This document shows, in pieces, positions 1 through 64,000 of a stretch of 64,000 nt of DNA (its first letter is position 1; each line of letters opens with the position of its first letter). Made by a program: the position numbers and the translations under genes. The notes under the pieces were generated by a model, which searched no databases, was not told the DNA's origin, and was given only the letters and a program-made list of their open reading frames with translations. Origin of the DNA: Candidatus Siliceabacter maunaloa. GTDB taxonomy: Bacteria > Actinomycetota > Thermoleophilia > Solirubrobacterales > Solirubrobacteraceae. The stretch is from positions 1-64,000 of the forward strand of contig JANDLV010000009.1 in the NCBI GenBank assembly GCA_024330185.1, read 5' to 3'.

Positions 1-2205
1 GCGCTGCGGCCCCTGCGCGCCGGCGCCCTGTGCCTGTTCGCCGGGGTGACCCTCGCCCTCGCGGCGGGAACGCTGGGTCTGGGGCCCGGCGGCGCGCGCG
101 AGGGCCTCTGGGAGCCGGCCGTCTCCCGCCCGCGCGGCGGGATCGCCGGAGAGGCCCTTTTCTGGGCCTCCAGCAGCCTGTTCTCGACGGTCGGCGCGCA
201 CATCCTCGCGCTGTTCCTGCTCGCCGCCGCGGTCCTGCTGCTCACCGGCGCGACGATCGCGGGCGTGGTGCGCACCACGGGCACCTCGATCGCCGATCAC
301 ACCAGGATCCTGCGCACCCCGCGTCCCAAGGGCGAGGAGCCGTCGCAGGACGAGCCCGAGCAGGCGCCTGATCCGCCGCCCCAGCCCTTCGGGCCGCCGG
401 AGCCCGAGGGCCTGGAGCCCATCGTGCGCGCAACGCACGTCGAGGCGCCGTCCCTGGACGCCGTGGAGCGCTACCCCGACCTGTTCGGCGACGGCACGGC
501 CCTGACCCCGGACGACCTGGAGGCCGAGGAGGAGCCCGAGTCCGAGCCCGCGGCCCGGGCCGAGGCGGAGCCCGGGCCCCCGTCGCTCGACGAGCAGCCC
601 ACGGTCTCCATCCGCGCCGAGGATCTCACCCCGCAGGGCCGCCTGCGCGGCACGGTCACCGACGACCCCGCGTTCCAGTGGAAGCTGCCCCTGCCGCGCC
701 GCGTGCTCACCCGTTCCACCGCCGAGCAGGCCCAGGGCGGGCCAGACGACGTCCGCGTGCAGCAGCAGACCGCCGCCCAGCTGGTGGAGGCACTGGGGCA
801 CTTCGGCGTGGAGTCCAAGATCGTGGGCACGGTCGCCGGCCCGCACATCACCCGCTACGAGCTGCGCCTGGCGCCCGGCATCAAGATGAGCAAGGTCGCC
901 CAGCTCAAGGACGACCTGGCCTACGCCCTGGCCGCCGTCGACATCCGCATCCTCGCGCCGATCCCCGGCAAGACCGCCGTGGGCATCGAGGTCCCCAACC
1001 TGCGCCGGCGCATCGTCCACCTGGGCGACGTCTTCCAAGAGGCCCCGGAGGGCTGGTCGCCGCTCACCGTCTGGCTGGGCAAGGACGTCGCGGGCAAGGC
1101 CATCGGCGCCGACCTGGCCAAGATGCCCCACATACTGGTGGCCGGCACCACCGGCGCGGGCAAGTCGGGCGCGGTCAACGCGATGCTCTCCAGCCTCCTG
1201 CTGCGCGCCACCCCGCACGAGCTGCGCCTCGTCCTCGTGGACCCCAAGCAAGTTGAGCTCAATCACTACGAGTCGATCCCCCACCTGCTCACGCCGGTCA
1301 TCACCTCCCCGCGCAAGGCGGCCAACGCCCTGCAGAACCTGGTCAGGGAGATGGAGGACCGCTACGCGATCATGGCGCTGGCCAAGACGCGCTCCCTGCC
1401 CGAGCTCAACCGCCACCGTGGCGGGCGCGGGGATGCGCCGCTGCCCTACATCCTGTGCATCATCGACGAGCTGGCCGACCTGATGATGGTGGCCCCCGCC
1501 GACGTGGAGGACTCGATCATCCGCCTGGCCCAGAAGGCGCGGGCGGTGGGCATCCATCTCGTGCTGGCCACGCAGTCCCCCCGTGTGGACGTGATCACGG
1601 GGATGATCAAGGCCAACGTCCCCTCGCGGATCGCCTTCGCCGTGTCCTCGCAGACCGACTCGCGGGTGATCCTCGACCAGAACGGCGCCGAGTCGCTGCT
1701 GGGCCAGGGAGACATGCTCTTCTCGCCCGTGGGCTCCAGCCGCCTGCAGCGCATCCAGGGCGCCTACATCGACGAGGCCCAGATCGAGCAGCTCACCGAC
1801 TTCTGGCGCCGCCAGGGTGAGCCTGAGCTGCGCGAGGAGCTGCTCGATGAGGTCGAGGCCCAGGAGGGCGGGGAGGACGCGCCGGGCGAGTTCGACCCCG
1901 ACGAGGACCCGCTCCTGCCCGACGCCATCCGCCTGGTGGCCGAGATGCAGACCGCCTCGACGTCCATGCTCCAGCGCCGTCTGCGCCTGGGCTACACCCG
2001 GGCGGGCCGGCTGATCGACATGCTCGAGCGCCGCGGCGTGATCTCCGGCTACGAGGGCTCCAAGCCGCGTCAGGTGCTGGTCGCCCAAAGCGACGTCGAC
2101 CGGGTAGTGGCGGCGCTGGGCGAGCGCGCGGACGAACCGACCACCGAGGTCGAGCTGCCCGAGTCCGAGCCTGTCGGCGCCGAGGATCGGGCACTACCCT
2201 CCTGA
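1..2205 (+). CDS. ftsK: DNA translocase FtsK/SpoIIIE (5' partial)
   Basis: FtsK pumps chromosomal DNA through the division septum as a membrane-anchored hexameric ATPase. The frame is open to the left window edge, so the true start lies outside; the visible N-terminus keeps only one or two hydrophobic segments (about bases 1-270) of the usual four. An acidic/proline-rich linker follows, then the motor: Walker A GTTGAGKS at 1147-1170 and Walker B LCIIDE at about 1453-1470. The C-terminal winged-helix gamma domain that reads orientation sequences spans roughly 1915-2100. A rodZ-like gene starts five bases after the stop, suggesting one transcript. Confidence 0.95.
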   Translation, partial: ALRPLRAGALCLFAGVTLALAAGTLGLGPGGAREGLWEPAVSRPRGGIAGEALFWASSSLFSTVGAHILALFLLAAAVLLLTGATIAGVVRTTGTSIADHTRILRTPRPKGEEPSQDEPEQAPDPPPQPFGPPEPEGLEPIVRATHVEAPSLDAVERYPDLFGDGTALTPDDLEAEEEPESEPAARAEAEPGPPSLDEQPTVSIRAEDLTPQGRLRGTVTDDPAFQWKLPLPRRVLTRSTAEQAQGGPDDVRVQQQTAAQLVEALGHFGVESKIVGTVAGPHITRYELRLAPGIKMSKVAQLKDDLAYALAAVDIRILAPIPGKTAVGIEVPNLRRRIVHLGDVFQEAPEGWSPLTVWLGKDVAGKAIGADLAKMPHILVAGTTGAGKSGAVNAMLSSLLLRATPHELRLVLVDPKQVELNHYESIPHLLTPVITSPRKAANALQNLVREMEDRYAIMALAKTRSLPELNRHRGGRGDAPLPYILCIIDELADLMMVAPADVEDSIIRLAQKARAVGIHLVLATQSPRVDVITGMIKANVPSRIAFAVSSQTDSRVILDQNGAESLLGQGDMLFSPVGSSRLQRIQGAYIDEAQIEQLTDFWRRQGEPELREELLDEVEAQEGGEDAPGEFDPDEDPLLPDAIRLVAEMQTASTSMLQRRLRLGYTRAGRLIDMLERRGVISGYEGSKPRQVLVAQSDVDRVVAALGERADEPTTEVELPESEPVGAEDRALPS

Positions 2206-2210
2206 TCACA

Positions 2211-3011
2211 ATGGCGGACATCGGCTCCACTCTGCGTGAGGCGCGCATGCGCGCGCGCATGGACATCACCGATCTGGAGACGCAGACCAAGATCCGCGCC
2301 AAGTACCTGCGCGCGCTGGAGAACGAGGAGTGGGAGCTGCTGCCCGGCCCCGCCTACGTCAAGACCTTCCTGCGCACCTACGCGGCGGCGCTGGGCCTGG
2401 ACTCCCGCGTGCTGGTCGAGGAGTACAAGCTGCGCTTCGAGAACCTCTCGGACATCGAGCAACAGCCCATCGCGCCCACCCGGGCCACGACGGGTCGCTA
2501 CGCGCGCAAGCCGACCGCCCCGCCGCGCGGGCTGGTCGTGGGGGTGGTCGTCGTGGCGCTGCTGGCCGCGCTGTGGGCGCTGGGCACCGCGGGCGGCGAG
2601 GAGGGCGACCGCAGCGCCGGGCAGGCCACAGCGCCGCAGGACGCCAACGGGGGCGGCGAGGAGCAGCCCGAGGGCGGGGGCGACGAGGAGGCCGAAGAGG
2701 AGCCCGAGGACGCCTCGGAGGAGGAGCCCGAGGAGGTCCGCCTGCGCCTGGAGGCCACCGGACCCGTCTACGTCTGCCTGGCCGACGACAACGGCATCCT
2801 GGTGCGCGGCGAGGAGCTGGCCGCCGGCGACGAGACCGACACCTTCGAGGCTCGGCGCTTTCGCATGATCCTGGGCAACAACGCCGTCGAGATGATCATC
2901 AACGGCGAGCGGCGTGACGTCCCGTCTTCGGACGACCGCATCCTGCTCGCGCTGACCCAGGGCCAGGGCCGCCAGCCCCTCCCCGAGTCCAGCGCGCCTG
3001 ACTGCACGTGA
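2211..3011 (+). CDS. rodZ: RodZ-like helix-turn-helix membrane protein
   Basis: A 266-residue RodZ-type protein. RodZ links MreB-type shape machinery to the membrane in rods; in actinobacteria its role is less clear. The cytoplasmic N-terminus (about residues 1-70) is a Cro/HTH_25-type helix-turn-helix. A single membrane span lies near residues 107-126, then a strongly acidic Glu-rich linker (about 140-175) and a C-terminal beta domain of the DUF4115 type. The ATG lies directly behind ftsK. Its stop overlaps the cinA start by four bases (GTGA), so the two are probably translationally coupled. Confidence 0.85.
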
Positions 3012-4309
3012 GCGCCCGCGCGGCGATCCTGGTCACCGGCACCGAGGTGCTGACGGGCCGGGTGAGCGATCGCAACGGGCCGTGGCTGGCCGACCGGCTG
3101 CTGGAGCTGGGGGTGGACGTCGCGCAGACAGCGATCGTGGCCGATCGCCCGCAGGAGCTCCTGGCAACGCTGCGCTTCCTCGCCGATCAGGGGGTCGACA
3201 TGGTCATCACCAGCGGCGGCCTCGGCCCGACCGCCGACGACCTGACCGCCGAGGTCGTGGCGGCGTTCCAGGAGCGCCCGCTGATGCTCGACGAGGCCCT
3301 GGAGGGGCGCATCGCCGAGATCCTGCGCCCGCTGGCCTTGCGGTTCCCGGACCTGGACGTGGACGCGGTGCGGGCGGGCAACGCCAAGCAGGCGCTCGTG
3401 CCCAGGGGGGCGACGGTGCTCGAGCCGGTGGGCACCGCGCCGGGGCTCGTGGTGCCGCCGCCGGAGGGCTCGCCAGGCGGCCCGACGGTCGTGGTGCTAC
3501 CCGGTCCGCCGCGCGAGCTGCAGCCCATGTGGGGCGATGCTGTCGTCAAGGACGCCTTCCGCGCCGCCACCGCGGGTGCCGGCGACCTGCGCCAGCGGAC
3601 GCTGCGGCTGTTCGGCCTGCCCGAGTCCGAGATCGCCGCGACGCTGCGCCAGGCCGTGGCGGACGGGGTGGCGCTGGAGCGACTGGAGGTGACGACCTGC
3701 CTGCGCCGCGGCGAGGTCGAGGTGGTCACCCGGTTCGAGCCGCCGGCTCAGTCCGTCCACGACGCCCTGGCTGACGTGGTGCGCACGCGCCACGCCGACA
3801 CCCTCTTCTCCGACGACGGGCGGTCGGTGGACGCGATGGTCCTCGACGCGCTGCGCGGCCCGCCGGCGCGACGGATCGCTGTAGCCGAGTCGTGCACGGG
3901 CGGCCTGCTGGCCGCGCGGCTGACCGAACGGGCGGGCTCGTCGGAGGTGGTCGCCGGCGGTCTGGTGGTGTACGCCAACGAGGCCAAGGTGTCGCTGGCG
4001 GGGGTGGATCCAGGGCTCATCGCTTCGTTTGGCGCGGTGTCCGTCGAGGTGGCGCGGGCGCTGGCGTCGGGTGCTTGTGACCGCTTCGGCGCCGACGTGG
4101 GGGTGGGCGTGACCGGGGTGGCGGGTCCGACCGGGGGCACCGAGGACAAGCCCGTGGGCACCGTGTGCCTGTCGGCCGTCCTGGCCGACGGCGGCGGTGC
4201 CCTGACTCACCGCGTCACCCTCCCCGGCGCGCGCTTCGACGTGCGCGATCGCTCCACCACCGTCGCGCTGCACCTCGTCCGCCGCCTGCTCGCGGGCGAG
4301 CGCGACTGA
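3008..4309 (+). CDS. cinA: CinA, competence/damage-inducible protein A
   Basis: A full-length (433 aa) two-domain CinA. The N-terminal half is the molybdopterin-binding-like COG1058 domain with the signature [10 protein letters not shown] (about residue 73 on), associated in the family with ADP-ribose pyrophosphatase activity. The C-terminal half is the NMN deamidase domain, with [10 protein letters not shown] and a GVTGVAGP stretch. The protein works in pyridine-nucleotide salvage and often sits near recA, as here. GTG start, overlapping the rodZ-like stop by four bases. No intact gene follows for about 640 bases. Confidence 0.93.
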
Positions 4310-4342
4310 CGCTTGACGAGTCACCGCGACATGGACGTCAGG

Positions 4343-4387
4343 AGTGGGAAATTCTCGCGATCAGAAGTGGGGACTATTACGCGACCA
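4343..4387 (+). repeat. Two imperfect tandem copies, possible insertion-sequence end remnant
   Basis: AGTGGGAAATTCTCGCGATC (from 4343) is followed 23 bases later by the related AGTGGGGACTATTACGCGAC (from 4366). The block is AT-rich against its surroundings. Tandem terminal repeats of this general look are found at the ends of IS21-family elements, but no transposase is present, so this is only a possible relic. Confidence 0.3.
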
Positions 4388-4601
4388 CTGCCAGATTCGG
4401 CCTGGTCCGCGCGCGGCAGCGCCGCCTGCCGCGCGCCCCGCGCTGCCCGAGCACGAGCGCCTGCGCCGCGAGCGGTGCACGCGGGGGACCGTGGCCAAGC
4501 TCGTAATCGACGGCCCGGTGGTGGTCCGCGAGCCGACGGACGTGGCGGAGCCCGAGGGCTCGACGGGCTGAGCCGCACCTCGGGGCGCCTATCCCGCGGT
4601 A

Positions 4602-4625
4602 CTCCACGTCAGATCTGACGTGGAG
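4602..4625. repeat. Perfect 24-bp palindrome
   Basis: The arms CTCCACGTCAGA and TCTGACGTGGAG are exact reverse complements with no spacer. There is no T-run after it, so it does not look like a Rho-independent terminator. A dyad of this length resembles a repressor operator or a recombination site. It sits just before the decayed reading frame at 4644. Confidence 0.8.
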
Positions 4626-4643
4626 ATCGCGACTTCGTCCCCG

Positions 4644-4867
4644 ATGACCAGATACCTCGAGATCGACATGCCGGCGCACTTCGCTCTCGAGTGCTTGACC
4701 GACACAGGGGCGTGGATCGACCACGGGCTTTATCGCGCCCAGGATTTCGGGCGCACCGACGACGGCACGAACTGTTGTTGGCCAGCGGCTGGTCGCGGCT
4801 GTACCTGCGGTGTCTGCGACAGGACGGTTGCGTCATCTACGTGGTGGATGGCGCCAATCATTCCTAA
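4644..4867 (+). pseudogene. Frameshifted short hypothetical gene
   Basis: From ATG 4644 the frame gives a plausible globular start (MTRYLEIDMPAHFALECLTD) up to about base 4765. It then turns into a Cys/Trp-rich, unlikely sequence. Switching frame near 4765 gives a protein-like continuation (SGWSRLYLRCLRQDG) that ends at a stop at 4865-4867. This pattern suggests a small gene broken by one indel. The family is not recognised. The frame chosen is a judgement on sequence appearance only. Confidence 0.3.
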
Positions 4868-4948
4868 CACGTACCAGTACCGCCTGGTTCCCTTTCCAAG
4901 CAAGCGCTATTGGCCGTCGGGCGAGACGTCGCCTTGAGCGGCTGACGC

Positions 4949-5686
4949 TCACATGACCATTCGCATGATCAGCCCGGTGTCGTCGGTCTCGCCGCCGAGT
5001 TCCTCATGGGCGCCGCGGCGGACGCGAAGGGCCGTGTTGAGTGCGGCCAGAGCGTCGAGCGCGTCGCCGGTCTCGACGGATCTGCCATCGGGCCCGAAGG
5101 CGACGAGCTTGTCGAGCAGGCCGGGAAAGCGGTCGCAGAGCAGCTGCAGACGCTTGGCCTGGCCGCTGACGCTCTTCTTTCCGCGCAGGATTTCGCCGTC
5201 GGCGAGCACCTTGAAGGACAGCTCTGGATGGCATTCCCAGAGCCACGACTGGGCTCTGGAGTCGGCCTGCAGGTACTTGTCGGCCTCGCTGACCTTCGGT
5301 GCAATGCCGAATGATTGCGCGCTCAAGCCTTTGACCGCGGGATCCTTGAGCTTGGCAGCGGCTACAACTTTGCGCGCGTCCTGGTAGGTGGCGGCGCCAG
5401 CTAGCGATCGTGACGGGGGCGCGAAGACCGCACTGGCGCGGACACCGAGCAGCTTGCGCGCCTCTTTGTCACAAGGGCGCGGTTCGACCACGTTCAACAG
5501 CCCCATCGGAATGTCGACGGTGACGGGGACGCCATCGGCACCTTGCCCGCGCAAGGCCGCGATCTCCTCGAAGGTCTCGACGAGCTGCAGCTCCACGTGC
5601 GTGACATCCGTGGGGTCACCGTGGCCGAGCGCGGCCAGCCATCCGCCACGCGCTCCATCGACACCGACGGCGAGCAGCTGTCCCAT
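4949..5686 (-). CDS. DUF429 family protein (predicted RNase H-fold)
   Basis: About 245 residues. The opening LLAVGVDGARGGWLAAL and the later TVDIPMGLL match the DUF429 pattern, where acidic residues on early beta strands are thought to form an RNase H-like active site; the cellular role is unknown. I chose ATG 5686 rather than the longer frame up to 5794, because the extra 36 residues are basic and unlike the family. The gene is convergent with the decayed frame at 4644 and divergent from recA. A second, clearly different DUF429 protein is encoded at 26448-27272. Confidence 0.75.
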   Translation of the reverse strand: MGQLLAVGVDGARGGWLAALGHGDPTDVTHVELQLVETFEEIAALRGQGADGVPVTVDIPMGLLNVVEPRPCDKEARKLLGVRASAVFAPPSRSLAGAATYQDARKVVAAAKLKDPAVKGLSAQSFGIAPKVSEADKYLQADSRAQSWLWECHPELSFKVLADGEILRGKKSVSGQAKRLQLLCDRFPGLLDKLVAFGPDGRSVETGDALDALAALNTALRVRRGAHEELGGETDDTGLIMRMVM

Positions 5687-5881
5687 TGAGCCGAGGTCTA
5701 TCAGGGAGCTGGTGCGAATGCGCGGTGCGGCAGCGCAGCGCGGGCTGAGCCGCGCGTCTCGCTGCGCAGATCCGGCACACGGCGTGACAGTCACGGCACG
5801 CCGCCGGTCATACGGTCGTTCCGTCCGACGCCGCCTTCACCATGGACGGCCGACCGCTTGAGAAAGGCAGCCCGATCCCCC

Positions 5882-8077
<2,196 letters not shown>

Positions 8078-8120
8078 TGGCCGCCCCCGCAGCTACACAC
8101 CGTTCCGGGGACGACCACTA

Positions 8121-8630
8121 GTGGTCGAGGCAGCTCACACCGCCCGCTCAGCGGCGCCCGACCCCGAGGCCCGCCGGCAGCACGCCCTCGACCTGGCCTA
8201 CCGACACCTCGGACGCCGGGATCGCACGGTGCTCGAGGTGCGCCGCCACCTCGAGGGCAAGCGGGTGGAGCCCACCGCTATCGAGGCGGCGATCGCCGAG
8301 CTGTGCGAGCAGGGCTACCTCGACGACGCCGGCTACGCGCAGCGCTTCACCGAGGACCGGCGCCTGCTTGACGGCTGGGGCCCTGACCGCATAGAGAGCA
8401 AGCTCGCGAGCGCGGGCGTCGACGCGGAGCTGATCGCCCGCGCGCTTGCCGCTCGCGACGAGAGTGACGAGCTGGAGGTGGCGGTCACCCTCCTGCGCCG
8501 GCGCTTCGCCGAGCCGCCCGCCGACGACCGCGCCCGCGAGCGCGCGCTCGGCCTGCTCGTACGCCGCGGCTACGGCCTCGAGCTCGCCCACGACGCGGTA
8601 CGCGCGCTGGAGCGGTCGCAGGCCGCGTAG
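8121..8630 (+). CDS. recX: Regulatory protein RecX
   Basis: A 169-residue, highly charged helical protein with the repeated three-helix units of RecX (AYRHLGRRDRTVLEVRRHLE, then LCEQGYLDDAGYAQRF). RecX binds the RecA filament groove and limits its activity. The GTG start at 8121 is the first that gives a normal length. Its position directly after recA is the classic arrangement and suggests cotranscription. Confidence 0.9.
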   Translation: MVEAAHTARSAAPDPEARRQHALDLAYRHLGRRDRTVLEVRRHLEGKRVEPTAIEAAIAELCEQGYLDDAGYAQRFTEDRRLLDGWGPDRIESKLASAGVDAELIARALAARDESDELEVAVTLLRRRFAEPPADDRARERALGLLVRRGYGLELAHDAVRALERSQAA

Positions 8631-9089
8631 AGTCCTGCGGGCTGCAGCCGTCCCAGCTCGCGTGAGCCTCGGCGGGGCGGTTCTCCGGCCCCTTCGGCGC
8701 ACCTGGGCGCGAGCGTCCACGCGCCACCCCTCGCGCTCCGAGCTCCATCCCTCCCGTCCTGAGCACGCGGCGTTTGCCTGCGACCTCCCGTCCCACTACG
8801 ATGGTCGGAGAACAGGACGGGCCCGCGAAGCCCCTGAAACCGCAGCAAATCCGCCACTTTTCCGATACTGCAGGCACTCGGTCGATGCGACAGCAAACCA
8901 TACAACGACGACCAGGCTCACAGCCCTCTGCCACCGCGCCGCCCGGCGCGCTCGGGGGATTCGGCGTGGGGCGAACGCTCCGACGCTGAGCTGCGCGTTC
9001 CAGGGCCCGCCGCTCGGCCCGCTCCGAACCCAAAGAGACGAACACCGTCAGGGCGTGGCCGTGCCCGCCCTGCGGGGAGAGGACGAGCA
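8631..9089. other. Intergenic stretch, no supported gene
   Basis: About 460 bases between recX and rny. A 71-codon open frame from 8774 is present, but it is Pro/Arg-rich and resembles no family I know. The rny leader includes a good purine-rich ribosome site (GGGGAGAGGACGAG) just before 9090. The long leader could hold promoters or an RNA element, but I see no convincing hairpin. Confidence 0.4.
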
Positions 9090-10511
9090 ATGGAGATCAT
9101 CGGCGCCGCAGCCCTCGTGGCCGGAGCGCTCGTGGCCGTCGCCTGGCTGCTCGTACGCAACGGCGGCCTGTCCGGCGGATCCACCGCCACGGCACAGCGC
9201 GACGAGCAGGGTCGCGTGCTGGCCGAGCGCCAGGCCGAGCTCGCCCGTCTGGAGGAGCGTCTCAACGGGCGCGCCTCCGAGCTCGACCGCCGCGAGACCG
9301 AGCAGAACCGCCGTGAGGACCTTCTCGACGGCCAGCGCGACAAGCTCGCCGAGCGCGAGGGCGAGACCGCGCAGGCGCTCGAGCGCGCGTGCGGCATGAG
9401 CGCCGCCCAGGCGCGCAAGACGCTCCTCGAAGAGGTCGAGGAGCAGGCCCACCAGGACCGCGCGCGCCTGTTGCGCCAGGTCGAGGAGGAGACCAAGCGC
9501 ACCGCCGAGCGCAAGGTGCGCAACATCCTCTCGGTGGCCATGCAGCGCCTGGCCGCCAGCCACGCGGCCGAGACGACGGTCTCGGTGGTGCAGCTCCCCT
9601 CCGACGACATGAAGGGGCGCATCATCGGCCGGGAGGGGCGCAACATCCGCGCCCTGGAGAACCTCACGGGCGTGGACTTCATCATCGATGACACGCCCAA
9701 CGCGGTGGTGCTCTCGGGCTTCGATGGCGTGCGCCGCGAGGTTGCCCGGATCACCCTCGAGCGCCTCCTCCAGGACGGTCGCATCCATCCTGCCCGCATC
9801 GAGGAGACCTTCTACCAGGCCAAGTCCGAGCTGGACGAACAGCTCGTCAAGGCCGGCGAGCAGGCCGCCTTCGACGCCAACGTCCAGGGGTTGCACGACG
9901 AGGTCGTCAAGATCCTGGGGCGCCTGCGCTTCCGCACCTCCTACGGCCAGAACGTCCTCGCGCACTCCGTCGAGTGCGCCCAGCTCGCCTCGGTGATGGC
10001 CCACGAGCTGGGCGCCAGCCCGCGCACCGCACGCCGCGCGGCGCTCCTGCACGACATCGGCAAGGCGGTCACCCACGAGATCGAGGGCCCGCACGCGCTG
10101 GTGGGTGGCGACCTCGCGCGACGACACGGCGAGGACGAGGCGGTCGCCCACGCCATGGAGGCCCACCACAACGAGGTCGAGCCCCAGACCGTCGAGGCGG
10201 TGATCGTCCAGTCCGCAGACGCGCTCTCCGGCGCGCGGCCGGGCGCCCGCGGCGAGTCGCTGGAGTCCTACGTCAAGCGCCTGCGCGAGCTCGAGCGCCT
10301 GGCCATGCGCCACACGGGTGTGGACAAGGTCTACGCCATGCAGGCCGGCCGCGAGATCCGCGTCATGGTCGCGCCCACCGCGATCGACGACGACGCAGCA
10401 CTCGTACTCTCCCGCGACATCGCCCGCGAGATCGAGCACGAGCTCGAGTACCCGGGCCAGATCAAGGTGACGGTCATCCGCGAGTCGCGGGCGGTGGAGT
10501 ACGCGAAGTAG
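9090..10511 (+). CDS. rny: Ribonuclease Y
   Basis: A membrane-anchored endoribonuclease that starts mRNA decay. The 473 residues show the standard order. An N-terminal transmembrane helix covers about residues 3-24. A long charged coiled coil follows to about 165. The KH domain contains GRIIGREGRNIRALE. The HD domain has the metal-binding LLHDIGKA and a second His region (MEAHHNEVE). The ATG is preceded by a strong GGGGAGAGGA ribosome site. RNase Y is typical of Firmicutes and some deep actinobacterial lineages, which helps in placing the organism. Confidence 0.95.
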   Translation: MEIIGAAALVAGALVAVAWLLVRNGGLSGGSTATAQRDEQGRVLAERQAELARLEERLNGRASELDRRETEQNRREDLLDGQRDKLAEREGETAQALERACGMSAAQARKTLLEEVEEQAHQDRARLLRQVEEETKRTAERKVRNILSVAMQRLAASHAAETTVSVVQLPSDDMKGRIIGREGRNIRALENLTGVDFIIDDTPNAVVLSGFDGVRREVARITLERLLQDGRIHPARIEETFYQAKSELDEQLVKAGEQAAFDANVQGLHDEVVKILGRLRFRTSYGQNVLAHSVECAQLASVMAHELGASPRTARRAALLHDIGKAVTHEIEGPHALVGGDLARRHGEDEAVAHAMEAHHNEVEPQTVEAVIVQSADALSGARPGARGESLESYVKRLRELERLAMRHTGVDKVYAMQAGREIRVMVAPTAIDDDAALVLSRDIAREIEHELEYPGQIKVTVIRESRAVEYAK

Positions 10512-10539
10512 CGCAGCGGCACGGCGCGGACCCGCAGAC

Positions 10540-12039
10540 CTACCCCAGCCTCTTGAGCCTCGGCCAGAGCTGATCCCACGGCTGCGCCGGCCCCGCGCAC
10601 AGCGCGAGCAGGGTGCCGTCCTCCTCGTTGTCGACCCCCTCGGGCGTGTCCACGCGGCCTGCCGGCCGGCACCCGCTGAACCGACGGTCGAGCTGCTCGG
10701 GCGCAAAGCCCACCGCGAGCACCGGGCCGGATCCCGAGGGCGCGGTTGGGGAGCCGGGTGGGCGGCCGGGTGGGCGGCCGGGTGGGCGGGCCCAGTACCA
10801 GTAGCCGTTGTGGCCGCTGTAGGCGCGCGACAGGCCGCGCGCGGGGCCGTAACGGTCGATCGCGCCGGCCTGGCCGTAGTTGAACGCGACGATCACCGGG
10901 TCGGGCGCGCCGGGCGGGAGCCTCTGTGCCGCGCCCGCGACGGTGTCGACGAACTCCGGCCAGCCGATCGTCTCGCCGACGTCCTCGTTGGCCGCCAGCA
11001 CCGGACCCGTGGAGCCGGCGGGGAGGACCGGGAGCGCGATGACGGCCGACACCACGGCGCTGAGGGCGATCGCGAGGCCGAGCGCCCCGCGGCGGACCCC
11101 GGCCCGGCCACGGTGCAGCCACCGCTCGAGCTCGATCGCTCCGGCGGCGATCAGGACCGCGAACATGCCAGCCAGGTAGTAGGGCTTCCCGGCGGTGAGG
11201 AGGAAGGCGACCGCGAGCAGCAACCAGCAGACGGCGAAGGGGCGAAACGGGCGCAGGCTCGGCCGGCGCAGGAGCGCGAGGAGCCCGGCGATCCACACCG
11301 GGGCCAGGACCGGGCTCACCAGCAGTAGCTGAAAGGGCAGGAACGCCCAGCGCGACTCCGAGCTCGTGGAACCGCCCCCGGCGATCGAGCCGGCCACCTC
11401 GAGCTGCGGCCAGCCCTGGCCGGCCTGCCACACCAGCCAGGGCGCCCACAGCCCGACCGCGATCAGCGCTCCCAGCCACAGCCAGCCCGACCGCAGGACC
11501 TGGCGCGGCCCGACGGCCAGCGTCCCGGCGAGCAGCCCGGCGGCGAGGAAGGCGATCAGCGGCTTGTTGAGCAGCGCCAGGCCGAAGACCAGTCCGACGA
11601 CGAGCCACCAGCGCGGGTCGGCGCCGCCCAGCAGCCGTGCGAACAGCAGGCAGACCAGGGTCCACGCCAGCAGGTCGAAGGTCGTGGTGCTGAGCAGGTG
11701 CCCGGTGACCAGGAGCACCGAGGCGACCGCCGCGATCGCCGCGCCGAGAATCTGCGCTGCGCCGGTGCCGCCGAGCTCGCGAGCCATCATGCCGGTCAAG
11801 AAGACGGTCGCTCCTGTGGCCAGCGCCGCCGGGATCCGCAGCACCGTCAGCGATCCCGGCGCGATGGCGTTCATCAGCGCCGCGATCGCCGGGGTCAGCG
11901 GTCCCTGGTCCGGATAGCCGAAGGCGAGGTTCTCGCCCGCAGCGAGGAAGTAGAGCTCGTCGCGGTGGTACCCGTAGCCGCCGGCGAAGGCGATCAGCGT
12001 CACGACCACGACAGCCGAGATCGCCAGCAGCGGCCCCAT
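10540..12039 (-). CDS. GT39/PMT-type membrane glycosyltransferase
   Basis: About 499 residues with roughly ten to twelve hydrophobic helices. The first periplasmic loop has YHRDELYFLA, where the Asp-Glu pair is the usual catalytic acidic site of ArnT/PMT-type enzymes using polyprenyl-phosphate sugars. The acceptor is unknown. ATG 12039 places the first helix directly after the start; the frame stays open further upstream, but that part is not hydrophobic and runs into miaB. The C-terminal soluble tail contains a Pro-Gly-Arg repeat encoded by 12-bp DNA repeats. It is divergent from miaB across 129 bases that should hold both promoters. Confidence 0.8.
   Translation of the reverse strand: MGPLLAISAVVVVTLIAFAGGYGYHRDELYFLAAGENLAFGYPDQGPLTPAIAALMNAIAPGSLTVLRIPAALATGATVFLTGMMARELGGTGAAQILGAAIAAVASVLLVTGHLLSTTTFDLLAWTLVCLLFARLLGGADPRWWLVVGLVFGLALLNKPLIAFLAAGLLAGTLAVGPRQVLRSGWLWLGALIAVGLWAPWLVWQAGQGWPQLEVAGSIAGGGSTSSESRWAFLPFQLLLVSPVLAPVWIAGLLALLRRPSLRPFRPFAVCWLLLAVAFLLTAGKPYYLAGMFAVLIAAGAIELERWLHRGRAGVRRGALGLAIALSAVVSAVIALPVLPAGSTGPVLAANEDVGETIGWPEFVDTVAGAAQRLPPGAPDPVIVAFNYGQAGAIDRYGPARGLSRAYSGHNGYWYWARPPGRPPGRPPGSPTAPSGSGPVLAVGFAPEQLDRRFSGCRPAGRVDTPEGVDNEEDGTLLALCAGPAQPWDQLWPRLKRLG
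10753..10788. repeat. Three perfect 12-bp tandem repeats
   Basis: GCCGGGTGGGCG occurs three times in a row inside the glycosyltransferase gene. On the coding strand it adds four-residue Pro/Gly/Arg units. Copy number changes would keep the reading frame. Confidence 0.85.
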
Positions 12040-12168
12040 CGCAAGCGGCGCCCGTCCCCGTGCGAGACCGTGGTCCGGGCGGCTGGAAGGGTCTTTGGGC
12101 ACCAGAGGACCATCATCCCGTCCCGACGCCGCCCGTGGGTCTCCCACCACAGCTACCCTGCCGTCACG

Positions 12169-13494
12169 GTGAAGCGCTACCACGTCACCACCTTCGGGTG
12201 CCAGATGAACCAGCACGACTCGGAGCGCATGAAGGGCATGCTCGAGTCGCTGGGCTACGCGGAGGCCGGCGCGCCCGCCGAGGCCGACCTGATCCTGTTC
12301 AACACCTGCTCGATCCGCGAGAAGGCCGACGAGCGCTTCGTCGCCCATCTGGAGCAAGCCAAGGGGCTGAAGCGCGCCGACCCGCAGCGCATCATCGGCG
12401 TGGGCGGCTGCTGGGCTCAGTCGGTCAAGGAGGACGTCTTCCGCCGCTTCCCCTACGTCGACGTGGCCTTTGGCCCCGGGCAGGTGCACAAGCTGGCCGA
12501 GTTCCTGACCTCCGACTCGCTCACCGCCCAGGGCTTCTTCGAGTTCGGGGGCTTCACGGGCCATCTGCCCGCCAAGCGCGCCCGCGACTTGCAGGGCTGG
12601 GTGCAGATCAGCGTGGGCTGCAACATGAACTGCAGCTACTGCATAGTCCCGTCCACCCGCGGGCGCGAGGTCAGTCGCCCGCTGGTCGAGCTGGTGGCCG
12701 AGGTGGAGCGCATGGCCGCCGATGGCGTGCGCGAGGTGACGCTTCTGGGGCAGAACGTCAACGCCTACGGGCGCGACCTACGCCCGCAGCGAACATCCTT
12801 CGCGGAGCTCCTCGGCGCGCTCGACGGCATCTCCGGCCTCGACCGGGTCCGCTACACCAGCCCGCACCCCAAGGACATGCGCGAGGACGTCGTGCTCGCC
12901 CACGTGCAGCTTCCCACGGTCTGCGAGCACGTCCACCTCCCGCTGCAGGCCGGCTCCTCGCGCATCCTCAAGGCCATGCGCCGCACGTACACCCGCGAAC
13001 GCTATCTCGACCGCGTCGCGCTCATCCGCGAGCACGTGCCCGACGCCGCGCTGACCACCGACGTCATCGTCGGCTTCCCGGGGGAGAGCGAGGAGGACTT
13101 CGTCCAGACCCTCGGGGTCTGCGAGGAGGTCGGCTTCGACGGCGCCTTCACCTTCATCTACTCCCCGCGCCGCGGCACCGAGGCGGCGACGTTCACCGAG
13201 GGCCTGGTGCCCCACGAGGTCGCCGTGGAGCGCATGGAGCGCCTCGTCGAGGTCGTCCAGCGCCGCGCCCGCCAGCGCGCGCAGCGCTTCGTCGGCCGCG
13301 AGCTCGAGGTGCTCGTCGAAGGGCCCTCGCGCACCGACCCTGCCCGCCTGCGCGGACGCACCCGCCACAACAAGGTCGTCAACTTCGACGGTGTCGCCGC
13401 ACCCGGCGATCTCGTCGGGGTGACCATCGTCGCGGCGACCAGCCAGACGCTCACCGGAGAGATGTCGCTGGTCGCCGCGGCCGCGGCCCGCTGA
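12169..13494 (+). CDS. miaB: tRNA-2-methylthio-N6-dimethylallyladenosine synthase MiaB
   Basis: MiaB is a radical SAM methylthiotransferase acting on i6A37 of tRNAs, after MiaA (encoded at 21471). The 441-residue product has the UPF0004 domain with three cluster cysteines, C11, C47 and C81. The radical SAM motif CNMNCSYC gives C151, C155 and C158. A TRAM RNA-binding domain closes the protein. The GTG at 12169 begins MKRYHVTTFGC, the family's usual start. The neighbouring decayed propeller gene converges on its 3' end. Confidence 0.95.
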   Translation: MKRYHVTTFGCQMNQHDSERMKGMLESLGYAEAGAPAEADLILFNTCSIREKADERFVAHLEQAKGLKRADPQRIIGVGGCWAQSVKEDVFRRFPYVDVAFGPGQVHKLAEFLTSDSLTAQGFFEFGGFTGHLPAKRARDLQGWVQISVGCNMNCSYCIVPSTRGREVSRPLVELVAEVERMAADGVREVTLLGQNVNAYGRDLRPQRTSFAELLGALDGISGLDRVRYTSPHPKDMREDVVLAHVQLPTVCEHVHLPLQAGSSRILKAMRRTYTRERYLDRVALIREHVPDAALTTDVIVGFPGESEEDFVQTLGVCEEVGFDGAFTFIYSPRRGTEAATFTEGLVPHEVAVERMERLVEVVQRRARQRAQRFVGRELEVLVEGPSRTDPARLRGRTRHNKVVNFDGVAAPGDLVGVTIVAATSQTLTGEMSLVAAAAAR

Positions 13495-13500
13495 GCGGTC

Positions 13501-14533
13501 GTCGACCAGCTCGCCGGCGCCGAACGGCCCGTCGGGGCCCCGGCGGGCGAAGTGGATGCCCAGCGGGGAGCCGTGACCCTCGACGCCCGGCGTCTCGCGC
13601 AGGCACCCGACGGCCACGCCCTTGGGCGATCAGGGCGCCGATGGATCCCGCGGCGTCGAGCTGTTGCGGCGCCCCGAACCGTCCGTCGGCGTCGGCGAGC
13701 CGGCCCTCGGCCAGGGCCTGTGGCGCCTCGAGCGTGCTGGAGCCTGCGGGCAGGACGGCCGCGGCGGTGTCCACGGTGCCGACCGGGCCCTCAGTCACCG
13801 GGTAGCCCCGCCAGGCCAAGACCATCGCCTGCGCGCGCGTGCGCGGCTGAGCGCCGACCGCGATCTCCGTCGGCCCCTGGATCTCGCCCGGCGGCGCGAC
13901 GCGGGACTCGTCCTCGACCTCTCCGCTCCCCGTGTCGACGGCCCGCACGGCCAGGCGGCCTGGCCGGTCAGCCACCGTCTCACGGGCGTAGGCGACGACC
14001 GCGCGACCGCTTGCGTCGACGCCCACGGCGGCGGGCGTCTGGCTCACCACGTCCTCGCGCTGGACGGTCGTCACCGGTCCGAACCCGGCGCCCGCCGGGC
14101 GGACCGCGATCTGGATCTCGTCCGAGCGCCCGGCCACGATGTGGTGCCACGCGGCGATCGCCGCGCCCGACTCGTTGACCGCGAGCACCGGCGCGCCGCG
14201 CAGCGTCCGTGGGGCACCGAGCTCGCGGCCGTCCCCGAACCGCGACAGGTCCGCCTTGCCCAGCCGGTAGCCGAGCTGGACGGTCGGGAAGCCACGGTGG
14301 TCGCCGACGCGCTTGGCGTCGAGGTGCGCGATCCACGTGCGCGCGTAGCGGGAGGAGGCCACCGCGAGCTGCGAGGTGCGCACGCGGACCGGCCGCGTGC
14401 CAGCCCGAGCGTCAGCCGCGCAGGTGACCACCCGGTGGCCGGCGTCGACGAGCGCCCCGATCCGACGCTCCGGCGCAAGCACGCACGGGCGGCCGCCCCC
14501 GCCGACCGGTCCGTCATCCCGGTGTGCGAACAT
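13501..14533 (-). pseudogene. Decayed beta-propeller-like repeat protein gene
   Basis: On the minus strand, about 300 codons encode alternating strands with repeated motifs of the kind AAIAAW, RAVVAYAR and AMVLAWRG, separated by FG-P and G-P-FG loops. This is typical of secreted propeller-like proteins in this lineage. Near 13620 the frame becomes Arg/Pro-rich nonsense. The neighbouring minus frame continues with AVGCLRETPGVEGHG and RGPDGPFGAGELVDD, which repeats the same loop pattern, so an indel is likely. There is no signal peptide, and the 3' end runs into miaB. I interpret it as a truncated, frameshifted relic. Confidence 0.6.
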
Positions 14534-14540
14534 GTGTTCG

Positions 14541-16028
14541 ATGCGCTGGAGCAATCTGGATGTCCGCGAGGCCGAGCAGGCCCCCCTTCCTGGCTACCGC
14601 GAAGCCGTGGTTCGTCATTTCGACGCGCCCGAGGCGCTGGACACCCGCTTCTACGAGGTCCACGCCAAGTCCGCGCTCAACCGTGTGCCCAAGTCCTCCA
14701 AGGTCCCGTTTCGCTGGACGATCAACCCGTATCGGGGCTGCAGCCATGCCTGCGTCTACTGCCAGTCGGGCGACACGCTGGTGCTGATGGGAGACGGTCG
14801 TCAGCGCAAGCTCGCTGAGTTGCGAGTCGGTGACGAGATCGTCGGAACCCAGCTGCTGGACGGCAGGCGGCGCTTCGTGCGAACGCAGGTGCTCGCGCGT
14901 TGGCCCACGATCAAGCCCGCGCATCGGGTGACGCTCGACAGCGGCACGGAGCTGGTGGCAAGCGGCGACCACCGCTTCCTCAGCGAGCGTTGGTGGGAGC
15001 ACGTCAGCGGCGAAAAGGACCCCCGGCGCGGTCCCCACCTCGCGGTCGGGCGGGCGCTGCTGGGACCCGGCACCGACGGGAGCCGGCCGGTGCTGGACGG
15101 TCAGGAGGTCGTGTCGACGCCGGGGCTGCGGGTCGCCTCGATCGAGCCGCTGGGCAGGCCGATGCGCCTCTTCGACATCACGACCGGTACCGGCGACTTC
15201 ATCGCCGATGGGGTCGTGAGCCACAACTGCTTCGCCCGACCGACGCACACGTATCTGGGCTTCGACGCGGGGCGCGACTTCGAGAAGGAGATCGTGGTCA
15301 AGGTCAACGTGCCCGAGGTGCTGCGCGCGGAGCTGCGCCGGCCGTCGTGGGCGCGCGAGCACGTCGCTATGGGGACCAACACCGATCCCTATCAGTGGGT
15401 CGAGGGGCGCTACCGGCTCATGCCCGGGATCTGGGAGGCCCTGCGCGAGGCGCGGACCCCGGCATCGGTGCTGACGAAGTCGCCGCTGCTGCTGCGCGAC
15501 CTGGAGCTGATGCGGGAGCTGGGGGACGTCGCGGACGTCAGCGCCAACCTGTCGGTGCCGACGCTGGACGAGAAGGCCTGGCGGGCCACCGAGCCCCACA
15601 CGCCACATCCACGGGCGCGGCTGGAGGCGGTGGCCGAGCTCAATCGGGCGGGGATCCCCACGGGCGTGCTGGTGGCGCCGCTCATGCCCGGCATCAACGA
15701 CGCGCCAGAGCAGGTCGAGGCGCTGCTGGCCGCCGCCGAGGAGGCCGGCGCGGTGGGGATCGGAGGGATCGCCCTGCACCTGCGCGGCGAGACGCGCGGG
15801 GTGTTCATGGACTGGCTGCGCAGCGCGCGGCCCGACCTCGTGCCGCGCTACGAGCGCCTGTACGCGCGTGGCGCCTACGCCCCGCGCGCAGAGCGGGCGC
15901 ACCTAGCGGCCCTCTTGCGCCGGTCCGGAGCGCCGTCGCCCTCGCGGCTCGACCGCGGCAGCGAGAGAGAGACGCCCACGCCGGTGCCGGCGCGGTGGCC
16001 CGAACCGGTCCAGGAGCGCCTGTTCTGA
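14541..16028 (+). CDS. Rv2578c-family radical SAM protein with in-frame mini-intein
   Basis: The extein matches the SPL-like radical SAM family of Rv2578c and related proteins, of unknown substrate. It has NPYRGCSHACVY...CFARPTHTYL, then GTNTDPYQ, an RYRLMPGIWEAL stretch and LHLRGETRGVFMDW. ATG 14541 begins MRWSNLDV, the family's usual MRW start; an in-frame ATG lies nine bases upstream. A 156-residue intein interrupts the cluster motif between Tyr and the third cysteine. Splicing would give a protein of about 339 residues. The upstream gene is a decayed propeller on the other strand. Confidence 0.9.
   Translation: MRWSNLDVREAEQAPLPGYREAVVRHFDAPEALDTRFYEVHAKSALNRVPKSSKVPFRWTINPYRGCSHACVYCQSGDTLVLMGDGRQRKLAELRVGDEIVGTQLLDGRRRFVRTQVLARWPTIKPAHRVTLDSGTELVASGDHRFLSERWWEHVSGEKDPRRGPHLAVGRALLGPGTDGSRPVLDGQEVVSTPGLRVASIEPLGRPMRLFDITTGTGDFIADGVVSHNCFARPTHTYLGFDAGRDFEKEIVVKVNVPEVLRAELRRPSWAREHVAMGTNTDPYQWVEGRYRLMPGIWEALREARTPASVLTKSPLLLRDLELMRELGDVADVSANLSVPTLDEKAWRATEPHTPHPRARLEAVAELNRAGIPTGVLVAPLMPGINDAPEQVEALLAAAEEAGAVGIGGIALHLRGETRGVFMDWLRSARPDLVPRYERLYARGAYAPRAERAHLAALLRRSGAPSPSRLDRGSERETPTPVPARWPEPVQERLF
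14760..15227 (+). other. Mini-intein inside the radical SAM CX3CX2C motif
   Basis: The intein is 156 residues with no LAGLIDADG segment. Block A is CQSGDTLVLMGDG, with Cys1. Block B is ELVASGDHRFL, where Ser stands in place of the usual TxxH threonine. Block F is LFDITTGTGDFIADG, and the C-terminal residues are VVSHN. The +1 residue is the cysteine that is the third ligand in CSHACVYC. Because the intein itself starts with Cys, the unspliced precursor also reads CSHACVYC across the N-junction. Confidence 0.93.
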
Positions 16029-16104
16029 CCACGCGATCGAGGGATGTGCCGCGCTGAAGCGCGGGCGATCGTTCGATCGTCGACGCATGGGCGCCGGGGG
16101 TCGG

Positions 16105-16902
16105 TCACCCTCCGCGCGCACGCCGGGTGCCGCCTGCCTTGTCCGCGGGGGGGCGCTCAGCCTGAACCACGGCGTCGTGGCGCTCGCGCAGGCTGCGGGC
16201 AAAGGCCAGCGTGGACGGAGCGATATCGGCGTCGAGGAGCTCGTAGCGTGTGGCGAGCTCCGCGCGCAGCGCCTGCGCGGCGTCCTGCCACGTGACGCCG
16301 GGGACGATGTCCTCGGCCGCGCCGACTGTGCGCGGCTCCCATGAAAGCCCGAGAGCCTTGTGAACGGGCACGAGCACGTCGCGCACCCGGTCCGAGCCCT
16401 GCACGAGCAGTAACCCCTCTGTCCACGCGGCCCGGAGGCGCACGCGCTGGGCGAGGCCGGCGAGCTTGACGCCGCCCGCGTGCAGGCTCCAGGCGCCGGG
16501 GCAGTACTCGCCGGGCAGCTCGCCGCGCTGGGCGTCCACGCCCACGCGGGCCAGCGTGCGGCGCAGCACCCCGGCCATGGTCTCGAAGCGTCGGGTGGTG
16601 TCCTCCGCGACCGGCGCGGCGAGCCCGAAGACCAGCGCACCCTCGTGGGCGGCCGCCGTTCGGCCGCCTCCCACCCGCATGACCGCAGCGAAGCCGGCGG
16701 CGCGAGCCGTCCCGACGGCGGTCGGGAAGCCGGGCAGCAGGCGGTCCAGGCGCCCGAAGGAGACGCCGGGGCCCGGCGCCCACAGGCGCAGGACGGGCGG
16801 GCCGCCCAGGACGACGCCCTCCAGGACCGCCGATGAGAGCGCAGTGTCCAGCACCGGGTCCTCGGGCACTGAGGCGGTGAGGACCGTCAGGGGGCGGCGC
16901 AC
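16105..16902 (-). CDS. Lipoate-protein ligase A family protein
   Basis: 265 residues of the biotin/lipoate A/B ligase fold. The substrate-binding signature MRVGGGRTAAAHEGALVFGL is followed by GGVKLAGLAQRV, whose Lys contacts the lipoyl-adenylate in the family. It probably attaches or transfers lipoate, or octanoate, to 2-oxoacid dehydrogenase or glycine cleavage proteins. Which of these activities it has cannot be read here. Start is GTG 16902. The phosphotransferase gene upstream ends 20 bases away on the same strand. Confidence 0.8.
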   Translation of the reverse strand: MRRPLTVLTASVPEDPVLDTALSSAVLEGVVLGGPPVLRLWAPGPGVSFGRLDRLLPGFPTAVGTARAAGFAAVMRVGGGRTAAAHEGALVFGLAAPVAEDTTRRFETMAGVLRRTLARVGVDAQRGELPGEYCPGAWSLHAGGVKLAGLAQRVRLRAAWTEGLLLVQGSDRVRDVLVPVHKALGLSWEPRTVGAAEDIVPGVTWQDAAQALRAELATRYELLDADIAPSTLAFARSLRERHDAVVQAERPPADKAGGTRRARGG

Positions 16903-16922
16903 GCGGTGGCGGTGCTCGATCG

Positions 16923-17660
16923 TCAGGCCGCCAAGCGTCCGAGTTCCACGAACGCACGCAGTTGCAGGCCGAGGTGGTGCTCATCGGCGGGTCGGCCGGG
17001 TCGGGCCAGTGCGAGCCCGTAGCGGACGTTCTCGCGCAGCCACACCCTCATCAGCGAAACGGCGGCCTCGTACCAGTCGACGACAGCGACGAGGCGTCCC
17101 TCCCGGCACAGCAGGTTGCGCGGGTAGTAGTCGCCATGGACGACCGCGGTGCGCAGCGCGCTGGAGGCCGCCGCCCACCAGCGATCCAGCTCGTGGTCGA
17201 CGAGCTCGCACGGGTCGTCGGCGGGATCCCAGACGTCGGGTCCGTCGGGGCCACCGGGAGGACGCGGGCCGCCGGGCCAGTCCGCCAGCGATGAATGGAT
17301 GCATGCGAGCACCCGGGCGCTGTGGTCGACCAGCGCTGCGTCGCCGGTGTCGAGCGGGTCGCCGTCGATGAACTCGAACAATGTCACGGGCCGGCCATCG
17401 TGGCGAAAGAAGGTCGCGCCGTCCGGTGCCGGGAGCGGCGGGATGGCCTGCGGCGCGCCCGCGGCGGCGTGTCGGATGACGCGGTGGGTCCAGGCCAGCT
17501 CCTCGCTCGATCTCCACGCCGGACCGATGTGGACGATCCTCGCGCCCTGGTCGGTCTCGACGCGCCAGACCAACGCTTCGTCGCCCTGCTCGATCGGAGA
17601 GGCATCGTGAAGCACCAGCCGGAAGCGCCGCTGGATCACCTCGGTCAGCGCGTCATGCAT
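16923..17660 (-). CDS. Aminoglycoside-phosphotransferase-family kinase
   Basis: 245 residues of the APH/choline-kinase fold. The Brenner-type catalytic loop AVVHGDYYPRNLL and the following metal motif VAVVDWYEA are intact. The hinge region reads FEFIDGDPL. The substrate is unknown and need not be an antibiotic. ATG 17660 starts inside the end of the next upstream gene, with an ATGCATGA overlap of eight bases, implying coupling with that paralogous kinase. Confidence 0.8.
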   Translation of the reverse strand: MHDALTEVIQRRFRLVLHDASPIEQGDEALVWRVETDQGARIVHIGPAWRSSEELAWTHRVIRHAAAGAPQAIPPLPAPDGATFFRHDGRPVTLFEFIDGDPLDTGDAALVDHSARVLACIHSSLADWPGGPRPPGGPDGPDVWDPADDPCELVDHELDRWWAAASSALRTAVVHGDYYPRNLLCREGRLVAVVDWYEAAVSLMRVWLRENVRYGLALARPGRPADEHHLGLQLRAFVELGRLAA

Positions 17661-18498
17661 CGGCGCGCAGGCGGTGTAGGTGATGCTCGGCGGCTTCGCG
17701 CAGCTCGGGAGCCCGGTCGGGGTCCATCCAGCACCAGACCGCGACGCAGAGGCTGCGAAGCCTGCCCATGAGCTCGAGCAGGTCATGGTCGACGTGCGGG
17801 AATTGCCTCAGGGACTCGCCGCCGAGGCAGGCGACGTCCCACTCGAGCGGACCCAGGCAGGCCGCCTCGAAGTCGATCCAGCACGGACCGTCGGGCGTGG
17901 CGAGCACGTTGCGCGAATGGGGCTCGCCGTGCAGGGGGCGGGCCGCAAGGTCGTGAGCGCTCAGGGCGGCTGACAGGCCGGCGTGCGCTTCGGTCAGGAA
18001 CGCGCGGTCGCTTGCCGGGAGCGCGGGCAACGGATCCGTGGCAAGGATCCACGCGGCGTCGTCGATCTGGGCGCTGAACGATGGCAGCGGGCCGTCGTAA
18101 CCGTTCAGCGCGGCGTGCAGTTCACCCAGGCTGCGGCCCGCGTCGGAGGCCTCGACCGTGCGAGCGGGATCGTTGGCGCAGTAGTCCCAGAAAGTCACCA
18201 CCAGGCCCCACGCGTGATGCGGACCGGCCGGCAGCGCAGACGCAGGGCGGGCGCTCGGCGCGCGGCGGACAGCCAGGAAGCGCCCGACTTCGAGCTCACG
18301 GGTGAGCGACGCGGCCGCGCTGCGCCGGTGGCTGGACATCCCGACCTTGGCGATGATCGGTTCCGGGGTCAGTTGCAGGACGACGTTGTTGGAGTGGTGC
18401 AGCAGCCGGGGACGCTCGAGCACGAGGCCGTAGCGGGTGGCGACCTCGGTCGCCACCCCTTCGGCGAGCGCGAGACGATCGTCCTCGGGCCAGCTCAT
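17653..18498 (-). CDS. Second phosphotransferase-family protein (APH-like)
   Basis: 281 residues with the same fold. The catalytic loop reads RPLHGEPHSRNVL, with His-Gly-Glu in place of the common His-Gly-Asp, followed by PCWIDFEAACLG for metal binding. The Asp-to-Glu change may alter or lower activity. ATG 18498 was chosen because the longer frame upstream is low-complexity and overlaps the methyltransferase relic. The pair of tandem kinases probably share a transcript; no substrate is suggested by the neighbours. Confidence 0.75.
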   Translation of the reverse strand: MSWPEDDRLALAEGVATEVATRYGLVLERPRLLHHSNNVVLQLTPEPIIAKVGMSSHRRSAAASLTRELEVGRFLAVRRAPSARPASALPAGPHHAWGLVVTFWDYCANDPARTVEASDAGRSLGELHAALNGYDGPLPSFSAQIDDAAWILATDPLPALPASDRAFLTEAHAGLSAALSAHDLAARPLHGEPHSRNVLATPDGPCWIDFEAACLGPLEWDVACLGGESLRQFPHVDHDLLELMGRLRSLCVAVWCWMDPDRAPELREAAEHHLHRLRADA

Positions 18499-18577
18499 CT
18501 CGGGTGGTCCCCGGCAGACCAGCGGCGATCGCGGACCGACATTCCTCGCCCTCGAGCGCTCGCCTTGGGGCTTGTGG

Positions 18578-19313
18578 TCATGGCTTGCGTGCGACGACGG
18601 CGTAGTCGTTGACGCTGTAGAGGAACGCGTGGTGGTTCGCGAGGCGCCGTAGTCCCGTGAGCCACGCTTCGATGGCGTCGTTGTCGATCGCAGGGTCACG
18701 GCGACCGATGTTGGCGACGGCATGGGCTGCCTCGTGTCCCGGCGAGCTGGGCTCGAGCGAAGTGAGCACGTTGACCCACGCGTGGATGCGCTCGACCTCG
18801 AAGGGCGAGCGAGCGGCGATGCCGCCCAGTCTCCGCCCGATCGTGCCGTCGGATTGATGCATCCACTTCTGGGTGGTGTCGCAGTAGCAGTGCACGAGTC
18901 GACGGGTGAGCGCGAGGTCCTCGGAGGCGAAGACGATCGTGTCGAAGTCGCTGTGGCCGAGTACGAAGAGCCCGCCGGGAGTCAGGACCCGCCAGACCTC
19001 GGCCACGAACGCGTCTGGCTTCGTGAGGCACTCAAGGACGTTCTGGCAGACGGCGCGGTCCGAACTGGCCGTCCTCGAACGGCAGGGGTTGCGCAAGGTC
19101 GGCGACGACGAGGCCGAGGCGCCGATCTCCGGCGAGAGCGTCGGGTGCTGCCTGCTGCCGGAAGTCGGCACCGACGAGCAAGCCTTCGGGCCCGAGCCGT
19201 GCAGCGATCTCGATCAGGGTGGCGCCGCGGCCGCAGCCGAGATCGACGGCGTGGCTGGTCGGCTGGACGTCGAGAAGGCCGGCCAGCTCGCGGTGGCGCT
19301 CGGGAGCGAACAT
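18578..19313 (-). pseudogene. SAM-dependent methyltransferase, frameshifted
   Basis: The 5' part (from 19313) encodes a class I methyltransferase start: AVDLGCGRGATLIEIAAR with the SAM-binding GxGxG-type loop, then DLAQPLPFEDGQF. The next frame carries the rest (QNVLECLTKPDAF, VWRVLTPGGLFVLG and a normal helical C-terminus ending at 18578). Frames join if one extra base is removed near 19059-19065. It is either a recent pseudogene or a sequencing error. Everything else looks intact. Confidence 0.75.
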
Positions 19314-19359
19314 CGCCTGTGAGCATGGCGAATCGCCGCTTTGCGAGGCTGCGTGGCGC

Positions 19360-20154
19360 CTACCCGCGCCGGTCGCGCTGGCCGGCGGCCAGCTCGTCGG
19401 CGACGCGGTCGGCGCCCAGCAGCCGGTTCACGCGGCTCACCGGGCCGGGGGCCAGGCCGGCGAGCGCCGCGCCCACCCGCAGCCCCAGCGGCGCGACGTC
19501 GACCTCGCAGCGGTCGCACTCGATGGCGCGGACCACGCCGCGCGCGACATCCTGAGGGCTGCTCGTGCCCACGAACCACGGCAGCCGCGCGCCGGAGTCG
19601 TGGAACATGCCCGCCTCGCGGACGAAGCCGGGGAAGACGCACGAGACACCGACGCCCGCCGGGCCGAGCTCGGCGTGCAGGGCGGCCGAGAAGCCGCGCA
19701 GGCCGAACTTGGTGGCCGAGTAGACCGAGCTGCCCTGGGTCGCGGCCTTGCCCGACAGGGACGAGACGAAGACCAGGTGGCCGGGGCCTCGCTCGACCAG
19801 GCGCGGCGCCAGCGCGCGGGCAAGCTGCATCGGTGCAATGAGGTTGACCGCGACCGCGGCCTCGATCTCCCGTGCGCTGAAGTCGCGCAGGCGACCCGAT
19901 GCGGGCAGGGCGGCGTTGGCCACGAGCACATCGACCTCACCGGCCTCGTCGAGGAGTCGCTGTACGGCGGCCGGGTCACCCAGGTCGCCGGCCAGCGTGC
20001 GCCCGCGCACCTCGGCCCCCAGCGCCTCGAGCACGTCGGCGCGCCGCCCGCTGAGCACGAGCGTCGCCCCGCGCGCCGCCAGGGCGCGCGCGATCGCGTG
20101 GCCGATGCCTCCAGTCGCGCCCGTCAGCAGGACGCTGCGCCCGGCGAGCTCCAT
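19360..20154 (-). CDS. SDR family oxidoreductase
   Basis: A 264-residue classical short-chain dehydrogenase. It has the cofactor motif LLTGATGGIGHAIA, the NAA segment (VANAALP), the catalytic Ser in FVSSLSG and YSATK as the YxxxK pair. SGRRADV after the second strand favours NADP(H). ATG 20154 (MELAGRSVLLTG) was preferred over GTG 20166. The substrate is unknown; some members of this shape act in fatty-acid or lipid reduction. Confidence 0.88.
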   Translation of the reverse strand: MELAGRSVLLTGATGGIGHAIARALAARGATLVLSGRRADVLEALGAEVRGRTLAGDLGDPAAVQRLLDEAGEVDVLVANAALPASGRLRDFSAREIEAAVAVNLIAPMQLARALAPRLVERGPGHLVFVSSLSGKAATQGSSVYSATKFGLRGFSAALHAELGPAGVGVSCVFPGFVREAGMFHDSGARLPWFVGTSSPQDVARGVVRAIECDRCEVDVAPLGLRVGAALAGLAPGPVSRVNRLLGADRVADELAAGQRDRRG

Positions 20155-20249
20155 TCGGCGCGCCACCCTATCCGCACCGTTGCGGAGCCGCCCTGACGGG
20201 GCCGCAGTGGCGGGGTCATCATGACCCGGCCGCCGTTCGCGGGGTGGCG

Positions 20250-21422
20250 TCAGCCGCCGGCGAACACGGCCACCGTCGCGGTGAAGCCGTGCAGCGCCGG
20301 GCGGCCGCCCGCCGGGCCGATCTCGCCGGCGGCGAAGAAGCCCGCCGCCGGCGCTGCGAGCTCCTCGGCGAGGACCCGGGCATCGTGGTGAGGATTGCCG
20401 AACAGGCCTGCTCCCCGGCCGTTGCAGGTGAACATCAGGGCGCCGGCGGGGCGCTGCTCGCCCAGGGCGGCGCGGCGCAGGGCCAGCGACTCGTGCAGGT
20501 CGCGGTCGGCCGAGTCGGCGTCACGCACGTGCAGGCGCACACGCAGGCCGGGCTCGACCGGGGCCCCGACGGCCAGGACGCCCGTCTCCTGCTCCGCCCC
20601 CGCTAGGCCAACTAGCTGGTAGGCGTCCGACGCAGGGGCCTCGCCCGTCAGGGTCGCCTCGCCCACGCGCATCCCCAGCAGCAGCCCGCTGCGCGCCCGC
20701 GCGCGCTCAGGTCCGGGCAGGGCGTCCACGACGTCGCGCAGCATGGTGAGTGCCGCGACGCCGTCGAGCTCTTCGATGCGCCGTGCGCCGCCCGCGGTGA
20801 TCGTCAGCTCCGGGCCGACCGCCGCGGCACCCTGCGAGACGCAGGGCAGCAGCTCCACGTCGTCCAGGCGCAGGCCCACCGCACCGGCCTCCACCACCTG
20901 GTCGTCGCAGAACAGCGCCGCCGCGCCCTCGGCGGTGCGCGCGCTGGCCAGCCCGCCCAGGACCGGGACGCCGCCCGCCCGCCGGTGCAGTTCGCCCAGG
21001 ATGCCCTCGGTGGGAAAGGACAGCGGATCGGGCAGCAGCAGGCAGCACGCCGCCCCGGTCAGGTCGGGCAGGCCGCTGATCGCAACCCCGCCCTCGGCGG
21101 GCGTCGCCCGGCTGTGGAAGGCCTGTGCTCCGCCCCCGGCAAGATCGGCCGCCCACACCGCGATCGCGGTGCCGCCCTCGACCTCGCGCGCGTCGGCCAG
21201 GACGCCCCCGGCGCCGCAGCCCGCCAGCGCGACGGGCGCGAGCACGTCATGAACCGCCTCCAGCGTGGCCTCGGGCGCCGCGAGGTGCGCCCCGGCGGCG
21301 AAGACCAGAGCCACGTCCGCGCTCCCGCCGGCCAGCCCGTCAAGGGCTGCGGCCGCCGCCTGCGCGGCACCGGACCGCGCGTCTGGATCGGTCGACAGCC
21401 CGCACCCGATGCGCACGCCCAC
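20250..21422 (-). CDS. FIST N/C-domain sensor-like protein
   Basis: About 390 residues. The N-terminal FIST region includes GCGAGGVLADAREVEGGTAIAVWAA-type strands, and the C-terminal FIST_C region ends with ALMFTCNGRGAGLFG and FFAAGEIGPAGG. FIST domains are proposed small-ligand sensors, possibly for amino acids, often coupled to signalling proteins. Here it stands alone. Start is GTG 21422, with GTG 21416 as an alternative. It is divergent from miaA across a few tens of bases. Confidence 0.8.
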   Translation of the reverse strand: MGVRIGCGLSTDPDARSGAAQAAAAALDGLAGGSADVALVFAAGAHLAAPEATLEAVHDVLAPVALAGCGAGGVLADAREVEGGTAIAVWAADLAGGGAQAFHSRATPAEGGVAISGLPDLTGAACCLLLPDPLSFPTEGILGELHRRAGGVPVLGGLASARTAEGAAALFCDDQVVEAGAVGLRLDDVELLPCVSQGAAAVGPELTITAGGARRIEELDGVAALTMLRDVVDALPGPERARARSGLLLGMRVGEATLTGEAPASDAYQLVGLAGAEQETGVLAVGAPVEPGLRVRLHVRDADSADRDLHESLALRRAALGEQRPAGALMFTCNGRGAGLFGNPHHDARVLAEELAAPAAGFFAAGEIGPAGGRPALHGFTATVAVFAGG

Positions 21423-21470
21423 AGTCAGGACGATACCCGGCGACGGAGGGTGAGGCTCATACTGCGGGCC

Positions 21471-22361
21471 GTGCCCGAGGTTCTCGCCCTCTTCGGCCCC
21501 ACCGCTGTGGGCAAGACCGCGGTGGCCGTCGCGCTGGCGCAGCGCCTGCGGGCCCGCGGGGACGATCCCGTCGCCGTCTCGGCCGATGCGCTCCAGGTCT
21601 ACCGCGGGCTGCAGATCCTCACCGACACGGCATCGCCCGCCGAGCAGGCGCTGCTCGAGCACCGCCTGCTCGCGTTCGTGTCGATCCGCGAGCGCTTCAG
21701 CGTGGCGGAGTACCAGCCGCTGGCCCACGCGGAGATCGACGGCCTGCTGGCCGCCGGGCGCACGCCGATCGTCGTGGGCGGGACCGGGCTGTACCTGCGC
21801 GCCGCGCTGGCGGGCCTCGAGCTGCGCCCGGCTCCCGAGCCGGGCGTGCGCGAGCGCCTGGAGGCCGACGCCGACGTCCGCGGCCTGGCCACCCTGCACG
21901 CGCGCCTGGCCGAGGCGGCGCCGTGGGCCGCGCAGCGCGTCGCGCCGACCGATCGCAGCCGCGTCGTGCGTGCCCTGGAGCTTCACGAGCAGGGCGCGCT
22001 GCACCCGCCGCCCGCTCGTAGCGAGCTGTGGACCGCACGCACCCGCCACCCGACCCGCCTGGTCGGCCTGACCATGGAGCGCGAGGCGCTGCGCGACCGG
22101 ATCGACGAGCGCGTGGACGCGATGCTGGCCGCGGGAGTGGCGCAGGAGGTCCGCGCCGCCGCCGCGGCCCGGGCGAGCCCGACGGCCCGCGCCGCCGTCG
22201 GCTTCCGCGAGCTGCTGGACGGCGACCACGAGGCGATGCGCCGCAACACCCGCCGCTACGCGCGCCGCCAGATGACCTGGCTGCGCAAGCTGGCCGGCGC
22301 GCGTCTGGTCGACGTCACCGGCCGCGCCCCCGAGGACGTCGCAGCACAGATCCTCCCGTAG
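21471..22361 (+). CDS. miaA: tRNA dimethylallyltransferase MiaA
   Basis: MiaA transfers a dimethylallyl group to A37 of tRNAs reading U-starting codons, making the substrate for MiaB. The P-loop is ALFGPTAVGKTAVAVALA. Then come SADALQVYRGL, IVVGGTGLYLRA and the C-terminal RYARRQMTWLRKL, all family signatures. GTG 21471 gives the normal short N-terminus, but GTG 21450, directly after GGAGG, is possible. dapF follows ten bases downstream, suggesting one transcript. Confidence 0.93.
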   Translation: MPEVLALFGPTAVGKTAVAVALAQRLRARGDDPVAVSADALQVYRGLQILTDTASPAEQALLEHRLLAFVSIRERFSVAEYQPLAHAEIDGLLAAGRTPIVVGGTGLYLRAALAGLELRPAPEPGVRERLEADADVRGLATLHARLAEAAPWAAQRVAPTDRSRVVRALELHEQGALHPPPARSELWTARTRHPTRLVGLTMEREALRDRIDERVDAMLAAGVAQEVRAAAAARASPTARAAVGFRELLDGDHEAMRRNTRRYARRQMTWLRKLAGARLVDVTGRAPEDVAAQILP

Positions 22362-22371
22362 GGTCCGCGAC

Positions 22372-23217
22372 GTGCGCCTCGAGAAGTGGCAGGCCCTGGG
22401 CAACGACTACCTCATCGCCGAGCGCGACGCGCTGCCGCTGCCGCTCACCCCGGCCCGGGTGCGCCGCCTGTGCGACCGCCACGTGGGTCTGGGCGCCGAC
22501 GGGGTCCTCCAGCTCGAGCCGCCCGACGCGGCCGGCTTCACCGCGCGCCTGCGCATCTTCAACCCCGACGGCTCGGAGGCCGAGCTGTCGGGCAACGGCG
22601 CCCGCGAGGCCATCCTCTACCTGCGCTGCCGCGGCTGGACGGCGCAGCGCACGTTCTCCGTCCAGACCGTCGCGGGAGAACTGCGCGCCACGATCGCGGA
22701 CGACCTGCGCTGCGCCCGCGTGGCCATGGGCCGCGCTCGGCTGCACAGCGCCGACTACCCGGCCGGCGGCGAGGACGGCAGCGGCCTGCTGCCCGACGGC
22801 AGCAGCTTCCAGCACGTCTCCATCGGCAACCCGCAGTGCGCGATCCACGTCGCCGACCCCGCCGCGCTGGACGCCCTGGACCTCCCTGCCATCGGCCCGG
22901 CCATCGAGCATCACGACGCGTTCCCCAACGCCACCAACGTCTCCTGGTGGACGGCGATCGACGCATCCACGATCCGCGCGCGGATCTTCGAGCGCGGGGT
23001 GGGGGAGACGCGCTCCAGCGGCACGGGAGCCACCGGCGCCGCCGTGGCCCACGTCCTGGGCGGCGGCTTCTCGCCGGTCACCGTGCGCCTGGACGGGGGC
23101 GAGCTGGAGGTCGACGTGGGCGAGGACTTCCATGTGGACCTCACGGGCTGGGCCGTCGCCGTCTACGTCGCCGACGTCAGCGACGAGCTGCTGGCCGACC
23201 TGGCCACCGACGCCTAG
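22372..23217 (+). CDS. dapF: Diaminopimelate epimerase homologue with both catalytic Cys replaced by Ser
   Basis: DapF interconverts LL- and meso-diaminopimelate, using two cysteines as acid and base. This 281-residue protein keeps the whole fold and landmarks: LEKWQALGNDYL, FNPDGSEAELSGNGAR, SIGNPQCAIHV and FERGVGETRSSGTGAT. At the two positions that are Cys73 and Cys217 in the E. coli enzyme it has Ser73 (TCG, 22588-22590) and Ser216 (AGC, 23017-23019). It lies in a dap cluster with dapD, dapC and dapE converging on it, so a role in DAP synthesis is likely. How it works without thiols is open. Confidence 0.88.
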   Translation: MRLEKWQALGNDYLIAERDALPLPLTPARVRRLCDRHVGLGADGVLQLEPPDAAGFTARLRIFNPDGSEAELSGNGAREAILYLRCRGWTAQRTFSVQTVAGELRATIADDLRCARVAMGRARLHSADYPAGGEDGSGLLPDGSSFQHVSIGNPQCAIHVADPAALDALDLPAIGPAIEHHDAFPNATNVSWWTAIDASTIRARIFERGVGETRSSGTGATGAAVAHVLGGGFSPVTVRLDGGELEVDVGEDFHVDLTGWAVAVYVADVSDELLADLATDA

Positions 23218-23239
23218 TGCCCGCCACCAGGGCGAGCGC

Positions 23240-24100
23240 TCACACGCTCACGGCGTGCTCGCGCAGCGCCGCGTTGAGCGAGGTCTTGAGGTCGGTGCCC
23301 GCAGAGCGCTCGCCGACGATCAGCGCGCAGGGCACGCGGAACTTGCCGGCCGGGAACTTCTTCTTGCGCGTGCCCGGGATCACGATGGCGCGCGGCGGGA
23401 CCTCCCCGCGCAGCTCCACCGGCTTCTTGCCGCGCACGTCGATGATCGGGGTGGAGGCGGTGAGCACGACGTTGGCGCCCAGCACGGCCTCGCGGCCCAC
23501 GCGCACGCCCTCCACGACGATGCACCGCGAGCCCACGAAGGCGCCGTCCTCGACGACCACGGGCGTGGCCTGCAGTGGCTCGAGGACGCCGCCGATGCCC
23601 ACGCCGCCGCTGAGGTGCACGTCGGCGCCGATCTGCGCGCACGACCCCACGGTGGCCCAGGTGTCGACCATCGTGCCCGCGCCGACGTAGGCGCCGATGT
23701 TCACGTAGGAGGGCATGAGCACCACGCCGCGAGCGAGGTAGCTGCCGTAGCGCGCGGTGGCGGGGGGGACGACGCGCACGTGGCGCCGCTCGAAGTCGCC
23801 CTTGAGCGCGAACTTGTCGTTGTAGGCATGGGGACCGACCTCTATGGACTCCATCTTCCGTGTGCGGAAGGCCAGCAGGATGGCCTTCTTGGCCCACTCG
23901 TTGACGTGCCAGTCCTCGCCGCTGCGGAAGGCGACACGGACGTGGCCCTCGTCCAGCAGGTCGAGGACCTGGTCGACTGAAGCGGCCGCCTCGTCGTCCA
24001 GCTCGGACGTGGGCTTGTCGTAGAGCTCCTCGATGCGCGCGGCCAGCGCGCCGAGGTTGACGTTGGGGGTGCGCGTGGTCATGGCCCCATAGTGGCTCAT
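23240..24100 (-). CDS. dapD: Tetrahydrodipicolinate N-succinyltransferase DapD
   Basis: DapD succinylates tetrahydrodipicolinate, committing to the succinylase branch of lysine/DAP synthesis. The 286-residue protein has an N-terminal helical domain (to about residue 100) and a left-handed beta-helix of hexapeptide repeats, with YVNIGAYVGAGTMVDTWATV and GGVGIGGVLEPL. This is the class seen in proteobacteria. ATG 24100 overlaps the dapC stop by four bases (ATGA); an internal ATG at 24082 is possible. Gene order dapE-dapC-dapD with overlapping ends indicates one operon. Confidence 0.95.
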   Translation of the reverse strand: MSHYGAMTTRTPNVNLGALAARIEELYDKPTSELDDEAAASVDQVLDLLDEGHVRVAFRSGEDWHVNEWAKKAILLAFRTRKMESIEVGPHAYNDKFALKGDFERRHVRVVPPATARYGSYLARGVVLMPSYVNIGAYVGAGTMVDTWATVGSCAQIGADVHLSGGVGIGGVLEPLQATPVVVEDGAFVGSRCIVVEGVRVGREAVLGANVVLTASTPIIDVRGKKPVELRGEVPPRAIVIPGTRKKKFPAGKFRVPCALIVGERSAGTDLKTSLNAALREHAVSV

Positions 24101-25359
24101 GCGCCGCCGGCGAGGCGGTCCGCCGCAGCGGCGCAGGCCTCCAGCGTGGGCACGAGCGCCACGCGCACGTGCCCCTCGCCACCGCCGCCCAGGTACGAGC
24201 CGGGGGCCACGACGATGCCGTGCTCAGCCAGCAGGCGTGTGGCCAGGGCCTCGTCGTCGCCGTCCGCAACGGCCAGCCACAGGAAGAACGTCCCACGGCC
24301 GCCCACGGGCTCCAGCCCGGCGGTGCGCAGGGCGGGGAGGAGGGCGTCGCGCTTGGCGCGGTACAGCGCGCGCACCTCCTCGACGTGTGTCTCGTCGCCC
24401 CAGGCCGCCACCGCCGCGCGCTGAACGTGCTCCTGGGGCGCGGTGCCGGTCGAGGGCCGCAAGCGCTTGGCGGCCGCCACCAGGCGCGGGTCGCCGGCCA
24501 GGAAGCCACAGCGATGCCCGGGCATGGACGAGCGCTTGGACAGGGTGTTGAGCACGGCGACGTTGTGGCGGTCGGGGAGCTGGAGCGCGGAGGGGGGCGG
24601 GTCGCCCTCCAGCCAGAGCTCGCTGTAGGCCTCGTCGCAGGCCAGGACGGCGCCGGCGCCGGCGCACCGGTCGGCCAGCCGCCCCAGCAGCGCCAGGTCG
24701 GCCACCGCACCCGTGGGATTGTTGGGCGTGTTGACCCACAGCACGGCCAGGCGCTCCCAGGCCAGGGCGTCGAGGTCGGCCGGGGCAGGGAGGAAGCCGT
24801 TCTCGCGGCGTAGAGGCAGCTCGACCACCTCGGCGCCCGCGAACTGGGCTCCACGGGCGGGGACGGGGTAGCCCGGCGTCGTCACCGCGACGAGGTCGCG
24901 CGCGCCGCAGCGGTCAACGACGATCTGCGCGAGCTGGAAGATAGCCTCCTTGGAGCCCAGCGTGGGCACGACCTCGGTGTCGGGGTCCAGCGCAGCGCCG
25001 AAGCGCCGCGCGACCCAGTCCGTCACCGCCTCGCGCAGCGCGGGCAGGCCGACGGCCAGGGGATAGGTGGAGACCGGCGCGATGCCCGCGACCATCGCCT
25101 CGCGAATGAAGGCCGGGGTCTCCTCCCGCGGCTCGCCGACCCCGAAGTCGATGACCTCGACCCCGCGCCCCACGGCAGCGTCGACGCTCGCGCGCAGCCG
25201 TGCGAAGGGATAGTCGCCCTGCGCGGCGAGGAGGGGGTTGAGCGGCAGCGAGGGCTCGGCGCGCGCCGAGCCCGGGGGGCCCAGGCCCGGAGGCCCCGCG
25301 CCCGGAGGCCCCGCCCCCGCCGCAGGGTGCGCGCCGGGCGCGCCCGCCTCCGGGCTCAC
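24097..25359 (-). CDS. dapC: Succinyldiaminopimelate aminotransferase (DapC-type, PLP class I/II)
   Basis: About 420 residues of the fold-type I aminotransferase family. Signatures include TPGYPVPARGAQFAG, WVNTPNNPTGAV, ACDEAYSELWLEG and the PLP lysine in NTLSKRSSMPGHRCGF. Its place between dapE and dapD supports the N-succinyl-L,L-DAP aminotransferase step. GTG 25359 overlaps the dapE stop (GTGA). The first 35 residues are an unusual Pro/Gly/Ala-rich extension. The conserved enzyme begins near SLPLNPLL, so a later start cannot be excluded. Confidence 0.88.
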   Translation of the reverse strand: MSPEAGAPGAHPAAGAGPPGAGPPGLGPPGSARAEPSLPLNPLLAAQGDYPFARLRASVDAAVGRGVEVIDFGVGEPREETPAFIREAMVAGIAPVSTYPLAVGLPALREAVTDWVARRFGAALDPDTEVVPTLGSKEAIFQLAQIVVDRCGARDLVAVTTPGYPVPARGAQFAGAEVVELPLRRENGFLPAPADLDALAWERLAVLWVNTPNNPTGAVADLALLGRLADRCAGAGAVLACDEAYSELWLEGDPPPSALQLPDRHNVAVLNTLSKRSSMPGHRCGFLAGDPRLVAAAKRLRPSTGTAPQEHVQRAAVAAWGDETHVEEVRALYRAKRDALLPALRTAGLEPVGGRGTFFLWLAVADGDDEALATRLLAEHGIVVAPGSYLGGGGEGHVRVALVPTLEACAAAADRLAGGA

Positions 25360-26426
25360 CCCGCCCACCCGGCCAGCAGCTCGTACACCCCCACCAGCGC
25401 CGCGATGTCCACGCGCTCCTCGCGCGTGTGGGCCATGGCCGGGTCGCCCGGGCCGAGGTTGATCGCGGGCAGTCCGTGGGCGGCGAACTCGGCGACCGGC
25501 GTCCAGGCCTGCTTGGCCTCCACGGCGAGGCCGCCGGCCTTCACCAGCGAGCGCACCAGTGGGTGGTCGGCGGCCACGGGCGCCGAGGGGGCGTCGGAGT
25601 CGACGTGCAGCTCACCGTACGGCTCGCACCAGCCGCGCAGGCGCGCCTGCGCGTCGGGGGCGGCCATCCCCGGCGGGTAGCGGTAGTTCACGTGCGCGGT
25701 GGCCACGTCGGGCACCACGTTCTGGGCGATGCCGCCGGCCACGCGGGTGACCGAGACGACCTCGGTGAACGTCAGGCCCGCGAACTCGTGCGCGAGCGGC
25801 CCGAGCGCGGCCAGCGCCGCGATCCCCGCGCCCGCCCGGTGCACCGCGTTGTCGGCCAGCCAGGGGCGCGCGGAGTGCCCGCTGCGCCCCCGGAAGGTCC
25901 ACGTGGCGTTGACGTTGCCCAGGCATCCGGCCTGCACCGCTCCCGCGGTGGGCTCCATCATCGCCACCAGGTCGGCCCCGAGCAGGCCTGCCTCGCGCTC
26001 CAGCAACGGCGTCAGCGCGGACTCGGCCACCGGCAGCTCCTCGCGCCCAAAGAAGACGTAGCCCAGGTCCACTGCGCCGCCGCCGCCGCCGGCGCCGGCC
26101 AGCGCCAGCTCGAGCATCACCGCAAGCGACCCCTTCATGTCGGCGGCGCCCAGGCCGTGCACCGCGCCGCCCGCGACCCGGCCCGGGCGGTTGCCCTGCT
26201 CCGGCACCGTGTCCAGGTGCCCGGCAAGGAGCACGAGCGGCCGCTCCCGGCGTTCGAGCACGCCGGCCAGCACGCACGTGTCCCCGGCGTCGCGCACCGC
26301 GACGCCGCCGGCCTCCAGCGCACCGAGCACGAAGCCGGCCAGCGCCCCCTCGTCGCGGGACTCCGAGGGCACGTCGACGAGCTCGAGGGTGCGCGCGGCG
26401 AGGCGCTCGGACGGGGTCGGGGCCAC
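25356..26426 (-). CDS. dapE: Succinyl-diaminopimelate desuccinylase DapE
   Basis: A 356-residue M20-family metallohydrolase that releases succinate to give LL-DAP. Metal-binding motifs are visible: LLAGHLDTVP, then GLGAADMKGSLA, FFGREELP, MMEPTAGAVQ and a C-terminal His in PAMAHTREE. The dimerisation insert begins near GNVNATWTFRGRSGHSARPW. GTG 26426 is the first good start. It is divergent from the DUF429 gene at 26448 with only 21 bases between starts, so the promoters must overlap the coding ends or lie in them. Confidence 0.92.
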   Translation of the reverse strand: MAPTPSERLAARTLELVDVPSESRDEGALAGFVLGALEAGGVAVRDAGDTCVLAGVLERRERPLVLLAGHLDTVPEQGNRPGRVAGGAVHGLGAADMKGSLAVMLELALAGAGGGGGAVDLGYVFFGREELPVAESALTPLLEREAGLLGADLVAMMEPTAGAVQAGCLGNVNATWTFRGRSGHSARPWLADNAVHRAGAGIAALAALGPLAHEFAGLTFTEVVSVTRVAGGIAQNVVPDVATAHVNYRYPPGMAAPDAQARLRGWCEPYGELHVDSDAPSAPVAADHPLVRSLVKAGGLAVEAKQAWTPVAEFAAHGLPAINLGPGDPAMAHTREERVDIAALVGVYELLAGWAG

Positions 26427-26447
26427 GGGTGCGCCATCCTCCCAGGG

Positions 26448-27272
26448 ATGCGCTACTGCGGGATCGACGTCTCGGCCCGTCCGGGCGCGCAGCAGCTCTG
26501 CACGCTGCACGAGCGCCGTGGCGCCGAAGGCACCGAGCTGGTGGCCAACTTCTACGAGCCCGGGGATGTCGACGCGGTCACGCGCACGGTGCTGGGATTC
26601 GGCGGCGAGGCAGTGGTGGCGGTCGATGCGCCGACCGGCCACCGCCTCGATCTGTTGGCCGAGGGCGCGCCGCTGCGCGAGGCGCTTGGCCTGCCCCCGG
26701 GGCGTTTCGAGCGTCACCGTGTCTGCGACGCGCTGCTGTTCGCCCGGCGCATGCCGCTCTATCCGGTGCCGACCACGGAGGGCGCCCAGCGCGCCTGGGA
26801 GGCGTGGATCACCAACGGCTTCGCCGTGGCGCAGGCGCTCGACGGCCTGGGGCGCTTCACCCCGGCCGCACCCGACGGCGGCCTGGAGGGCGCCGTCGAG
26901 CACGGCGCGCTGCGCTTCGGGCGTCTGTGCGAGGCCTACCCCGAGGCCGTGTTCTGCGCGCTGCTGGGCCACCGCCCGCCCTCCAAGCGCACGCCCTGGG
27001 GGCTGCAGCAGCGCATCGCCGCGCTGCGGGTACGGGGGGTGGCCGACGACGACGGGGGCCTGTGGCACCGCACCCTGGCCGAGCTGGACGCCTGCGCGGC
27101 GGCCTTCGCCGCGCACGCGCTGGCCACCGGGCAGGGCCGCTGGGTGGGCGACCCCGACGAGGGCGTCGTCATCCTGCCCGTCGGGGATCTGCTGGACGCC
27201 TACCATCGCCTGCCGCCGCCCCAGCGGGTCAGCCTGACGCCGGGTGGGTTTCCCGCCCCGGGTCCGGGGTAG
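26448..27272 (+). CDS. DUF429 family protein
   Basis: 274 residues. The start MRYCGIDVSARPGAQQL and the later AVVAVDAPTGHRLDLL carry the acidic residues of the DUF429 (predicted RNase H-like) fold. The middle has RVCDALLFARRMPLYPVP and CEAYPEAVFCALLGHRPP, the usual family core. It differs in length and sequence from the DUF429 protein at 4949, so these are not recent duplicates. Function unknown. ATG 26448 is the clear start after a GGGAT leader. Confidence 0.75.
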   Translation: MRYCGIDVSARPGAQQLCTLHERRGAEGTELVANFYEPGDVDAVTRTVLGFGGEAVVAVDAPTGHRLDLLAEGAPLREALGLPPGRFERHRVCDALLFARRMPLYPVPTTEGAQRAWEAWITNGFAVAQALDGLGRFTPAAPDGGLEGAVEHGALRFGRLCEAYPEAVFCALLGHRPPSKRTPWGLQQRIAALRVRGVADDDGGLWHRTLAELDACAAAFAAHALATGQGRWVGDPDEGVVILPVGDLLDAYHRLPPPQRVSLTPGGFPAPGPG

Positions 27273-27311
27273 CGCGCGGGTGAACCCAAGCGGAAAGGAG
27301 GGCCGGCCACC

Positions 27312-27647
27312 GTGCTCACCCTCACACCGACGGCCTCTGAGGCCATTCGACAGCTGACCGACCAGGTTCCCACCGAGGATGCGACTCCGGGCGTGCGCAT
27401 CGCGCCGGGCATGGCGCCCGGCGGCGAGGGCACCGCGCTGGAGCTGTCGCTCGTGGAGGCTCCCGAGTCCTCCGACCAGACGATCGAGACCCACGGCGCC
27501 ACCGTGTACCTCGAGCCCGAGGCGGCCGAGCTCCTGGAGGACAAGGTGCTCGACGCCGAGATGCGCGACGAGGGCGTGGCCTTCGAGGTGCGCGAGCAGG
27601 GCGCGATGGGCGACCCCGGCATGAACGGAGAGGGCTTTCCCGCCTGA
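27312..27647 (+). CDS. HesB/IscA-like protein without cysteines
   Basis: 111 residues with the Fe-S biogenesis (HesB/IscA) fold pattern: LTPTASEAIRQLTD, GVRIAPG, LELSLVEAP, then VYLEPEAAELLEDKVLD. True A-type carriers bind iron or clusters through three conserved cysteines; this protein has no cysteine at all. It is therefore unlikely to be a cluster carrier. GTG 27312 follows a good AAAGGAGG ribosome site. Similar cysteine-free versions are, from memory, common in actinobacteria. Confidence 0.75.
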   Translation: MLTLTPTASEAIRQLTDQVPTEDATPGVRIAPGMAPGGEGTALELSLVEAPESSDQTIETHGATVYLEPEAAELLEDKVLDAEMRDEGVAFEVREQGAMGDPGMNGEGFPA

Positions 27648-27722
27648 CACCGCCGTCGAGTGCCCTATGTGTGTACCATGTGCGTGGTCTGCGCATTATA
27701 TGTGTTCAACCGAAGGGTATCG

Positions 27723-27944
27723 ATGGCTGAGCTACCTCCCGACCTCGTCCGTGTCTCGGCGATCTTGCCCGAGCCGTCTGTGCGCGAGCTGCGCGACCGG
27801 GCCGCAACCAAGGGCGACAATCTCACGCAGGGACTCAAGTCGGCGATCTCGACGCAGCTCTTCCTCGAGAACGAGGTCGAGGCGGGCGGCACTGTGCTCG
27901 TGAAGCGCAACGACGGCACCGTCGTGGAAGTCCGCCTGCCGTGA
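27723..27944 (+). CDS. Small RHH-like protein of a two-gene module
   Basis: 73 residues from ATG 27723, preceded by GAAGGG. The first half (VSAILPEPSVRELRDRAATK, then NLTQGLKSAI) resembles a ribbon-helix-helix/strand-helix-helix unit. The end GGTVLVKRNDGTVVEVRLP is a beta hairpin often seen at the end of short RHH-like proteins. The role is unknown. The upstream 60 bases are AT-rich compared with the surroundings, which suggests a local promoter (GCATTATATG). The stop overlaps the next gene by four bases. Confidence 0.6.
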   Translation: MAELPPDLVRVSAILPEPSVRELRDRAATKGDNLTQGLKSAISTQLFLENEVEAGGTVLVKRNDGTVVEVRLP

Positions 27945-28327
27945 CCGGCGATGCCGGTGGGGGCGCTCCGGGTGGCGCGCCCCCGGTCCCGGCCGCGGTA
28001 ACGCCCGTCGCGCCAGGTGAGTCGATCGCCGACGCCCAGATCGAGCCCGCGCCCGGACTGACGGAGGACGAGGTACAGCAACTGCGGGCCGAGCGTGCTC
28101 CGACGACCACACCGTATGACCCGTCCCGCGAGCGCGAGAAGGTTCGGACGCGCCTCAGCTACGCGATCTTGGCGTCCACCGGAGCCACCGGTATCACGAT
28201 CGTCGTCGGCACGCTCGCCGGCGCGGACGTCGACACGGTCCTCAACGGCGTCTTCACGCCGCTGATCGGACTCTCGGGTGCCGTGATGGGCTTCTACTTC
28301 GGAGGACGCGACACGAACTCCCGCTGA
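27941..28327 (+). CDS. Small two-helix membrane protein of the same module
   Basis: 128 residues. The first half is Pro/Gly/Ala-rich and disordered with an acidic stretch (LTEDEVQQLRAERA). The second half has two membrane spans, about residues 73-92 and 101-120, with GLSGAVMGFYFGGRD at the end. GTG 27941 overlaps the upstream stop (GTGA), so the pair is coupled. I do not recognise the family. The topology is holin-like or that of a small membrane effector, but nothing proves this. Confidence 0.6.
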   Translation: MTGDAGGGAPGGAPPVPAAVTPVAPGESIADAQIEPAPGLTEDEVQQLRAERAPTTTPYDPSREREKVRTRLSYAILASTGATGITIVVGTLAGADVDTVLNGVFTPLIGLSGAVMGFYFGGRDTNSR

Positions 28328-28368
28328 GGCTGGGGTGCGCATCGAGCCAGGCGTAGACTGCGAGGGGT

Positions 28369-29682
28369 ATGCAGCGCAGCCGCAACGGGCGCTCTGACCC
28401 CCGCCGCCCCCGCGACGGCGCCGCGCCCACCCGGGCGCGGCAACGCGCGTACGCAATCGCAGCGCTCCCCGAGGGCGAGGATCTCGGGGAGCTGCGCGAG
28501 CTGCTCAAGACGGCCGGGGTCGGGGTCGTCGGACAGGCCGTGCAGCACCGCGAACGTCCGCACCCCAACACCTACCTGGGCCCCGGCAAGCTGCTGGAGG
28601 TCAAGGAGGCCCTCAAGGGCGCCGACGCCACCCTCGTCGCCTGCGACGACGAGCTCAGCCCCCGCCAGGAGCGCAACCTGGAGGCCGAGCTGGGCGTGCC
28701 GGTGATAGATCGCACGGCGATCATCCTCGACATCTTCGCCGGGCACGCCAACAGCGCCGAGGGCAAGGTCCAGGTCGAGCTGGCCCAGCTCGAGTACAAC
28801 CTGGCCCGCATGCGCGGGCTGTGGACCCACCTCGAGCGCCTCGGGGCCAGCGCCTCCCAGCCGGGCATCGGCACTAGGGGCCCGGGCGAGACGCAGATCG
28901 AGACCGACCGCCGCCTGGCGCGCGACCGCATCACAGCGCTGCGCCGTCGCCTGGCCGGGGTCAAGGGTGCACGGGCCACCATGCGCGCCGAGCGCGAGCG
29001 GGCCCACCTGCCCAAGCTGGCCATGGCCGGCTACACCAACGCCGGCAAGTCCACGCTGCTCAACCACCTCACCGGCGCGACCGTCGGCGTGCGCGACCGC
29101 CTCTTCCACACGCTGGATCCCAGTACCCGCGTCTGGCGGCTGGGCGGGCGCGATCACCTGCTCACCGACACCGTCGGCTTCATCCGCAAGCTGCCCCACC
29201 AGCTCGTCGACGCCTTCTCGGCCACGCTGGAGGAGACCGTCGACGCCGACCTCATCCTCCACGTCATCGACGCCTCCGAGCCGGAGGAGGAGACCGCTGA
29301 GATGCTGCGCGCCGTCGACGAGGTGCTCGAGGGCATCGGCGCCGGCGGCCAACCCCGCCTGCTCGTGCTCAACAAGGCCGACGCCCTGGACGCCGAGCGT
29401 CGCGAGGAGCTGCACTTCGTCCACCCCGACGGCATCCTCGTCTCCGCGCTGACCGGCGAGGGGACCGAAGTCCTCGGCGAGGCCGTCGAGCGCGAGTTCC
29501 GCCGCACCCTGCGCAGCGTGGAGCTGCTGGTGCCCTACGCCGAGGGCGCCCGGCTGGCCGAGTTGCACGAGCTGGCCGGCGCCCTCGAGCGCACCGACAC
29601 GCCCGAGGGCGTGCGCGTCCGCGTACGCCTGCCCGCGCAGGTGGCCCGGCGCTTCGAGCGCTTCAGCGCTCTCCACGCCTAG
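28369..29682 (+). CDS. hflX: Ribosome-associated GTPase HflX
   Basis: HflX splits stalled or stressed 70S ribosomes. The 437-residue protein has the N-terminal HflX domain (THPN-like HPNTYLGPGKLLEV, VIDRTAIILDIFAGHA), the coiled connector with GTRGPGETQIETDRR, then the G domain. The P-loop is GYTNAGKS at residues 221-228; DTVGFIRKLP is G3 and LNKAD is G4. A short C-terminal domain follows. ATG 28369 is preceded by GAGGGG. The position after miaA/dapF follows a common bacterial order with insertions. Confidence 0.95.
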   Translation: MQRSRNGRSDPRRPRDGAAPTRARQRAYAIAALPEGEDLGELRELLKTAGVGVVGQAVQHRERPHPNTYLGPGKLLEVKEALKGADATLVACDDELSPRQERNLEAELGVPVIDRTAIILDIFAGHANSAEGKVQVELAQLEYNLARMRGLWTHLERLGASASQPGIGTRGPGETQIETDRRLARDRITALRRRLAGVKGARATMRAERERAHLPKLAMAGYTNAGKSTLLNHLTGATVGVRDRLFHTLDPSTRVWRLGGRDHLLTDTVGFIRKLPHQLVDAFSATLEETVDADLILHVIDASEPEEETAEMLRAVDEVLEGIGAGGQPRLLVLNKADALDAERREELHFVHPDGILVSALTGEGTEVLGEAVEREFRRTLRSVELLVPYAEGARLAELHELAGALERTDTPEGVRVRVRLPAQVARRFERFSALHA

Positions 29683-29693
29683 GCCTTCCCGCG

Positions 29694-29984
29694 CTACTCG
29701 TGGGCGCCGGGCCCCTTTCCGCCCCCGTCGGGGGCCGCGTCATGGCTCTGGGGGTCGTCCTGGGTCTCCGGCGCGCTCGGGACAGCCGGCATGTCGGTCG
29801 CCGGGTCCCGGCCCGCGTAGCCGGCCGCGCCCGGGCTGGTGTCCTCTCCGGGGCCCTGCTCGTCCAGGGTCTCGTCGCTCACGACGTTGGGGTTCGGCTC
29901 GTCCGCTCCGAAGGGCGCCTGGGGCTCCTCGGTTCGGATGTGCTCGATCGCCTCGGTCGGCTCTGAATCGGAAGACTCGCTCAT
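29694..29984 (-). CDS. Acidic, disordered small protein
   Basis: 96 residues rich in Glu, Asp, Pro and Gly, with no hydrophobic core, signal or known motif. ATG 29984 has an excellent AAGGAG ribosome site at good spacing, which is the best argument that it is real. It converges on hflX with an 11-base gap. Function unknown; such proteins in this lineage may be stress-related, but this is a guess. Confidence 0.6.
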   Translation of the reverse strand: MSESSDSEPTEAIEHIRTEEPQAPFGADEPNPNVVSDETLDEQGPGEDTSPGAAGYAGRDPATDMPAVPSAPETQDDPQSHDAAPDGGGKGPGAHE

Positions 29985-30089
29985 GCTTCGCTCCTTGGTG
30001 GTGGACCGCCGCTCGGGACGGGCATTGCGTTCAGTTCTACCCGCCCGGCGCCTGATGGGCACCTGAAGGCTCTCACGGGCCGGCCTCAG

Positions 30090-30253
30090 CGCTCGTCGCC
30101 GCTGCCCTGCAGCGCCCCGCGCTCCTCGCGTGAGCGCAGCTTGTCCAGGTTGCTGCGGGCGATGGCGTCGAGGTCCAGGCCCGCCTCGGTCGCGAGCTGG
30201 GGTAGAGAAGGTTCGCCGCCGCGTCCGGATAGACGGCCGTGACGCGGGAGCGC
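30090..30253 (-). pseudogene. Partial, internally deleted copy of the MazG-like gene
   Basis: This segment matches the gene at 30916-31245 almost base for base at both ends: CGCTCGTCGCC...GAGCTGGG, then GGGTAGAG...GACGCGGGAG. It lacks about 140 central bases, which encode the metal-binding helices. The deletion joins at a short shared TGGGG, as expected for slippage between microhomologies. The copy and the intact gene flank the toxin-antitoxin pair at 30267-30883. Confidence 0.85.
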
Positions 30254-30266
30254 AGCCGACCGCGCC

Positions 30267-30659
30267 TCACGCTGCCTTGACGACCTCGACGTCGTAGGCC
30301 TCGAAGGCCGGGTCGGCCGTGAGCAGCCGCATTCGCTCGACCTGAGCCTGAACGATCAGGAGGCGGTCGAACGGATCGCGGTGGTGCAGCGGCAGCGTCG
30401 CCACGTGCACCGCGTGGGCGTGCTCGACGGCCAGGGGCAGGACACCGCTCGTCTGCATCCGCCGCGGGACGTACTCGGCCGGCGGCGTGGGCAGCGGGAG
30501 CTTGCCCAGGCTGTACTTGATGGCGATCTCCCATGTGCTCGCGGCCGAGAGGTAGAGGTCCGTGTCGGGGTCCTCGAGGAGCTCGCGCGCCGCTTCGCCC
30601 AGTCGCTGCGGCTCGGTTCGCGCCCAGAGCCACACGTGCGTATCGAGCAGGAGCCTCAC
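30267..30659 (-). CDS. vapC: PIN-domain toxin (VapC type)
   Basis: A 130-residue PIN ribonuclease. The acidic active site is complete: D6 in LLLDTHVWLW, E44 in STWEIAIK, D95/D98 in RDPFDRLL and D116 in LTADPAFE. This form (DTHVWLW start) usually pairs with Phd-type antitoxins, as here. GTG 30659 overlaps the antitoxin stop by four bases. It sits between a partial and a complete MazG-like gene, suggesting insertion or a duplication around it. Confidence 0.9.
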   Translation of the reverse strand: MRLLLDTHVWLWARTEPQRLGEAARELLEDPDTDLYLSAASTWEIAIKYSLGKLPLPTPPAEYVPRRMQTSGVLPLAVEHAHAVHVATLPLHHRDPFDRLLIVQAQVERMRLLTADPAFEAYDVEVVKAA

Positions 30660-30883
30660 TGCTCGAACGAGCGCTGGACGTCGTCCGGGAGGGGGTCGTC
30701 GAAGTCGTCGGGCACGACGAACACGCCGCGGTCCTCACCGAGCTGGCGCTGGGGGCGTGCGAAGGAGACGAGCTTGGCGACAGGCTTCCCTCCTCGAGCG
30801 ATCACGATCTCCTCGCCCCCTGCCACGCGATGCAACAGCTTCGAGAGCTGCGTCTTCGCCTCGTGCACGCCGACCGTGGCCAT
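30656..30883 (-). CDS. Phd/YefM-family antitoxin
   Basis: 75 residues. The N-terminal DNA-binding part reads MATVGVHEAKTQLSKLLHRV and GEEIVIARGGKPVAKLV, the Phd/YefM signature. The C-terminal part (RGVFVVPDDFDDPLPDD) is the flexible toxin-binding tail. ATG 30883 lies seven bases from the promoter -10 box, so the message is probably leaderless. Toxin follows with a GTGA overlap. Confidence 0.88.
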   Translation of the reverse strand: MATVGVHEAKTQLSKLLHRVAGGEEIVIARGGKPVAKLVSFARPQRQLGEDRGVFVVPDDFDDPLPDDVQRSFEQ

Positions 30884-30890
30884 GCGCGAG

Positions 30891-30919
30891 ATCATAGACT
30901 AAGTCGCGGACTAAGTCAC
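30891..30919 (-). promoter_or_regulatory. Antitoxin promoter with tandem operator
   Basis: On the minus strand, GTGACT (-35, 4 of 6) and TATGAT (-10, 5 of 6) are separated by exactly 17 bases. The spacer and -35 contain two copies of the 9-bp dyad GACTTAGTC separated by CGC. Antitoxin binding here would block the polymerase, as expected for autoregulated Phd/YefM operons. The stop region of the MazG-like gene overlaps it. Confidence 0.65.
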
Positions 30920-31245
30920 CGCTCGTCGCCACTGCCCCGCAGCGCCCCGCGCTCCTCGCGTGAGCGCAGCTTGTCCAGGTTGTTACGGGCGATGGCGTCG
31001 AGGTCCAGGCCGGCCTCGGTCGCGAGCTGGGCGACGTACCACAGCACGTCGCCCAGCTCTCCGGCCAGCGCTTCGCGACGCTCGGGCGAGAGCACCCCAT
31101 CGTCGTCGCGGATCATCTTCTTGACCTTCTCGGCCACCTCGCCGGCCTCGCCGCACAGGCCGAGGGTGGGGTAGAGGAGGTTCGCCCCCGCGTCCGGGTA
31201 GACGGCCGTGACGCGGGAGCGCTCCTGGTAGTCGGTCAGCTGCAA
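30916..31245 (-). CDS. MazG-like nucleoside triphosphate pyrophosphohydrolase
   Basis: About 109 residues of the all-alpha NTP-PPase superfamily. The motif LGLCGEAGEVAEKVKKMIRD followed by ELGDVLWYVAQLA gives the EExxE/ExxD metal sites. Enzymes of this type hydrolyse non-canonical or excess nucleotides. The start is probably TTG 31245, six bases after the binding-protein stop, placing it last in the transporter operon. A partial copy lies at 30090-30253. Confidence 0.82.
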   Translation of the reverse strand: MQLTDYQERSRVTAVYPDAGANLLYPTLGLCGEAGEVAEKVKKMIRDDDGVLSPERREALAGELGDVLWYVAQLATEAGLDLDAIARNNLDKLRSREERGALRGSGDER

Positions 31246-31250
31246 GCGGG

Positions 31251-32243
31251 CTAGCCCTGGACGAACCCGAACTGGCTCAGGTAGTCCGCGGCCACCTGCT
31301 CGGGCTCCTCGCGGTCGACCGCGACGCGGGAGTTGAGCTCCTGCATGACCTCCTCGGTCAGCGGCTCCTGCACCGCCTCGATGACCGCCTGACCCTCGGG
31401 GCCCATCGCCTCGGCGATCTCGTTGCGCACGCTGAGCGTGACGTTGTAGGGCGGGAACAGCATCATGTCGTCCTCCAGCACCGCGTACTGGTCGGTGGCC
31501 AGGTTGCCGTCGGTGGTGAAGATGAACGCCGTGTCGGCCTCCTCGGTGTCCAGTACCTCGTAGGGCGACTCCGAGGAGACGAACTCGCCGAACTCCAGGC
31601 CGTAGACCTGCTCGACGCCCAGCAGGCAGTCCGTGCGCTGGCGGCACTCCGGGAAGCCGCTGATCGACAGGTCGCCGGCCCGGCCCTCGAGCTGGGAGAT
31701 CTTCGTCGGGTTGCCCAGCTCCTGGGCGGTCTCCTTGAGCAGGCCGATGCGGTAGGAGTTCTCGAACGGGGTGGGCGGTAGGGCGGTGATCTCGTCCTCG
31801 GCGTAGGCCGCGCGCGCCTGCTCGTAGGCCTCCTCCTGGTCACGTGGGACCTCGTCGAGCTCGACGTCGAAGAACGAGGTCAGCGCGGTGCCGGTGTACT
31901 CGGGGTAGGCGTCGATCTGGCCGCCGGTCAGCGCCTCGTAGGCCACGACCTCGGAGCCGATGTCCAGCTCCTTCTCGACGTCGTAGCCGGCCGCCTCCAG
32001 GGACTGGGCGTAGATCTCGCCCAGGATGTACTGCTCATCGAAGTTCTTCGAGCCGACGGTGATGCTCGTCTGCTCGGCGCCCGGGATGGGCTCGATGACA
32101 CGCGACTGCTCCTCGCCGCTGCCCTCGGGGGGCTGCTGGGCGCTTCCGCCGCCCTCCTCGTCGTCGCCGCCGCAGCCGGCGACCACGAGGGCCGCGAGCA
32201 GGGTGGCCAGGAAGGCGAGCATGATGCTGCGATGACGTCTCAC
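31251..32243 (-). CDS. Osmoprotectant ABC transporter substrate-binding lipoprotein
   Basis: 330 residues. A lipoprotein signal (LLAALVVAGCGG, lipobox Cys) is followed by an acidic Gly/Glu linker and an OpuAC/OsmX-type binding domain: ITVGSKNFDEQYILGEIYAQ, YPEYTGTALTSF, TAFIFTTDGNLATDQY. It captures glycine betaine, choline or similar solutes outside the membrane. GTG 32243 has a good AGAAGGAG site and overlaps the permease stop (GTGA). Confidence 0.92.
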   Translation of the reverse strand: MRRHRSIMLAFLATLLAALVVAGCGGDDEEGGGSAQQPPEGSGEEQSRVIEPIPGAEQTSITVGSKNFDEQYILGEIYAQSLEAAGYDVEKELDIGSEVVAYEALTGGQIDAYPEYTGTALTSFFDVELDEVPRDQEEAYEQARAAYAEDEITALPPTPFENSYRIGLLKETAQELGNPTKISQLEGRAGDLSISGFPECRQRTDCLLGVEQVYGLEFGEFVSSESPYEVLDTEEADTAFIFTTDGNLATDQYAVLEDDMMLFPPYNVTLSVRNEIAEAMGPEGQAVIEAVQEPLTEEVMQELNSRVAVDREEPEQVAADYLSQFGFVQG

Positions 32244-33010
32244 GATGGTTGAACGCTCCTTCTGGGAATGAGGCCGAACAGGCGACGCTTCGCAGCGCCG
32301 CCGGGATTGGCGGCGAGCTTGAGACCCTTCGGGGTCACCACTCGCTGCACGCCGCCCAGCCCCGCATCGCACGCGAGGGTGATCAGGGCGACGACGATGG
32401 CGGCGGCCAGCTGGCCGGTCCCGCCGTACACGTTGAAGTTGATGATGGGAATGCCCAGCGTCTCGACGTTGGCGTAGGGCGCGATCGTCGCCGTCGCCAC
32501 CACGTTGACAGCCGAGGTGCGGATGCCGCCGAAGATGGTGGGCAGCGCGATCGGTAGCTCGATCCGGGTGAGCACCTGCCGCTCGCTGAAGCCCATGCCC
32601 CGCGCGCTGTCCACGGTGTCGGGGTCGACCTGCGAGGTACCGACGTAGGCGTTGGTCAGGATCGGCGGGATGGCCAGCAGCACGAGCACCAGCGCCACGT
32701 TGGCGAATCCGATGCCCACGAAGGCGATGAAGAACGCGATGAGGGCCAGCACGGGGACCGCGCGCCCCACGTTGGAGATGCTCACGGCCAGGAACTGGAA
32801 GCGGCCGATGTGACCGAGGTAGATGCCGATGGGCACGGCGATGGCCACCGCGACGGCGAGCGAGACGAACGAGAGCGCCAGGTGGGTGAGGGTGAGCTGG
32901 CCGAACTCCTCCAGGCCGCCGACCTGCACCGTGCCCGCGCGCGACTCGCGCGACTCGAAGATGAACTCGAAGGCCGAGAAGAAGTCGCCGATGATGGCCA
33001 GCTCGGTCAT
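32240..33010 (-). CDS. Osmoprotectant ABC transporter permease 2
   Basis: 256 residues, BPD_transp_1 family, with about five or six helices. The EAA-type coupling loop is visible as VDSARGMGFSERQVLTRIELPIALPTI. The N-terminus has a short extra periplasmic-looking segment before helix one. ATG 33010 overlaps the previous permease stop. Together with the second permease it forms the channel of an OpuC-like importer. Confidence 0.9.
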   Translation of the reverse strand: MTELAIIGDFFSAFEFIFESRESRAGTVQVGGLEEFGQLTLTHLALSFVSLAVAVAIAVPIGIYLGHIGRFQFLAVSISNVGRAVPVLALIAFFIAFVGIGFANVALVLVLLAIPPILTNAYVGTSQVDPDTVDSARGMGFSERQVLTRIELPIALPTIFGGIRTSAVNVVATATIAPYANVETLGIPIINFNVYGGTGQLAAAIVVALITLACDAGLGGVQRVVTPKGLKLAANPGGAAKRRLFGLIPRRSVQPS

Positions 33011-33725
33011 GCGGCGACCGCCCGGCGCCAGGGCATGAGCGCCCGCTGCAATCCCAGCACGGCGAGGTCCAGCGCGGCGGCCAGCGCGACCGCGAGGCCG
33101 CCGGCCACGACCACGTTGGACTTGAAGTTGATCTGGGACTCGATCTCGGCGCCCAGGCCGCCCGCTCCGGCGAAGAAGGCCAGCGTGGCCAGGCCGACAG
33201 TGGTCGACGCGGCGATGCGCAGGCCGGCGAGGATCTCGGGTAGGGCCATCGGCACCTCGACGCGCAGCAGTGTCTGCATCGGCGTGAGCCCCATCCCCTC
33301 GGAGGCGTCGACGATGTCGGATGGCACCTGGCGCAGGCCGTTGGCCACGTTACGAAAGATGATGAGTTGCGTGTAGGCGACCAGGGCGATGATCGCGGTG
33401 GTGTTTCCGCGCCCTGTGAGCGGCAGCAGGAGCAGGAACAGCGCGATGCTGGGGATCGTGAAGAGGATGCTGGTGACGGCGGTCAGCGGGCCGGTCAGCC
33501 AGCGCTTGCGGTGGGCCAGCAGGCCCAGCGCGAAGGCGATGACGAAGCCGATGGCCAACGAGACCCCGGTGAGGTACACGTGCTGGAAGAACGGGTCGAC
33601 GTAGCGGTCGAAGTTCTCGAGGATCCAGCTCGGGCAGAAGCCACCCTGCGCGACGCAGTCGAGGTCGTCGGGGTCGCGCTCGGTGAAGAACCCCTCGGGG
33701 ACCTGCGCCAGGGGGATCTTCGCGC

Positions 33726-33729
<4 letters not shown>
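33007..33729 (-). CDS. Osmoprotectant ABC transporter permease 1
   Basis: 240 residues of the same permease family, with EAA loop VDASEGMGLTPMQTLLRVEVPMALPEI. It has a longer N-terminal region with two cysteines (DCVAQGGFC) that could form a disulphide outside the membrane. GTG 33729 overlaps the ATPase stop (GTGA). Confidence 0.9.
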
Positions 33730-34895
<1,166 letters not shown>

Positions 34896-34960
34896 GAAGC
34901 CCGCATCCTATATGTAACGAGGACGTAAAGGGGTCGGGCTCGTCCGGGCACGGACGTGGG

Positions 34961-35701
34961 TCAGAGGCCCGCCGCGCGGCGGGCGGCGGCGTGCGCGGCG
35001 TCCTCGAGGCGGTCGTCCAGGGGCATGAGCGTGCCGGGCTCCACCCCGATGGCGGTGGCCACCAGCCAGTCGGCGAACCACGCGTTCTTGGGCAGGAGGG
35101 GGCCGTGCAGGTAGGTGCCGATGACGCTGTGCCGGCGCACGCCCTCCGCGCCGCCGTCACCGGTGTTGCCGTGGCCGCGCAGCACCCGGCCAAGCGGCTG
35201 CTCGCCGGCGTCCAGGTGGGTGCGCCCGCCGTGGTTCTCGAAGCCGGCCAGCACGCGGGGGCCGTCCAGGCCGGGAAGCTGGACCTCGATGGCCACGTTG
35301 CCGATCAGCCGCTCGCCGTCGCCGCGCACCGTGTGCAGGTCGACCAGGCCGACGCCGGGGACGTCCTCGTCGCCCAGGCGGTAGCTGTGGCCCAGGAGCT
35401 GCAGGCCGCCGCACACGGCCAGGACGAGCGCCCCGCGCGCCGCCGCCGCGTGCAACGCCTCGCCCTTGGTGGCGACGAGGTCGTGAGCGCACAGAACCTG
35501 GTCGCGGTCCTGGCCGCCGCCGAGGTAGAAGAGGTCGTGGGCGTCGGGGTCGATCGCCTCGCCCAGGCCGGCGCCGGCGAGCGCGAAGCCGATGCCCCGC
35601 CAGGCGCACCGGCGCTCGAGCAGCAGCAGGTTGCCGCGGTCGGCGTAGATGCTCATGAGCTCTGGGTACAGCGCGCAGACACGGACCGTTGGTGGGCTCA
35701 C
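34961..35701 (-). CDS. gatD: Lipid II isoglutaminyl synthase subunit GatD
   Basis: 246 residues of the CobB/CobQ-like glutamine amidotransferase family. The nucleophile is in ALVLAVCGGLQLLGHSY, and the catalytic His is in GTYLHGPLLPKNAWFADWL. GatD supplies ammonia to MurT, which amidates the alpha-carboxyl of D-Glu in lipid II. GTG 35701 overlaps the methyltransferase stop. murT lies one gene upstream in the same operon, which makes the assignment secure. Confidence 0.93.
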   Translation of the reverse strand: MSPPTVRVCALYPELMSIYADRGNLLLLERRCAWRGIGFALAGAGLGEAIDPDAHDLFYLGGGQDRDQVLCAHDLVATKGEALHAAAARGALVLAVCGGLQLLGHSYRLGDEDVPGVGLVDLHTVRGDGERLIGNVAIEVQLPGLDGPRVLAGFENHGGRTHLDAGEQPLGRVLRGHGNTGDGGAEGVRRHSVIGTYLHGPLLPKNAWFADWLVATAIGVEPGTLMPLDDRLEDAAHAAARRAAGL

Positions 35702-36507
35702 CGGGGCATCTCCAGCAGCACGACGTCGCTGCCGACGTGGTCCTCGGTGCTCGCGACGGCGCGCGCCGGCAGCGGGCGCAGGCCGGCGCGGCGGCCAGCG
35801 GCTCTCAGCGCGGCCGGGCTGACCGCGTCGAGCAGGATGCGGTCGAGCTCCACCATGCGCGCGCCGTCGGGTGCGACGGCCTCACGGCGGCGCTCCAGCC
35901 AGGCGCCGCCCCCGGGATCGGGGCGCACCGCGACGGGCTGGCTGGTGTAGAGCCAGCCGCCGGTCTCGAGCATGTCCGGCGGTGGGAGCTCCAGCTCGAC
36001 GGAACACCCGTGGGGCCCGCCGTCGCAGCCACGTGACGGCTCCGGCACCCGCTCGGTGAAGGGCACCGCCTCGGCCAGCGCGGCGGCCAGCAGGCCGCCT
36101 GGGCGCAGGTGCGCGGCGGTGCAGCGCACGAAGCCCTCGACACCCGCGGGGCCGCCCAGGAGCTGGACGGTCTGCATGGGGGCGAGGACGAGGGCGAAGC
36201 CGCGGTCCAGGGCGAAGGTGCGCGCATCGCCCGTGACGGTCTCGACGCTGAGCCCGTCGCGTGCCGCGCGCTCGCGCAGCACGGCCAGGAGCCTCTGGTC
36301 ACGGTCCAGGGCGACGACCTCGTGGCCGGCGCGCGCCAGGGCCAGGGCGACGCGCCCCGTGCCCGCTCCCACGTCGAGGATCGGGCCGGTCGGGCGGGTC
36401 GTGTCCGCGGCCAGCTCGCGCCACAGGGGCAGGTCGGCGGCGTAGGTGCCGCACTCCAGGTCGTGCCACAGCGCCGTGGTGGGCGGGCCGCCGGTCGTGG
36501 TGCTCAT
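35698..36507 (-). CDS. Class I SAM-dependent methyltransferase between murT and gatD
   Basis: 269 residues with the SAM motif ILDVGAGTGRVALALARAGH, then VVALDRDQRLL and GDARTFALDRGFALVLAPM. The C-terminal half has a lipocalin-like or substrate-binding beta region. ATG 36507 overlaps the murT stop (ATGA), and its stop overlaps gatD (GTGA), so all are coupled. Its acceptor is unknown. Placement suggests a role in envelope chemistry, but that is only inference. Confidence 0.8.
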   Translation of the reverse strand: MSTTTGGPPTTALWHDLECGTYAADLPLWRELAADTTRPTGPILDVGAGTGRVALALARAGHEVVALDRDQRLLAVLRERAARDGLSVETVTGDARTFALDRGFALVLAPMQTVQLLGGPAGVEGFVRCTAAHLRPGGLLAAALAEAVPFTERVPEPSRGCDGGPHGCSVELELPPPDMLETGGWLYTSQPVAVRPDPGGGAWLERRREAVAPDGARMVELDRILLDAVSPAALRAAGRRAGLRPLPARAVASTEDHVGSDVVLLEMPR

Positions 36508-37925
36508 CCGAAGGCGCTCCCGGCCAGGCCCCGCGCGACGAGCTCGCGGCGCAGCTCGAGCAACGCGGTGTAGGTGGGCAGCACGTAGAGTGGGCCCTCG
36601 CCGCCGGCAACCGCGGCGTCCAGGCCGCCGGCGATGTCGTCGACCACGTGCAGGCGGTCGGTCGGAACGCCGGCGTACTTCAGGCGCAGCGCCAGCTCGG
36701 CCGCGCGCGTGCCGCTGCACGTCGCGCGGCGCAGCCGGCAGGCCAGCAGCTCGAAGTCGGCGTCCCACACCCAGCTCACGTCGCGCCCGTCGGCGGTGCG
36801 GTCGTTGAGGACCGCGAGGAGGTCGTGCTCGCCCTCCTCCAGCGCGAGGGTGCGCAGCACCTCGTTGGCCCCGGCGGGGTTCTTGACCAGCAGCACGCTG
36901 ACGGGTCGCCCGCCGACCTGGACGGTCTCCGCGCGGCCGAAGGCGGGGGAGACGGCCTCCAGGCCAGCGCGGACGTCCTCCAGGCCGGCTCCCAGGGCCA
37001 GCGAGAGCGCCGTGGCGCCCAGGGCGTTGTAGACGTTGTAGAGGCCGGGGAGGGGAAGGGCGACCTCGACGGTCCCCGCAGGCGTGCGCAGCGTGATCTG
37101 CGCGCTGCGCGCTCCGTTGAGCACCACCGAGGTCGCGGCGACCTGCGGCTCGGGGCGGCGGTTGTCGCCGTTGGGGCAGTGGTAGTGCCCCAGGTGGCCG
37201 AGGAAGACCGTGTCGTAGACGTACGGGGTCCCGCAGCGGCGGCAGTGCTTGGAGTCCGACGCGTGCGAGAGGCCGGCCAGCGCGACGCTGACGTCCTCGA
37301 CGCCGAAGAAGATCGTCTCCCCGTCGGCCCTGGAGGACCCGCGGGGCCCGCCTTCGGCAGCCTCGGCAACCGCTCGTTCCCGTCCGAGGTCGGCCACCAG
37401 CGGGTCGTCGGCGTTGAGCACCAGCGCCCGGGGCCCGCCCGCGCGCACGACGCCGGCCCAGCGCTCGGCGATGGTCTCCAGCTCCCCGTAGCGGTCGAGC
37501 TGGTCGCGGAACAGGTTGGCCAGCAGCAGGGCACGGGGACGCAGTTGCGCAGTGACCCGGTGCAGCCAGAACTCGTCGACCTCGAACAGGCCCAGGTCGC
37601 CGGCGATGGTGCCGCGCTGCCCGGCGGCGCCCAGCAGCGAGGCGGCCACGCCGCCGGCCATGTTGGCCCCGGCGCGGTTGTGCACCAGGCGCGCCCCTGT
37701 GCGCTCCATGATCGCGGCCACCATGGCCGCGGTGGTCGTCTTGCCGTTGGTCGCCGAGATGACCGCGTTGCCACGGGGCAGGCGGGCGGCGAGCTGCGCG
37801 ATGGCCCGGGGCTCGAGGCGCAGGAGCAGCTTGCCGGGGAGGCTGGTGCCGCCGCGGCCGGCCCGGCGCGAGAGGGCTCCAGCGGCGCGCGCGGCGGCAA
37901 GCTTGGCGCCCAGGGCGGGGCTCAT
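36504..37925 (-). CDS. murT: Lipid II isoglutaminyl synthase subunit MurT
   Basis: 473 residues. A Mur-ligase core with P-loop SATNGKTTTAAM, RAGANMAGGVA and LNADDPLVA is followed by the C-terminal DUF1727 domain. The inserted Zn-ribbon begins HCRRCGTPYVYD and ends YHCPNGDNRRPEP. Only three of the usual four cysteines are present, the last CxxC being CPNG. MurT activates the D-Glu carboxylate of lipid II with ATP for amidation by GatD ammonia. ATG 37925 overlaps the lipid kinase stop. Confidence 0.93.
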   Translation of the reverse strand: MSPALGAKLAAARAAGALSRRAGRGGTSLPGKLLLRLEPRAIAQLAARLPRGNAVISATNGKTTTAAMVAAIMERTGARLVHNRAGANMAGGVAASLLGAAGQRGTIAGDLGLFEVDEFWLHRVTAQLRPRALLLANLFRDQLDRYGELETIAERWAGVVRAGGPRALVLNADDPLVADLGRERAVAEAAEGGPRGSSRADGETIFFGVEDVSVALAGLSHASDSKHCRRCGTPYVYDTVFLGHLGHYHCPNGDNRRPEPQVAATSVVLNGARSAQITLRTPAGTVEVALPLPGLYNVYNALGATALSLALGAGLEDVRAGLEAVSPAFGRAETVQVGGRPVSVLLVKNPAGANEVLRTLALEEGEHDLLAVLNDRTADGRDVSWVWDADFELLACRLRRATCSGTRAAELALRLKYAGVPTDRLHVVDDIAGGLDAAVAGGEGPLYVLPTYTALLELRRELVARGLAGSAFG

Positions 37926-38836
37926 GGCGCCTCGGGCGGGACGAGGACGTGCACGGCGTCGGGCAGCGCGCGCAGGACGATGGGCGTCGCGCCGATCGGG
38001 TCGCCGTCGGCGTACACGGTGAAGGGGCGGTCGGCGTCGACCTCGACCCCCCGGGCGCGAAGCACCTCGACTCCGGGCTCGTGAACGTGGCTGCCGGTGA
38101 AGACCTTGGGCAGCGTGCGCAGGAAGCGCAGGCGGCCCACATCGCCGATGGTCACCACGTCGAGCAGGCCGTCGTCCAGGCGGGCACCCGGAGCGAGCAT
38201 CATCCCGCCGCCGTACACGCCGGAGTTGCCCGCCGCGACCGTGTAGCCGAGCGACTCGAGTCGTTCCACGCGATCGCCCGAGCGGGCGGTGAGCGTGAAG
38301 CGCGCGTCGCGCCAGGTGGCCAGCGCGCGCAGCGCACCGTAGACGTAGACGAGGTTGCCCAGCCGGGAGGGAGCGGCGTTGGCGAGCCGGTTGGCCTCGG
38401 AGTCGAAGCCCAGGCTGGCGATGCCCACGAAGGCGCGTCCGGGGCCGCCGCCCACGGTACGGGCCTCGCCGAGATCGATGGTCCGTGGGACGCCGTGAGC
38501 CAGCAGTGCGGTGGCCGGCTCGATCTCGCGTGGGAGGCCCAGCACGCGCGCGAGGTCGTTCCCACGGCCCCCGGGGAGCACGGCCAGCGTTCCGACCGGC
38601 GGCTCGCGCAGCACGTCGGCCACGCAGGCGGCCAGCCCGTCGCCGCCCAGCGTGGCGACCACCTCGCCGTCGCGGGCCGCCCGGCGCGCGAGCTCGCGGG
38701 CGTCGTCGAGGTCGCGCGTGTCGTGGGCGTGGAAGGGCACGCCCAGTTCGCGCAGCACCGCTTCGGCGCGCACCCTCAGGCCGGCGGCGCGCCCGCCGCC
38801 GGCGGACGGGTTGACCAGGAGCGCGACCGGATCCAC
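37922..38836 (-). CDS. Diacylglycerol/lipid kinase family protein (YegS/BmrU-like)
   Basis: 304 residues with the DAGK catalytic domain: ALLVNPSAGGGRAAG, VATLGGDGLAACVAD (the GGDG motif) and LPGGRGNDLARVLGLP. The C-terminal beta domain includes YVYGALRALATW and DDGLLDVVTI. These kinases phosphorylate diacylglycerol or related lipids to recycle them into phospholipid. GTG start. It leads the operon with murT, a methyltransferase and gatD, consistent with envelope lipid recycling. Confidence 0.88.
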   Translation of the reverse strand: MDPVALLVNPSAGGGRAAGLRVRAEAVLRELGVPFHAHDTRDLDDARELARRAARDGEVVATLGGDGLAACVADVLREPPVGTLAVLPGGRGNDLARVLGLPREIEPATALLAHGVPRTIDLGEARTVGGGPGRAFVGIASLGFDSEANRLANAAPSRLGNLVYVYGALRALATWRDARFTLTARSGDRVERLESLGYTVAAGNSGVYGGGMMLAPGARLDDGLLDVVTIGDVGRLRFLRTLPKVFTGSHVHEPGVEVLRARGVEVDADRPFTVYADGDPIGATPIVLRALPDAVHVLVPPEAP

Positions 38837-39057
38837 GAGGCGCCTGACCCTAGTGGTCGTCGCCGGAGATACGTGCCGTCGCCGGTGGTCGGCGGCGCCG
38901 GCTGGCGTCGCACGGTGATCCGGGAGTGTGCCTCTGGCACATGACCGGTCGCCGGGTGGCGCCAGGCGGTGATCGCCGGCCGCCGGAACGGTGCGTATTT
39001 GCGGGGGCGGCCACTAGAGGGTGGGCCAGCGCGCCGCCCTTCCTATCCTGCGGCGCA

Positions 39058-39774
39058 ATGCGACCCATCACCGTCGCCACGCTGGTCAGCGTGGGCGCCC
39101 TGGGCCTCCCCGCGTGCGGCGGCGAGGAGGAGCCCGGCGCCGCGGCCCGCACCAACACCCGGGCCACCGCCCCCTCGGAGGCCATGAGCGGCACGGGCTG
39201 CCGCCCGGTCGAGGCGCCCGCGCCCAAGGGGGCCCAGGATCTCGAGGCTCCGAGCCTGGCCCTGCGCGGCGACGATTACACCGCGGTGATGGAGACCAAC
39301 TGCGGCACGATCGAGATCCGCCTGGCCAACGAGGACGCCCCCGAGACCGTGGCGTCCTTCGTCTCCCTGGCCCGCATGGACTTCTTTGACGGGCTGACGT
39401 TCCACCGCATCGCCCAGGACCCCAGCGGCGGCGACTTCGTCATCCAGGGCGGCGACCCCGACGGCACCGGTCAGGGCGGCCCGGGCTACAGCGTCGTCGA
39501 GGCGCCGCCGCAGGACGTCGCCTACGACCGCTACACGGTGGCCATGGCCAAGACGGAGATCGAGGATCCCGGCACCTCGGGCAGCCAGTTCTTCATCGTC
39601 ACCGGCGACAGTGCTCAGCTGCCGCCTGACTACGCGCTGCTGGGTCAGGTGGTCGACGGGGGGGACACCGTCGGGGCGATCGCCGACGTGGAGACCGACC
39701 CCACCACCGAGATGCCACTCGCCCCGGTCGTGATCCAGGACGTAACGATCACCGAGGGCGACGAGGGCCAGTAA
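39058..39774 (+). CDS. Secreted cyclophilin-type peptidyl-prolyl isomerase
   Basis: 238 residues. The N-terminus is a short signal with a lipobox-like LGLPACGG, so the protein is probably a lipoprotein. The cyclophilin domain starts near residue 75 with MET-NCGTIEIRLANEDAPETV and includes FHRIAQDPSGGDFVIQGGDP and SGSQFFIVTG. It should help fold exported proteins. ATG 39058 is the natural start. It is divergent from the lipid kinase over about 220 bases with no other gene. Confidence 0.9.
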   Translation: MRPITVATLVSVGALGLPACGGEEEPGAAARTNTRATAPSEAMSGTGCRPVEAPAPKGAQDLEAPSLALRGDDYTAVMETNCGTIEIRLANEDAPETVASFVSLARMDFFDGLTFHRIAQDPSGGDFVIQGGDPDGTGQGGPGYSVVEAPPQDVAYDRYTVAMAKTEIEDPGTSGSQFFIVTGDSAQLPPDYALLGQVVDGGDTVGAIADVETDPTTEMPLAPVVIQDVTITEGDEGQ

Positions 39775-39778
39775 CTAC

Positions 39779-40405
39779 CTACTTCGTCGCGCTTTGCACC
39801 CGGGCCTCGGTGGCCTGGGCCTGCGCCCGCTTCTGCCGTCGCCGCCCCACGATCGAGAGCACCCCGAGCGCGGCGATCACCACCAGCAGCCCGAGGACCA
39901 GGGCGCCCCAGAAGCCCACGCCGCCGAAGGGCAGCGCGACGAGCGAGACCAGGCCCCAGCCGACGGCCAACAGCACGAAGACGATGAGCAGCACCAGCGC
40001 CACGCCGCGCAGGCGCGCGGCGGTGCCCGCGCCCGGGGGCGGGGACAGCAGACCCATCAGGCGCAACATGAAGAGCTGGCGGCCGGTGGGTGCCTGCTGG
40101 CCGAGCTTCTCCATCGCGCTCTTGAGGTCGTCGGGCCGGCGTTCGGCCATGGCCAACGAGGCTTCGGCCATGCGGCGCAACTGCATGCGCTCCTGGGGCC
40201 GCGAGGCGGCGATGGCCTTGCGAAAGTGCTCGCGGGCGCGCTGGGAGTCATAGCGCTCGGCGGCGCGCGCGCCCAGGATCGCCTGCGCCGCCGCCCGTTG
40301 GCCCGTCTCGGCGACGAGCTCCTCGTCCGAGCGGGTCTCGAGCTGGGCCATGGCGGCGAGCGCGGAGCGCTGCTCGATCTTCATCGGACGCTGCTTGGGA
40401 GCCAT
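39779..40405 (-). CDS. Two-helix membrane protein of unknown function
   Basis: 208 residues. The first 120 are charged and helical, with a repeat-like region (AAERYDSQRAREHFRKAIAA) resembling a TPR unit. Two hydrophobic segments follow (about residues 133-157 and 163-187), then a basic tail. It converges with the cyclophilin gene. Start ATG 40405; an internal ATG eight codons in (MKIEQRS) is also possible. Confidence 0.65.
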   Translation of the reverse strand: MAPKQRPMKIEQRSALAAMAQLETRSDEELVAETGQRAAAQAILGARAAERYDSQRAREHFRKAIAASRPQERMQLRRMAEASLAMAERRPDDLKSAMEKLGQQAPTGRQLFMLRLMGLLSPPPGAGTAARLRGVALVLLIVFVLLAVGWGLVSLVALPFGGVGFWGALVLGLLVVIAALGVLSIVGRRRQKRAQAQATEARVQSATK

Positions 40406-40511
40406 CTGAGCTCAGAGTGTAAAGGGCGAGGGGCCCGCCTCGGGCAGGCGGGCACTGACGGCGGAGCCGTTGGTCGATGACGGCCCTCGGCACCCTCTAG
40501 GGTTCCGCCCG

Positions 40512-40907
40512 ATGCGTCGTCCCACCGCCATCGCCGCGCTGATCGCGCTCCTGCTGATCGGCCTCGCGGTACCCGCAGCGGCCCAGCAGGGTGAGCCCTT
40601 CGGGCCCGGCGACTCGCCGTTGACGCCCGCACCCGAGCAGCCCGCGCCCGCTCCGGCGGAGCCCCTGGAGCCCGACGACGACGGGCTCGCGGGCTGGCAG
40701 ATCGGACTCCTCCTGGGGGCCACCGTGGTGCTGCTGGGCGGCATCGCGTTCTCCATCGTCCGCGACGCGCGCCGGGCGGCGCCGGTCGATCACGACGAGG
40801 GGCCCAACCCCGACGAGGAGCGGGCCGAGCGCGAACGACGGCGCAAGCGCAGCTCGTCGCGGCGCAAGGGCAAGGCCGCGCGCGCCGCGCGGCGGCGCAA
40901 CCGATAA
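40512..40907 (+). CDS. Small single-span membrane protein with basic tail
   Basis: 131 residues: an N-terminal signal (ALIALLLIGLAVPAAAQQ), a Pro/Glu-rich exterior stretch, one membrane span (about residues 60-83, GWQIGLLLGATVVLLGGIAF) and a strongly basic Arg/Lys C-terminal tail. Topology suggests an envelope protein with a cytoplasmic tail that could bind nucleic acid or phospholipid head groups. Family unknown. ATG 40512 gives the signal sequence directly. Confidence 0.7.
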   Translation: MRRPTAIAALIALLLIGLAVPAAAQQGEPFGPGDSPLTPAPEQPAPAPAEPLEPDDDGLAGWQIGLLLGATVVLLGGIAFSIVRDARRAAPVDHDEGPNPDEERAERERRRKRSSSRRKGKAARAARRRNR

Positions 40908-40948
40908 GACGTCGTCTCGTTGGAGGGGGCTGGGCGTGACGGGCGAGC

Positions 40949-41197
40949 TCAGCGCACCCGCGGGCCGCCGGACTGCGCCCGAGGCGAGCGCGCGCCCTGG
41001 CCACTCGTGACGCCGCTGCGGTCGCGGCGCAGGCGGCCCTGCAGCTCGCCGAGGTCCAGCTCACCCTCGACGATGGCGCCGATCGCGCCGAACACCGTAG
41101 CGCCGACCAGGCACAGCAGCGCGTAGCCGACGTTCTCGGCCACCCAGACGGCGACGAACAGGAAGCCCAGGAGGGCGGAGAACTGCTTGTTGGTCAT
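40949..41197 (-). CDS. DUF2273 small membrane protein
   Basis: 82 residues with two hydrophobic segments in the first 50 (LLGFLFVAVWVAENVGYALL and CLVGATVFGAIGAIVEGE) and a basic tail. This is the small partner found with AmaP and Asp23 proteins. ATG 41197 overlaps the amaP stop (ATGA). It ends the envelope-stress operon. Confidence 0.8.
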   Translation of the reverse strand: MTNKQFSALLGFLFVAVWVAENVGYALLCLVGATVFGAIGAIVEGELDLGELQGRLRRDRSGVTSGQGARSPRAQSGGPRVR

Positions 41198-41808
41198 CGA
41201 AGCTCCATTCGGGGACCGGCCTCGAGGCCGGTCAGGGTCACGTTCACGGGCAGGATGGGAAGGTCGTGGCGCTCGAGCTGGGCGCGCACCCGGCGCTGGA
41301 CGTCGGGCAGGACATCGGCCACCTCGCCTGGGCGGTTCAGCGCCACGCCCACGGCTACGGCCTCGCCTTCGAGGCGGCTCGTGGCGCCGGCGACGGCGGG
41401 GTGCTCGCCGGCCGCATGCGCGGCCAGCCGCTCGACTGCGCGGGCGCCGACGTCGGTGTGGCCGTGGGTCTCGTCCTCGCCGCCGGACAGGTGCATCGTC
41501 CCGCGGGCCAGGTAGGGGCGGGGCAGCGCCTTGTAGGCCACCCAGCCCAGGACGATCGCGCACAGGATCCCGGCGGCGGCGACGATCGCGCGCACCGTCG
41601 AGTCGATGTCCTGCGCGGTGAGGCCGGCCAGGAACTCGTAGGTCGTGGCGTAGCCGCTGATGGTCTCGATGTCGCCGGGCGCGAACTTGAGCGCGAGCAG
41701 GATCAGCATCACGCCGTAGAAGATCAGGGCGGCGGCGAAGGCGATGGTCAGCAGCCGGCAGATCCACACGGCGGGGGCAAGGGAGCGGGTGCGCACGCGC
41801 TGGCGCAC
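41194..41808 (-). CDS. Alkaline-shock membrane-anchor protein AmaP-like
   Basis: 204 residues with two membrane helices (about residues 12-34 and 62-84), followed by a soluble Asp23-like region. In staphylococci AmaP anchors Asp23 at the membrane. GTG 41808 lies two bases after the previous stop, and the DUF2273 gene overlaps its end. Assignment rests on topology and on the operon context. Confidence 0.75.
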   Translation of the reverse strand: MRQRVRTRSLAPAVWICRLLTIAFAAALIFYGVMLILLALKFAPGDIETISGYATTYEFLAGLTAQDIDSTVRAIVAAAGILCAIVLGWVAYKALPRPYLARGTMHLSGGEDETHGHTDVGARAVERLAAHAAGEHPAVAGATSRLEGEAVAVGVALNRPGEVADVLPDVQRRVRAQLERHDLPILPVNVTLTGLEAGPRMELR

Positions 41809-41810
41809 GA

Positions 41811-42401
41811 CTACTGGACCCTGGTTCCGCGCTCGCCGCGACGCGTGCGCACCTTGGCCCGTAGCGGGAGCTTCCCGGTCAGCGGCTCGAGCGCGGCGGT
41901 GGCGGCGCTGCGCACGCTCTCGGGATCGGCCGGGCGGGTACGGTGGGCGGTGACGAGCAGGCGCCCACCTCTGCGCCTCCGGGGGCGCACCTTCACCCGG
42001 GCGCGCGTCACGTCGCCGGCGTCCCGGACGAGCGCCTCGCCCACGTGGCCCAGCGCGCGTCGCCGCGCGGCGATGTCGCCTTCGTCCCCGCTGTGCAGGG
42101 TGACCAGCCGCTCGCGGCGGGGCACCAGCACGCCGGCCAGGAGCGCCAGACCCAGCAGGACGGCGCCCGCGCCGCACAGCGTGGCCACGACGGCCACCGG
42201 GCCGTCGGCCTCCAGCGAGGCCAGCCGGTCGCCGACCGCGCGTTCGAGGGAGGGCAGCCCGATCAGCTCGGCCAGCCAGGGGAGGCTGAAGCCCGCGCCG
42301 CTGCCCACCGAGGCGATAGCCGCCGCCAGCCCGGCCAGGGCCAGCGCCGCGGGCAGCAGGACTGCGACGACGCGGGCCAGCGCGCGCAGCAGGAGGATCA
42401 C
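41811..42401 (-). CDS. DUF6286-like membrane protein
   Basis: 196 residues. Two hydrophobic segments (about 5-30 and 69-91) flank a small extracytoplasmic loop, with a basic, beta-rich C-terminal half (RARVKVRPRRRRGGRLLV). It matches the DUF6286 proteins that accompany Asp23 genes in actinobacteria. GTG 42401 overlaps the previous stop (GTGA). Confidence 0.7.
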   Translation of the reverse strand: MILLLRALARVVAVLLPAALALAGLAAAIASVGSGAGFSLPWLAELIGLPSLERAVGDRLASLEADGPVAVVATLCGAGAVLLGLALLAGVLVPRRERLVTLHSGDEGDIAARRRALGHVGEALVRDAGDVTRARVKVRPRRRRGGRLLVTAHRTRPADPESVRSAATAALEPLTGKLPLRAKVRTRRGERGTRVQ

Positions 42402-42811
42402 CGCTGCGCCTCCAGGGCCTCGAAGCGCACGTCGACGCGGCCCAGATCATCGGCAAGGCCGTCGCGCCGCGCGGCACTGGCCACCGCGTCGCGCACGGCG
42501 TCGGCCAGCGGGAGGAGGGGCACCAGGCGCGCGGCGAGGTGCAGCGTCAGGCCGTAGCGGTCCCGGTCCTGCGCCACGACATCGACCCCCGCGAACAGGG
42601 GGCCCAGCGACGACAGCCCGGGAGTCGGGGCGGCGAGCCCGGCGACCCCCTCGACGCGCAGCGCGGCGTCGAGGGCGGCGTGGGCGAGACGGTCGCGTGG
42701 ACCCTGCACGCGCGGCGGGGACGTCTCGACGCGGGCGGAGGTTCCCTCGACCGGCGCGGGGGAGGATGGTGACGCCTGCGCGGCGTCCGGCCGGGACTGT
42801 CCGTCGGCCAC
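42398..42811 (-). CDS. Short Asp23/Gls24-like protein
   Basis: 137 residues. After a Pro/Ser-rich lead, the region ALDAALRVEGVAGLAAP and LTLHLAARLVPLLPLADAVRDAV has the strand-helix pattern of Asp23/Gls24. It is shorter and more diverged than the paralogue just upstream. GTG 42811 lies seven bases after that gene's stop. Confidence 0.65.
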   Translation of the reverse strand: MADGQSRPDAAQASPSSPAPVEGTSARVETSPPRVQGPRDRLAHAALDAALRVEGVAGLAAPTPGLSSLGPLFAGVDVVAQDRDRYGLTLHLAARLVPLLPLADAVRDAVASAARRDGLADDLGRVDVRFEALEAQR

Positions 42812-42818
42812 CGTGGCC

Positions 42819-43295
42819 TCAGGCCACGCGCGTCTGGGACTCGTCGTCGTCCTGGGCGTCGTCGCCGGGGAACCAGAGGTCGTTGACCGCGATGTTGACC
42901 TCGGTGACCTGCAGGCCGGTGATGCCCTCGATGCGCCGGGTGACGTTGTCACGGATGCCCTCGGCGACGCGCGGGATGGACTCGCCGTACTCGACGACGA
43001 CCACGAGGTCCACGGCGGTCTCACGCTCACCCACCTCGACGCTGACGCCGGAGTCGCCGCCGATGCCCACGCGCTGGGTCATGGCCCCCAGGGCGCGGCC
43101 CACGCCGCCGCCCAGCGCGTGCACGCCGGCCACCTCGCGCGCGGCGATGCCGGCGACCTTGCTGACCACCGCGTCGGCGATGGACGTAAGGCCCTTCTCG
43201 CTCTGCAGGGACGGGCTGTTCTCGCCCCCCGTGCGCCGGGCGGGGCTGTTGGACTGGCCAGTGCTCTGCTGCGTCGTGGCGGTGGACTCGGCCAT
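42819..43295 (-). CDS. Asp23/Gls24 family envelope stress protein
   Basis: 158 residues. The N-terminal 45 residues are Ser/Thr/Gln-rich and disordered. The Asp23 core follows: GLTSIADAVVSKVAGIAAREVAGVHALGG-type helix, VDLVVVVEYGESIPRVAEGI and TGLQVTEVNIAVNDL. ATG 43295 has a strong GAGGAGGAG ribosome site, so this is the first and probably best-expressed gene of the five-gene operon. Asp23-type proteins coat the inner membrane under alkaline or wall stress. Confidence 0.88.
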   Translation of the reverse strand: MAESTATTQQSTGQSNSPARRTGGENSPSLQSEKGLTSIADAVVSKVAGIAAREVAGVHALGGGVGRALGAMTQRVGIGGDSGVSVEVGERETAVDLVVVVEYGESIPRVAEGIRDNVTRRIEGITGLQVTEVNIAVNDLWFPGDDAQDDDESQTRVA

Positions 43296-43408
43296 GGGCT
43301 GCTCCTCCTCGGTGGTCTGCACTCGAACGTCACTCCGGCGATACCCGAGGGCGAGCGGGATCAACCGCCGGACGGGGCCGGGCGGGCGGCTGTGGCAGAC
43401 TGGCGTCC

Positions 43409-43735
43409 GTGGATCCCCGGACCGGAGAGGACTTCGACGTGCGCGTCGAGGCACGTGACCGTGAGGTCTGGGTGGTGCCCGTCGGCGAGCTGGACGTGGA
43501 CACGGCGGTGGAGCTGCAGGAGAGCCTGGGGCTGGCTCTGCGCAGCGACGCCGCGACCGTCGTGCTCGACCTGCGCGAGCTGGCCTTCCTGGACTCGACG
43601 GGGCTGAGGGTGATCATCGAGACGTGCTCCGCGAAGGAGGGCCCGCCCGTGTCCCTCGTGCCGGGCCCCGAGCCGGTGCAGGCCGTCTTCAACGTGACCG
43701 GCCTGGCCACCGAGCTGCCCTTCCGCGAGCCGTAG
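43409..43735 (+). CDS. STAS-domain anti-sigma factor antagonist
   Basis: 108 residues, the size and fold of SpoIIAA/RsbV. The phosphorylatable Ser63 lies in LAFLDSTGLRVIIE. Such proteins bind an anti-sigma kinase when unphosphorylated and release a sigma factor. No kinase or sigma gene is next to it. GTG 43409 is the start. It is divergent from the Asp23 operon, so it might report on the same stress; that link is only positional. Confidence 0.88.
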   Translation: MDPRTGEDFDVRVEARDREVWVVPVGELDVDTAVELQESLGLALRSDAATVVLDLRELAFLDSTGLRVIIETCSAKEGPPVSLVPGPEPVQAVFNVTGLATELPFREP

Positions 43736-43804
43736 GCAGGACCAAGTCGTCGTAACAGCCTGGTGACGCGGCGGCGCGGCCGGCCGTCTACGCTCCCGCG
43801 CGCC

Positions 43805-44677
43805 ATGGAAGGGAGACGATGGGGGCGTGGGGTGCTGGCCGGTGCACTGGTCACGGTGACCTGCGCGCTCGCGCCGGCCGGCGCACCCGCGGCCGTGGAC
43901 CGCGACGAGCGCCTGCTGCCCGACCACCGCATCGTGGGCCTCTACGGCATGCCGGGCAAGCCGAGCCTCGGCGCGCTGGGCAGCCATTCCTGGCGCGGCG
44001 CCCACGAGCGGGTGCGCCGTATGGCCGCACAGCACCGCACCACGAGCCGCCCCACCGTGCGCGCCTACGAGGCCATCGCCACGCTCGCCACGCGCGAGGC
44101 CGGCCGCGACGCCACGTACTCGCGCCCGGTGTCGCTCATCATGCTGGCCGGCTGGCTCGAGCAGGCGCGCCGCGCCGACGCGCGCCTCATCGTCGACCTG
44201 CAGCCCGGGCGCGCCGACGCGCTCGAGCAGGCCCGTGCGCTGGAGCCGCTGCTGCGTGAGCCCGACGTCCACCTCGCGCTGGACCCCGAGTGGGAGCTCG
44301 GCCCCGGCCAGCGTCATCGCAAGGGCCGGGTGGGCTCGATGAACGGGCGGGAGATCGACAGGATCGCCGCCTGGCTGGACGACCTCGCCGCCGAGGAGGG
44401 GCTGGCCCAGAAGCTGCTGCTCGTACACCGCTTCCGGGCGTCGATGGTGCGCGAGCCCGGTCGCATCGGCGAGCACGAGCGCGTAGAGGTGGTGATGAGC
44501 ATGGACGGACACGGCACCCGTGGCGGCAAGCGCGAGCGCTACGAGGACCTGGCAGCCTCCACGCCCGACCTCTACAGCGGCATGATGCTCTTCCAGAGCC
44601 GCGACAGCGGTGGGTTGTTCACGCCCTTCCAGCTACGCCGGCTCGACCCCGCGCCCGACCTGATCTTCGTCCAGTAG
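43805..44677 (+). CDS. Secreted protein, possible TIM-barrel hydrolase-like
   Basis: 290 residues. A signal peptide (GVLAGALVTVTCALAPAGAPAA) is followed by RIVGLYGMPGKPSLGALG, then LIVDLQPGRADALEQ, LALDPEWELGPG and LLLVHRFRASMV. Regular beta/alpha units with acidic residues at strand ends resemble a glycosidase-type barrel, but I cannot name a family. ATG 43805 gives the signal directly. Confidence 0.7.
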   Translation: MEGRRWGRGVLAGALVTVTCALAPAGAPAAVDRDERLLPDHRIVGLYGMPGKPSLGALGSHSWRGAHERVRRMAAQHRTTSRPTVRAYEAIATLATREAGRDATYSRPVSLIMLAGWLEQARRADARLIVDLQPGRADALEQARALEPLLREPDVHLALDPEWELGPGQRHRKGRVGSMNGREIDRIAAWLDDLAAEEGLAQKLLLVHRFRASMVREPGRIGEHERVEVVMSMDGHGTRGGKRERYEDLAASTPDLYSGMMLFQSRDSGGLFTPFQLRRLDPAPDLIFVQ

Positions 44678-44685
44678 CGCGGCGC

Positions 44686-46290
44686 TCAGCGCACGCCGGG
44701 CAGGCGGCGCAGCAGGCGCAGGCTGGCGGTCATCGCCTTGCCCCACGGCCGCTGGCCGACGAAGCGCGGCGGCGCGATGGGCAGTACGCGCTGGAGCGCC
44801 ACGGTCTGCTCCTCGGTGTACTTCTGGATGCCGTGGGCGCCGTGGCGGCGGCCCAGGCCCGAGCTCTTCATGCCGCCCATCGGTGCGTCGACCGAGGCCC
44901 ACGCCGCGGCGTAGCCCTCGTTGACGTTGACGGTGCCCGCCTCGAGCTGCGCGGCCACGCGCCGGCCCCGCGCGGCGTCGGCGGTCCACAGGCTGAAGTT
45001 CAGGCCGTAGTCGCTGGCGTTGGCCCGGGCGATCGCCTCCTGCTCGGAGGCGAAGGTCGACACGGCGGCCACGGGACCGAACGTCTCCTCCTCGAAGCAG
45101 GTCATGCCCTCGCGCACGCCGTCCAGCAGCGTCGGCTCGTGGAAGTAGGGGCCGATGTCGGGCCGCGGGCGCCCACCGGCCAGGACGGTCGCTCCCTTGG
45201 CCGTCGCGTCCTCGACGTGCTCGCGCACGGTCTCCAACTGGGTGCCCGACACCAGCGAGCCCATCTCGGCGCGGTAGTCCAGCCCGGCGTCGAGCTTCAT
45301 GCCGCGCGTGCGCTCGACCAGGCGGCGCGTGAACTCGTCCGCCACCGAATCGTGCACCATCAGGCGCTCGACGGAGATGCAGAGCTGGCCTGCGTTGGAG
45401 AACAGCGCGCGGGTGGCCCCGTCGACCGCCTTGGTCAGCGACGCGTCGTCCAGGACGATCATCGCGTTCTTGCCGCCCAGCTCCATCGAGCAGGGGATGA
45501 GGTTCTCCGCCGCCTGCGCGGCCACCTTGCGCCCCGTCGCGGTGCTGCCGGTGAACATGAGGTAGTCCGACCCGCCGATGAGCGGCTCGCCCAGCTGCGA
45601 ACCGGCGCCGGTGACCACCTCGAAGAGGCCCGGAGGCAGCCCCGCCTCCTCCAGCAGCGCGGCGCCCCACAGGGTGGAGAACGGCGTCTGGCTGTCGGGC
45701 TTGACCACCACGGCGTTGCCCGCCGCCAGCGCCGGGGTGGCGTCGCTCATGCTCAGGGTGAAGGGGTAGTTCCAGGGCGCGATGATGGCCACCACGCCGA
45801 TGGGGTGGCGGTGCTCCTGGGCGGCGGTGAGGAAGGGCAGCGCGCCGCGGCGGCGGTGGCTGCGCAGGTGGCGCTGTGCCGTGTTGGCGTAGTAGCGCGC
45901 GACGATGGCGACGTCGAGGATCTCCTCGAAGGCGTGGCGGCGCGCCTTGCCCGACTCGAGCTGGATGAGGTCGAGGATCTCGGCCTGACGGGACAGCACC
46001 AGGTCGTGGAAGCGCAACAGCACCCGCTTGCGCTGCGCGAAGCTCGTCCGTCGCCACGTCCCCTGCGCGACCCGGGCACGGGCGATGGCCGTCTCGACGT
46101 CGTCGGCGGTGCATCGCGGCACCGTGCCCAGCACCTCGCCGGTGAAGGGCTTCTCGACCTCCATGCGCTCCCGGCCGCCTCCCGCGGCAACCCGCGCGGC
46201 GAGCGCTTCGAGCGTGGCTCGGTCGATGCGCTTCGAGCCGGTGGGCGGGCGGGCAGCGGAGGTGGAGGAGGGCGGAGATGCGGTGGTCAT
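44686..46290 (-). CDS. Aldehyde dehydrogenase (succinate-semialdehyde type)
   Basis: 534 residues of the NAD(P)+-dependent ALDH superfamily. Asn174 in APWNYPF, Glu270 in SMELGGKNAMIV and the nucleophile Cys304 in NAGQLCISVERL are all present. Overall features resemble succinate-semialdehyde dehydrogenases of the GabD2 kind, but the substrate is not fixed. ATG 46290 faces a VapB gene over about 40 bases. Confidence 0.9.
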   Translation of the reverse strand: MTTASPPSSTSAARPPTGSKRIDRATLEALAARVAAGGGRERMEVEKPFTGEVLGTVPRCTADDVETAIARARVAQGTWRRTSFAQRKRVLLRFHDLVLSRQAEILDLIQLESGKARRHAFEEILDVAIVARYYANTAQRHLRSHRRRGALPFLTAAQEHRHPIGVVAIIAPWNYPFTLSMSDATPALAAGNAVVVKPDSQTPFSTLWGAALLEEAGLPPGLFEVVTGAGSQLGEPLIGGSDYLMFTGSTATGRKVAAQAAENLIPCSMELGGKNAMIVLDDASLTKAVDGATRALFSNAGQLCISVERLMVHDSVADEFTRRLVERTRGMKLDAGLDYRAEMGSLVSGTQLETVREHVEDATAKGATVLAGGRPRPDIGPYFHEPTLLDGVREGMTCFEEETFGPVAAVSTFASEQEAIARANASDYGLNFSLWTADAARGRRVAAQLEAGTVNVNEGYAAAWASVDAPMGGMKSSGLGRRHGAHGIQKYTEEQTVALQRVLPIAPPRFVGQRPWGKAMTASLRLLRRLPGVR

Positions 46291-46331
46291 GGGCCCACGC
46301 TACCCGGCCGCCAGCATGGTATTCTCCTGCC

Positions 46332-46577
46332 ATGCGCACCACCATCGACGCGGCAGGACGCATCGTCGTCCCGAAGCCGGTGCGCGACGACCTCGGGCTC
46401 GCTGCGGGGACCGAGCTCGAGCTCAGCGTCGTCGACGGTCACATCGAGATCGACGTTCCAGCGACCCCGATGCGCCTGGAGGAGACGGAGCACGGCGTCG
46501 TCGCCGTCGCCGATCGCGAGATGCCCACGCTCACGACCGAGCTGGTCCGCGACACGCTCGAGCGCGTCCGCCGTTGA
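46332..46577 (+). CDS. vapB: AbrB-family antitoxin VapB
   Basis: 81 residues. The swapped-hairpin AbrB DNA-binding domain reads TTIDAAGRIVVPKPVRDDLG and AGTELELSVVDGHIEI. The C-terminal tail should block the toxin. A TATTCT box ends six bases before the ATG, so the message may be leaderless. The toxin follows with a TTGA overlap. Confidence 0.9.
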   Translation: MRTTIDAAGRIVVPKPVRDDLGLAAGTELELSVVDGHIEIDVPATPMRLEETEHGVVAVADREMPTLTTELVRDTLERVRR

Positions 46578-47005
46578 TCGTTCTGGACACGTCCGTCGTG
46601 GTGGCGAGCTTCGGCGCATGGCACGAGCACCACGAGGTGGCACGCACGACGCTGGGGGAGCGTCCGCACCTGGCCGCCCATACGGCATTGGAGGCCTACT
46701 CGGTGCTGACGAGGCTGCCGGAGCCGTTCAGGGCCTCGCCCGCCACGGTCGTCGAGTTCCTGCGACGGACCTTCACGACGCCTCGCCTGACGTTGCCCGA
46801 GGAGGCGCAGGCCAGCGTGCCTGCACGACTCAGCGAGCAGGGGGTCTCGGGGGGCGCCGTCTACGACGGGCTGATCGCGCTCACGGCGCGCGCGGCGGGA
46901 GCCCAACTGCTCACGCTCGATCGCCGCGCACTGACCACCTACGCGCGAGTCGGAGCGGCGGCACATCTCCTGGTCCAGCCGGCCGGCGGCGACGCGCCCG
47001 TGTGA
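46574..47005 (+). CDS. vapC: PIN-domain toxin VapC
   Basis: 143 residues with the full PIN acidic set: D5 (IVLDTSVVV), E40 (TALEAYSVL), D98 (AVYDGLIA) and D116 (LLTLDRRA). It is an RNA-cleaving toxin, inhibited by the AbrB-type partner. The start is TTG 46574, fused to the antitoxin stop as TTGA; no better start exists near the family's first strand. Confidence 0.9.
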   Translation: MIVLDTSVVVASFGAWHEHHEVARTTLGERPHLAAHTALEAYSVLTRLPEPFRASPATVVEFLRRTFTTPRLTLPEEAQASVPARLSEQGVSGGAVYDGLIALTARAAGAQLLTLDRRALTTYARVGAAAHLLVQPAGGDAPV

Positions 47006-47012
47006 TCAGGGC

Positions 47013-47204
47013 ATGCTCGAGCTCGCTGCGGCTCGTGCCCGCCAGGGCGTGGCCGTCCGCCACCACGCGCGCTGGTAGCGGGAGGATGGCCTCACCCAGG
47101 CGGTGTTGGAGGGCTCGCGCGAGCGGGAGGCAGCCCGTGGGGAGCGCTGGACCTTCGCGCTGCAGGACGACGCCGACGTCGTATGGCGCCTGGTCGACGT
47201 GTGA
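47013..47204 (+). pseudogene. Short frame interrupted by an in-frame TAG
   Basis: From ATG 47013 the sequence LAAARARQGVAVRHHARW is followed by TAG at 47076-47078. The same frame then continues with protein-like sequence (DGLTQAVLEGSREREAARGE, FALQDDADVVWRLVDV) to a TGA at 47202-47204. The composition suggests a small gene broken by a nonsense mutation, or a remnant of a larger one. The family is not recognised. Confidence 0.35.
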
Positions 47205-47244
47205 TCCGGACCGCGAGCCCTCGCCGTGCGCCCGGGCTGCCACG

Positions 47245-47571
47245 TCATCCCTCTGTGGCCCCGTCCTCGTCGTCGCCGCGGTACATCGGCTCGTCGCTGA
47301 GGTAGGCCGCGCGCACCAGCGCATGGGCCGCCAGGGGAGCGGTGATTAGCAGGAAGGCGGCGATGAGGACGGCGCGCGCGATGACCGGCCCGTCGCCTGT
47401 GAGCAGCGCGGCCAGAACGAGCGCGACGATCCCCAGGGCCGCGCCCTTGGCGGTGGCCTGGACCTCGGTGTAGACGTCGGGCATCCGGTAGATGCCCAGC
47501 ACTGAGATGGTGAGCAGGAGCAGGCCGAAGACCACGAGGACGCCGGCGGCCACGGAGAGCACCGCGTCCAT
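47245..47571 (-). CDS. mnhG: Mrp antiporter subunit G
   Basis: 108 residues with three hydrophobic helices (LSVAAGVLVVFGLLLLTIS, ALGIVALVLAALL, VLIAAFLLITAPLAAHAL), and the family's GIYRMPDVYTEVQATAKG. It is the last subunit of the seven-gene Mrp antiporter, which exchanges Na+ or K+ for protons. ATG 47571 overlaps the mnhF stop by one base. Confidence 0.92.
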   Translation of the reverse strand: MDAVLSVAAGVLVVFGLLLLTISVLGIYRMPDVYTEVQATAKGAALGIVALVLAALLTGDGPVIARAVLIAAFLLITAPLAAHALVRAAYLSDEPMYRGDDEDGATEG

Positions 47572-47837
47572 CAGCCGAAGAGCCTCCCGCGCCCGTAGTA
47601 GCGCGCCGCGGCGAGGGTGGCCACGAAGCCCAGGAGGGCCAGGATCAGCGCGGCATCCAGGAAGTAGGACACGCCGCGCGAGGCCGAGTAGAGCACGAGC
47701 AGCCCGATGAGCACGAGCACGAGCGTGTCCAGGGCGAGGATGCGCGCGACCGACGAGCGTGCGCCGACCACGCGGACCGCGCACGCCCCCAGCAGCACGA
47801 CGAGCCACACCAGGGCGATGTCGACGAGCGTGTCCAT
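47571..47837 (-). CDS. mnhF: Mrp antiporter subunit F
   Basis: 88 residues with three helices; VRVVGARSSVARILALDTL between helices one and two is typical of MrpF. ATG 47837 overlaps the mnhE stop by one base (TGATG). A small membrane subunit needed for assembly of the complex. Confidence 0.92.
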   Translation of the reverse strand: MDTLVDIALVWLVVLLGACAVRVVGARSSVARILALDTLVLVLIGLLVLYSASRGVSYFLDAALILALLGFVATLAAARYYGRGRLFG

Positions 47838-48325
47838 CAGGGGAACACCCGCTGTCCGTAGCGCTCGCGTAGGTGGCGGAGGCGTTCGCGCACCGCATCG
47901 GGGTCGCTGGCGTCGATGGTGTGGATGAGCATGATCTGGCGCTCGACATCCATGTCGACCACCACGTCCCCGGGCGCGAGGGTCGTGAGGACGGCCGCGG
48001 CGGCCATGCCGCTCTCCGAGCGGCTTTCCATCGGCACCTCGACCATGCCGGGGCACGGCAGTGGGCGCAGGCCGAGCACGATGAGGCCTACCGACCATGT
48101 GCCTCGCACGACCTCCCCGGCCACCGCGGCGAGGAGGACGGGGAAGAAGGCCACCCGCCGGGCAAGCTCCCCCGCGGGCGTGTCGTCGGGCCCGCGTAGG
48201 CCGCGCACGGCGGCCAGGCAGGCCGCGGAGAGCACGAGGCCGGTGGCCAGGTCCGCCGGCGCGAAGCTCGCCAGCGCCAGCGCGTATATCAGGGTGAGGC
48301 TGCCCAGGCGCAGCGCGAGGCTCAT
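47837..48325 (-). CDS. mnhE: Mrp antiporter subunit E
   Basis: 162 residues. Two helices at the N-terminus (about residues 8-45 and 60-85) and a soluble C-terminal domain with LTTLAPGDVVVDMDVERQIMLIHTID, where family members have TLTPGT. ATG 48325 overlaps the mnhD stop (ATGA). Confidence 0.92.
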   Translation of the reverse strand: MSLALRLGSLTLIYALALASFAPADLATGLVLSAACLAAVRGLRGPDDTPAGELARRVAFFPVLLAAVAGEVVRGTWSVGLIVLGLRPLPCPGMVEVPMESRSESGMAAAAVLTTLAPGDVVVDMDVERQIMLIHTIDASDPDAVRERLRHLRERYGQRVFP

Positions 48326-49692
48326 CTCTGGCCTCCGGTCAGCGTGGCGGCCGCCTCGCGGCTCACGGCCAGCAGCGGCTCGGGCCACAGCCCCAGCCCG
48401 AGGACCACGAGCGCCAGCAGCACCCCGGGCACCTGCAGCGCCCGCCCGCCGGAGGTGTCGTGGCGGTCGCGCCAGAAGTCGCGCTGGTAGATCTGGAACA
48501 TGTAGACGAACGACAGCGCCCCGCCCAGGAAGATCAGCGCCACCAGGACGGCGCTGCGCGCGTCGATCCCCGCCCGGAACAGCTCGACCTTGCCGAAGAA
48601 CCCGGCGCTGGGCGGCACGCCGGCCACGCTGAGGGCGCCGATGGCGAAGCAGGCGCCCACGAGCCAGCCGCGCACTCGTGCGGTGAGGAACAGCAGCGCC
48701 TTGTTCAGCGCGTTGACGATCGCGTAGAGGATCGCCGCCGCGTAGCCCACGGGCCCTCCCACGGCCAGCGCGATGAGGACGTAGCCGACCTGGCCGATGG
48801 CCGAGTAGGCCAGTACCTCCGAGGCGCTGCGTCGCGAGATGGCCTGGATGGCCCCGTAGACGATGCTCGCGCTGCCCAGCACCGCCAGCACCCCGGCGCC
48901 AGCCGCGAAGAGGTCGGGCAGCAGGTCGCCGCCGAAGCGCAGCAGCCCGTAGCTGCCGACGTTGGCCACCGCTCCGCTGAGCATCGCGGCGACGCCCGGC
49001 GTGGCGCCGACGTACACCGGCGGCAGCCAGAAGTGGAAGGGGAAGAGGCCGAGCTTGATCGAGAAGGCGACGAGCACCGAGACGCCGATGAGCGCCACGG
49101 CGGTTGGCTCGCTCTGGGCCAGCGCGAACCCGACACCGTCCATGTCCAGGGTCCCGGTCACCGTGTAGATGGCCGCCAGGCCGATCAGGAACAGGAACGT
49201 TCCCAGCAGGTTGACGATCGCGAAGATGAACCCGGCGCCGATCTGGTGGCGCTCGCCGCCGTAGGTGCTCGCCGCGTAGGAGGCCACCATGGTCAGCTCG
49301 AAGAAGACGTAGAAGTTGAAGATGTCCGCGGTGAGGAACACCCCGGTCAGCCCGGCGCCCATGAACAGCACCAGCGCCGGGGTGTGCCGCGACTCCAGGT
49401 CGTCGACCACCTCGTAGGCCAGCCCGGCCAGCAGCACGCCCATCGAGAGCACGGCGAACACGACGCCCAGCGCGTCGGCACGCAGGGCGATGCCCACGCC
49501 GGCGGGCCAGTCGCCGGCCACGATCGTCCGCGGGCCGTCGACGAGCACGTGGGCCTGCAGCACGCAGAGGGCGACGAAGCCGGCGCCCAGCACGCCGACC
49601 GCGAGCCAGGCCACGCAGCGACGGCGCCCGTCCAGCAGCGCGGTGACGGCCGCGCCGGCCCACACCAGCCCGAGCGGCAGGGCGAGGCTCAT
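48322..49692 (-). CDS. mnhD: Mrp antiporter subunit D
   Basis: 456 residues with about fourteen helices, homologous to the proton-pumping NuoN/L/M subunits. Key residues are the Glu in NFYVFFELTMVASY and the Lys in FSIKLGLFPFHFWLPPVYVGA. With MnhA it forms the ion-translocating part. ATG 49692 overlaps mnhC. Confidence 0.94.
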   Translation of the reverse strand: MSLALPLGLVWAGAAVTALLDGRRRCVAWLAVGVLGAGFVALCVLQAHVLVDGPRTIVAGDWPAGVGIALRADALGVVFAVLSMGVLLAGLAYEVVDDLESRHTPALVLFMGAGLTGVFLTADIFNFYVFFELTMVASYAASTYGGERHQIGAGFIFAIVNLLGTFLFLIGLAAIYTVTGTLDMDGVGFALAQSEPTAVALIGVSVLVAFSIKLGLFPFHFWLPPVYVGATPGVAAMLSGAVANVGSYGLLRFGGDLLPDLFAAGAGVLAVLGSASIVYGAIQAISRRSASEVLAYSAIGQVGYVLIALAVGGPVGYAAAILYAIVNALNKALLFLTARVRGWLVGACFAIGALSVAGVPPSAGFFGKVELFRAGIDARSAVLVALIFLGGALSFVYMFQIYQRDFWRDRHDTSGGRALQVPGVLLALVVLGLGLWPEPLLAVSREAAATLTGGQR

Positions 49693-50084
49693 CGGCCCTC
49701 CGCCTCGGCCACGTCGTCGTCGTCGCGAGCCTGTTGATCGATCTCACGCGCGTGGCGGGCCTCCTCCTTGGAGAGCTCGTCGAGGTCCAGCGTGTCGTAG
49801 CCGGTGTAGACGCGGTACACGAGGCTGAGCAGCAGGGCGATGACGGCGAAGCCGATCACCAGCGCGGTGAGGGTCATCGCCTGCACCAGCGGGTCGCTGA
49901 TCTCGCCCTCCACGGGCAGGATGGGACTCTCGCCCCGGGTGCCCCCGCTGGCCATGAGCGTCAGGTTGGCCGCGTTGGCGATCAGCACGATGCCGGCCAC
50001 CACGCGCAGCAGGTCGCGCTTGAGGGCCAGGTAGGCGCCCGAGCCGGCCAGCACGCCGGCGGCCAGGGCGAAGGCGAGCGTCAT
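49689..50084 (-). CDS. mnhC: Mrp antiporter subunit C
   Basis: 131 residues, three helices, a NuoK homologue (LKRDLLRVVAGIVLIANAAN, DPLVQAMTLTALVIGFAV). The charged C-terminal tail (ELSKEEARHAREIDQQ) is longer than in many MrpC proteins. ATG 50084 overlaps the mnhB stop (ATGA). Confidence 0.93.
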   Translation of the reverse strand: MTLAFALAAGVLAGSGAYLALKRDLLRVVAGIVLIANAANLTLMASGGTRGESPILPVEGEISDPLVQAMTLTALVIGFAVIALLLSLVYRVYTGYDTLDLDELSKEEARHAREIDQQARDDDDVAEAEGR

Positions 50085-50521
50085 GTGGCCTCCATCTCCT
50101 CGTAGGCGCGGGCCACGGCGTGCACGATCCCCACCACGGCGCCCAGCACCAGGACGAAGACCGCGGCGTCGAAGGCCACCGCGGTCATCAGCTCGAGCTT
50201 GCCCACCGTCGTCACCTCGGCGCCCGCGGGAGGGGAGTGCGTCAGGATCGGGTCGCCGCGCGACAGGGGCACCAGCGCGACGGCGAGAGCGCCCAGCAGC
50301 GCGACGAACGCCGCATGGGGGAGGAGGCGCACGGGCAGGGTGCGCTCGACCTCCTCGCGCCCCAGCGTCACGTACTGCAGCAGGATGCCCAGCGCGGCGA
50401 CCACGCCGGCGCTGAAGCCGTCGCCCACGTCGGCGAAGCCCTTGACCAGGATGGCGATGGCCACCACGAGGATGGGCGCCAGCAGCATGCGCGCGACGAC
50501 CCGCGTGACCACGCTGCTCAC
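50081..50521 (-). CDS. mnhB: Mrp antiporter subunit B
   Basis: 146 residues with four helices. GDGFSAGVVAALGILLQYVTLG is the family's core. GTG 50521 overlaps the mnhA stop (GTGA), matching the rest of the operon; GTG 50524 is an equally possible start. Confidence 0.92.
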   Translation of the reverse strand: MSSVVTRVVARMLLAPILVVAIAILVKGFADVGDGFSAGVVAALGILLQYVTLGREEVERTLPVRLLPHAAFVALLGALAVALVPLSRGDPILTHSPPAGAEVTTVGKLELMTAVAFDAAVFVLVLGAVVGIVHAVARAYEEMEAT

Positions 50522-52758
50522 CACAGCCTCCCGCGACGCAGCAGCTTGGTGACGCCCAGCAGCGCGACGGCGACCACCGTGATCTCCCCCAGCGTGTCCA
50601 GCGCTCGGAGATCGGCGAGGATCGCCGTGACGACGTTGTCGGCGTGGGCCTCGGGGGCAAGCTCGGTCAGCCGCCGGGCGGCGTCACCCTCACCGCCCGT
50701 GCGCGAGAGGCCTCCCCAGACCAGCACGAAGACCGTGGCGCCGGCGACCAGGCCCACGGCGGGGTCGCGGAAGCGGGTGCCCCGTCGCTCGCGCGTCGCC
50801 CGCATCTGACTGCGCAGAACCTCCCGGGGGATGAGCGAGAGCACGCCGATGAACAGCAGCGCGACGATCGTCTCCACCAGCACGGCGACCAGCGCGACGT
50901 TGGGCGCGCCCAGCAGCGCGTAGACGACGGCCAGCGCGAAGCCGACGGTCCCCAGGGTGAGCACCATGGTCAGGTGCCCGCGCGGGCGCGTCGCGGCCAC
51001 CGCGACGCAGGCGGCGAAGCCCAGCATGAGCACGAGGGGCAGGTCCCCGAGGCTGAAGGAGCCGACCGCGTAGGCGCCGACGGTCGGCGTGAGCACGAAG
51101 GCCAGTGCGAAGAGCACCCCGCTGGGCAGGAAGATCGCGGTGACGCGACCGCGGAAGTCGCGCACCTCGAGGTCGTGGACGCGATCCGACAGGCCGTTGA
51201 GCGCGGCGAGCCCCGCCGTGTAGGCCCGCTCGGGGCCCAGTCGCTCGCCGAGCCGCGCGACCGCCTCCGCCGCTGCGGGCACCGCCCGGTGCCCGGCGTG
51301 GACCAGGGCGCCCAGGGCGAAGGTGGCCAGCGCGAGGAGGTTCTCCGCGCGCAGGTCGAGGTAGTAGCGCGCCTCCACGGGCACCGCGGCCAGCAGGCTG
51401 GGCGTCGCCGCGTCCTGGGCGATCGCCGCGAACGGAGCGGGCACCAGGCCGGCGACCAGGCAGATCGCCCCCAGCACGCCGACCGGCGCGACCATGGCGC
51501 CCGGCACCGGGCCGGCCTCGGTGCGAGGGGCGCCGAGGAACAGACCGGTCCAGAAGCGGGCCATGTAGGCCAGCGTGAGGACGGCGATGAGCAGCGCCAT
51601 GGCGGCGAACACCCATCCGCGCTCCAGCGCGGCCTTGAACAGCAGCTCGTCGGCGAAGAAGCCGACGGTGAGGGGCAGCGAGGCGACCGTCGCTGCGCAG
51701 GCCAGCGACCCGGCGGCCACCACGGGCATCGCCCGCGCCAGGCCCCCCAGCTCGGACAGTCGCTGGGCGCCGGTCGCGCGCGTGACCGCGCCCGCGGTGA
51801 GGAACAGCGCGCACTTGGCCACCGCGTGGGTGACGACGTAGAACGCCGCGGCGCCCACGCCCGACTCGCCGCCCAGCCCGTAGAGGAAGACCACGTAGCC
51901 GTACTGGCTGAAGGTCGAGTAGGCCAGCACCTGCTTGAGGTCGTCACGCGACAGCGCGAGCACGCCGCCCACCAGCATCGAGGCGAAGCCCGCGACGACC
52001 AGCGCGTCGAGCAGCACCGGGCTGAGCTCCAGCAGCGGGTAGACGCGGCCGATGAGCAGCACGCCGGCGGCGACCATGGCCGCCGAGTGCAGGTAGGCCG
52101 AGACCGGCGTGGGCGCGACCATGGCCCGCCCGAGCCAGAAGTGGAAGGGCACCTGTGCGCTCTTGGCGAGAGCGGCCAGCGCGATCAGCGCCCCCGCGAC
52201 GGTGACCGTGGTGCTCGACTCGGCCACGCGGAACAGCTCGGGCAGCGAGAACGTGGCGTAGCGGTCGTAGAGCAGGAGGGTCCCGATCAGCAGCGCGACC
52301 GCGGTGATCGCCGTGACCAGCAGGGCCATCAGCGCGGCGCGCCGGGCGCCGCCGTCCTGGCGGTCGTAGGCGATGAGCAGGTACGACGCGACCGCGGTGA
52401 GGTCCCAGAACAGGAAGAGCAGGATCAGGTCCTGGGCCAGGGCCAGGCCGACCATGGACACCATGAACATGCCCAGCAGCGCGTAGAAGCGGGGCTGCTC
52501 ACGCACCGACCGTCCCTGCTGCGCCAGGTGGTGGGGGAGGTAGCGCCAGGCGAAGACGAACACCGGCACCGCGACCCCCGTGGCCATGAGGGCATACATC
52601 GCGGCGAGGCCGTCGAGGCGCAGGTGCAGGCGCAGGTCCAGCGTCGGCGCCCAGGGAACGTCGACCTCGCCGCCGCCCGTGAGCCAGAGCCATAGCAGCG
52701 CTACGAAGCCCGCACCGGCCATGGCGAGCACCGTGGCCGGTGGTGCCCAGGTCCGCAT
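50518..52758 (-). CDS. mnhA: Mrp antiporter subunit A
   Basis: 746 residues, about twenty helices, a NuoL-like antiporter core fused to a C-terminal MnhB/MbhD-like part. The proton-path motifs are FLFWDLTAVASYLLIAY and AKSAQVPFHFWLGRAMVAPTPVSAYLHSA. The C-terminal 200 residues carry the MbhD/E-type helices (LLGAPNVALVAVLVETIVAL). ATG 52758 is the operon start. All seven subunits (A to G) are present and overlapping, so the complex should be functional. Confidence 0.95.
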   Translation of the reverse strand: MRTWAPPATVLAMAGAGFVALLWLWLTGGGEVDVPWAPTLDLRLHLRLDGLAAMYALMATGVAVPVFVFAWRYLPHHLAQQGRSVREQPRFYALLGMFMVSMVGLALAQDLILLFLFWDLTAVASYLLIAYDRQDGGARRAALMALLVTAITAVALLIGTLLLYDRYATFSLPELFRVAESSTTVTVAGALIALAALAKSAQVPFHFWLGRAMVAPTPVSAYLHSAAMVAAGVLLIGRVYPLLELSPVLLDALVVAGFASMLVGGVLALSRDDLKQVLAYSTFSQYGYVVFLYGLGGESGVGAAAFYVVTHAVAKCALFLTAGAVTRATGAQRLSELGGLARAMPVVAAGSLACAATVASLPLTVGFFADELLFKAALERGWVFAAMALLIAVLTLAYMARFWTGLFLGAPRTEAGPVPGAMVAPVGVLGAICLVAGLVPAPFAAIAQDAATPSLLAAVPVEARYYLDLRAENLLALATFALGALVHAGHRAVPAAAEAVARLGERLGPERAYTAGLAALNGLSDRVHDLEVRDFRGRVTAIFLPSGVLFALAFVLTPTVGAYAVGSFSLGDLPLVLMLGFAACVAVAATRPRGHLTMVLTLGTVGFALAVVYALLGAPNVALVAVLVETIVALLFIGVLSLIPREVLRSQMRATRERRGTRFRDPAVGLVAGATVFVLVWGGLSRTGGEGDAARRLTELAPEAHADNVVTAILADLRALDTLGEITVVAVALLGVTKLLRRGRLW

Positions 52759-52834
52759 GGATCCCAGCCCCTACCCACCGAGGGCCTCCCACGCACGTCG
52801 ATCCGGTCCACCAACCGGTGGTACACCGCTGTGC

Positions 52835-53037
52835 ATGCCCACCGCGCGTCATCGCGTCCAGGTCACGGTCGACCCGGAGCTGGCGGCAGCGCTCGACGTG
52901 CTCGATCCCGCCCCGCAAGCCGGTCGCGCCAGATCCGCGACCTGGCGCTGCGCGGGGCCGAGACCGAGCACGGGGACGAGGCGACTCTCGCGCAGGTGCT
53001 CGGCCTCGAGAGCGTGCGCCTCTCGGACGCCGGCTGA
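52835..53037 (+). pseudogene. Frameshifted RHH antitoxin-like gene, no toxin
   Basis: ATG 52835 begins TARHRVQVTVDPELAAALDV, typical of a short ribbon-helix-helix antitoxin. Near 52910-52925 the sense moves to another frame, SRSRQIRDLALRGAETEHGD, which ends with a stop at 53035-53037. One indel would restore a continuous protein of about 65 residues. No PIN or other toxin follows, so this is an orphan relic. Confidence 0.6.
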
Positions 53038-53126
53038 GAGACGTTCCGTCTCGCCGCGGTCAGGTTTGCAAGACAGGGCCCGGCAGGAGGCGGCGGGCGG
53101 GCGGCGAACCGGAGGGCGTGCTGGCC

Positions 53127-53372
53127 ATGCTCTTCACCATCGCCGTCCTCGGCGCACTGGGGACGTGGGCCGTCGCAGCGGGCATGGTGCGTGCGGGCCG
53201 GCGGCTGGCCATCGACTGGCCGGCCACCCTGGTGTGGCTCGGCCTGGCCGAGTGGCCGCCCGAGGAGGGTGTGCTGACCACGGCCGAGCTCGCGGCCGCG
53301 CGGGCGCAGGCCCGCCGTGCGCGGGCGGTGGCCGCCGGCGGCGGCGCGCACGTGCCACCCGCCGCGGCGTAG
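53127..53372 (+). CDS. Small single-helix membrane protein
   Basis: 81 residues. One hydrophobic segment (FTIAVLGALGTWAVAAGMV), then WLGLAEWPPEEGV and an Ala/Arg-rich helix. ATG 53127 has GGAGGG ten bases upstream. Unknown family; unclear relation to its neighbours. Confidence 0.55.
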   Translation: MLFTIAVLGALGTWAVAAGMVRAGRRLAIDWPATLVWLGLAEWPPEEGVLTTAELAAARAQARRARAVAAGGGAHVPPAAA

Positions 53373-53421
53373 CGGTGGTCGTCTCCGTTTGCCCCGGCGG
53401 GGCACCGGAAAGGCTGCCGGC

Positions 53422-53733
53422 ATGTCCACCGCGTCCGCCGTCCTGGGCAGCCTTGCGCTGCTGGCCGTCGTGCTCAGCTTCGGGCTGCTGTTCTTCGTGG
53501 CCCTGCCGGTGGGCCTCCTGGCCATACTGCTCGCCGTCGTGGCGCGACGAAAGGGGATGAGGGCCATGGTCGGCCTGGTCACCGGCGCGCTGTCGACGGT
53601 CCTCTCGCTGCTCGTCGTGGGCCTGATCGTCGCGGTCGTGCTCTTCCTCGACGGGCTGGACCTCAGCGGCCTTCCCGACGGCGTGCGCGACGGGATCCCC
53701 GACGACGTGCTGCGCGAGCTCGAGGGGGCGTGA
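53422..53733 (+). CDS. Small membrane protein with acidic tail
   Basis: 103 residues with two or three hydrophobic helices (VLGSLALLAVVLSFGLLFFV, LPVGLLAILLAVVA, LSLLVVGLIVAVVLFL) and an acidic C-terminal stretch (SGLPDGVRDGIPDDVLREL). It resembles the DUF4190-type small membrane proteins of actinobacteria. ATG 53422 with a GGAAAGG site. Confidence 0.65.
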   Translation: MSTASAVLGSLALLAVVLSFGLLFFVALPVGLLAILLAVVARRKGMRAMVGLVTGALSTVLSLLVVGLIVAVVLFLDGLDLSGLPDGVRDGIPDDVLRELEGA

Positions 53734-53776
53734 GAGGCGCCGCTCCACGGCGGCGAACGCCGTGGTCGCTGGGTGC

Positions 53777-53805
53777 TTGACATGTCGACGCGATGAACTC
53801 ATCAT
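53777..53805 (+). promoter_or_regulatory. Promoter of the FitAB-like toxin-antitoxin pair
   Basis: A consensus -35 TTGACA (53777-53782) is followed after 17 bases by CATCAT (53800-53805). The start ATG at 53812 lies six bases on, so the transcript is probably leaderless. The -35 overlaps a GTCGAC dyad that could be an operator. Confidence 0.55.
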
Positions 53806-53811
53806 CTGTGC

Positions 53812-54039
53812 ATGGGCCTGATCCAGATCCGTGACGTTCCCGAGGACGTCCACCGCATGCTCAAGGTGCGGGCGGCCGCGGCTGGGACCTCGCTGAGCGA
53901 GTATGTCCTGCGCGAGGTGACGCGTGCTGCCCGCGCGCCCACGCCCGAAGAGCTCGATGCGCGCCTCGCCGCCCGCGGTGGGGCCGGCGTCACGACAGCC
54001 GACATCCTCGACGCGAGGGACAACGGCCGGCGAGAGTGA
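53812..54039 (+). CDS. FitA/Arc-type RHH antitoxin
   Basis: 75 residues: LIQIRDVPEDVHRMLKVRAA and GTSLSEYVLREVTRAA form the ribbon-helix-helix, followed by a toxin-binding tail (DARLAARGGAGVTTADILDA). ATG 53812. The PIN toxin overlaps its stop by four bases (GTGA). Confidence 0.9.
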   Translation: MGLIQIRDVPEDVHRMLKVRAAAAGTSLSEYVLREVTRAARAPTPEELDARLAARGGAGVTTADILDARDNGRRE

Positions 54040-54425
54040 CGGTCGTTGCCGACGCCTCGGTCGTCGTCGCGTACCTGCTGGGCGAAGGCTCGGACGTCGA
54101 GCGCCGAGCCATGCTGGACGACGTCCATGCGCCGTCGCTGGTCGATGTTGAGGTGACGCAGACCCTCCGTGGCCTCCTCCGCGGGTCGAAGATCGACCTC
54201 GCGACCGCGGACAACGCTCGCGTCGAATGTCTGCAGCTCGCGCTGCGTCGTCACCCCGACGCCGCCCTACTGGGCAGAGCCTGGGCGCTACGCGACGTGT
54301 GCACGACTTACGACGCCCTCTACGTGGCCCTCGCCCAGGCCCTCGGCGCATGGCTGCTCACCCGCGACGCCCGCCTCGCCCGAGGGGTGGCCGGCCTCGT
54401 CCACGTCGTGGGCGCAAGCAAATGA
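54036..54425 (+). CDS. vapC: PIN-domain toxin (VapC/FitB type)
   Basis: 129 residues. Active-site acids: D6 in VVADASVVVAYLL, E39 in SLVDVEVTQTLRG, D93 in CTTYDALYVALAQ and D111 in LLTRDARLAR. It should cleave RNA when freed from the RHH antitoxin. GTG 54036 start by overlap. Confidence 0.9.
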   Translation: MTVVADASVVVAYLLGEGSDVERRAMLDDVHAPSLVDVEVTQTLRGLLRGSKIDLATADNARVECLQLALRRHPDAALLGRAWALRDVCTTYDALYVALAQALGAWLLTRDARLARGVAGLVHVVGASK

Positions 54426-54455
54426 GTATCGCCATCGCCGTCCGCGACGTGCCCG

Positions 54456-54581
54456 TACGACGCCGGCTACGTCGCCCTCGCCGAGCTCACTGACGCGACG
54501 CTCGTCACGCTCGACCGACGAATCAGCGGCGCACCTGGCCTGCGCTGCACCATCGCAACCCCGGACCCGAAGGATCCGTGA
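54456..54581 (+). pseudogene. C-terminal remnant of another PIN toxin
   Basis: The 42-codon segment YDAGYVALAELTDATLVTLD, then RRISGAPGLRC, matches the last third of a VapC (third and fourth acidic residues). It has no upstream N-terminal part. It lies 30 bases after an intact VapC and may be a leftover of an older module. Confidence 0.75.
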
Positions 54582-54606
54582 CCGGTCGCTGGCTGCCGCC
54601 GAGCGC

Positions 54607-56694
54607 TCAGTGGTAGATCTGCTCGGCCGCCTCGGCGGCGGCGCGGAAGGCCGCCTGGACGGCGCGGCGGACGATGCGCAGGCGCGGGCGCTTGAGCGCG
54701 TAGCGCTTCGGGGACTGCGCCACGGCCTCGTACATGTAGGCGTCCATCGCCACCTCCAGCTGTATCACGTGGACGTGGCCCTCGGGATCATGGTGGCTGC
54801 GGGTGATGAAGCCGCCGGAGTAGGGCACGTCGCTGGCGATCGTCAGGCCGAGGCCGTGCCCGCTGGCCTCGTTGCGCAGCGTGGTCATGAACGAGTCGAT
54901 GATCGCCCCATGGGCGGAGGTGCCGTCCAGGGTCCCGGCCACGAAGTCGGCGCGATCCTCGCCCTTGTCCGCGACCCGGCCGAGTCCGGTCGAGGTCATC
55001 GAGTGGCAGTCGAAGAGCAGCGCGTAGCCGCGCTCCCGGCGCATACGGTCGATCAGCCGGTCGAGGAGGCCGTGGTAGAGGTCGTAGTAGCCGAGGACCT
55101 CTTCCTCCTCCTCCGGCGTGTAGGGCTCGCGCAGCATCAGCGTGTCCTCGACGCTGTAGTACTCGTGCGCCGGGTTGGTCAGATGACGCGGCAGCTCGCC
55201 CTCGTCGGCCCCCTCGCGGGTCCGGTTCATGTCGACGAAGAACGGCGCCAGGTCGGAGCGGAGGTGCATCCCGTCGGCCATCTCGTAGCAGAGGTCGCTG
55301 TAGAGGTCGATCTCGACCAACGCGTCCTCACCGAGCCGGAAGCGGTCCCGGAAGACCTCGGGAACGAAGACGCCGGCGTGGGGGATCGAGACGATGTACT
55401 CGGGGCTACGGGGGTCGAACTCGATCAGCTCGCGGATACCCAGGTCGAAGCGGTCACCGCTGAGGACGTCGTAGACCTCGCGCTGACGCTCGTGGACGGC
55501 GTAGAGCTCCTCGACCTCCGGCCACCGCGTACCGGTCGGGAAGTGCCCCGGCTTCTCCGCCTTCCAGGTGAGCGCCGTCACCTCCTGCTCGACGCCTGTT
55601 CCCAGCAGCTCCTTCTCGAGGCGGTCCATGACGACCTCGCCGAGGACGATCTCGTAGTTGCGCAAGAGCCCCTCCCCGCCGGGAAAGGCGTTGATCTCGA
55701 GAATCCGTCCCGAGTCGAGCATGTCGACGGAGGCGAGGCGGCACTCGGGGAAGCTGCGCTTGAGCGCGCGGGCGATCGATTCCTGCTCCGGCGTCAGCGT
55801 GATCCCCACCTGGTCGGCCCCGATGCTCGCGTTCGTCCTCCACTCGCCCTCGACGGGGATCCGCCGCAGCGCGCCGAGCAGCTCGTCGTCGAAGAAGGTC
55901 ACGACGAGGTCGCCGTCGCCGACCTCGGCGCAGAACTCCTGGATCAGGACGTGGCCGTAGGCCTCGACATAGCCGGCGACCTCGTCCTCCAGGCCGGGGT
56001 CGTCGAAGGCGAGCCGGTGGACGTCGGCGCCGCAGCCGTAGCCGTAGCGATCCTTGAGCACGAAGTAGGGCTCCTCACGGGGGAGGCGCTCGATCGCCTC
56101 GATCGCCTGCGGCAGCGTCGCGGCGGAGAAGGTGACCGGGTGGGGCAGCTGCGGGCCGCGCTCGACCGGCGCGTACTTGTCGGTCGTCGAGAGCGTGGCC
56201 TCGACGGTCTCGAGCACCTTGGCGTGGGCGGCTGCCCACTGCAGCACCTCGATGTTGACGGTTCGCTCGGTGCGGATGTCGTCGCCGCGCACGACGAAGA
56301 GCTGTACCTCCGTCAGCGGGACGGTGCACCTGTCGACCACCCTCAGATGGCGGTGGGCGTGAAGCGGCTCTGTGCGATCCCACGCGGGATCCAGCTCGAG
56401 GATCGCCGCCTCGGCGACGTACTCCCCGTCGCGCTCGTGCAGGTCCGCCATCGAGAAGTGCAACAGCCGATGGTCGCGCACCGCGGCCACCGAGAGGATC
56501 TGGTTGACCCCGCTGTTGTAGAGGTCGACCGCGAACTCGGAGTAGGTGACCCGTGCGCTCTCGAAGCCGATCGTGAGCGGACCGCCGGGGTAGTACGCCT
56601 GCTCGAAGGCCTGCTCCGAGGGGAGCTGTGAATCATCCGGGCCGGCCACGAGGATCGGCGAGTGTATTCGCGTCACGCCCACCACCTGAGCCAT
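54607..56694 (-). CDS. GshB-like ATP-grasp fused to N-formylglutamate amidohydrolase-like domain
   Basis: 695 residues with two enzymes in one chain. Residues about 180-365 form an ATP-grasp ligase: Lys214 in YFVLKDRYGYGCG, IQEFCAEV, ASVDMLDSGRILEINAFPGG with Glu333 and Asn335 for Mg. Residues about 430-660 form an N-formylglutamate amidohydrolase-like unit: SIPHAG (His439), DLAPFFVDMNRTREG, FDCHSM (His564) and VIQLEVAM (Glu647). An N-terminal region of about 170 residues is unassigned. The pair suggests forming and breaking an amide or peptide bond on a small substrate. ATG 56694. Flanked only by relics and toxin genes. Confidence 0.85.
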   Translation of the reverse strand: MAQVVGVTRIHSPILVAGPDDSQLPSEQAFEQAYYPGGPLTIGFESARVTYSEFAVDLYNSGVNQILSVAAVRDHRLLHFSMADLHERDGEYVAEAAILELDPAWDRTEPLHAHRHLRVVDRCTVPLTEVQLFVVRGDDIRTERTVNIEVLQWAAAHAKVLETVEATLSTTDKYAPVERGPQLPHPVTFSAATLPQAIEAIERLPREEPYFVLKDRYGYGCGADVHRLAFDDPGLEDEVAGYVEAYGHVLIQEFCAEVGDGDLVVTFFDDELLGALRRIPVEGEWRTNASIGADQVGITLTPEQESIARALKRSFPECRLASVDMLDSGRILEINAFPGGEGLLRNYEIVLGEVVMDRLEKELLGTGVEQEVTALTWKAEKPGHFPTGTRWPEVEELYAVHERQREVYDVLSGDRFDLGIRELIEFDPRSPEYIVSIPHAGVFVPEVFRDRFRLGEDALVEIDLYSDLCYEMADGMHLRSDLAPFFVDMNRTREGADEGELPRHLTNPAHEYYSVEDTLMLREPYTPEEEEEVLGYYDLYHGLLDRLIDRMRRERGYALLFDCHSMTSTGLGRVADKGEDRADFVAGTLDGTSAHGAIIDSFMTTLRNEASGHGLGLTIASDVPYSGGFITRSHHDPEGHVHVIQLEVAMDAYMYEAVAQSPKRYALKRPRLRIVRRAVQAAFRAAAEAAEQIYH

Positions 56695-56731
56695 GTGAGG
56701 CTGCCCGACTGGCCGTCGATCCCGGAGCCGC

Positions 56732-56998
56732 GCATGGGGTGCCCTTCGACGTCGACCTGGGCCCGGGGCAGGACGGCGAGGTCGTGGGCATCGGGCCCCA
56801 GGGCGAGGCCCGGCCGACGTCGACGACGTCGCTGCTGCTGCGCCATCGCATCACCACCGGCCAGCGTGGCGCGGCCAACGGCCCCGGCCTGCTGGTCGAC
56901 ACCGCCACCGACAACGCCGTCACCGTCACCGCGACCTCCCCGAACCAGGGCTCCACCGGCCCGACGCGCATCACCCGCAACGACGACACCACCTACAG
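56732..56998 (+). pseudogene. Deletion derivative of the propeller gene at 60.4-61.3 kb
   Basis: The first 55 bases match the minus-strand 61.20-61.26 kb region (GVPFDVDLGPGQDGEVV), with one base lost in the G-run. They join directly to 209 bases that match 60410-60618 in reverse (PQGEARPTSTTSLLLRHR and on). About 590 bases of the middle are missing. It is an inverted, internally deleted copy. Confidence 0.85.
56788..56996 (+). repeat. Inverted repeat, left arm (209 bp)
   Basis: Nearly identical, in reverse complement, to 60410-60618; I count about two mismatches. The similarity is too high to be old, so the duplication is recent or maintained by conversion. The arms flank 3.4 kb of decayed genes and a toxin-antitoxin pair. 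Confidence 0.9.
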
Positions 56999-57433
56999 CG
57001 ACGGGGCTCCCGGAAGCGGCGGTGGGTCGCTGCGACTGGAGCAAGAGCCGTTCATGGGTGGCCTGGATGGCGGGAAGGTCGCCACGGGCCTCGATCTGAA
57101 TGGGCGGGCCGAGGCCCAGGGCGTGGAGATCGACGGGGCGTCGGGCTGAGGTGCGCAGGATCGGGCTGGAGGACGACGGCGTCTACCTGCGCCGGCGCTA
57201 CGCCGGCCGATGAACGTGGTACTCGCTGCGCGAGGGCTACGACCTCGACGCTCGAGGCGGCGCAGCTGATCCTGGACTTCACCTCGCGCTGAACCCCGGT
57301 CCGTGTCGTCGACCCGCAGGACCTACTGACCGCATCGCAGTGGCAGGTGTCTTCGTTAGCCCCAGAGCGCAGGGCCGCGACATCTCAGTGCCGGGGACCG
57401 ATGAGTTTGGCCTAGTGGCGCGGTCTACGGGCC

Positions 57434-57841
57434 ATGAGCGATTTCACGCAGTCCCACACAACCCTCTCGAACATCGGCGTGGCCATGTTCGCCGTCGCCG
57501 ACCAGGACCGGGCCCTGGCCTTCTACACCGAGAAGCTCGGCTTCGAGGTGCGCGGTGACACGCGCTTCGGTGAGCACGACGAGATGCGCTGGTTGGAGGT
57601 GGCCCCGCCTGGGTCGCGAGCGCGTCTGGCTCTCAACCCGCCGATGGGCGGCGAGCCCGGCGGCAGCTCGATCGGCGTGGAGACGCCGGACGTCCTGGGC
57701 GAGCACGCGCGCCTGAGCGCCATCGGGTGCATCGACATCGATCCCGAGCCGATGCGCACGCCCGGCGCTCCGCTGCTGTTCATGCTGCGCGACCCCGACG
57801 GCAACCACATCGCCGTGGTCGAGGAGCCGCCCGCCACCTAG
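57434..57841 (+). CDS. VOC-family (glyoxalase-like) protein
   Basis: 135 residues with a full VOC fold: VAMFAVADQDRALAFYTEKL GFEV at the start, WLEVAPPGSRARLAL in the middle and LLFMLRDPDGNHIAVVEEP at the end. Metal-binding His/Glu residues appear in part. Members bind small molecules or metals in varied roles, including resistance and lyase activity. ATG 57434. It is the only intact enzyme within the 57-59 kb decayed stretch. Confidence 0.85.
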   Translation: MSDFTQSHTTLSNIGVAMFAVADQDRALAFYTEKLGFEVRGDTRFGEHDEMRWLEVAPPGSRARLALNPPMGGEPGGSSIGVETPDVLGEHARLSAIGCIDIDPEPMRTPGAPLLFMLRDPDGNHIAVVEEPPAT

Positions 57842-58245
57842 AGGTTGGCCACCATCGAGGCCTCGGCCAAGCCGCCTGTTTCGGGACCTACGCCGAACGG
57901 GCTGACCCACGGCACCGTCTCGGTGGGAGAGAGAACAGACCCCGTGCTACAGGCTGCGCTACGTTGGTCCATGTGGCGTCGCGTACCGTTCGAGCCCGAC
58001 TCGCGGCCGCCATGACCCCACCGAGCACGAGCCCGGAGGTGAAGCCGACCGACGAGACCGTGAGGTAAGCGCCCTGTGCCGCTGTCCTTCGTCGTCGTGC
58101 TCACCGTCCGATCTCTGGGAGCGCCGGGCCCATCGACGCCACGTCGAAGACGTCGATCAGCGGCACCCCGCAGCGGATGACCAGCAGCAGCCCCTTGCTC
58201 TCCGCCGCGCGTCGAATCAGAGAAGTCCGCGCGCCGCTCGGCGTT
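57842..58245. other. Decayed stretch, one doubtful small ORF
   Basis: No intact gene is supported. A minus frame 58101-58253 could encode 50 residues (ATG 58253; ESKGLLLVIRCGVPLIDVFD) that overlaps the end of the SDR relic by eight bases. Another minus frame shows hydrophobic GFTSGLVLGGVMAAASRA. Both look like fragments of lost genes. Confidence 0.4.
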
Positions 58246-58681
58246 TCAGTCATGGGAACCCTCCATCCGTCTTGGGAGCTCGGTCCGGGTGAGCTCGGTG
58301 AGGGCAGCCAGGAGGTCGTCCTGGAAGGACTCGCTCGTCACCGCGGGGTTAAACCGACCGAGCTCCGCGACCCGGTGACCGCACCGGCGTCTGGTGGTAG
58401 TACATGGCTCCGCTGTGCAGCGCCGCTTCGTCGTCGGAGACGGCCAGCCACGCCTGGGTGACCGACGCGGCGTCGAGGTCATCCGGGGCGCCGGCGCCGC
58501 CCATCTTCGTCGCGACCCACCCAGGCGAGACCGAGCTGGAGACGACCTGGGGCCACCGGCGTGCGATCGCGGCTGCAATGGTCGCGTCGAACAGCTTGGA
58601 GTCGGAGTACGCCTGGACCCCGTCCCACGGCCGGCGCGTCCAATCCAGGTCCGACAGGTCCGTGCTGCCGCCCTCCTGCAT
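58246..58681 (-). pseudogene. Truncated and frameshifted SDR gene
   Basis: The minus strand encodes DLSDLDWTRRPWDGVQAYSD followed by SKLFDATIAAAIARRWP, with the YxxxK pair, and VSPGWVATKMGG. It then shifts frame near 58385 to FNPAVTSESFQDDLLAALTE. The whole N-terminal cofactor-binding half is missing. It is clearly a remnant. Confidence 0.8.
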
Positions 58682-59083
58682 CCCGAGCCCGCTCGGTCCT
58701 TGGGCTGGCTATGCGAGATGTGGGCTTGCACACTGCCAATCCACGCGGTCGGCCTCCGTGTCCTCCAGACGCCCATCGCGGCAATACCTCCGTTGGCCCA
58801 CCCTGCCGGAGCGTCGCTGGTCCAATACGCGTGGAAGACCTCGTGCTTCGATAAGCGAACGTACGAGCCATGGGCACCCCTCCCGAGATGCCGTCACGCT
58901 GGTCACGTCTTCCTGCGGCAGCTCATGGCGGAGTATAATATTGCCGTAGATGTAGATCACATCGCTGAGCAAGCAGGCCTCCTCACGCACCGTGCTGTCT
59001 GGAGCAGGGACTCGTCATGGCTGGCCCTCCGGTACCACCAACGCGTACCGCGGATTTCGCGCCGATGCTAGACCAAGCCCTTC
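58682..59083. other. Lower-GC stretch without a supported gene
   Basis: GC is visibly lower, with an AT-rich patch (GGAGTATAATATTGCCG) around 58930. The frames are short and unlike proteins I know. It may be debris from an inserted element. Confidence 0.4.
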
Positions 59084-59330
59084 ATGGCCGACTTCGCCAC
59101 CCGGCTCGAGGGGACCGGTGAGTACGTCGGCGGCCAGGCGCTCTCGCCCGAGGGCACGTTCGTCCGGTACGACGGGGAGGGCCGACCGCCGGTCACCGAC
59201 GGGCCCTTCGCGGAGACCAAGGACCTGATCGCCGGCTGGATGGTGATCGACGTCGACACCTACGAGCGCGCGCTCGCACTCGCCTGCGAGTTGTCGGCAG
59301 CCCCCCGGAGCCGGCGGCAAGCCGATCCAC
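59084..59330 (+). pseudogene. YCII-related (DGPFAETKE-type) gene fragment
   Basis: The frame reads EGTGEYVGGQALSPEGTFVR, then VTDGPFAETKDLIAGWMVID, the hallmark of YCII-like proteins. The family's N-terminal MKYMLL-type strand is missing, and the C-terminus is frameshifted after SAAP, the expected end PGAGGKPIH being in the next frame. It is a truncated relic. Confidence 0.75.
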
Positions 59331-59611
59331 TAGTGGCAATCAACAGACGGTGAGCAGCGCGTCGGACGCTCGTATCCCGGTTTACGTAATCATCGTTATC
59401 GAGCATCGGAAGCCGTCGAAGCCTTGACCGAGCTCGACGACCTGTTGAGCGACACTTGGATGTCAGTTTTCCACCTCCATCGGAATCGTGCCGTTCGGAC
59501 GCCTCGTCGAGCAGCTCATGATCAGCGAGCCCTATGGCGTGGGTCGGAGTTGCAGAAGCGGCGAACGACCCCCGGGACATCGCGGCACCCCTGCGCGCTA
59601 CGATGACGCAC

Positions 59612-59890
59612 ATGGAGAGAGTGGGCATCCGCGCCATGCGACAGAACCTCAGCCGCTACGCCCGGCGTGCACGTGGCGGGGAGTCATTCGTGGTCACCGA
59701 CCGCGGCTCCGAGGTGGCGCAACTCGTTCCGGCGGCTACGCACGCCTCGGCAGTCGATCGTCTCGTGGCCGAGCGCAACGCCCGGCGCGGGCACGGCAGC
59801 CTGCTGGACGTGCTCGAAGAACTGAGCGAGCCGATCGCCGGACCTCCGAGCAGCGAGGTACTGGACGAGATCCGCGCCGACCGCGCGTAA
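59612..59890 (+). CDS. Phd/YefM-family antitoxin
   Basis: About 92 residues. The DNA-binding part is VGIRAMRQNLSRYARRARGG and SFVVTDRGSEVAQLVP, followed by a long acidic tail. ATG 59612 is preceded at seven bases by a TACGAT box, so it may be leaderless; ATG 59603 is an alternative. The toxin begins directly after the TAA. Confidence 0.88.
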   Translation: MERVGIRAMRQNLSRYARRARGGESFVVTDRGSEVAQLVPAATHASAVDRLVAERNARRGHGSLLDVLEELSEPIAGPPSSEVLDEIRADRA

Positions 59891-60280
59891 GTGCCGGACT
59901 ACCTCGATACCTCGGCGTTCATCAAGCTGGTCAGGTCCGAGCCCGAGAGTCGCGCGTTGCGCGGCGAGATGACGACCGGCGACGCGCTCGTGAGCAGTGC
60001 GCTGCTCGTAGTGGAGGCCCGCCGCGCCGCGTCCCGATACGGCACGGTCGCCCTCGTCCGGGCGCGCGCCGCACTGAGCACGATCACGCTACTGCCCCTC
60101 GACGACGCAACGCTCGAGACGGCAGCCGACCTCGAGCCGCCCGAGCTTCGGTCACTCGACGCGCTTCACCTCGCCGCCGCGCTCAGCCTCGCCGGCGAGC
60201 TCGGACGCGTCTACTGCTACGACGCCCGGCTCGCCACTGCGGCAAGAACGCTCGGACTCGACGTCCGCCAGCCCCACTGA
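59891..60280 (+). CDS. vapC: PIN-domain toxin (VapC type)
   Basis: 129 residues. Acids D6 (YLDTSAFIKL), E42 (LLVVEARRA), D90 (RSLDALHLAAAL) and D111 (VYCYDARLA) are intact. The GTG start follows the antitoxin stop with no gap. It belongs to the VapC subgroup that pairs with Phd-type antitoxins. Confidence 0.9.
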   Translation: MPDYLDTSAFIKLVRSEPESRALRGEMTTGDALVSSALLVVEARRAASRYGTVALVRARAALSTITLLPLDDATLETAADLEPPELRSLDALHLAAALSLAGELGRVYCYDARLATAARTLGLDVRQPH

Positions 60281-60334
60281 CGCGAGCGCTCCCGGCTACT
60301 GTCACTCGACCGTCCTACAACGACCTGTCGCCGG

Positions 60335-61262
60335 TCACCTCCGTGTCACGGGTTCGGTCACCTGAGCGGCGGGCTGCGCCGCCGCCCGGGGGGCGGCGGT
60401 CAGTCGGGAGTAAGTGGTGTCGTCGTTGCGGGTGATGCGCGTCGGGCCGGTGGAGCCCTGGTTCGGGGAGGTCGCGGTGACGGTGACGGCGTTGTCGGTG
60501 GCGGTGTCGACCAGCAGGCCGGGGCCGTTGGCCGCGCCACGCTGGCCGGTGGTGATGCGATGGCGCAGCAGCAGCGACGTCGTCGACGTCGGCCGGGCCT
60601 CGCCCTGGGGCTCGATGCGCTCGAAGCCATAGAAGCTGCGCCCGGCCGAGCCCGTGGGCCCGCTGTAGCTGGCAAAGCCGCCGGGCGAGCTGTCGCCGAA
60701 GTCGGCCTGGCTGAGAACCTCGCGGTCGCTGGAGTCGACGTCATCGGGGCGCACCTCGCTGGTCCCGGCGATACGGCCGCTCTGCGGGGTGCCCGTCGAG
60801 TAGTTCCACACAAAGCTCAGCCGCCGCCCGTAGAGGTCCAGGCGGGTCGGGCCGGGCAGCCCGTCGGTGCCGCGGCTGCCGCCCTCCTCGCGCACCGATC
60901 CCCCATCGCCGTCGAGGGGGCGGGTGTAGATGTAGGGGTAGGTCCCGCGGGTGCCCGAGCGCTCCTCGTAGACACGCACGAAGACGACGCGATCACGCCA
61001 GATCGACGGCAGCACCTCCGAGGCGCCGTCGGTGCTGGCCCCGGCGATGCGGGTCTCGTTCTCGGCGTCGAAGTCGTAGCGAAACACGTCGCAGCCCCGG
61101 CCCTGCGGTCCACGCCGGGTAGGGGTCGCTGAACACGCGGGCACCGAACTCGTCGCGCACCCGGATGACGTCGGGCTCGGTGCGACAGCGGCTGTAGACA
61201 GCCACGACCTCGCCGTCCTGCCCCGGGCCCAGGTCGACATCGAAGGGCACCCCCATGCCGCG
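60335..61262 (-). pseudogene. Beta-propeller protein gene fragment, frameshifted
   Basis: The minus strand encodes propeller-like repeats: FRYDFDAENETRIAGASTDG, SIWRDRVVFVRVYEE, RLDLYGRRLSFVWNY and SLLLRHRITTGQRGAANG. The 5' part (GVPFDVDLGPGQDGEVVAVY) is in another frame, which changes near 61105. No signal peptide remains. Its start is replaced by the first 28 codons of a YoeB-type toxin. A second, internally deleted copy lies inverted at 56732-56998. Confidence 0.7.
60410..60618 (-). repeat. Inverted repeat, right arm (209 bp)
   Basis: Reverse-complement partner of 56788-56996, nearly identical. It lies within the 3' half of the decayed propeller gene, which appears to be the source copy. 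Confidence 0.9.
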
Positions 61263-61346
61263 TGCGAGCGTCTTGAGGGTCGCGCGGTCAGCAGAGAGCC
61301 AATGCTTGTAGTCCTCCCAGCCGTTGGGAGTGAACACCAGCCTCAT
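61262..61346 (-). pseudogene. YoeB toxin N-terminal fragment fused to a propeller relic
   Basis: MRLVFTPNGWEDYKHWLSAD, then RATLK, is the YoeB start. After about 28 codons it passes in frame into GMGVPFDVDLGPG of the propeller relic. The catalytic C-terminal part of YoeB (Glu and His residues) is lost. ATG 61346 still overlaps the yefM stop (ATGA). Confidence 0.85.
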
Positions 61347-61588
61347 CGCGACAGCGGGTGCTCCTCACGATCACCGCCTTGGGCCTGGGCAAGGCGCTCC
61401 ACCAGTCGACGGGCGTTGGCGGGAGACCGCAGCAGGTGTGCGGTTTCTTCCAACGCTTCGTAGTCCTGACGGGAGAGCAGCACAGCGTCACCTCGGCGAG
61501 ACGTGAACTCCACGGGCGTGCGATCATTGTTGACCTGCTCGATGAGCGGAAAGAGCTTCTTACGGGCTTCGGACGCTGTGATCGGCAT
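61343..61588 (-). CDS. yefM: YefM antitoxin, partner truncated
   Basis: 81 residues: PITASEARKKLFPLIEQVNN, RTPVEFTSRRGDAVLLSRQD and YEALEETAHLLRSPANARRL are textbook YefM. ATG 61588 has a strong AGGAGG site. Its operator is intact upstream. Since YoeB is destroyed, it is now an orphan antitoxin that could neutralise a YoeB from elsewhere. Confidence 0.93.
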   Translation of the reverse strand: MPITASEARKKLFPLIEQVNNDRTPVEFTSRRGDAVLLSRQDYEALEETAHLLRSPANARRLVERLAQAQGGDREEHPLSR

Positions 61589-61603
61589 GGCTTCCTCCTC
61601 GTG

Positions 61604-61619
61604 GTACGGAATACCGTAC
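61604..61619 (-). promoter_or_regulatory. yefM operator dyad
   Basis: GTACGG and CCGTAC form a perfect inverted repeat around AATA, 16 bases upstream of yefM. YefM-type operators carry palindromes with a central TGTACA-like core. This one lies where it would cover the promoter. Confidence 0.65.
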
Positions 61620-61648
61620 TACCTGCCTCGGCCAGCGACCTGTCTCGA

Positions 61649-62647
61649 TCAGCGATCGGTTGCGGACACCGGAGGGTCGGGCGTCGAGAACGGTGTCGCC
61701 TTGGCCCCCTCGTCGTATACCACCATGGTCCCGGCGAGGTGGTCGTGCCAGCCGCGGCGAGTGGACGAGAGCAGGATGGCCAGGAAGCCGAGGCCCGCGG
61801 GCAGCAGCGCCAACGGGATGGCGAACAGTCGCTTGAGCGCACACCGCAGCCCGATCTCCCGCGACCCGTTGTGCTCCAGGTGGATGCTCAGCAGGCGCAT
61901 GCCCGGGGTCTGTCCCACCAGCGCCCAGAACGCGGCGAACACCGATCCGCCTATCACGACCGCGAGCGCGCCGTAGCTGAGCACCCCGAGGAGGGGGAGG
62001 CCGGCGTCTCCCCCGGTGGCCGCCGGAACCAGGGAGGCAAGCTGGCCAAAGCCGAACGAGAGTGCCACGCCGATCAGCGCGAGGTCCATCGCGGCCGCCA
62101 CTGCTCGAGTGATCAGGCCGACCTGGGTGGTCTCGGAGTCGTGGCCCGGCTTGCTCAGGATCCGGTGGATCAACTCCTCCACAGCATCGTCGATCGCCTC
62201 GGTGATCGCGGTGAGCCGGCGGCCCACGTCGGTCACCAGGCCCATCCCCTGCTGGGCGATCGCCGCGCGCACCTCGGGCGCCTCGGCAACGCGTTCCACC
62301 AGCATCTGCGCCTTCGGGCCGGCGAGGAGCTCACCCCAGACGCGGTCGGCCACCTCCGTGTCCAGTGCCCGCACGATCGCGGCGGCCACCTCGTCGCTGG
62401 TCAGCGCCTGCTCCAGCGCGCTCTGGACGGCGTTCTGCTCGACGATCACCCGCACGATCGCCCGCTCGACGGCAGGACTGCGCAGCGCGCGGACGATCGC
62501 CTCCTCGGCAGCCTCCTCGATCGCCCGGTCGACACCGGTGGCGCCGGCCAGGCGCCCGGCGCCGCGGGCCCCCGCGCCGAGCACCCGGGCGGCAGGGGAG
62601 CGCGACCTGGGCGTGTGCTCCACCTCGCCGCTGGAGTCGACGCTCAT
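61649..62647 (-). CDS. RDD-family membrane protein
   Basis: 332 residues. The first 170 are helical and amphipathic with many Val/Ala/Glu positions (EEAAEEAIVRALRSPAVERA) and no membrane span. The RDD-like domain follows with three or four helices, VGLITRAVAAAMDLALIGVA, and includes WALVGQTPGMRLLSI and RRGWHDHLAGTMVVYDE. RDD proteins may act in ion transport. ATG 62647. The yefM operator lies just beyond its stop. Confidence 0.8.
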   Translation of the reverse strand: MSVDSSGEVEHTPRSRSPAARVLGAGARGAGRLAGATGVDRAIEEAAEEAIVRALRSPAVERAIVRVIVEQNAVQSALEQALTSDEVAAAIVRALDTEVADRVWGELLAGPKAQMLVERVAEAPEVRAAIAQQGMGLVTDVGRRLTAITEAIDDAVEELIHRILSKPGHDSETTQVGLITRAVAAAMDLALIGVALSFGFGQLASLVPAATGGDAGLPLLGVLSYGALAVVIGGSVFAAFWALVGQTPGMRLLSIHLEHNGSREIGLRCALKRLFAIPLALLPAGLGFLAILLSSTRRGWHDHLAGTMVVYDEGAKATPFSTPDPPVSATDR

Positions 62648-62718
62648 CCGGGCCTGACTGTAGCGAGCGGGTCCTGGCCCTGGAACATGGGCCGCGCTGC
62701 CGCCAGGATGGTGGAGCG

Positions 62719-63411
62719 ATGACCGCCGAGACCCAACAGGGCGTTCACCTCGCCGACTGGAAGCCGGCGCGGGCGCCGGAGCACCGAATGCTGCAGGGTG
62801 ACCGCGTGGCGCTCGAGCCGCTCGAGCCGGATCGCCACGCCGACGACCTGTTCGCCGCCGCGCAGGGCCCGGGAGCCGACCCCGGCCTCTGGCGCTACCT
62901 GTCCTACGGTCCCTTCGCCGAGGCGGGTGAGCTGCGCGCCTGGCTCGTCGAGCGTGCCGCTTGCACCGACCCGCTCTTCCTCGCCGTGGTCGACCGGGCG
63001 ACCGGCCGGGCGGGCGGCGTCGTCTCCTACCTGCGCATCGAGCCCGCCCACGGCTGCATCGAGATCGGCCACATCTGGTTCGGCGCCGAGCTTCAGCGCA
63101 CGCCGCAGGCCACCGAGGCGATCCACCTGCTCGCCCGGCACGCGTTCGACGACCTGGGAAACCGCCGCCTGGAGTGGAAGTGCAACGCCGCCAACGCCCG
63201 CTCGCGTCGCGCCGCCGAGCGCTTGGGCTTCACCTTCGAGGGTGTCTTCCGCCAGCACCTGATCATCAAGGGCCGCAATCGCGACACTGCCTGGTTCTCG
63301 CTGCTCGACTGCGAGTGGCCCACCGCACGCGCCGCCTTCGAGGCCTGGCTGGCGCCGGAGAACTTCGATGCCGACGGCCGCCAGCGTCGCCCGCTGGCCG
63401 CGTTGCGTTGA
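62719..63411 (+). CDS. GNAT-family N-acetyltransferase (RimJ/RimL-like)
   Basis: 230 residues. It matches the acetyltransferase_3 group: LQGDRVALEPLEPDRHADDL, IEIGHIWFGAELQRTPQATE and NRRLEWKCNAANARSRRAAE, then RLGFTFEGVFRQHLIIKGRN. Members acetylate N-termini of ribosomal or other proteins or small amines; the target is unknown. ATG 62719 with GGTGGAGCG upstream. Confidence 0.88.
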   Translation: MTAETQQGVHLADWKPARAPEHRMLQGDRVALEPLEPDRHADDLFAAAQGPGADPGLWRYLSYGPFAEAGELRAWLVERAACTDPLFLAVVDRATGRAGGVVSYLRIEPAHGCIEIGHIWFGAELQRTPQATEAIHLLARHAFDDLGNRRLEWKCNAANARSRRAAERLGFTFEGVFRQHLIIKGRNRDTAWFSLLDCEWPTARAAFEAWLAPENFDADGRQRRPLAALR

Positions 63412-63489
63412 GCGGCGCCCGATCAGGAGTTCGCCGCCAGCACTCCAAGCTCACTTGAAGTTCAGGGCGAGACCTGCTCCCCTGCCGCT

Positions 63490-63939
63490 GTGGCCACCCT
63501 GCTCACCATCGGCGAGGTGTCGCGGCGTAGCGGCGTGGCAGCGTCGGCGCTGCGCTTCTATGAGGAGCGTGGGCTCATCACCTCCGAGCGGGCCGGCTCG
63601 GGACATCGGCGGTATCCGCGGCCGGTGCTGCGGCGCATCGCGTTCATAGTCTTCGCCCAGCGGATCGGCTTGACGCTCGACGAGATCGGCGCCGAGCTGG
63701 CCAGGCTTCCCCCCGACCGCGCGCCCACGCGCCGTGACTGGTCGCGCCTGTCGGGCGGGTGGGCGACCCGGATCGACCAACGGATCGCCGAGCTCGAGCG
63801 CCTCAAGGACGGGCTCACGGAGTGCATCGGGTGCGGCTGCCTGTCGCTGGAGCGCTGCAAGCTGGCCAACCCCGACGACCGGGCGGCGCGCCTGGGCCCC
63901 GGGCCGCGCTACTGGGTCGGCGACCGGCCGCCCCGCTGA
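63490..63939 (+). CDS. soxR: SoxR-like redox-sensing MerR regulator
   Basis: 149 residues. The MerR winged helix begins LTIGEVSRRSGVAASALRFY, followed by a dimerisation helix and the cysteine motif C112-X2-C115-X-C117-X5-C123 (TECIGCGCLSLERCKLANP) that binds a [2Fe-2S] cluster. Oxidation by redox-cycling compounds turns on its targets. GTG 63490. Its target may be the gene ending at 63953. Confidence 0.92.
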   Translation: MATLLTIGEVSRRSGVAASALRFYEERGLITSERAGSGHRRYPRPVLRRIAFIVFAQRIGLTLDEIGAELARLPPDRAPTRRDWSRLSGGWATRIDQRIAELERLKDGLTECIGCGCLSLERCKLANPDDRAARLGPGPRYWVGDRPPR

Positions 63940-63952
63940 ACCGCTCGCAAAC

Positions 63953-64000
63953 TCAGGACGGCGCCTGGCCGGGCACCGGGATGGGCTCGGAGATGCACTC
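63953..64000 (-). CDS. C-terminal end of a minus-strand gene (partial)
   Basis: Fifteen codons and a TGA (ECISEPIPVPGQAPS) are visible at the window edge. The rest lies outside, so neither family nor start can be given. It converges with the SoxR-like gene. Confidence 0.4.
   Translation of the reverse strand, partial: ECISEPIPVPGQAPS

Follow-up and report, generated by a model that had tools for sequence, protein, structure and literature searches.

The intein carried by the window (the whole 64,000-nucleotide stretch of DNA analysed here) adds a further example to an actinobacterial intein that is common and already catalogued. It interrupts the gene of an Rv2578c-like radical SAM protein between the Tyr and the third Cys of the CX3CX2C motif, exactly where the original prediction had placed it, and both junctions, blocks A, B, F and G and the +1 Cys can be read directly (Table 1). 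Most likely, judging from its sequence, it is an ordinary class 1 mini-intein that splices autonomously and derives from a LAGLIDADG-bearing mobile intein, and the intact-looking cysteine motif of the precursor would be a by-product.

The radical SAM protein with the intein inside it lies in an open frame at 14376-16028. Translation probably starts at ATG 14541 (MRWSNL), the start common to the relatives. Across the junctions the protein reads NPYRG-C(14739)-SHA-C(14751)-V-Y(14757), followed by C1(14760)QSGDTLVLMGDG...GTELVASGDHRFL...RLFDITTGTGDFIADGVVSHN(15225-15227), whose last residue, Asn156, ends at 15227, and then by C+1(15228)FARPTHTYLG. With MRW as its start, the precursor contains four cysteines in all, at positions -7, -3, 1 and +1. 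CSHACVYC stands, as had been claimed, both in the precursor and in the predicted spliced product, where it reads the same. The interval given in the original prediction, 14739-15251, comprises the motif, the intein and eight C-extein residues.

Table 1. Features of the intein-bearing radical SAM gene in the window
Feature	Position	Strand	Remarks
N-extein, Rv2578c-like radical SAM protein	14541..14759	+	ends GCSHACVY; start codon placed by the MRW start of relatives
Cys -7 (N-extein)	14739-14741	+	
Cys -3 (N-extein)	14751-14753	+	
Tyr -1 (N-extein)	14757-14759	+	
Mini-intein, 156 aa, class 1 by motif	14760..15227	+	Cys1; block A CQSGDTLVLMGDG, block B GTELVASGDHRFL, block F RLFDITTGTGDFIADG, block G VVSHN
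+1 Cys, third Cys of the mature enzyme's CX3CX2C	15228..15230	+	Cys here in 23 empty relatives
C-extein, remaining radical SAM protein including the stop codon	15228..16028	+	PF04055, NF038135

All the residues expected of class 1 are kept in the window intein, namely Cys1, His71, Asp139, His155-Asn156 and Cys+1, and so are blocks A, B, F and G. AlphaFold2 gives the intein a Hint fold, and the modelled intein matches solved ones (for example, NpuDnaB, 4o1r, TMt 0.84). In the AlphaFold2 model of the precursor the intein part is confident, with pLDDT block means mostly between 80 and 97, and the C-terminal domain is confident too. Excision is most likely post-translational, performed by the intein itself and without cofactors, as the intact motifs suggest: Cys1 would make the thioester, the +1 Cys would take over the N-extein and Asn156 would cyclise, so that CX3CX2C would be rebuilt with the +1 Cys. 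It is very improbable that the intein no longer splices and has left a dead gene, or one that functions in two separate parts. The homing endonuclease is indeed lost, the segment between blocks B and F being absent from the window intein, and block B has Ser in place of the usual Thr of TxxH (SGDH). However, this Ser is invariant across the family, the catalytic His and Asp, the penultimate His and the Asn are all retained, and the frame is open across 495 codons with the host motifs intact.

A first residue of Cys is frequent in class 1 inteins, whose insertion points lie N-terminal to a Cys, Ser or Thr within conserved active-site motifs. Whenever a Cys1 intein lies immediately ahead of a Cys, the motif upstream of it looks intact in the precursor, and no selection need be invoked. 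Cys1 occurs without exception in the Rv2578c-type copies seen, and Cys -3 is invariant too. The constancy of Cys1 in these copies would be expected if a decoy motif were needed as well as under catalysis. Neither Cys1 nor Cys -3 was accepted as proof of regulation on the ground of invariance, because catalysis calls for the one and the host enzyme for the other.

The Rv2578c-like nature of the host, also part of the original prediction, was borne out. The best NCBIfam matches of the window protein over its full length are NF038136 ("intein-containing Rv2578c family radical SAM protein") and NF038135, the mature CX3CX2C is present, and PF04055 scores above its cut-off. Both curated family cut-offs are missed (for the host alone, 411 against 430 bits in NF038135; 634 against 700 in NF038136), and none of the 61 genomes of the window's order and family passes that of NF038135. 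The window branch is therefore best called Rv2578c-like rather than a filed member. Among solved folds, spore photoproduct lyase comes closest to the host enzyme, as judged from a homologue with an empty site. In Streptomyces ambofaciens the gene is reported to be interrupted by a prophage, with no obvious cost (PMC12924846). Just upstream of the intein-bearing gene, at 11698-13494 of the window, lies a MiaB-like radical SAM gene; a MiaB-like motif at the same locus in many relatives (for example, L004, L008 and L020) marks a conserved neighbourhood.

The claim that no described intein is placed in exactly this way did not hold. In the NF038136 profile, residue 1 of the intein falls at position 76 and the third Cys of the empty host at position 335, so that the curated intein occupies exactly the window's codon. 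The curated family and the window gene share the type of host, the codon before the third Cys and a homologous intein, but the intein of the model is longer (about 259 positions) than the 156-aa mini-intein. Among the papers searched, none dealt with an intein in Rv2578c or in spore photoproduct lyase.

A search of Rv2578c homologues for the same insertion site, which the original prediction had proposed as a check, likewise speaks against novelty. Among readable relatives of the same family and order, the site is occupied in 15 of 38 (the window's own genome included) and empty in the other 23, which run straight through C..[YF]CF[AS]R. A scan of 84,980 genomes left 80 loci, and in every one of them the intein occupies this site with Cys1; they come from Pseudonocardiaceae, Micromonosporaceae, Microbacteriaceae, Geodermatophilaceae, Acidimicrobiales and others. 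A strong match to the intein (E < 1e-30) was obtained in 37 of 397 sampled Actinomycetota genomes (about 9%). An Rv2578c-like host and Cys1 were seen at each of the 33 junctions inspected in this sample, as well as in G312 and in the window; of the last two strong matches, one has a QueE host and the other a DUF5131 host. Judged by these homologues at the same codon in 15 relatives, 80 loci and 33 junctions, the intein at the window site is not a chance find.

The intein measures 156 aa in the window and 210, 307, 341-352 or 448 aa in relatives, and the larger homologues carry a LAGLIDADG_3 domain. The LAGLIDADG inteins found at this codon in actinobacterial Rv2578c-like genes represent the same allele as the window intein, with invariant Cys1 and +1 Cys, but most of them have 260-350 aa and an endonuclease domain or its remnant, which the window copy lacks. 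On the tree of splicing domains, a weak tree, mini and endonuclease-bearing forms are interleaved, with at least 14 changes between the two states, and the identities of intein and host correlate weakly (r = 0.28). The weak correlation and the interleaving are the pattern that a mobile intein with repeated loss of its endonuclease would leave. The ancestor was probably a LAGLIDADG-bearing mobile intein with the third-cysteine codon of Rv2578c-like genes as its standard site. A phage carrier of the intein was sought in viral contigs, and none was found.

Several individual loci deserve mention. Two of the long relatives, L034 (G012; 448 aa) and L033 (G032; 352 aa), have an extra low-complexity stretch rich in Ala, Gly and Pro between block B and the endonuclease remnant. 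In L036, from a one-contig genome (G008), the site is empty, and a +1 frameshift lies in a short AT-rich patch exactly at the intein site (about 440-505; GGCTGCCTTTTATTGCTTTGCTCGG). This frameshift is perhaps a scar, left when homing failed or when an intein was lost, or else an error of sequencing. A Hint domain (CVSNSFTADTPVVMGDGS... ALVHNTH) is also present in the window's own genome (G000) on contig C55, at about 123384-123587 (L002); the protein that contains it is large and has a membrane segment at its N-terminus. This domain was the second hit in a search of that genome and is unrelated to the window intein, of which the search found a sole copy.

Two related inteins of the sampled genomes sit in other host families. 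In G158 (L176, minus strand), a QueE (7-carboxy-7-deazaguanine synthase) gene carries an intein directly before the third Cys, GCDYRCSW|CDSKFAV. This intein begins with Ser and has a penultimate Arg instead of His (GCDYRCSWSVTCNTPIML...LSRN|CDSKFAV). Owing to its Ser1, the G158 precursor lacks the third Cys of the motif, whereas the window precursor shows the motif in full. The QueE intein was found in one of 40 genomes of G158's order. In G267 (L192, minus strand), the PGCDNC motif of a DUF5131 protein is interrupted immediately ahead of its last Cys by a LAGLIDADG intein. Like the window intein, both thus stand directly before the last Cys of a CX3CX2C or CX2C motif, and empty homologues among their kin confirm the codon. 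The profile of the Rv2578c inteins scores 118 bits on the QueE intein and 175 bits on the DUF5131 intein, against at most 47 bits for inteins in other proteins of the sample. Both sit on long branches to which the tree gives no definite place, and we do not claim that they nest inside the Rv2578c clade.

The original prediction had also suggested that the precursor could load a [4Fe-4S] cluster on Cys -7, Cys -3 and Cys1, which would occupy the splicing nucleophile and make splicing hinge on iron or cluster supply. The three cysteines do already have the CX3CX2C spacing. By analogy, metal effects on the splicing of the window intein are possible, as zinc on the initiating nucleophile C118 of M. 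smegmatis DnaBi1 can stop splicing (PMC7360933). However, Cys1 is located in the active site of the intein and not in the radical SAM loop, and the AlphaFold2 precursor model has a confidence of less than 50 in both halves of the cluster loop (residues 67-70 and 231-240). In a model of an empty-site homologue from a viral contig, confidence does not dip in this way around the motif (80, 64 and 73 as block means), although it is a weak and unequal control, since the alignments differ and its N-terminal part rests on two sequences. The models are a weak hint that the precursor has no formed cluster loop. Moreover, the related QueE intein restores no motif, so that restoration is not required to occupy an equivalent Cys; this contrast comes from a single genome on a long branch and bears on the site in general rather than on the Rv2578c-like host. 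Iron gating of splicing is unlikely, a [4Fe-4S] cluster on the precursor finds no support, and the scheme as a whole is very improbable.

A dependence on redox state, also raised in the original prediction, is at least chemically possible by analogy, given that Cys -3 and Cys1 are the pair of a described redox trap. According to reviews (PMC10663303, PMC3922620), a disulfide between Cys -3 and Cys1 blocks splicing in Pyrococcus abyssi MoaA (Callahan et al. 2011) and likewise in an engineered Ssp DnaE. MoaA is itself a described radical SAM host with Cys -3 and Cys1 (PMC3922620, PMC10663303), which is a further point against the novelty of the arrangement. It resembles the window gene in its radical SAM host, N-extein Cys -3 and intein Cys1, and the disulfide is reported to block its splicing. 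In contrast, it is archaeal and belongs to another host family. Its +1 residue is presumably the third motif Cys. In the window, the disulfide would form under oxidising conditions, and the oxygen-sensitive enzyme would mature only in a reducing cell, as reported for MoaA. The window precursor does contain the pair, with no cysteines besides -7, -3, 1 and +1; Cys -3, being the second Cys of the motif, is invariant; and the modelled precursor also fits 3nzm, the solved redox-trap precursor of Ssp DnaE. However, the host enzyme keeps Cys -3 anyway, so that its conservation is no evidence of regulation, and the bond may rarely form in a reducing cytoplasm. We regard such a trap as unlikely, but if any control of splicing exists, a Cys -3/Cys1 disulfide would have the best precedent.

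An ordinary intein whose splicing would be independent of iron is thus the preferred reading. The most interesting by-product of the analysis is that three families, radical SAM or similar to it, have inteins of this kind at their cluster cysteine. It is conceivable, but quite improbable, that an intein lineage is specialised on the third, cluster-ligating cysteine of radical SAM proteins (Rv2578c-like, QueE, DUF5131 and perhaps MoaA) and that its Cys1 copies couple splicing to the redox or Fe-S state. If this were true, an oxygen-sensitive enzyme would mature only once its cluster can be made. Natural variants are plentiful: inteins of 137-448 aa with and without an endonuclease, sites that are occupied or empty, and the QueE intein with its Ser1. 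With these, the radical SAM third-cysteine site lends itself to the question of whether an intein placed at an Fe-S ligand is carried along passively or acts as a switch gated by redox state.
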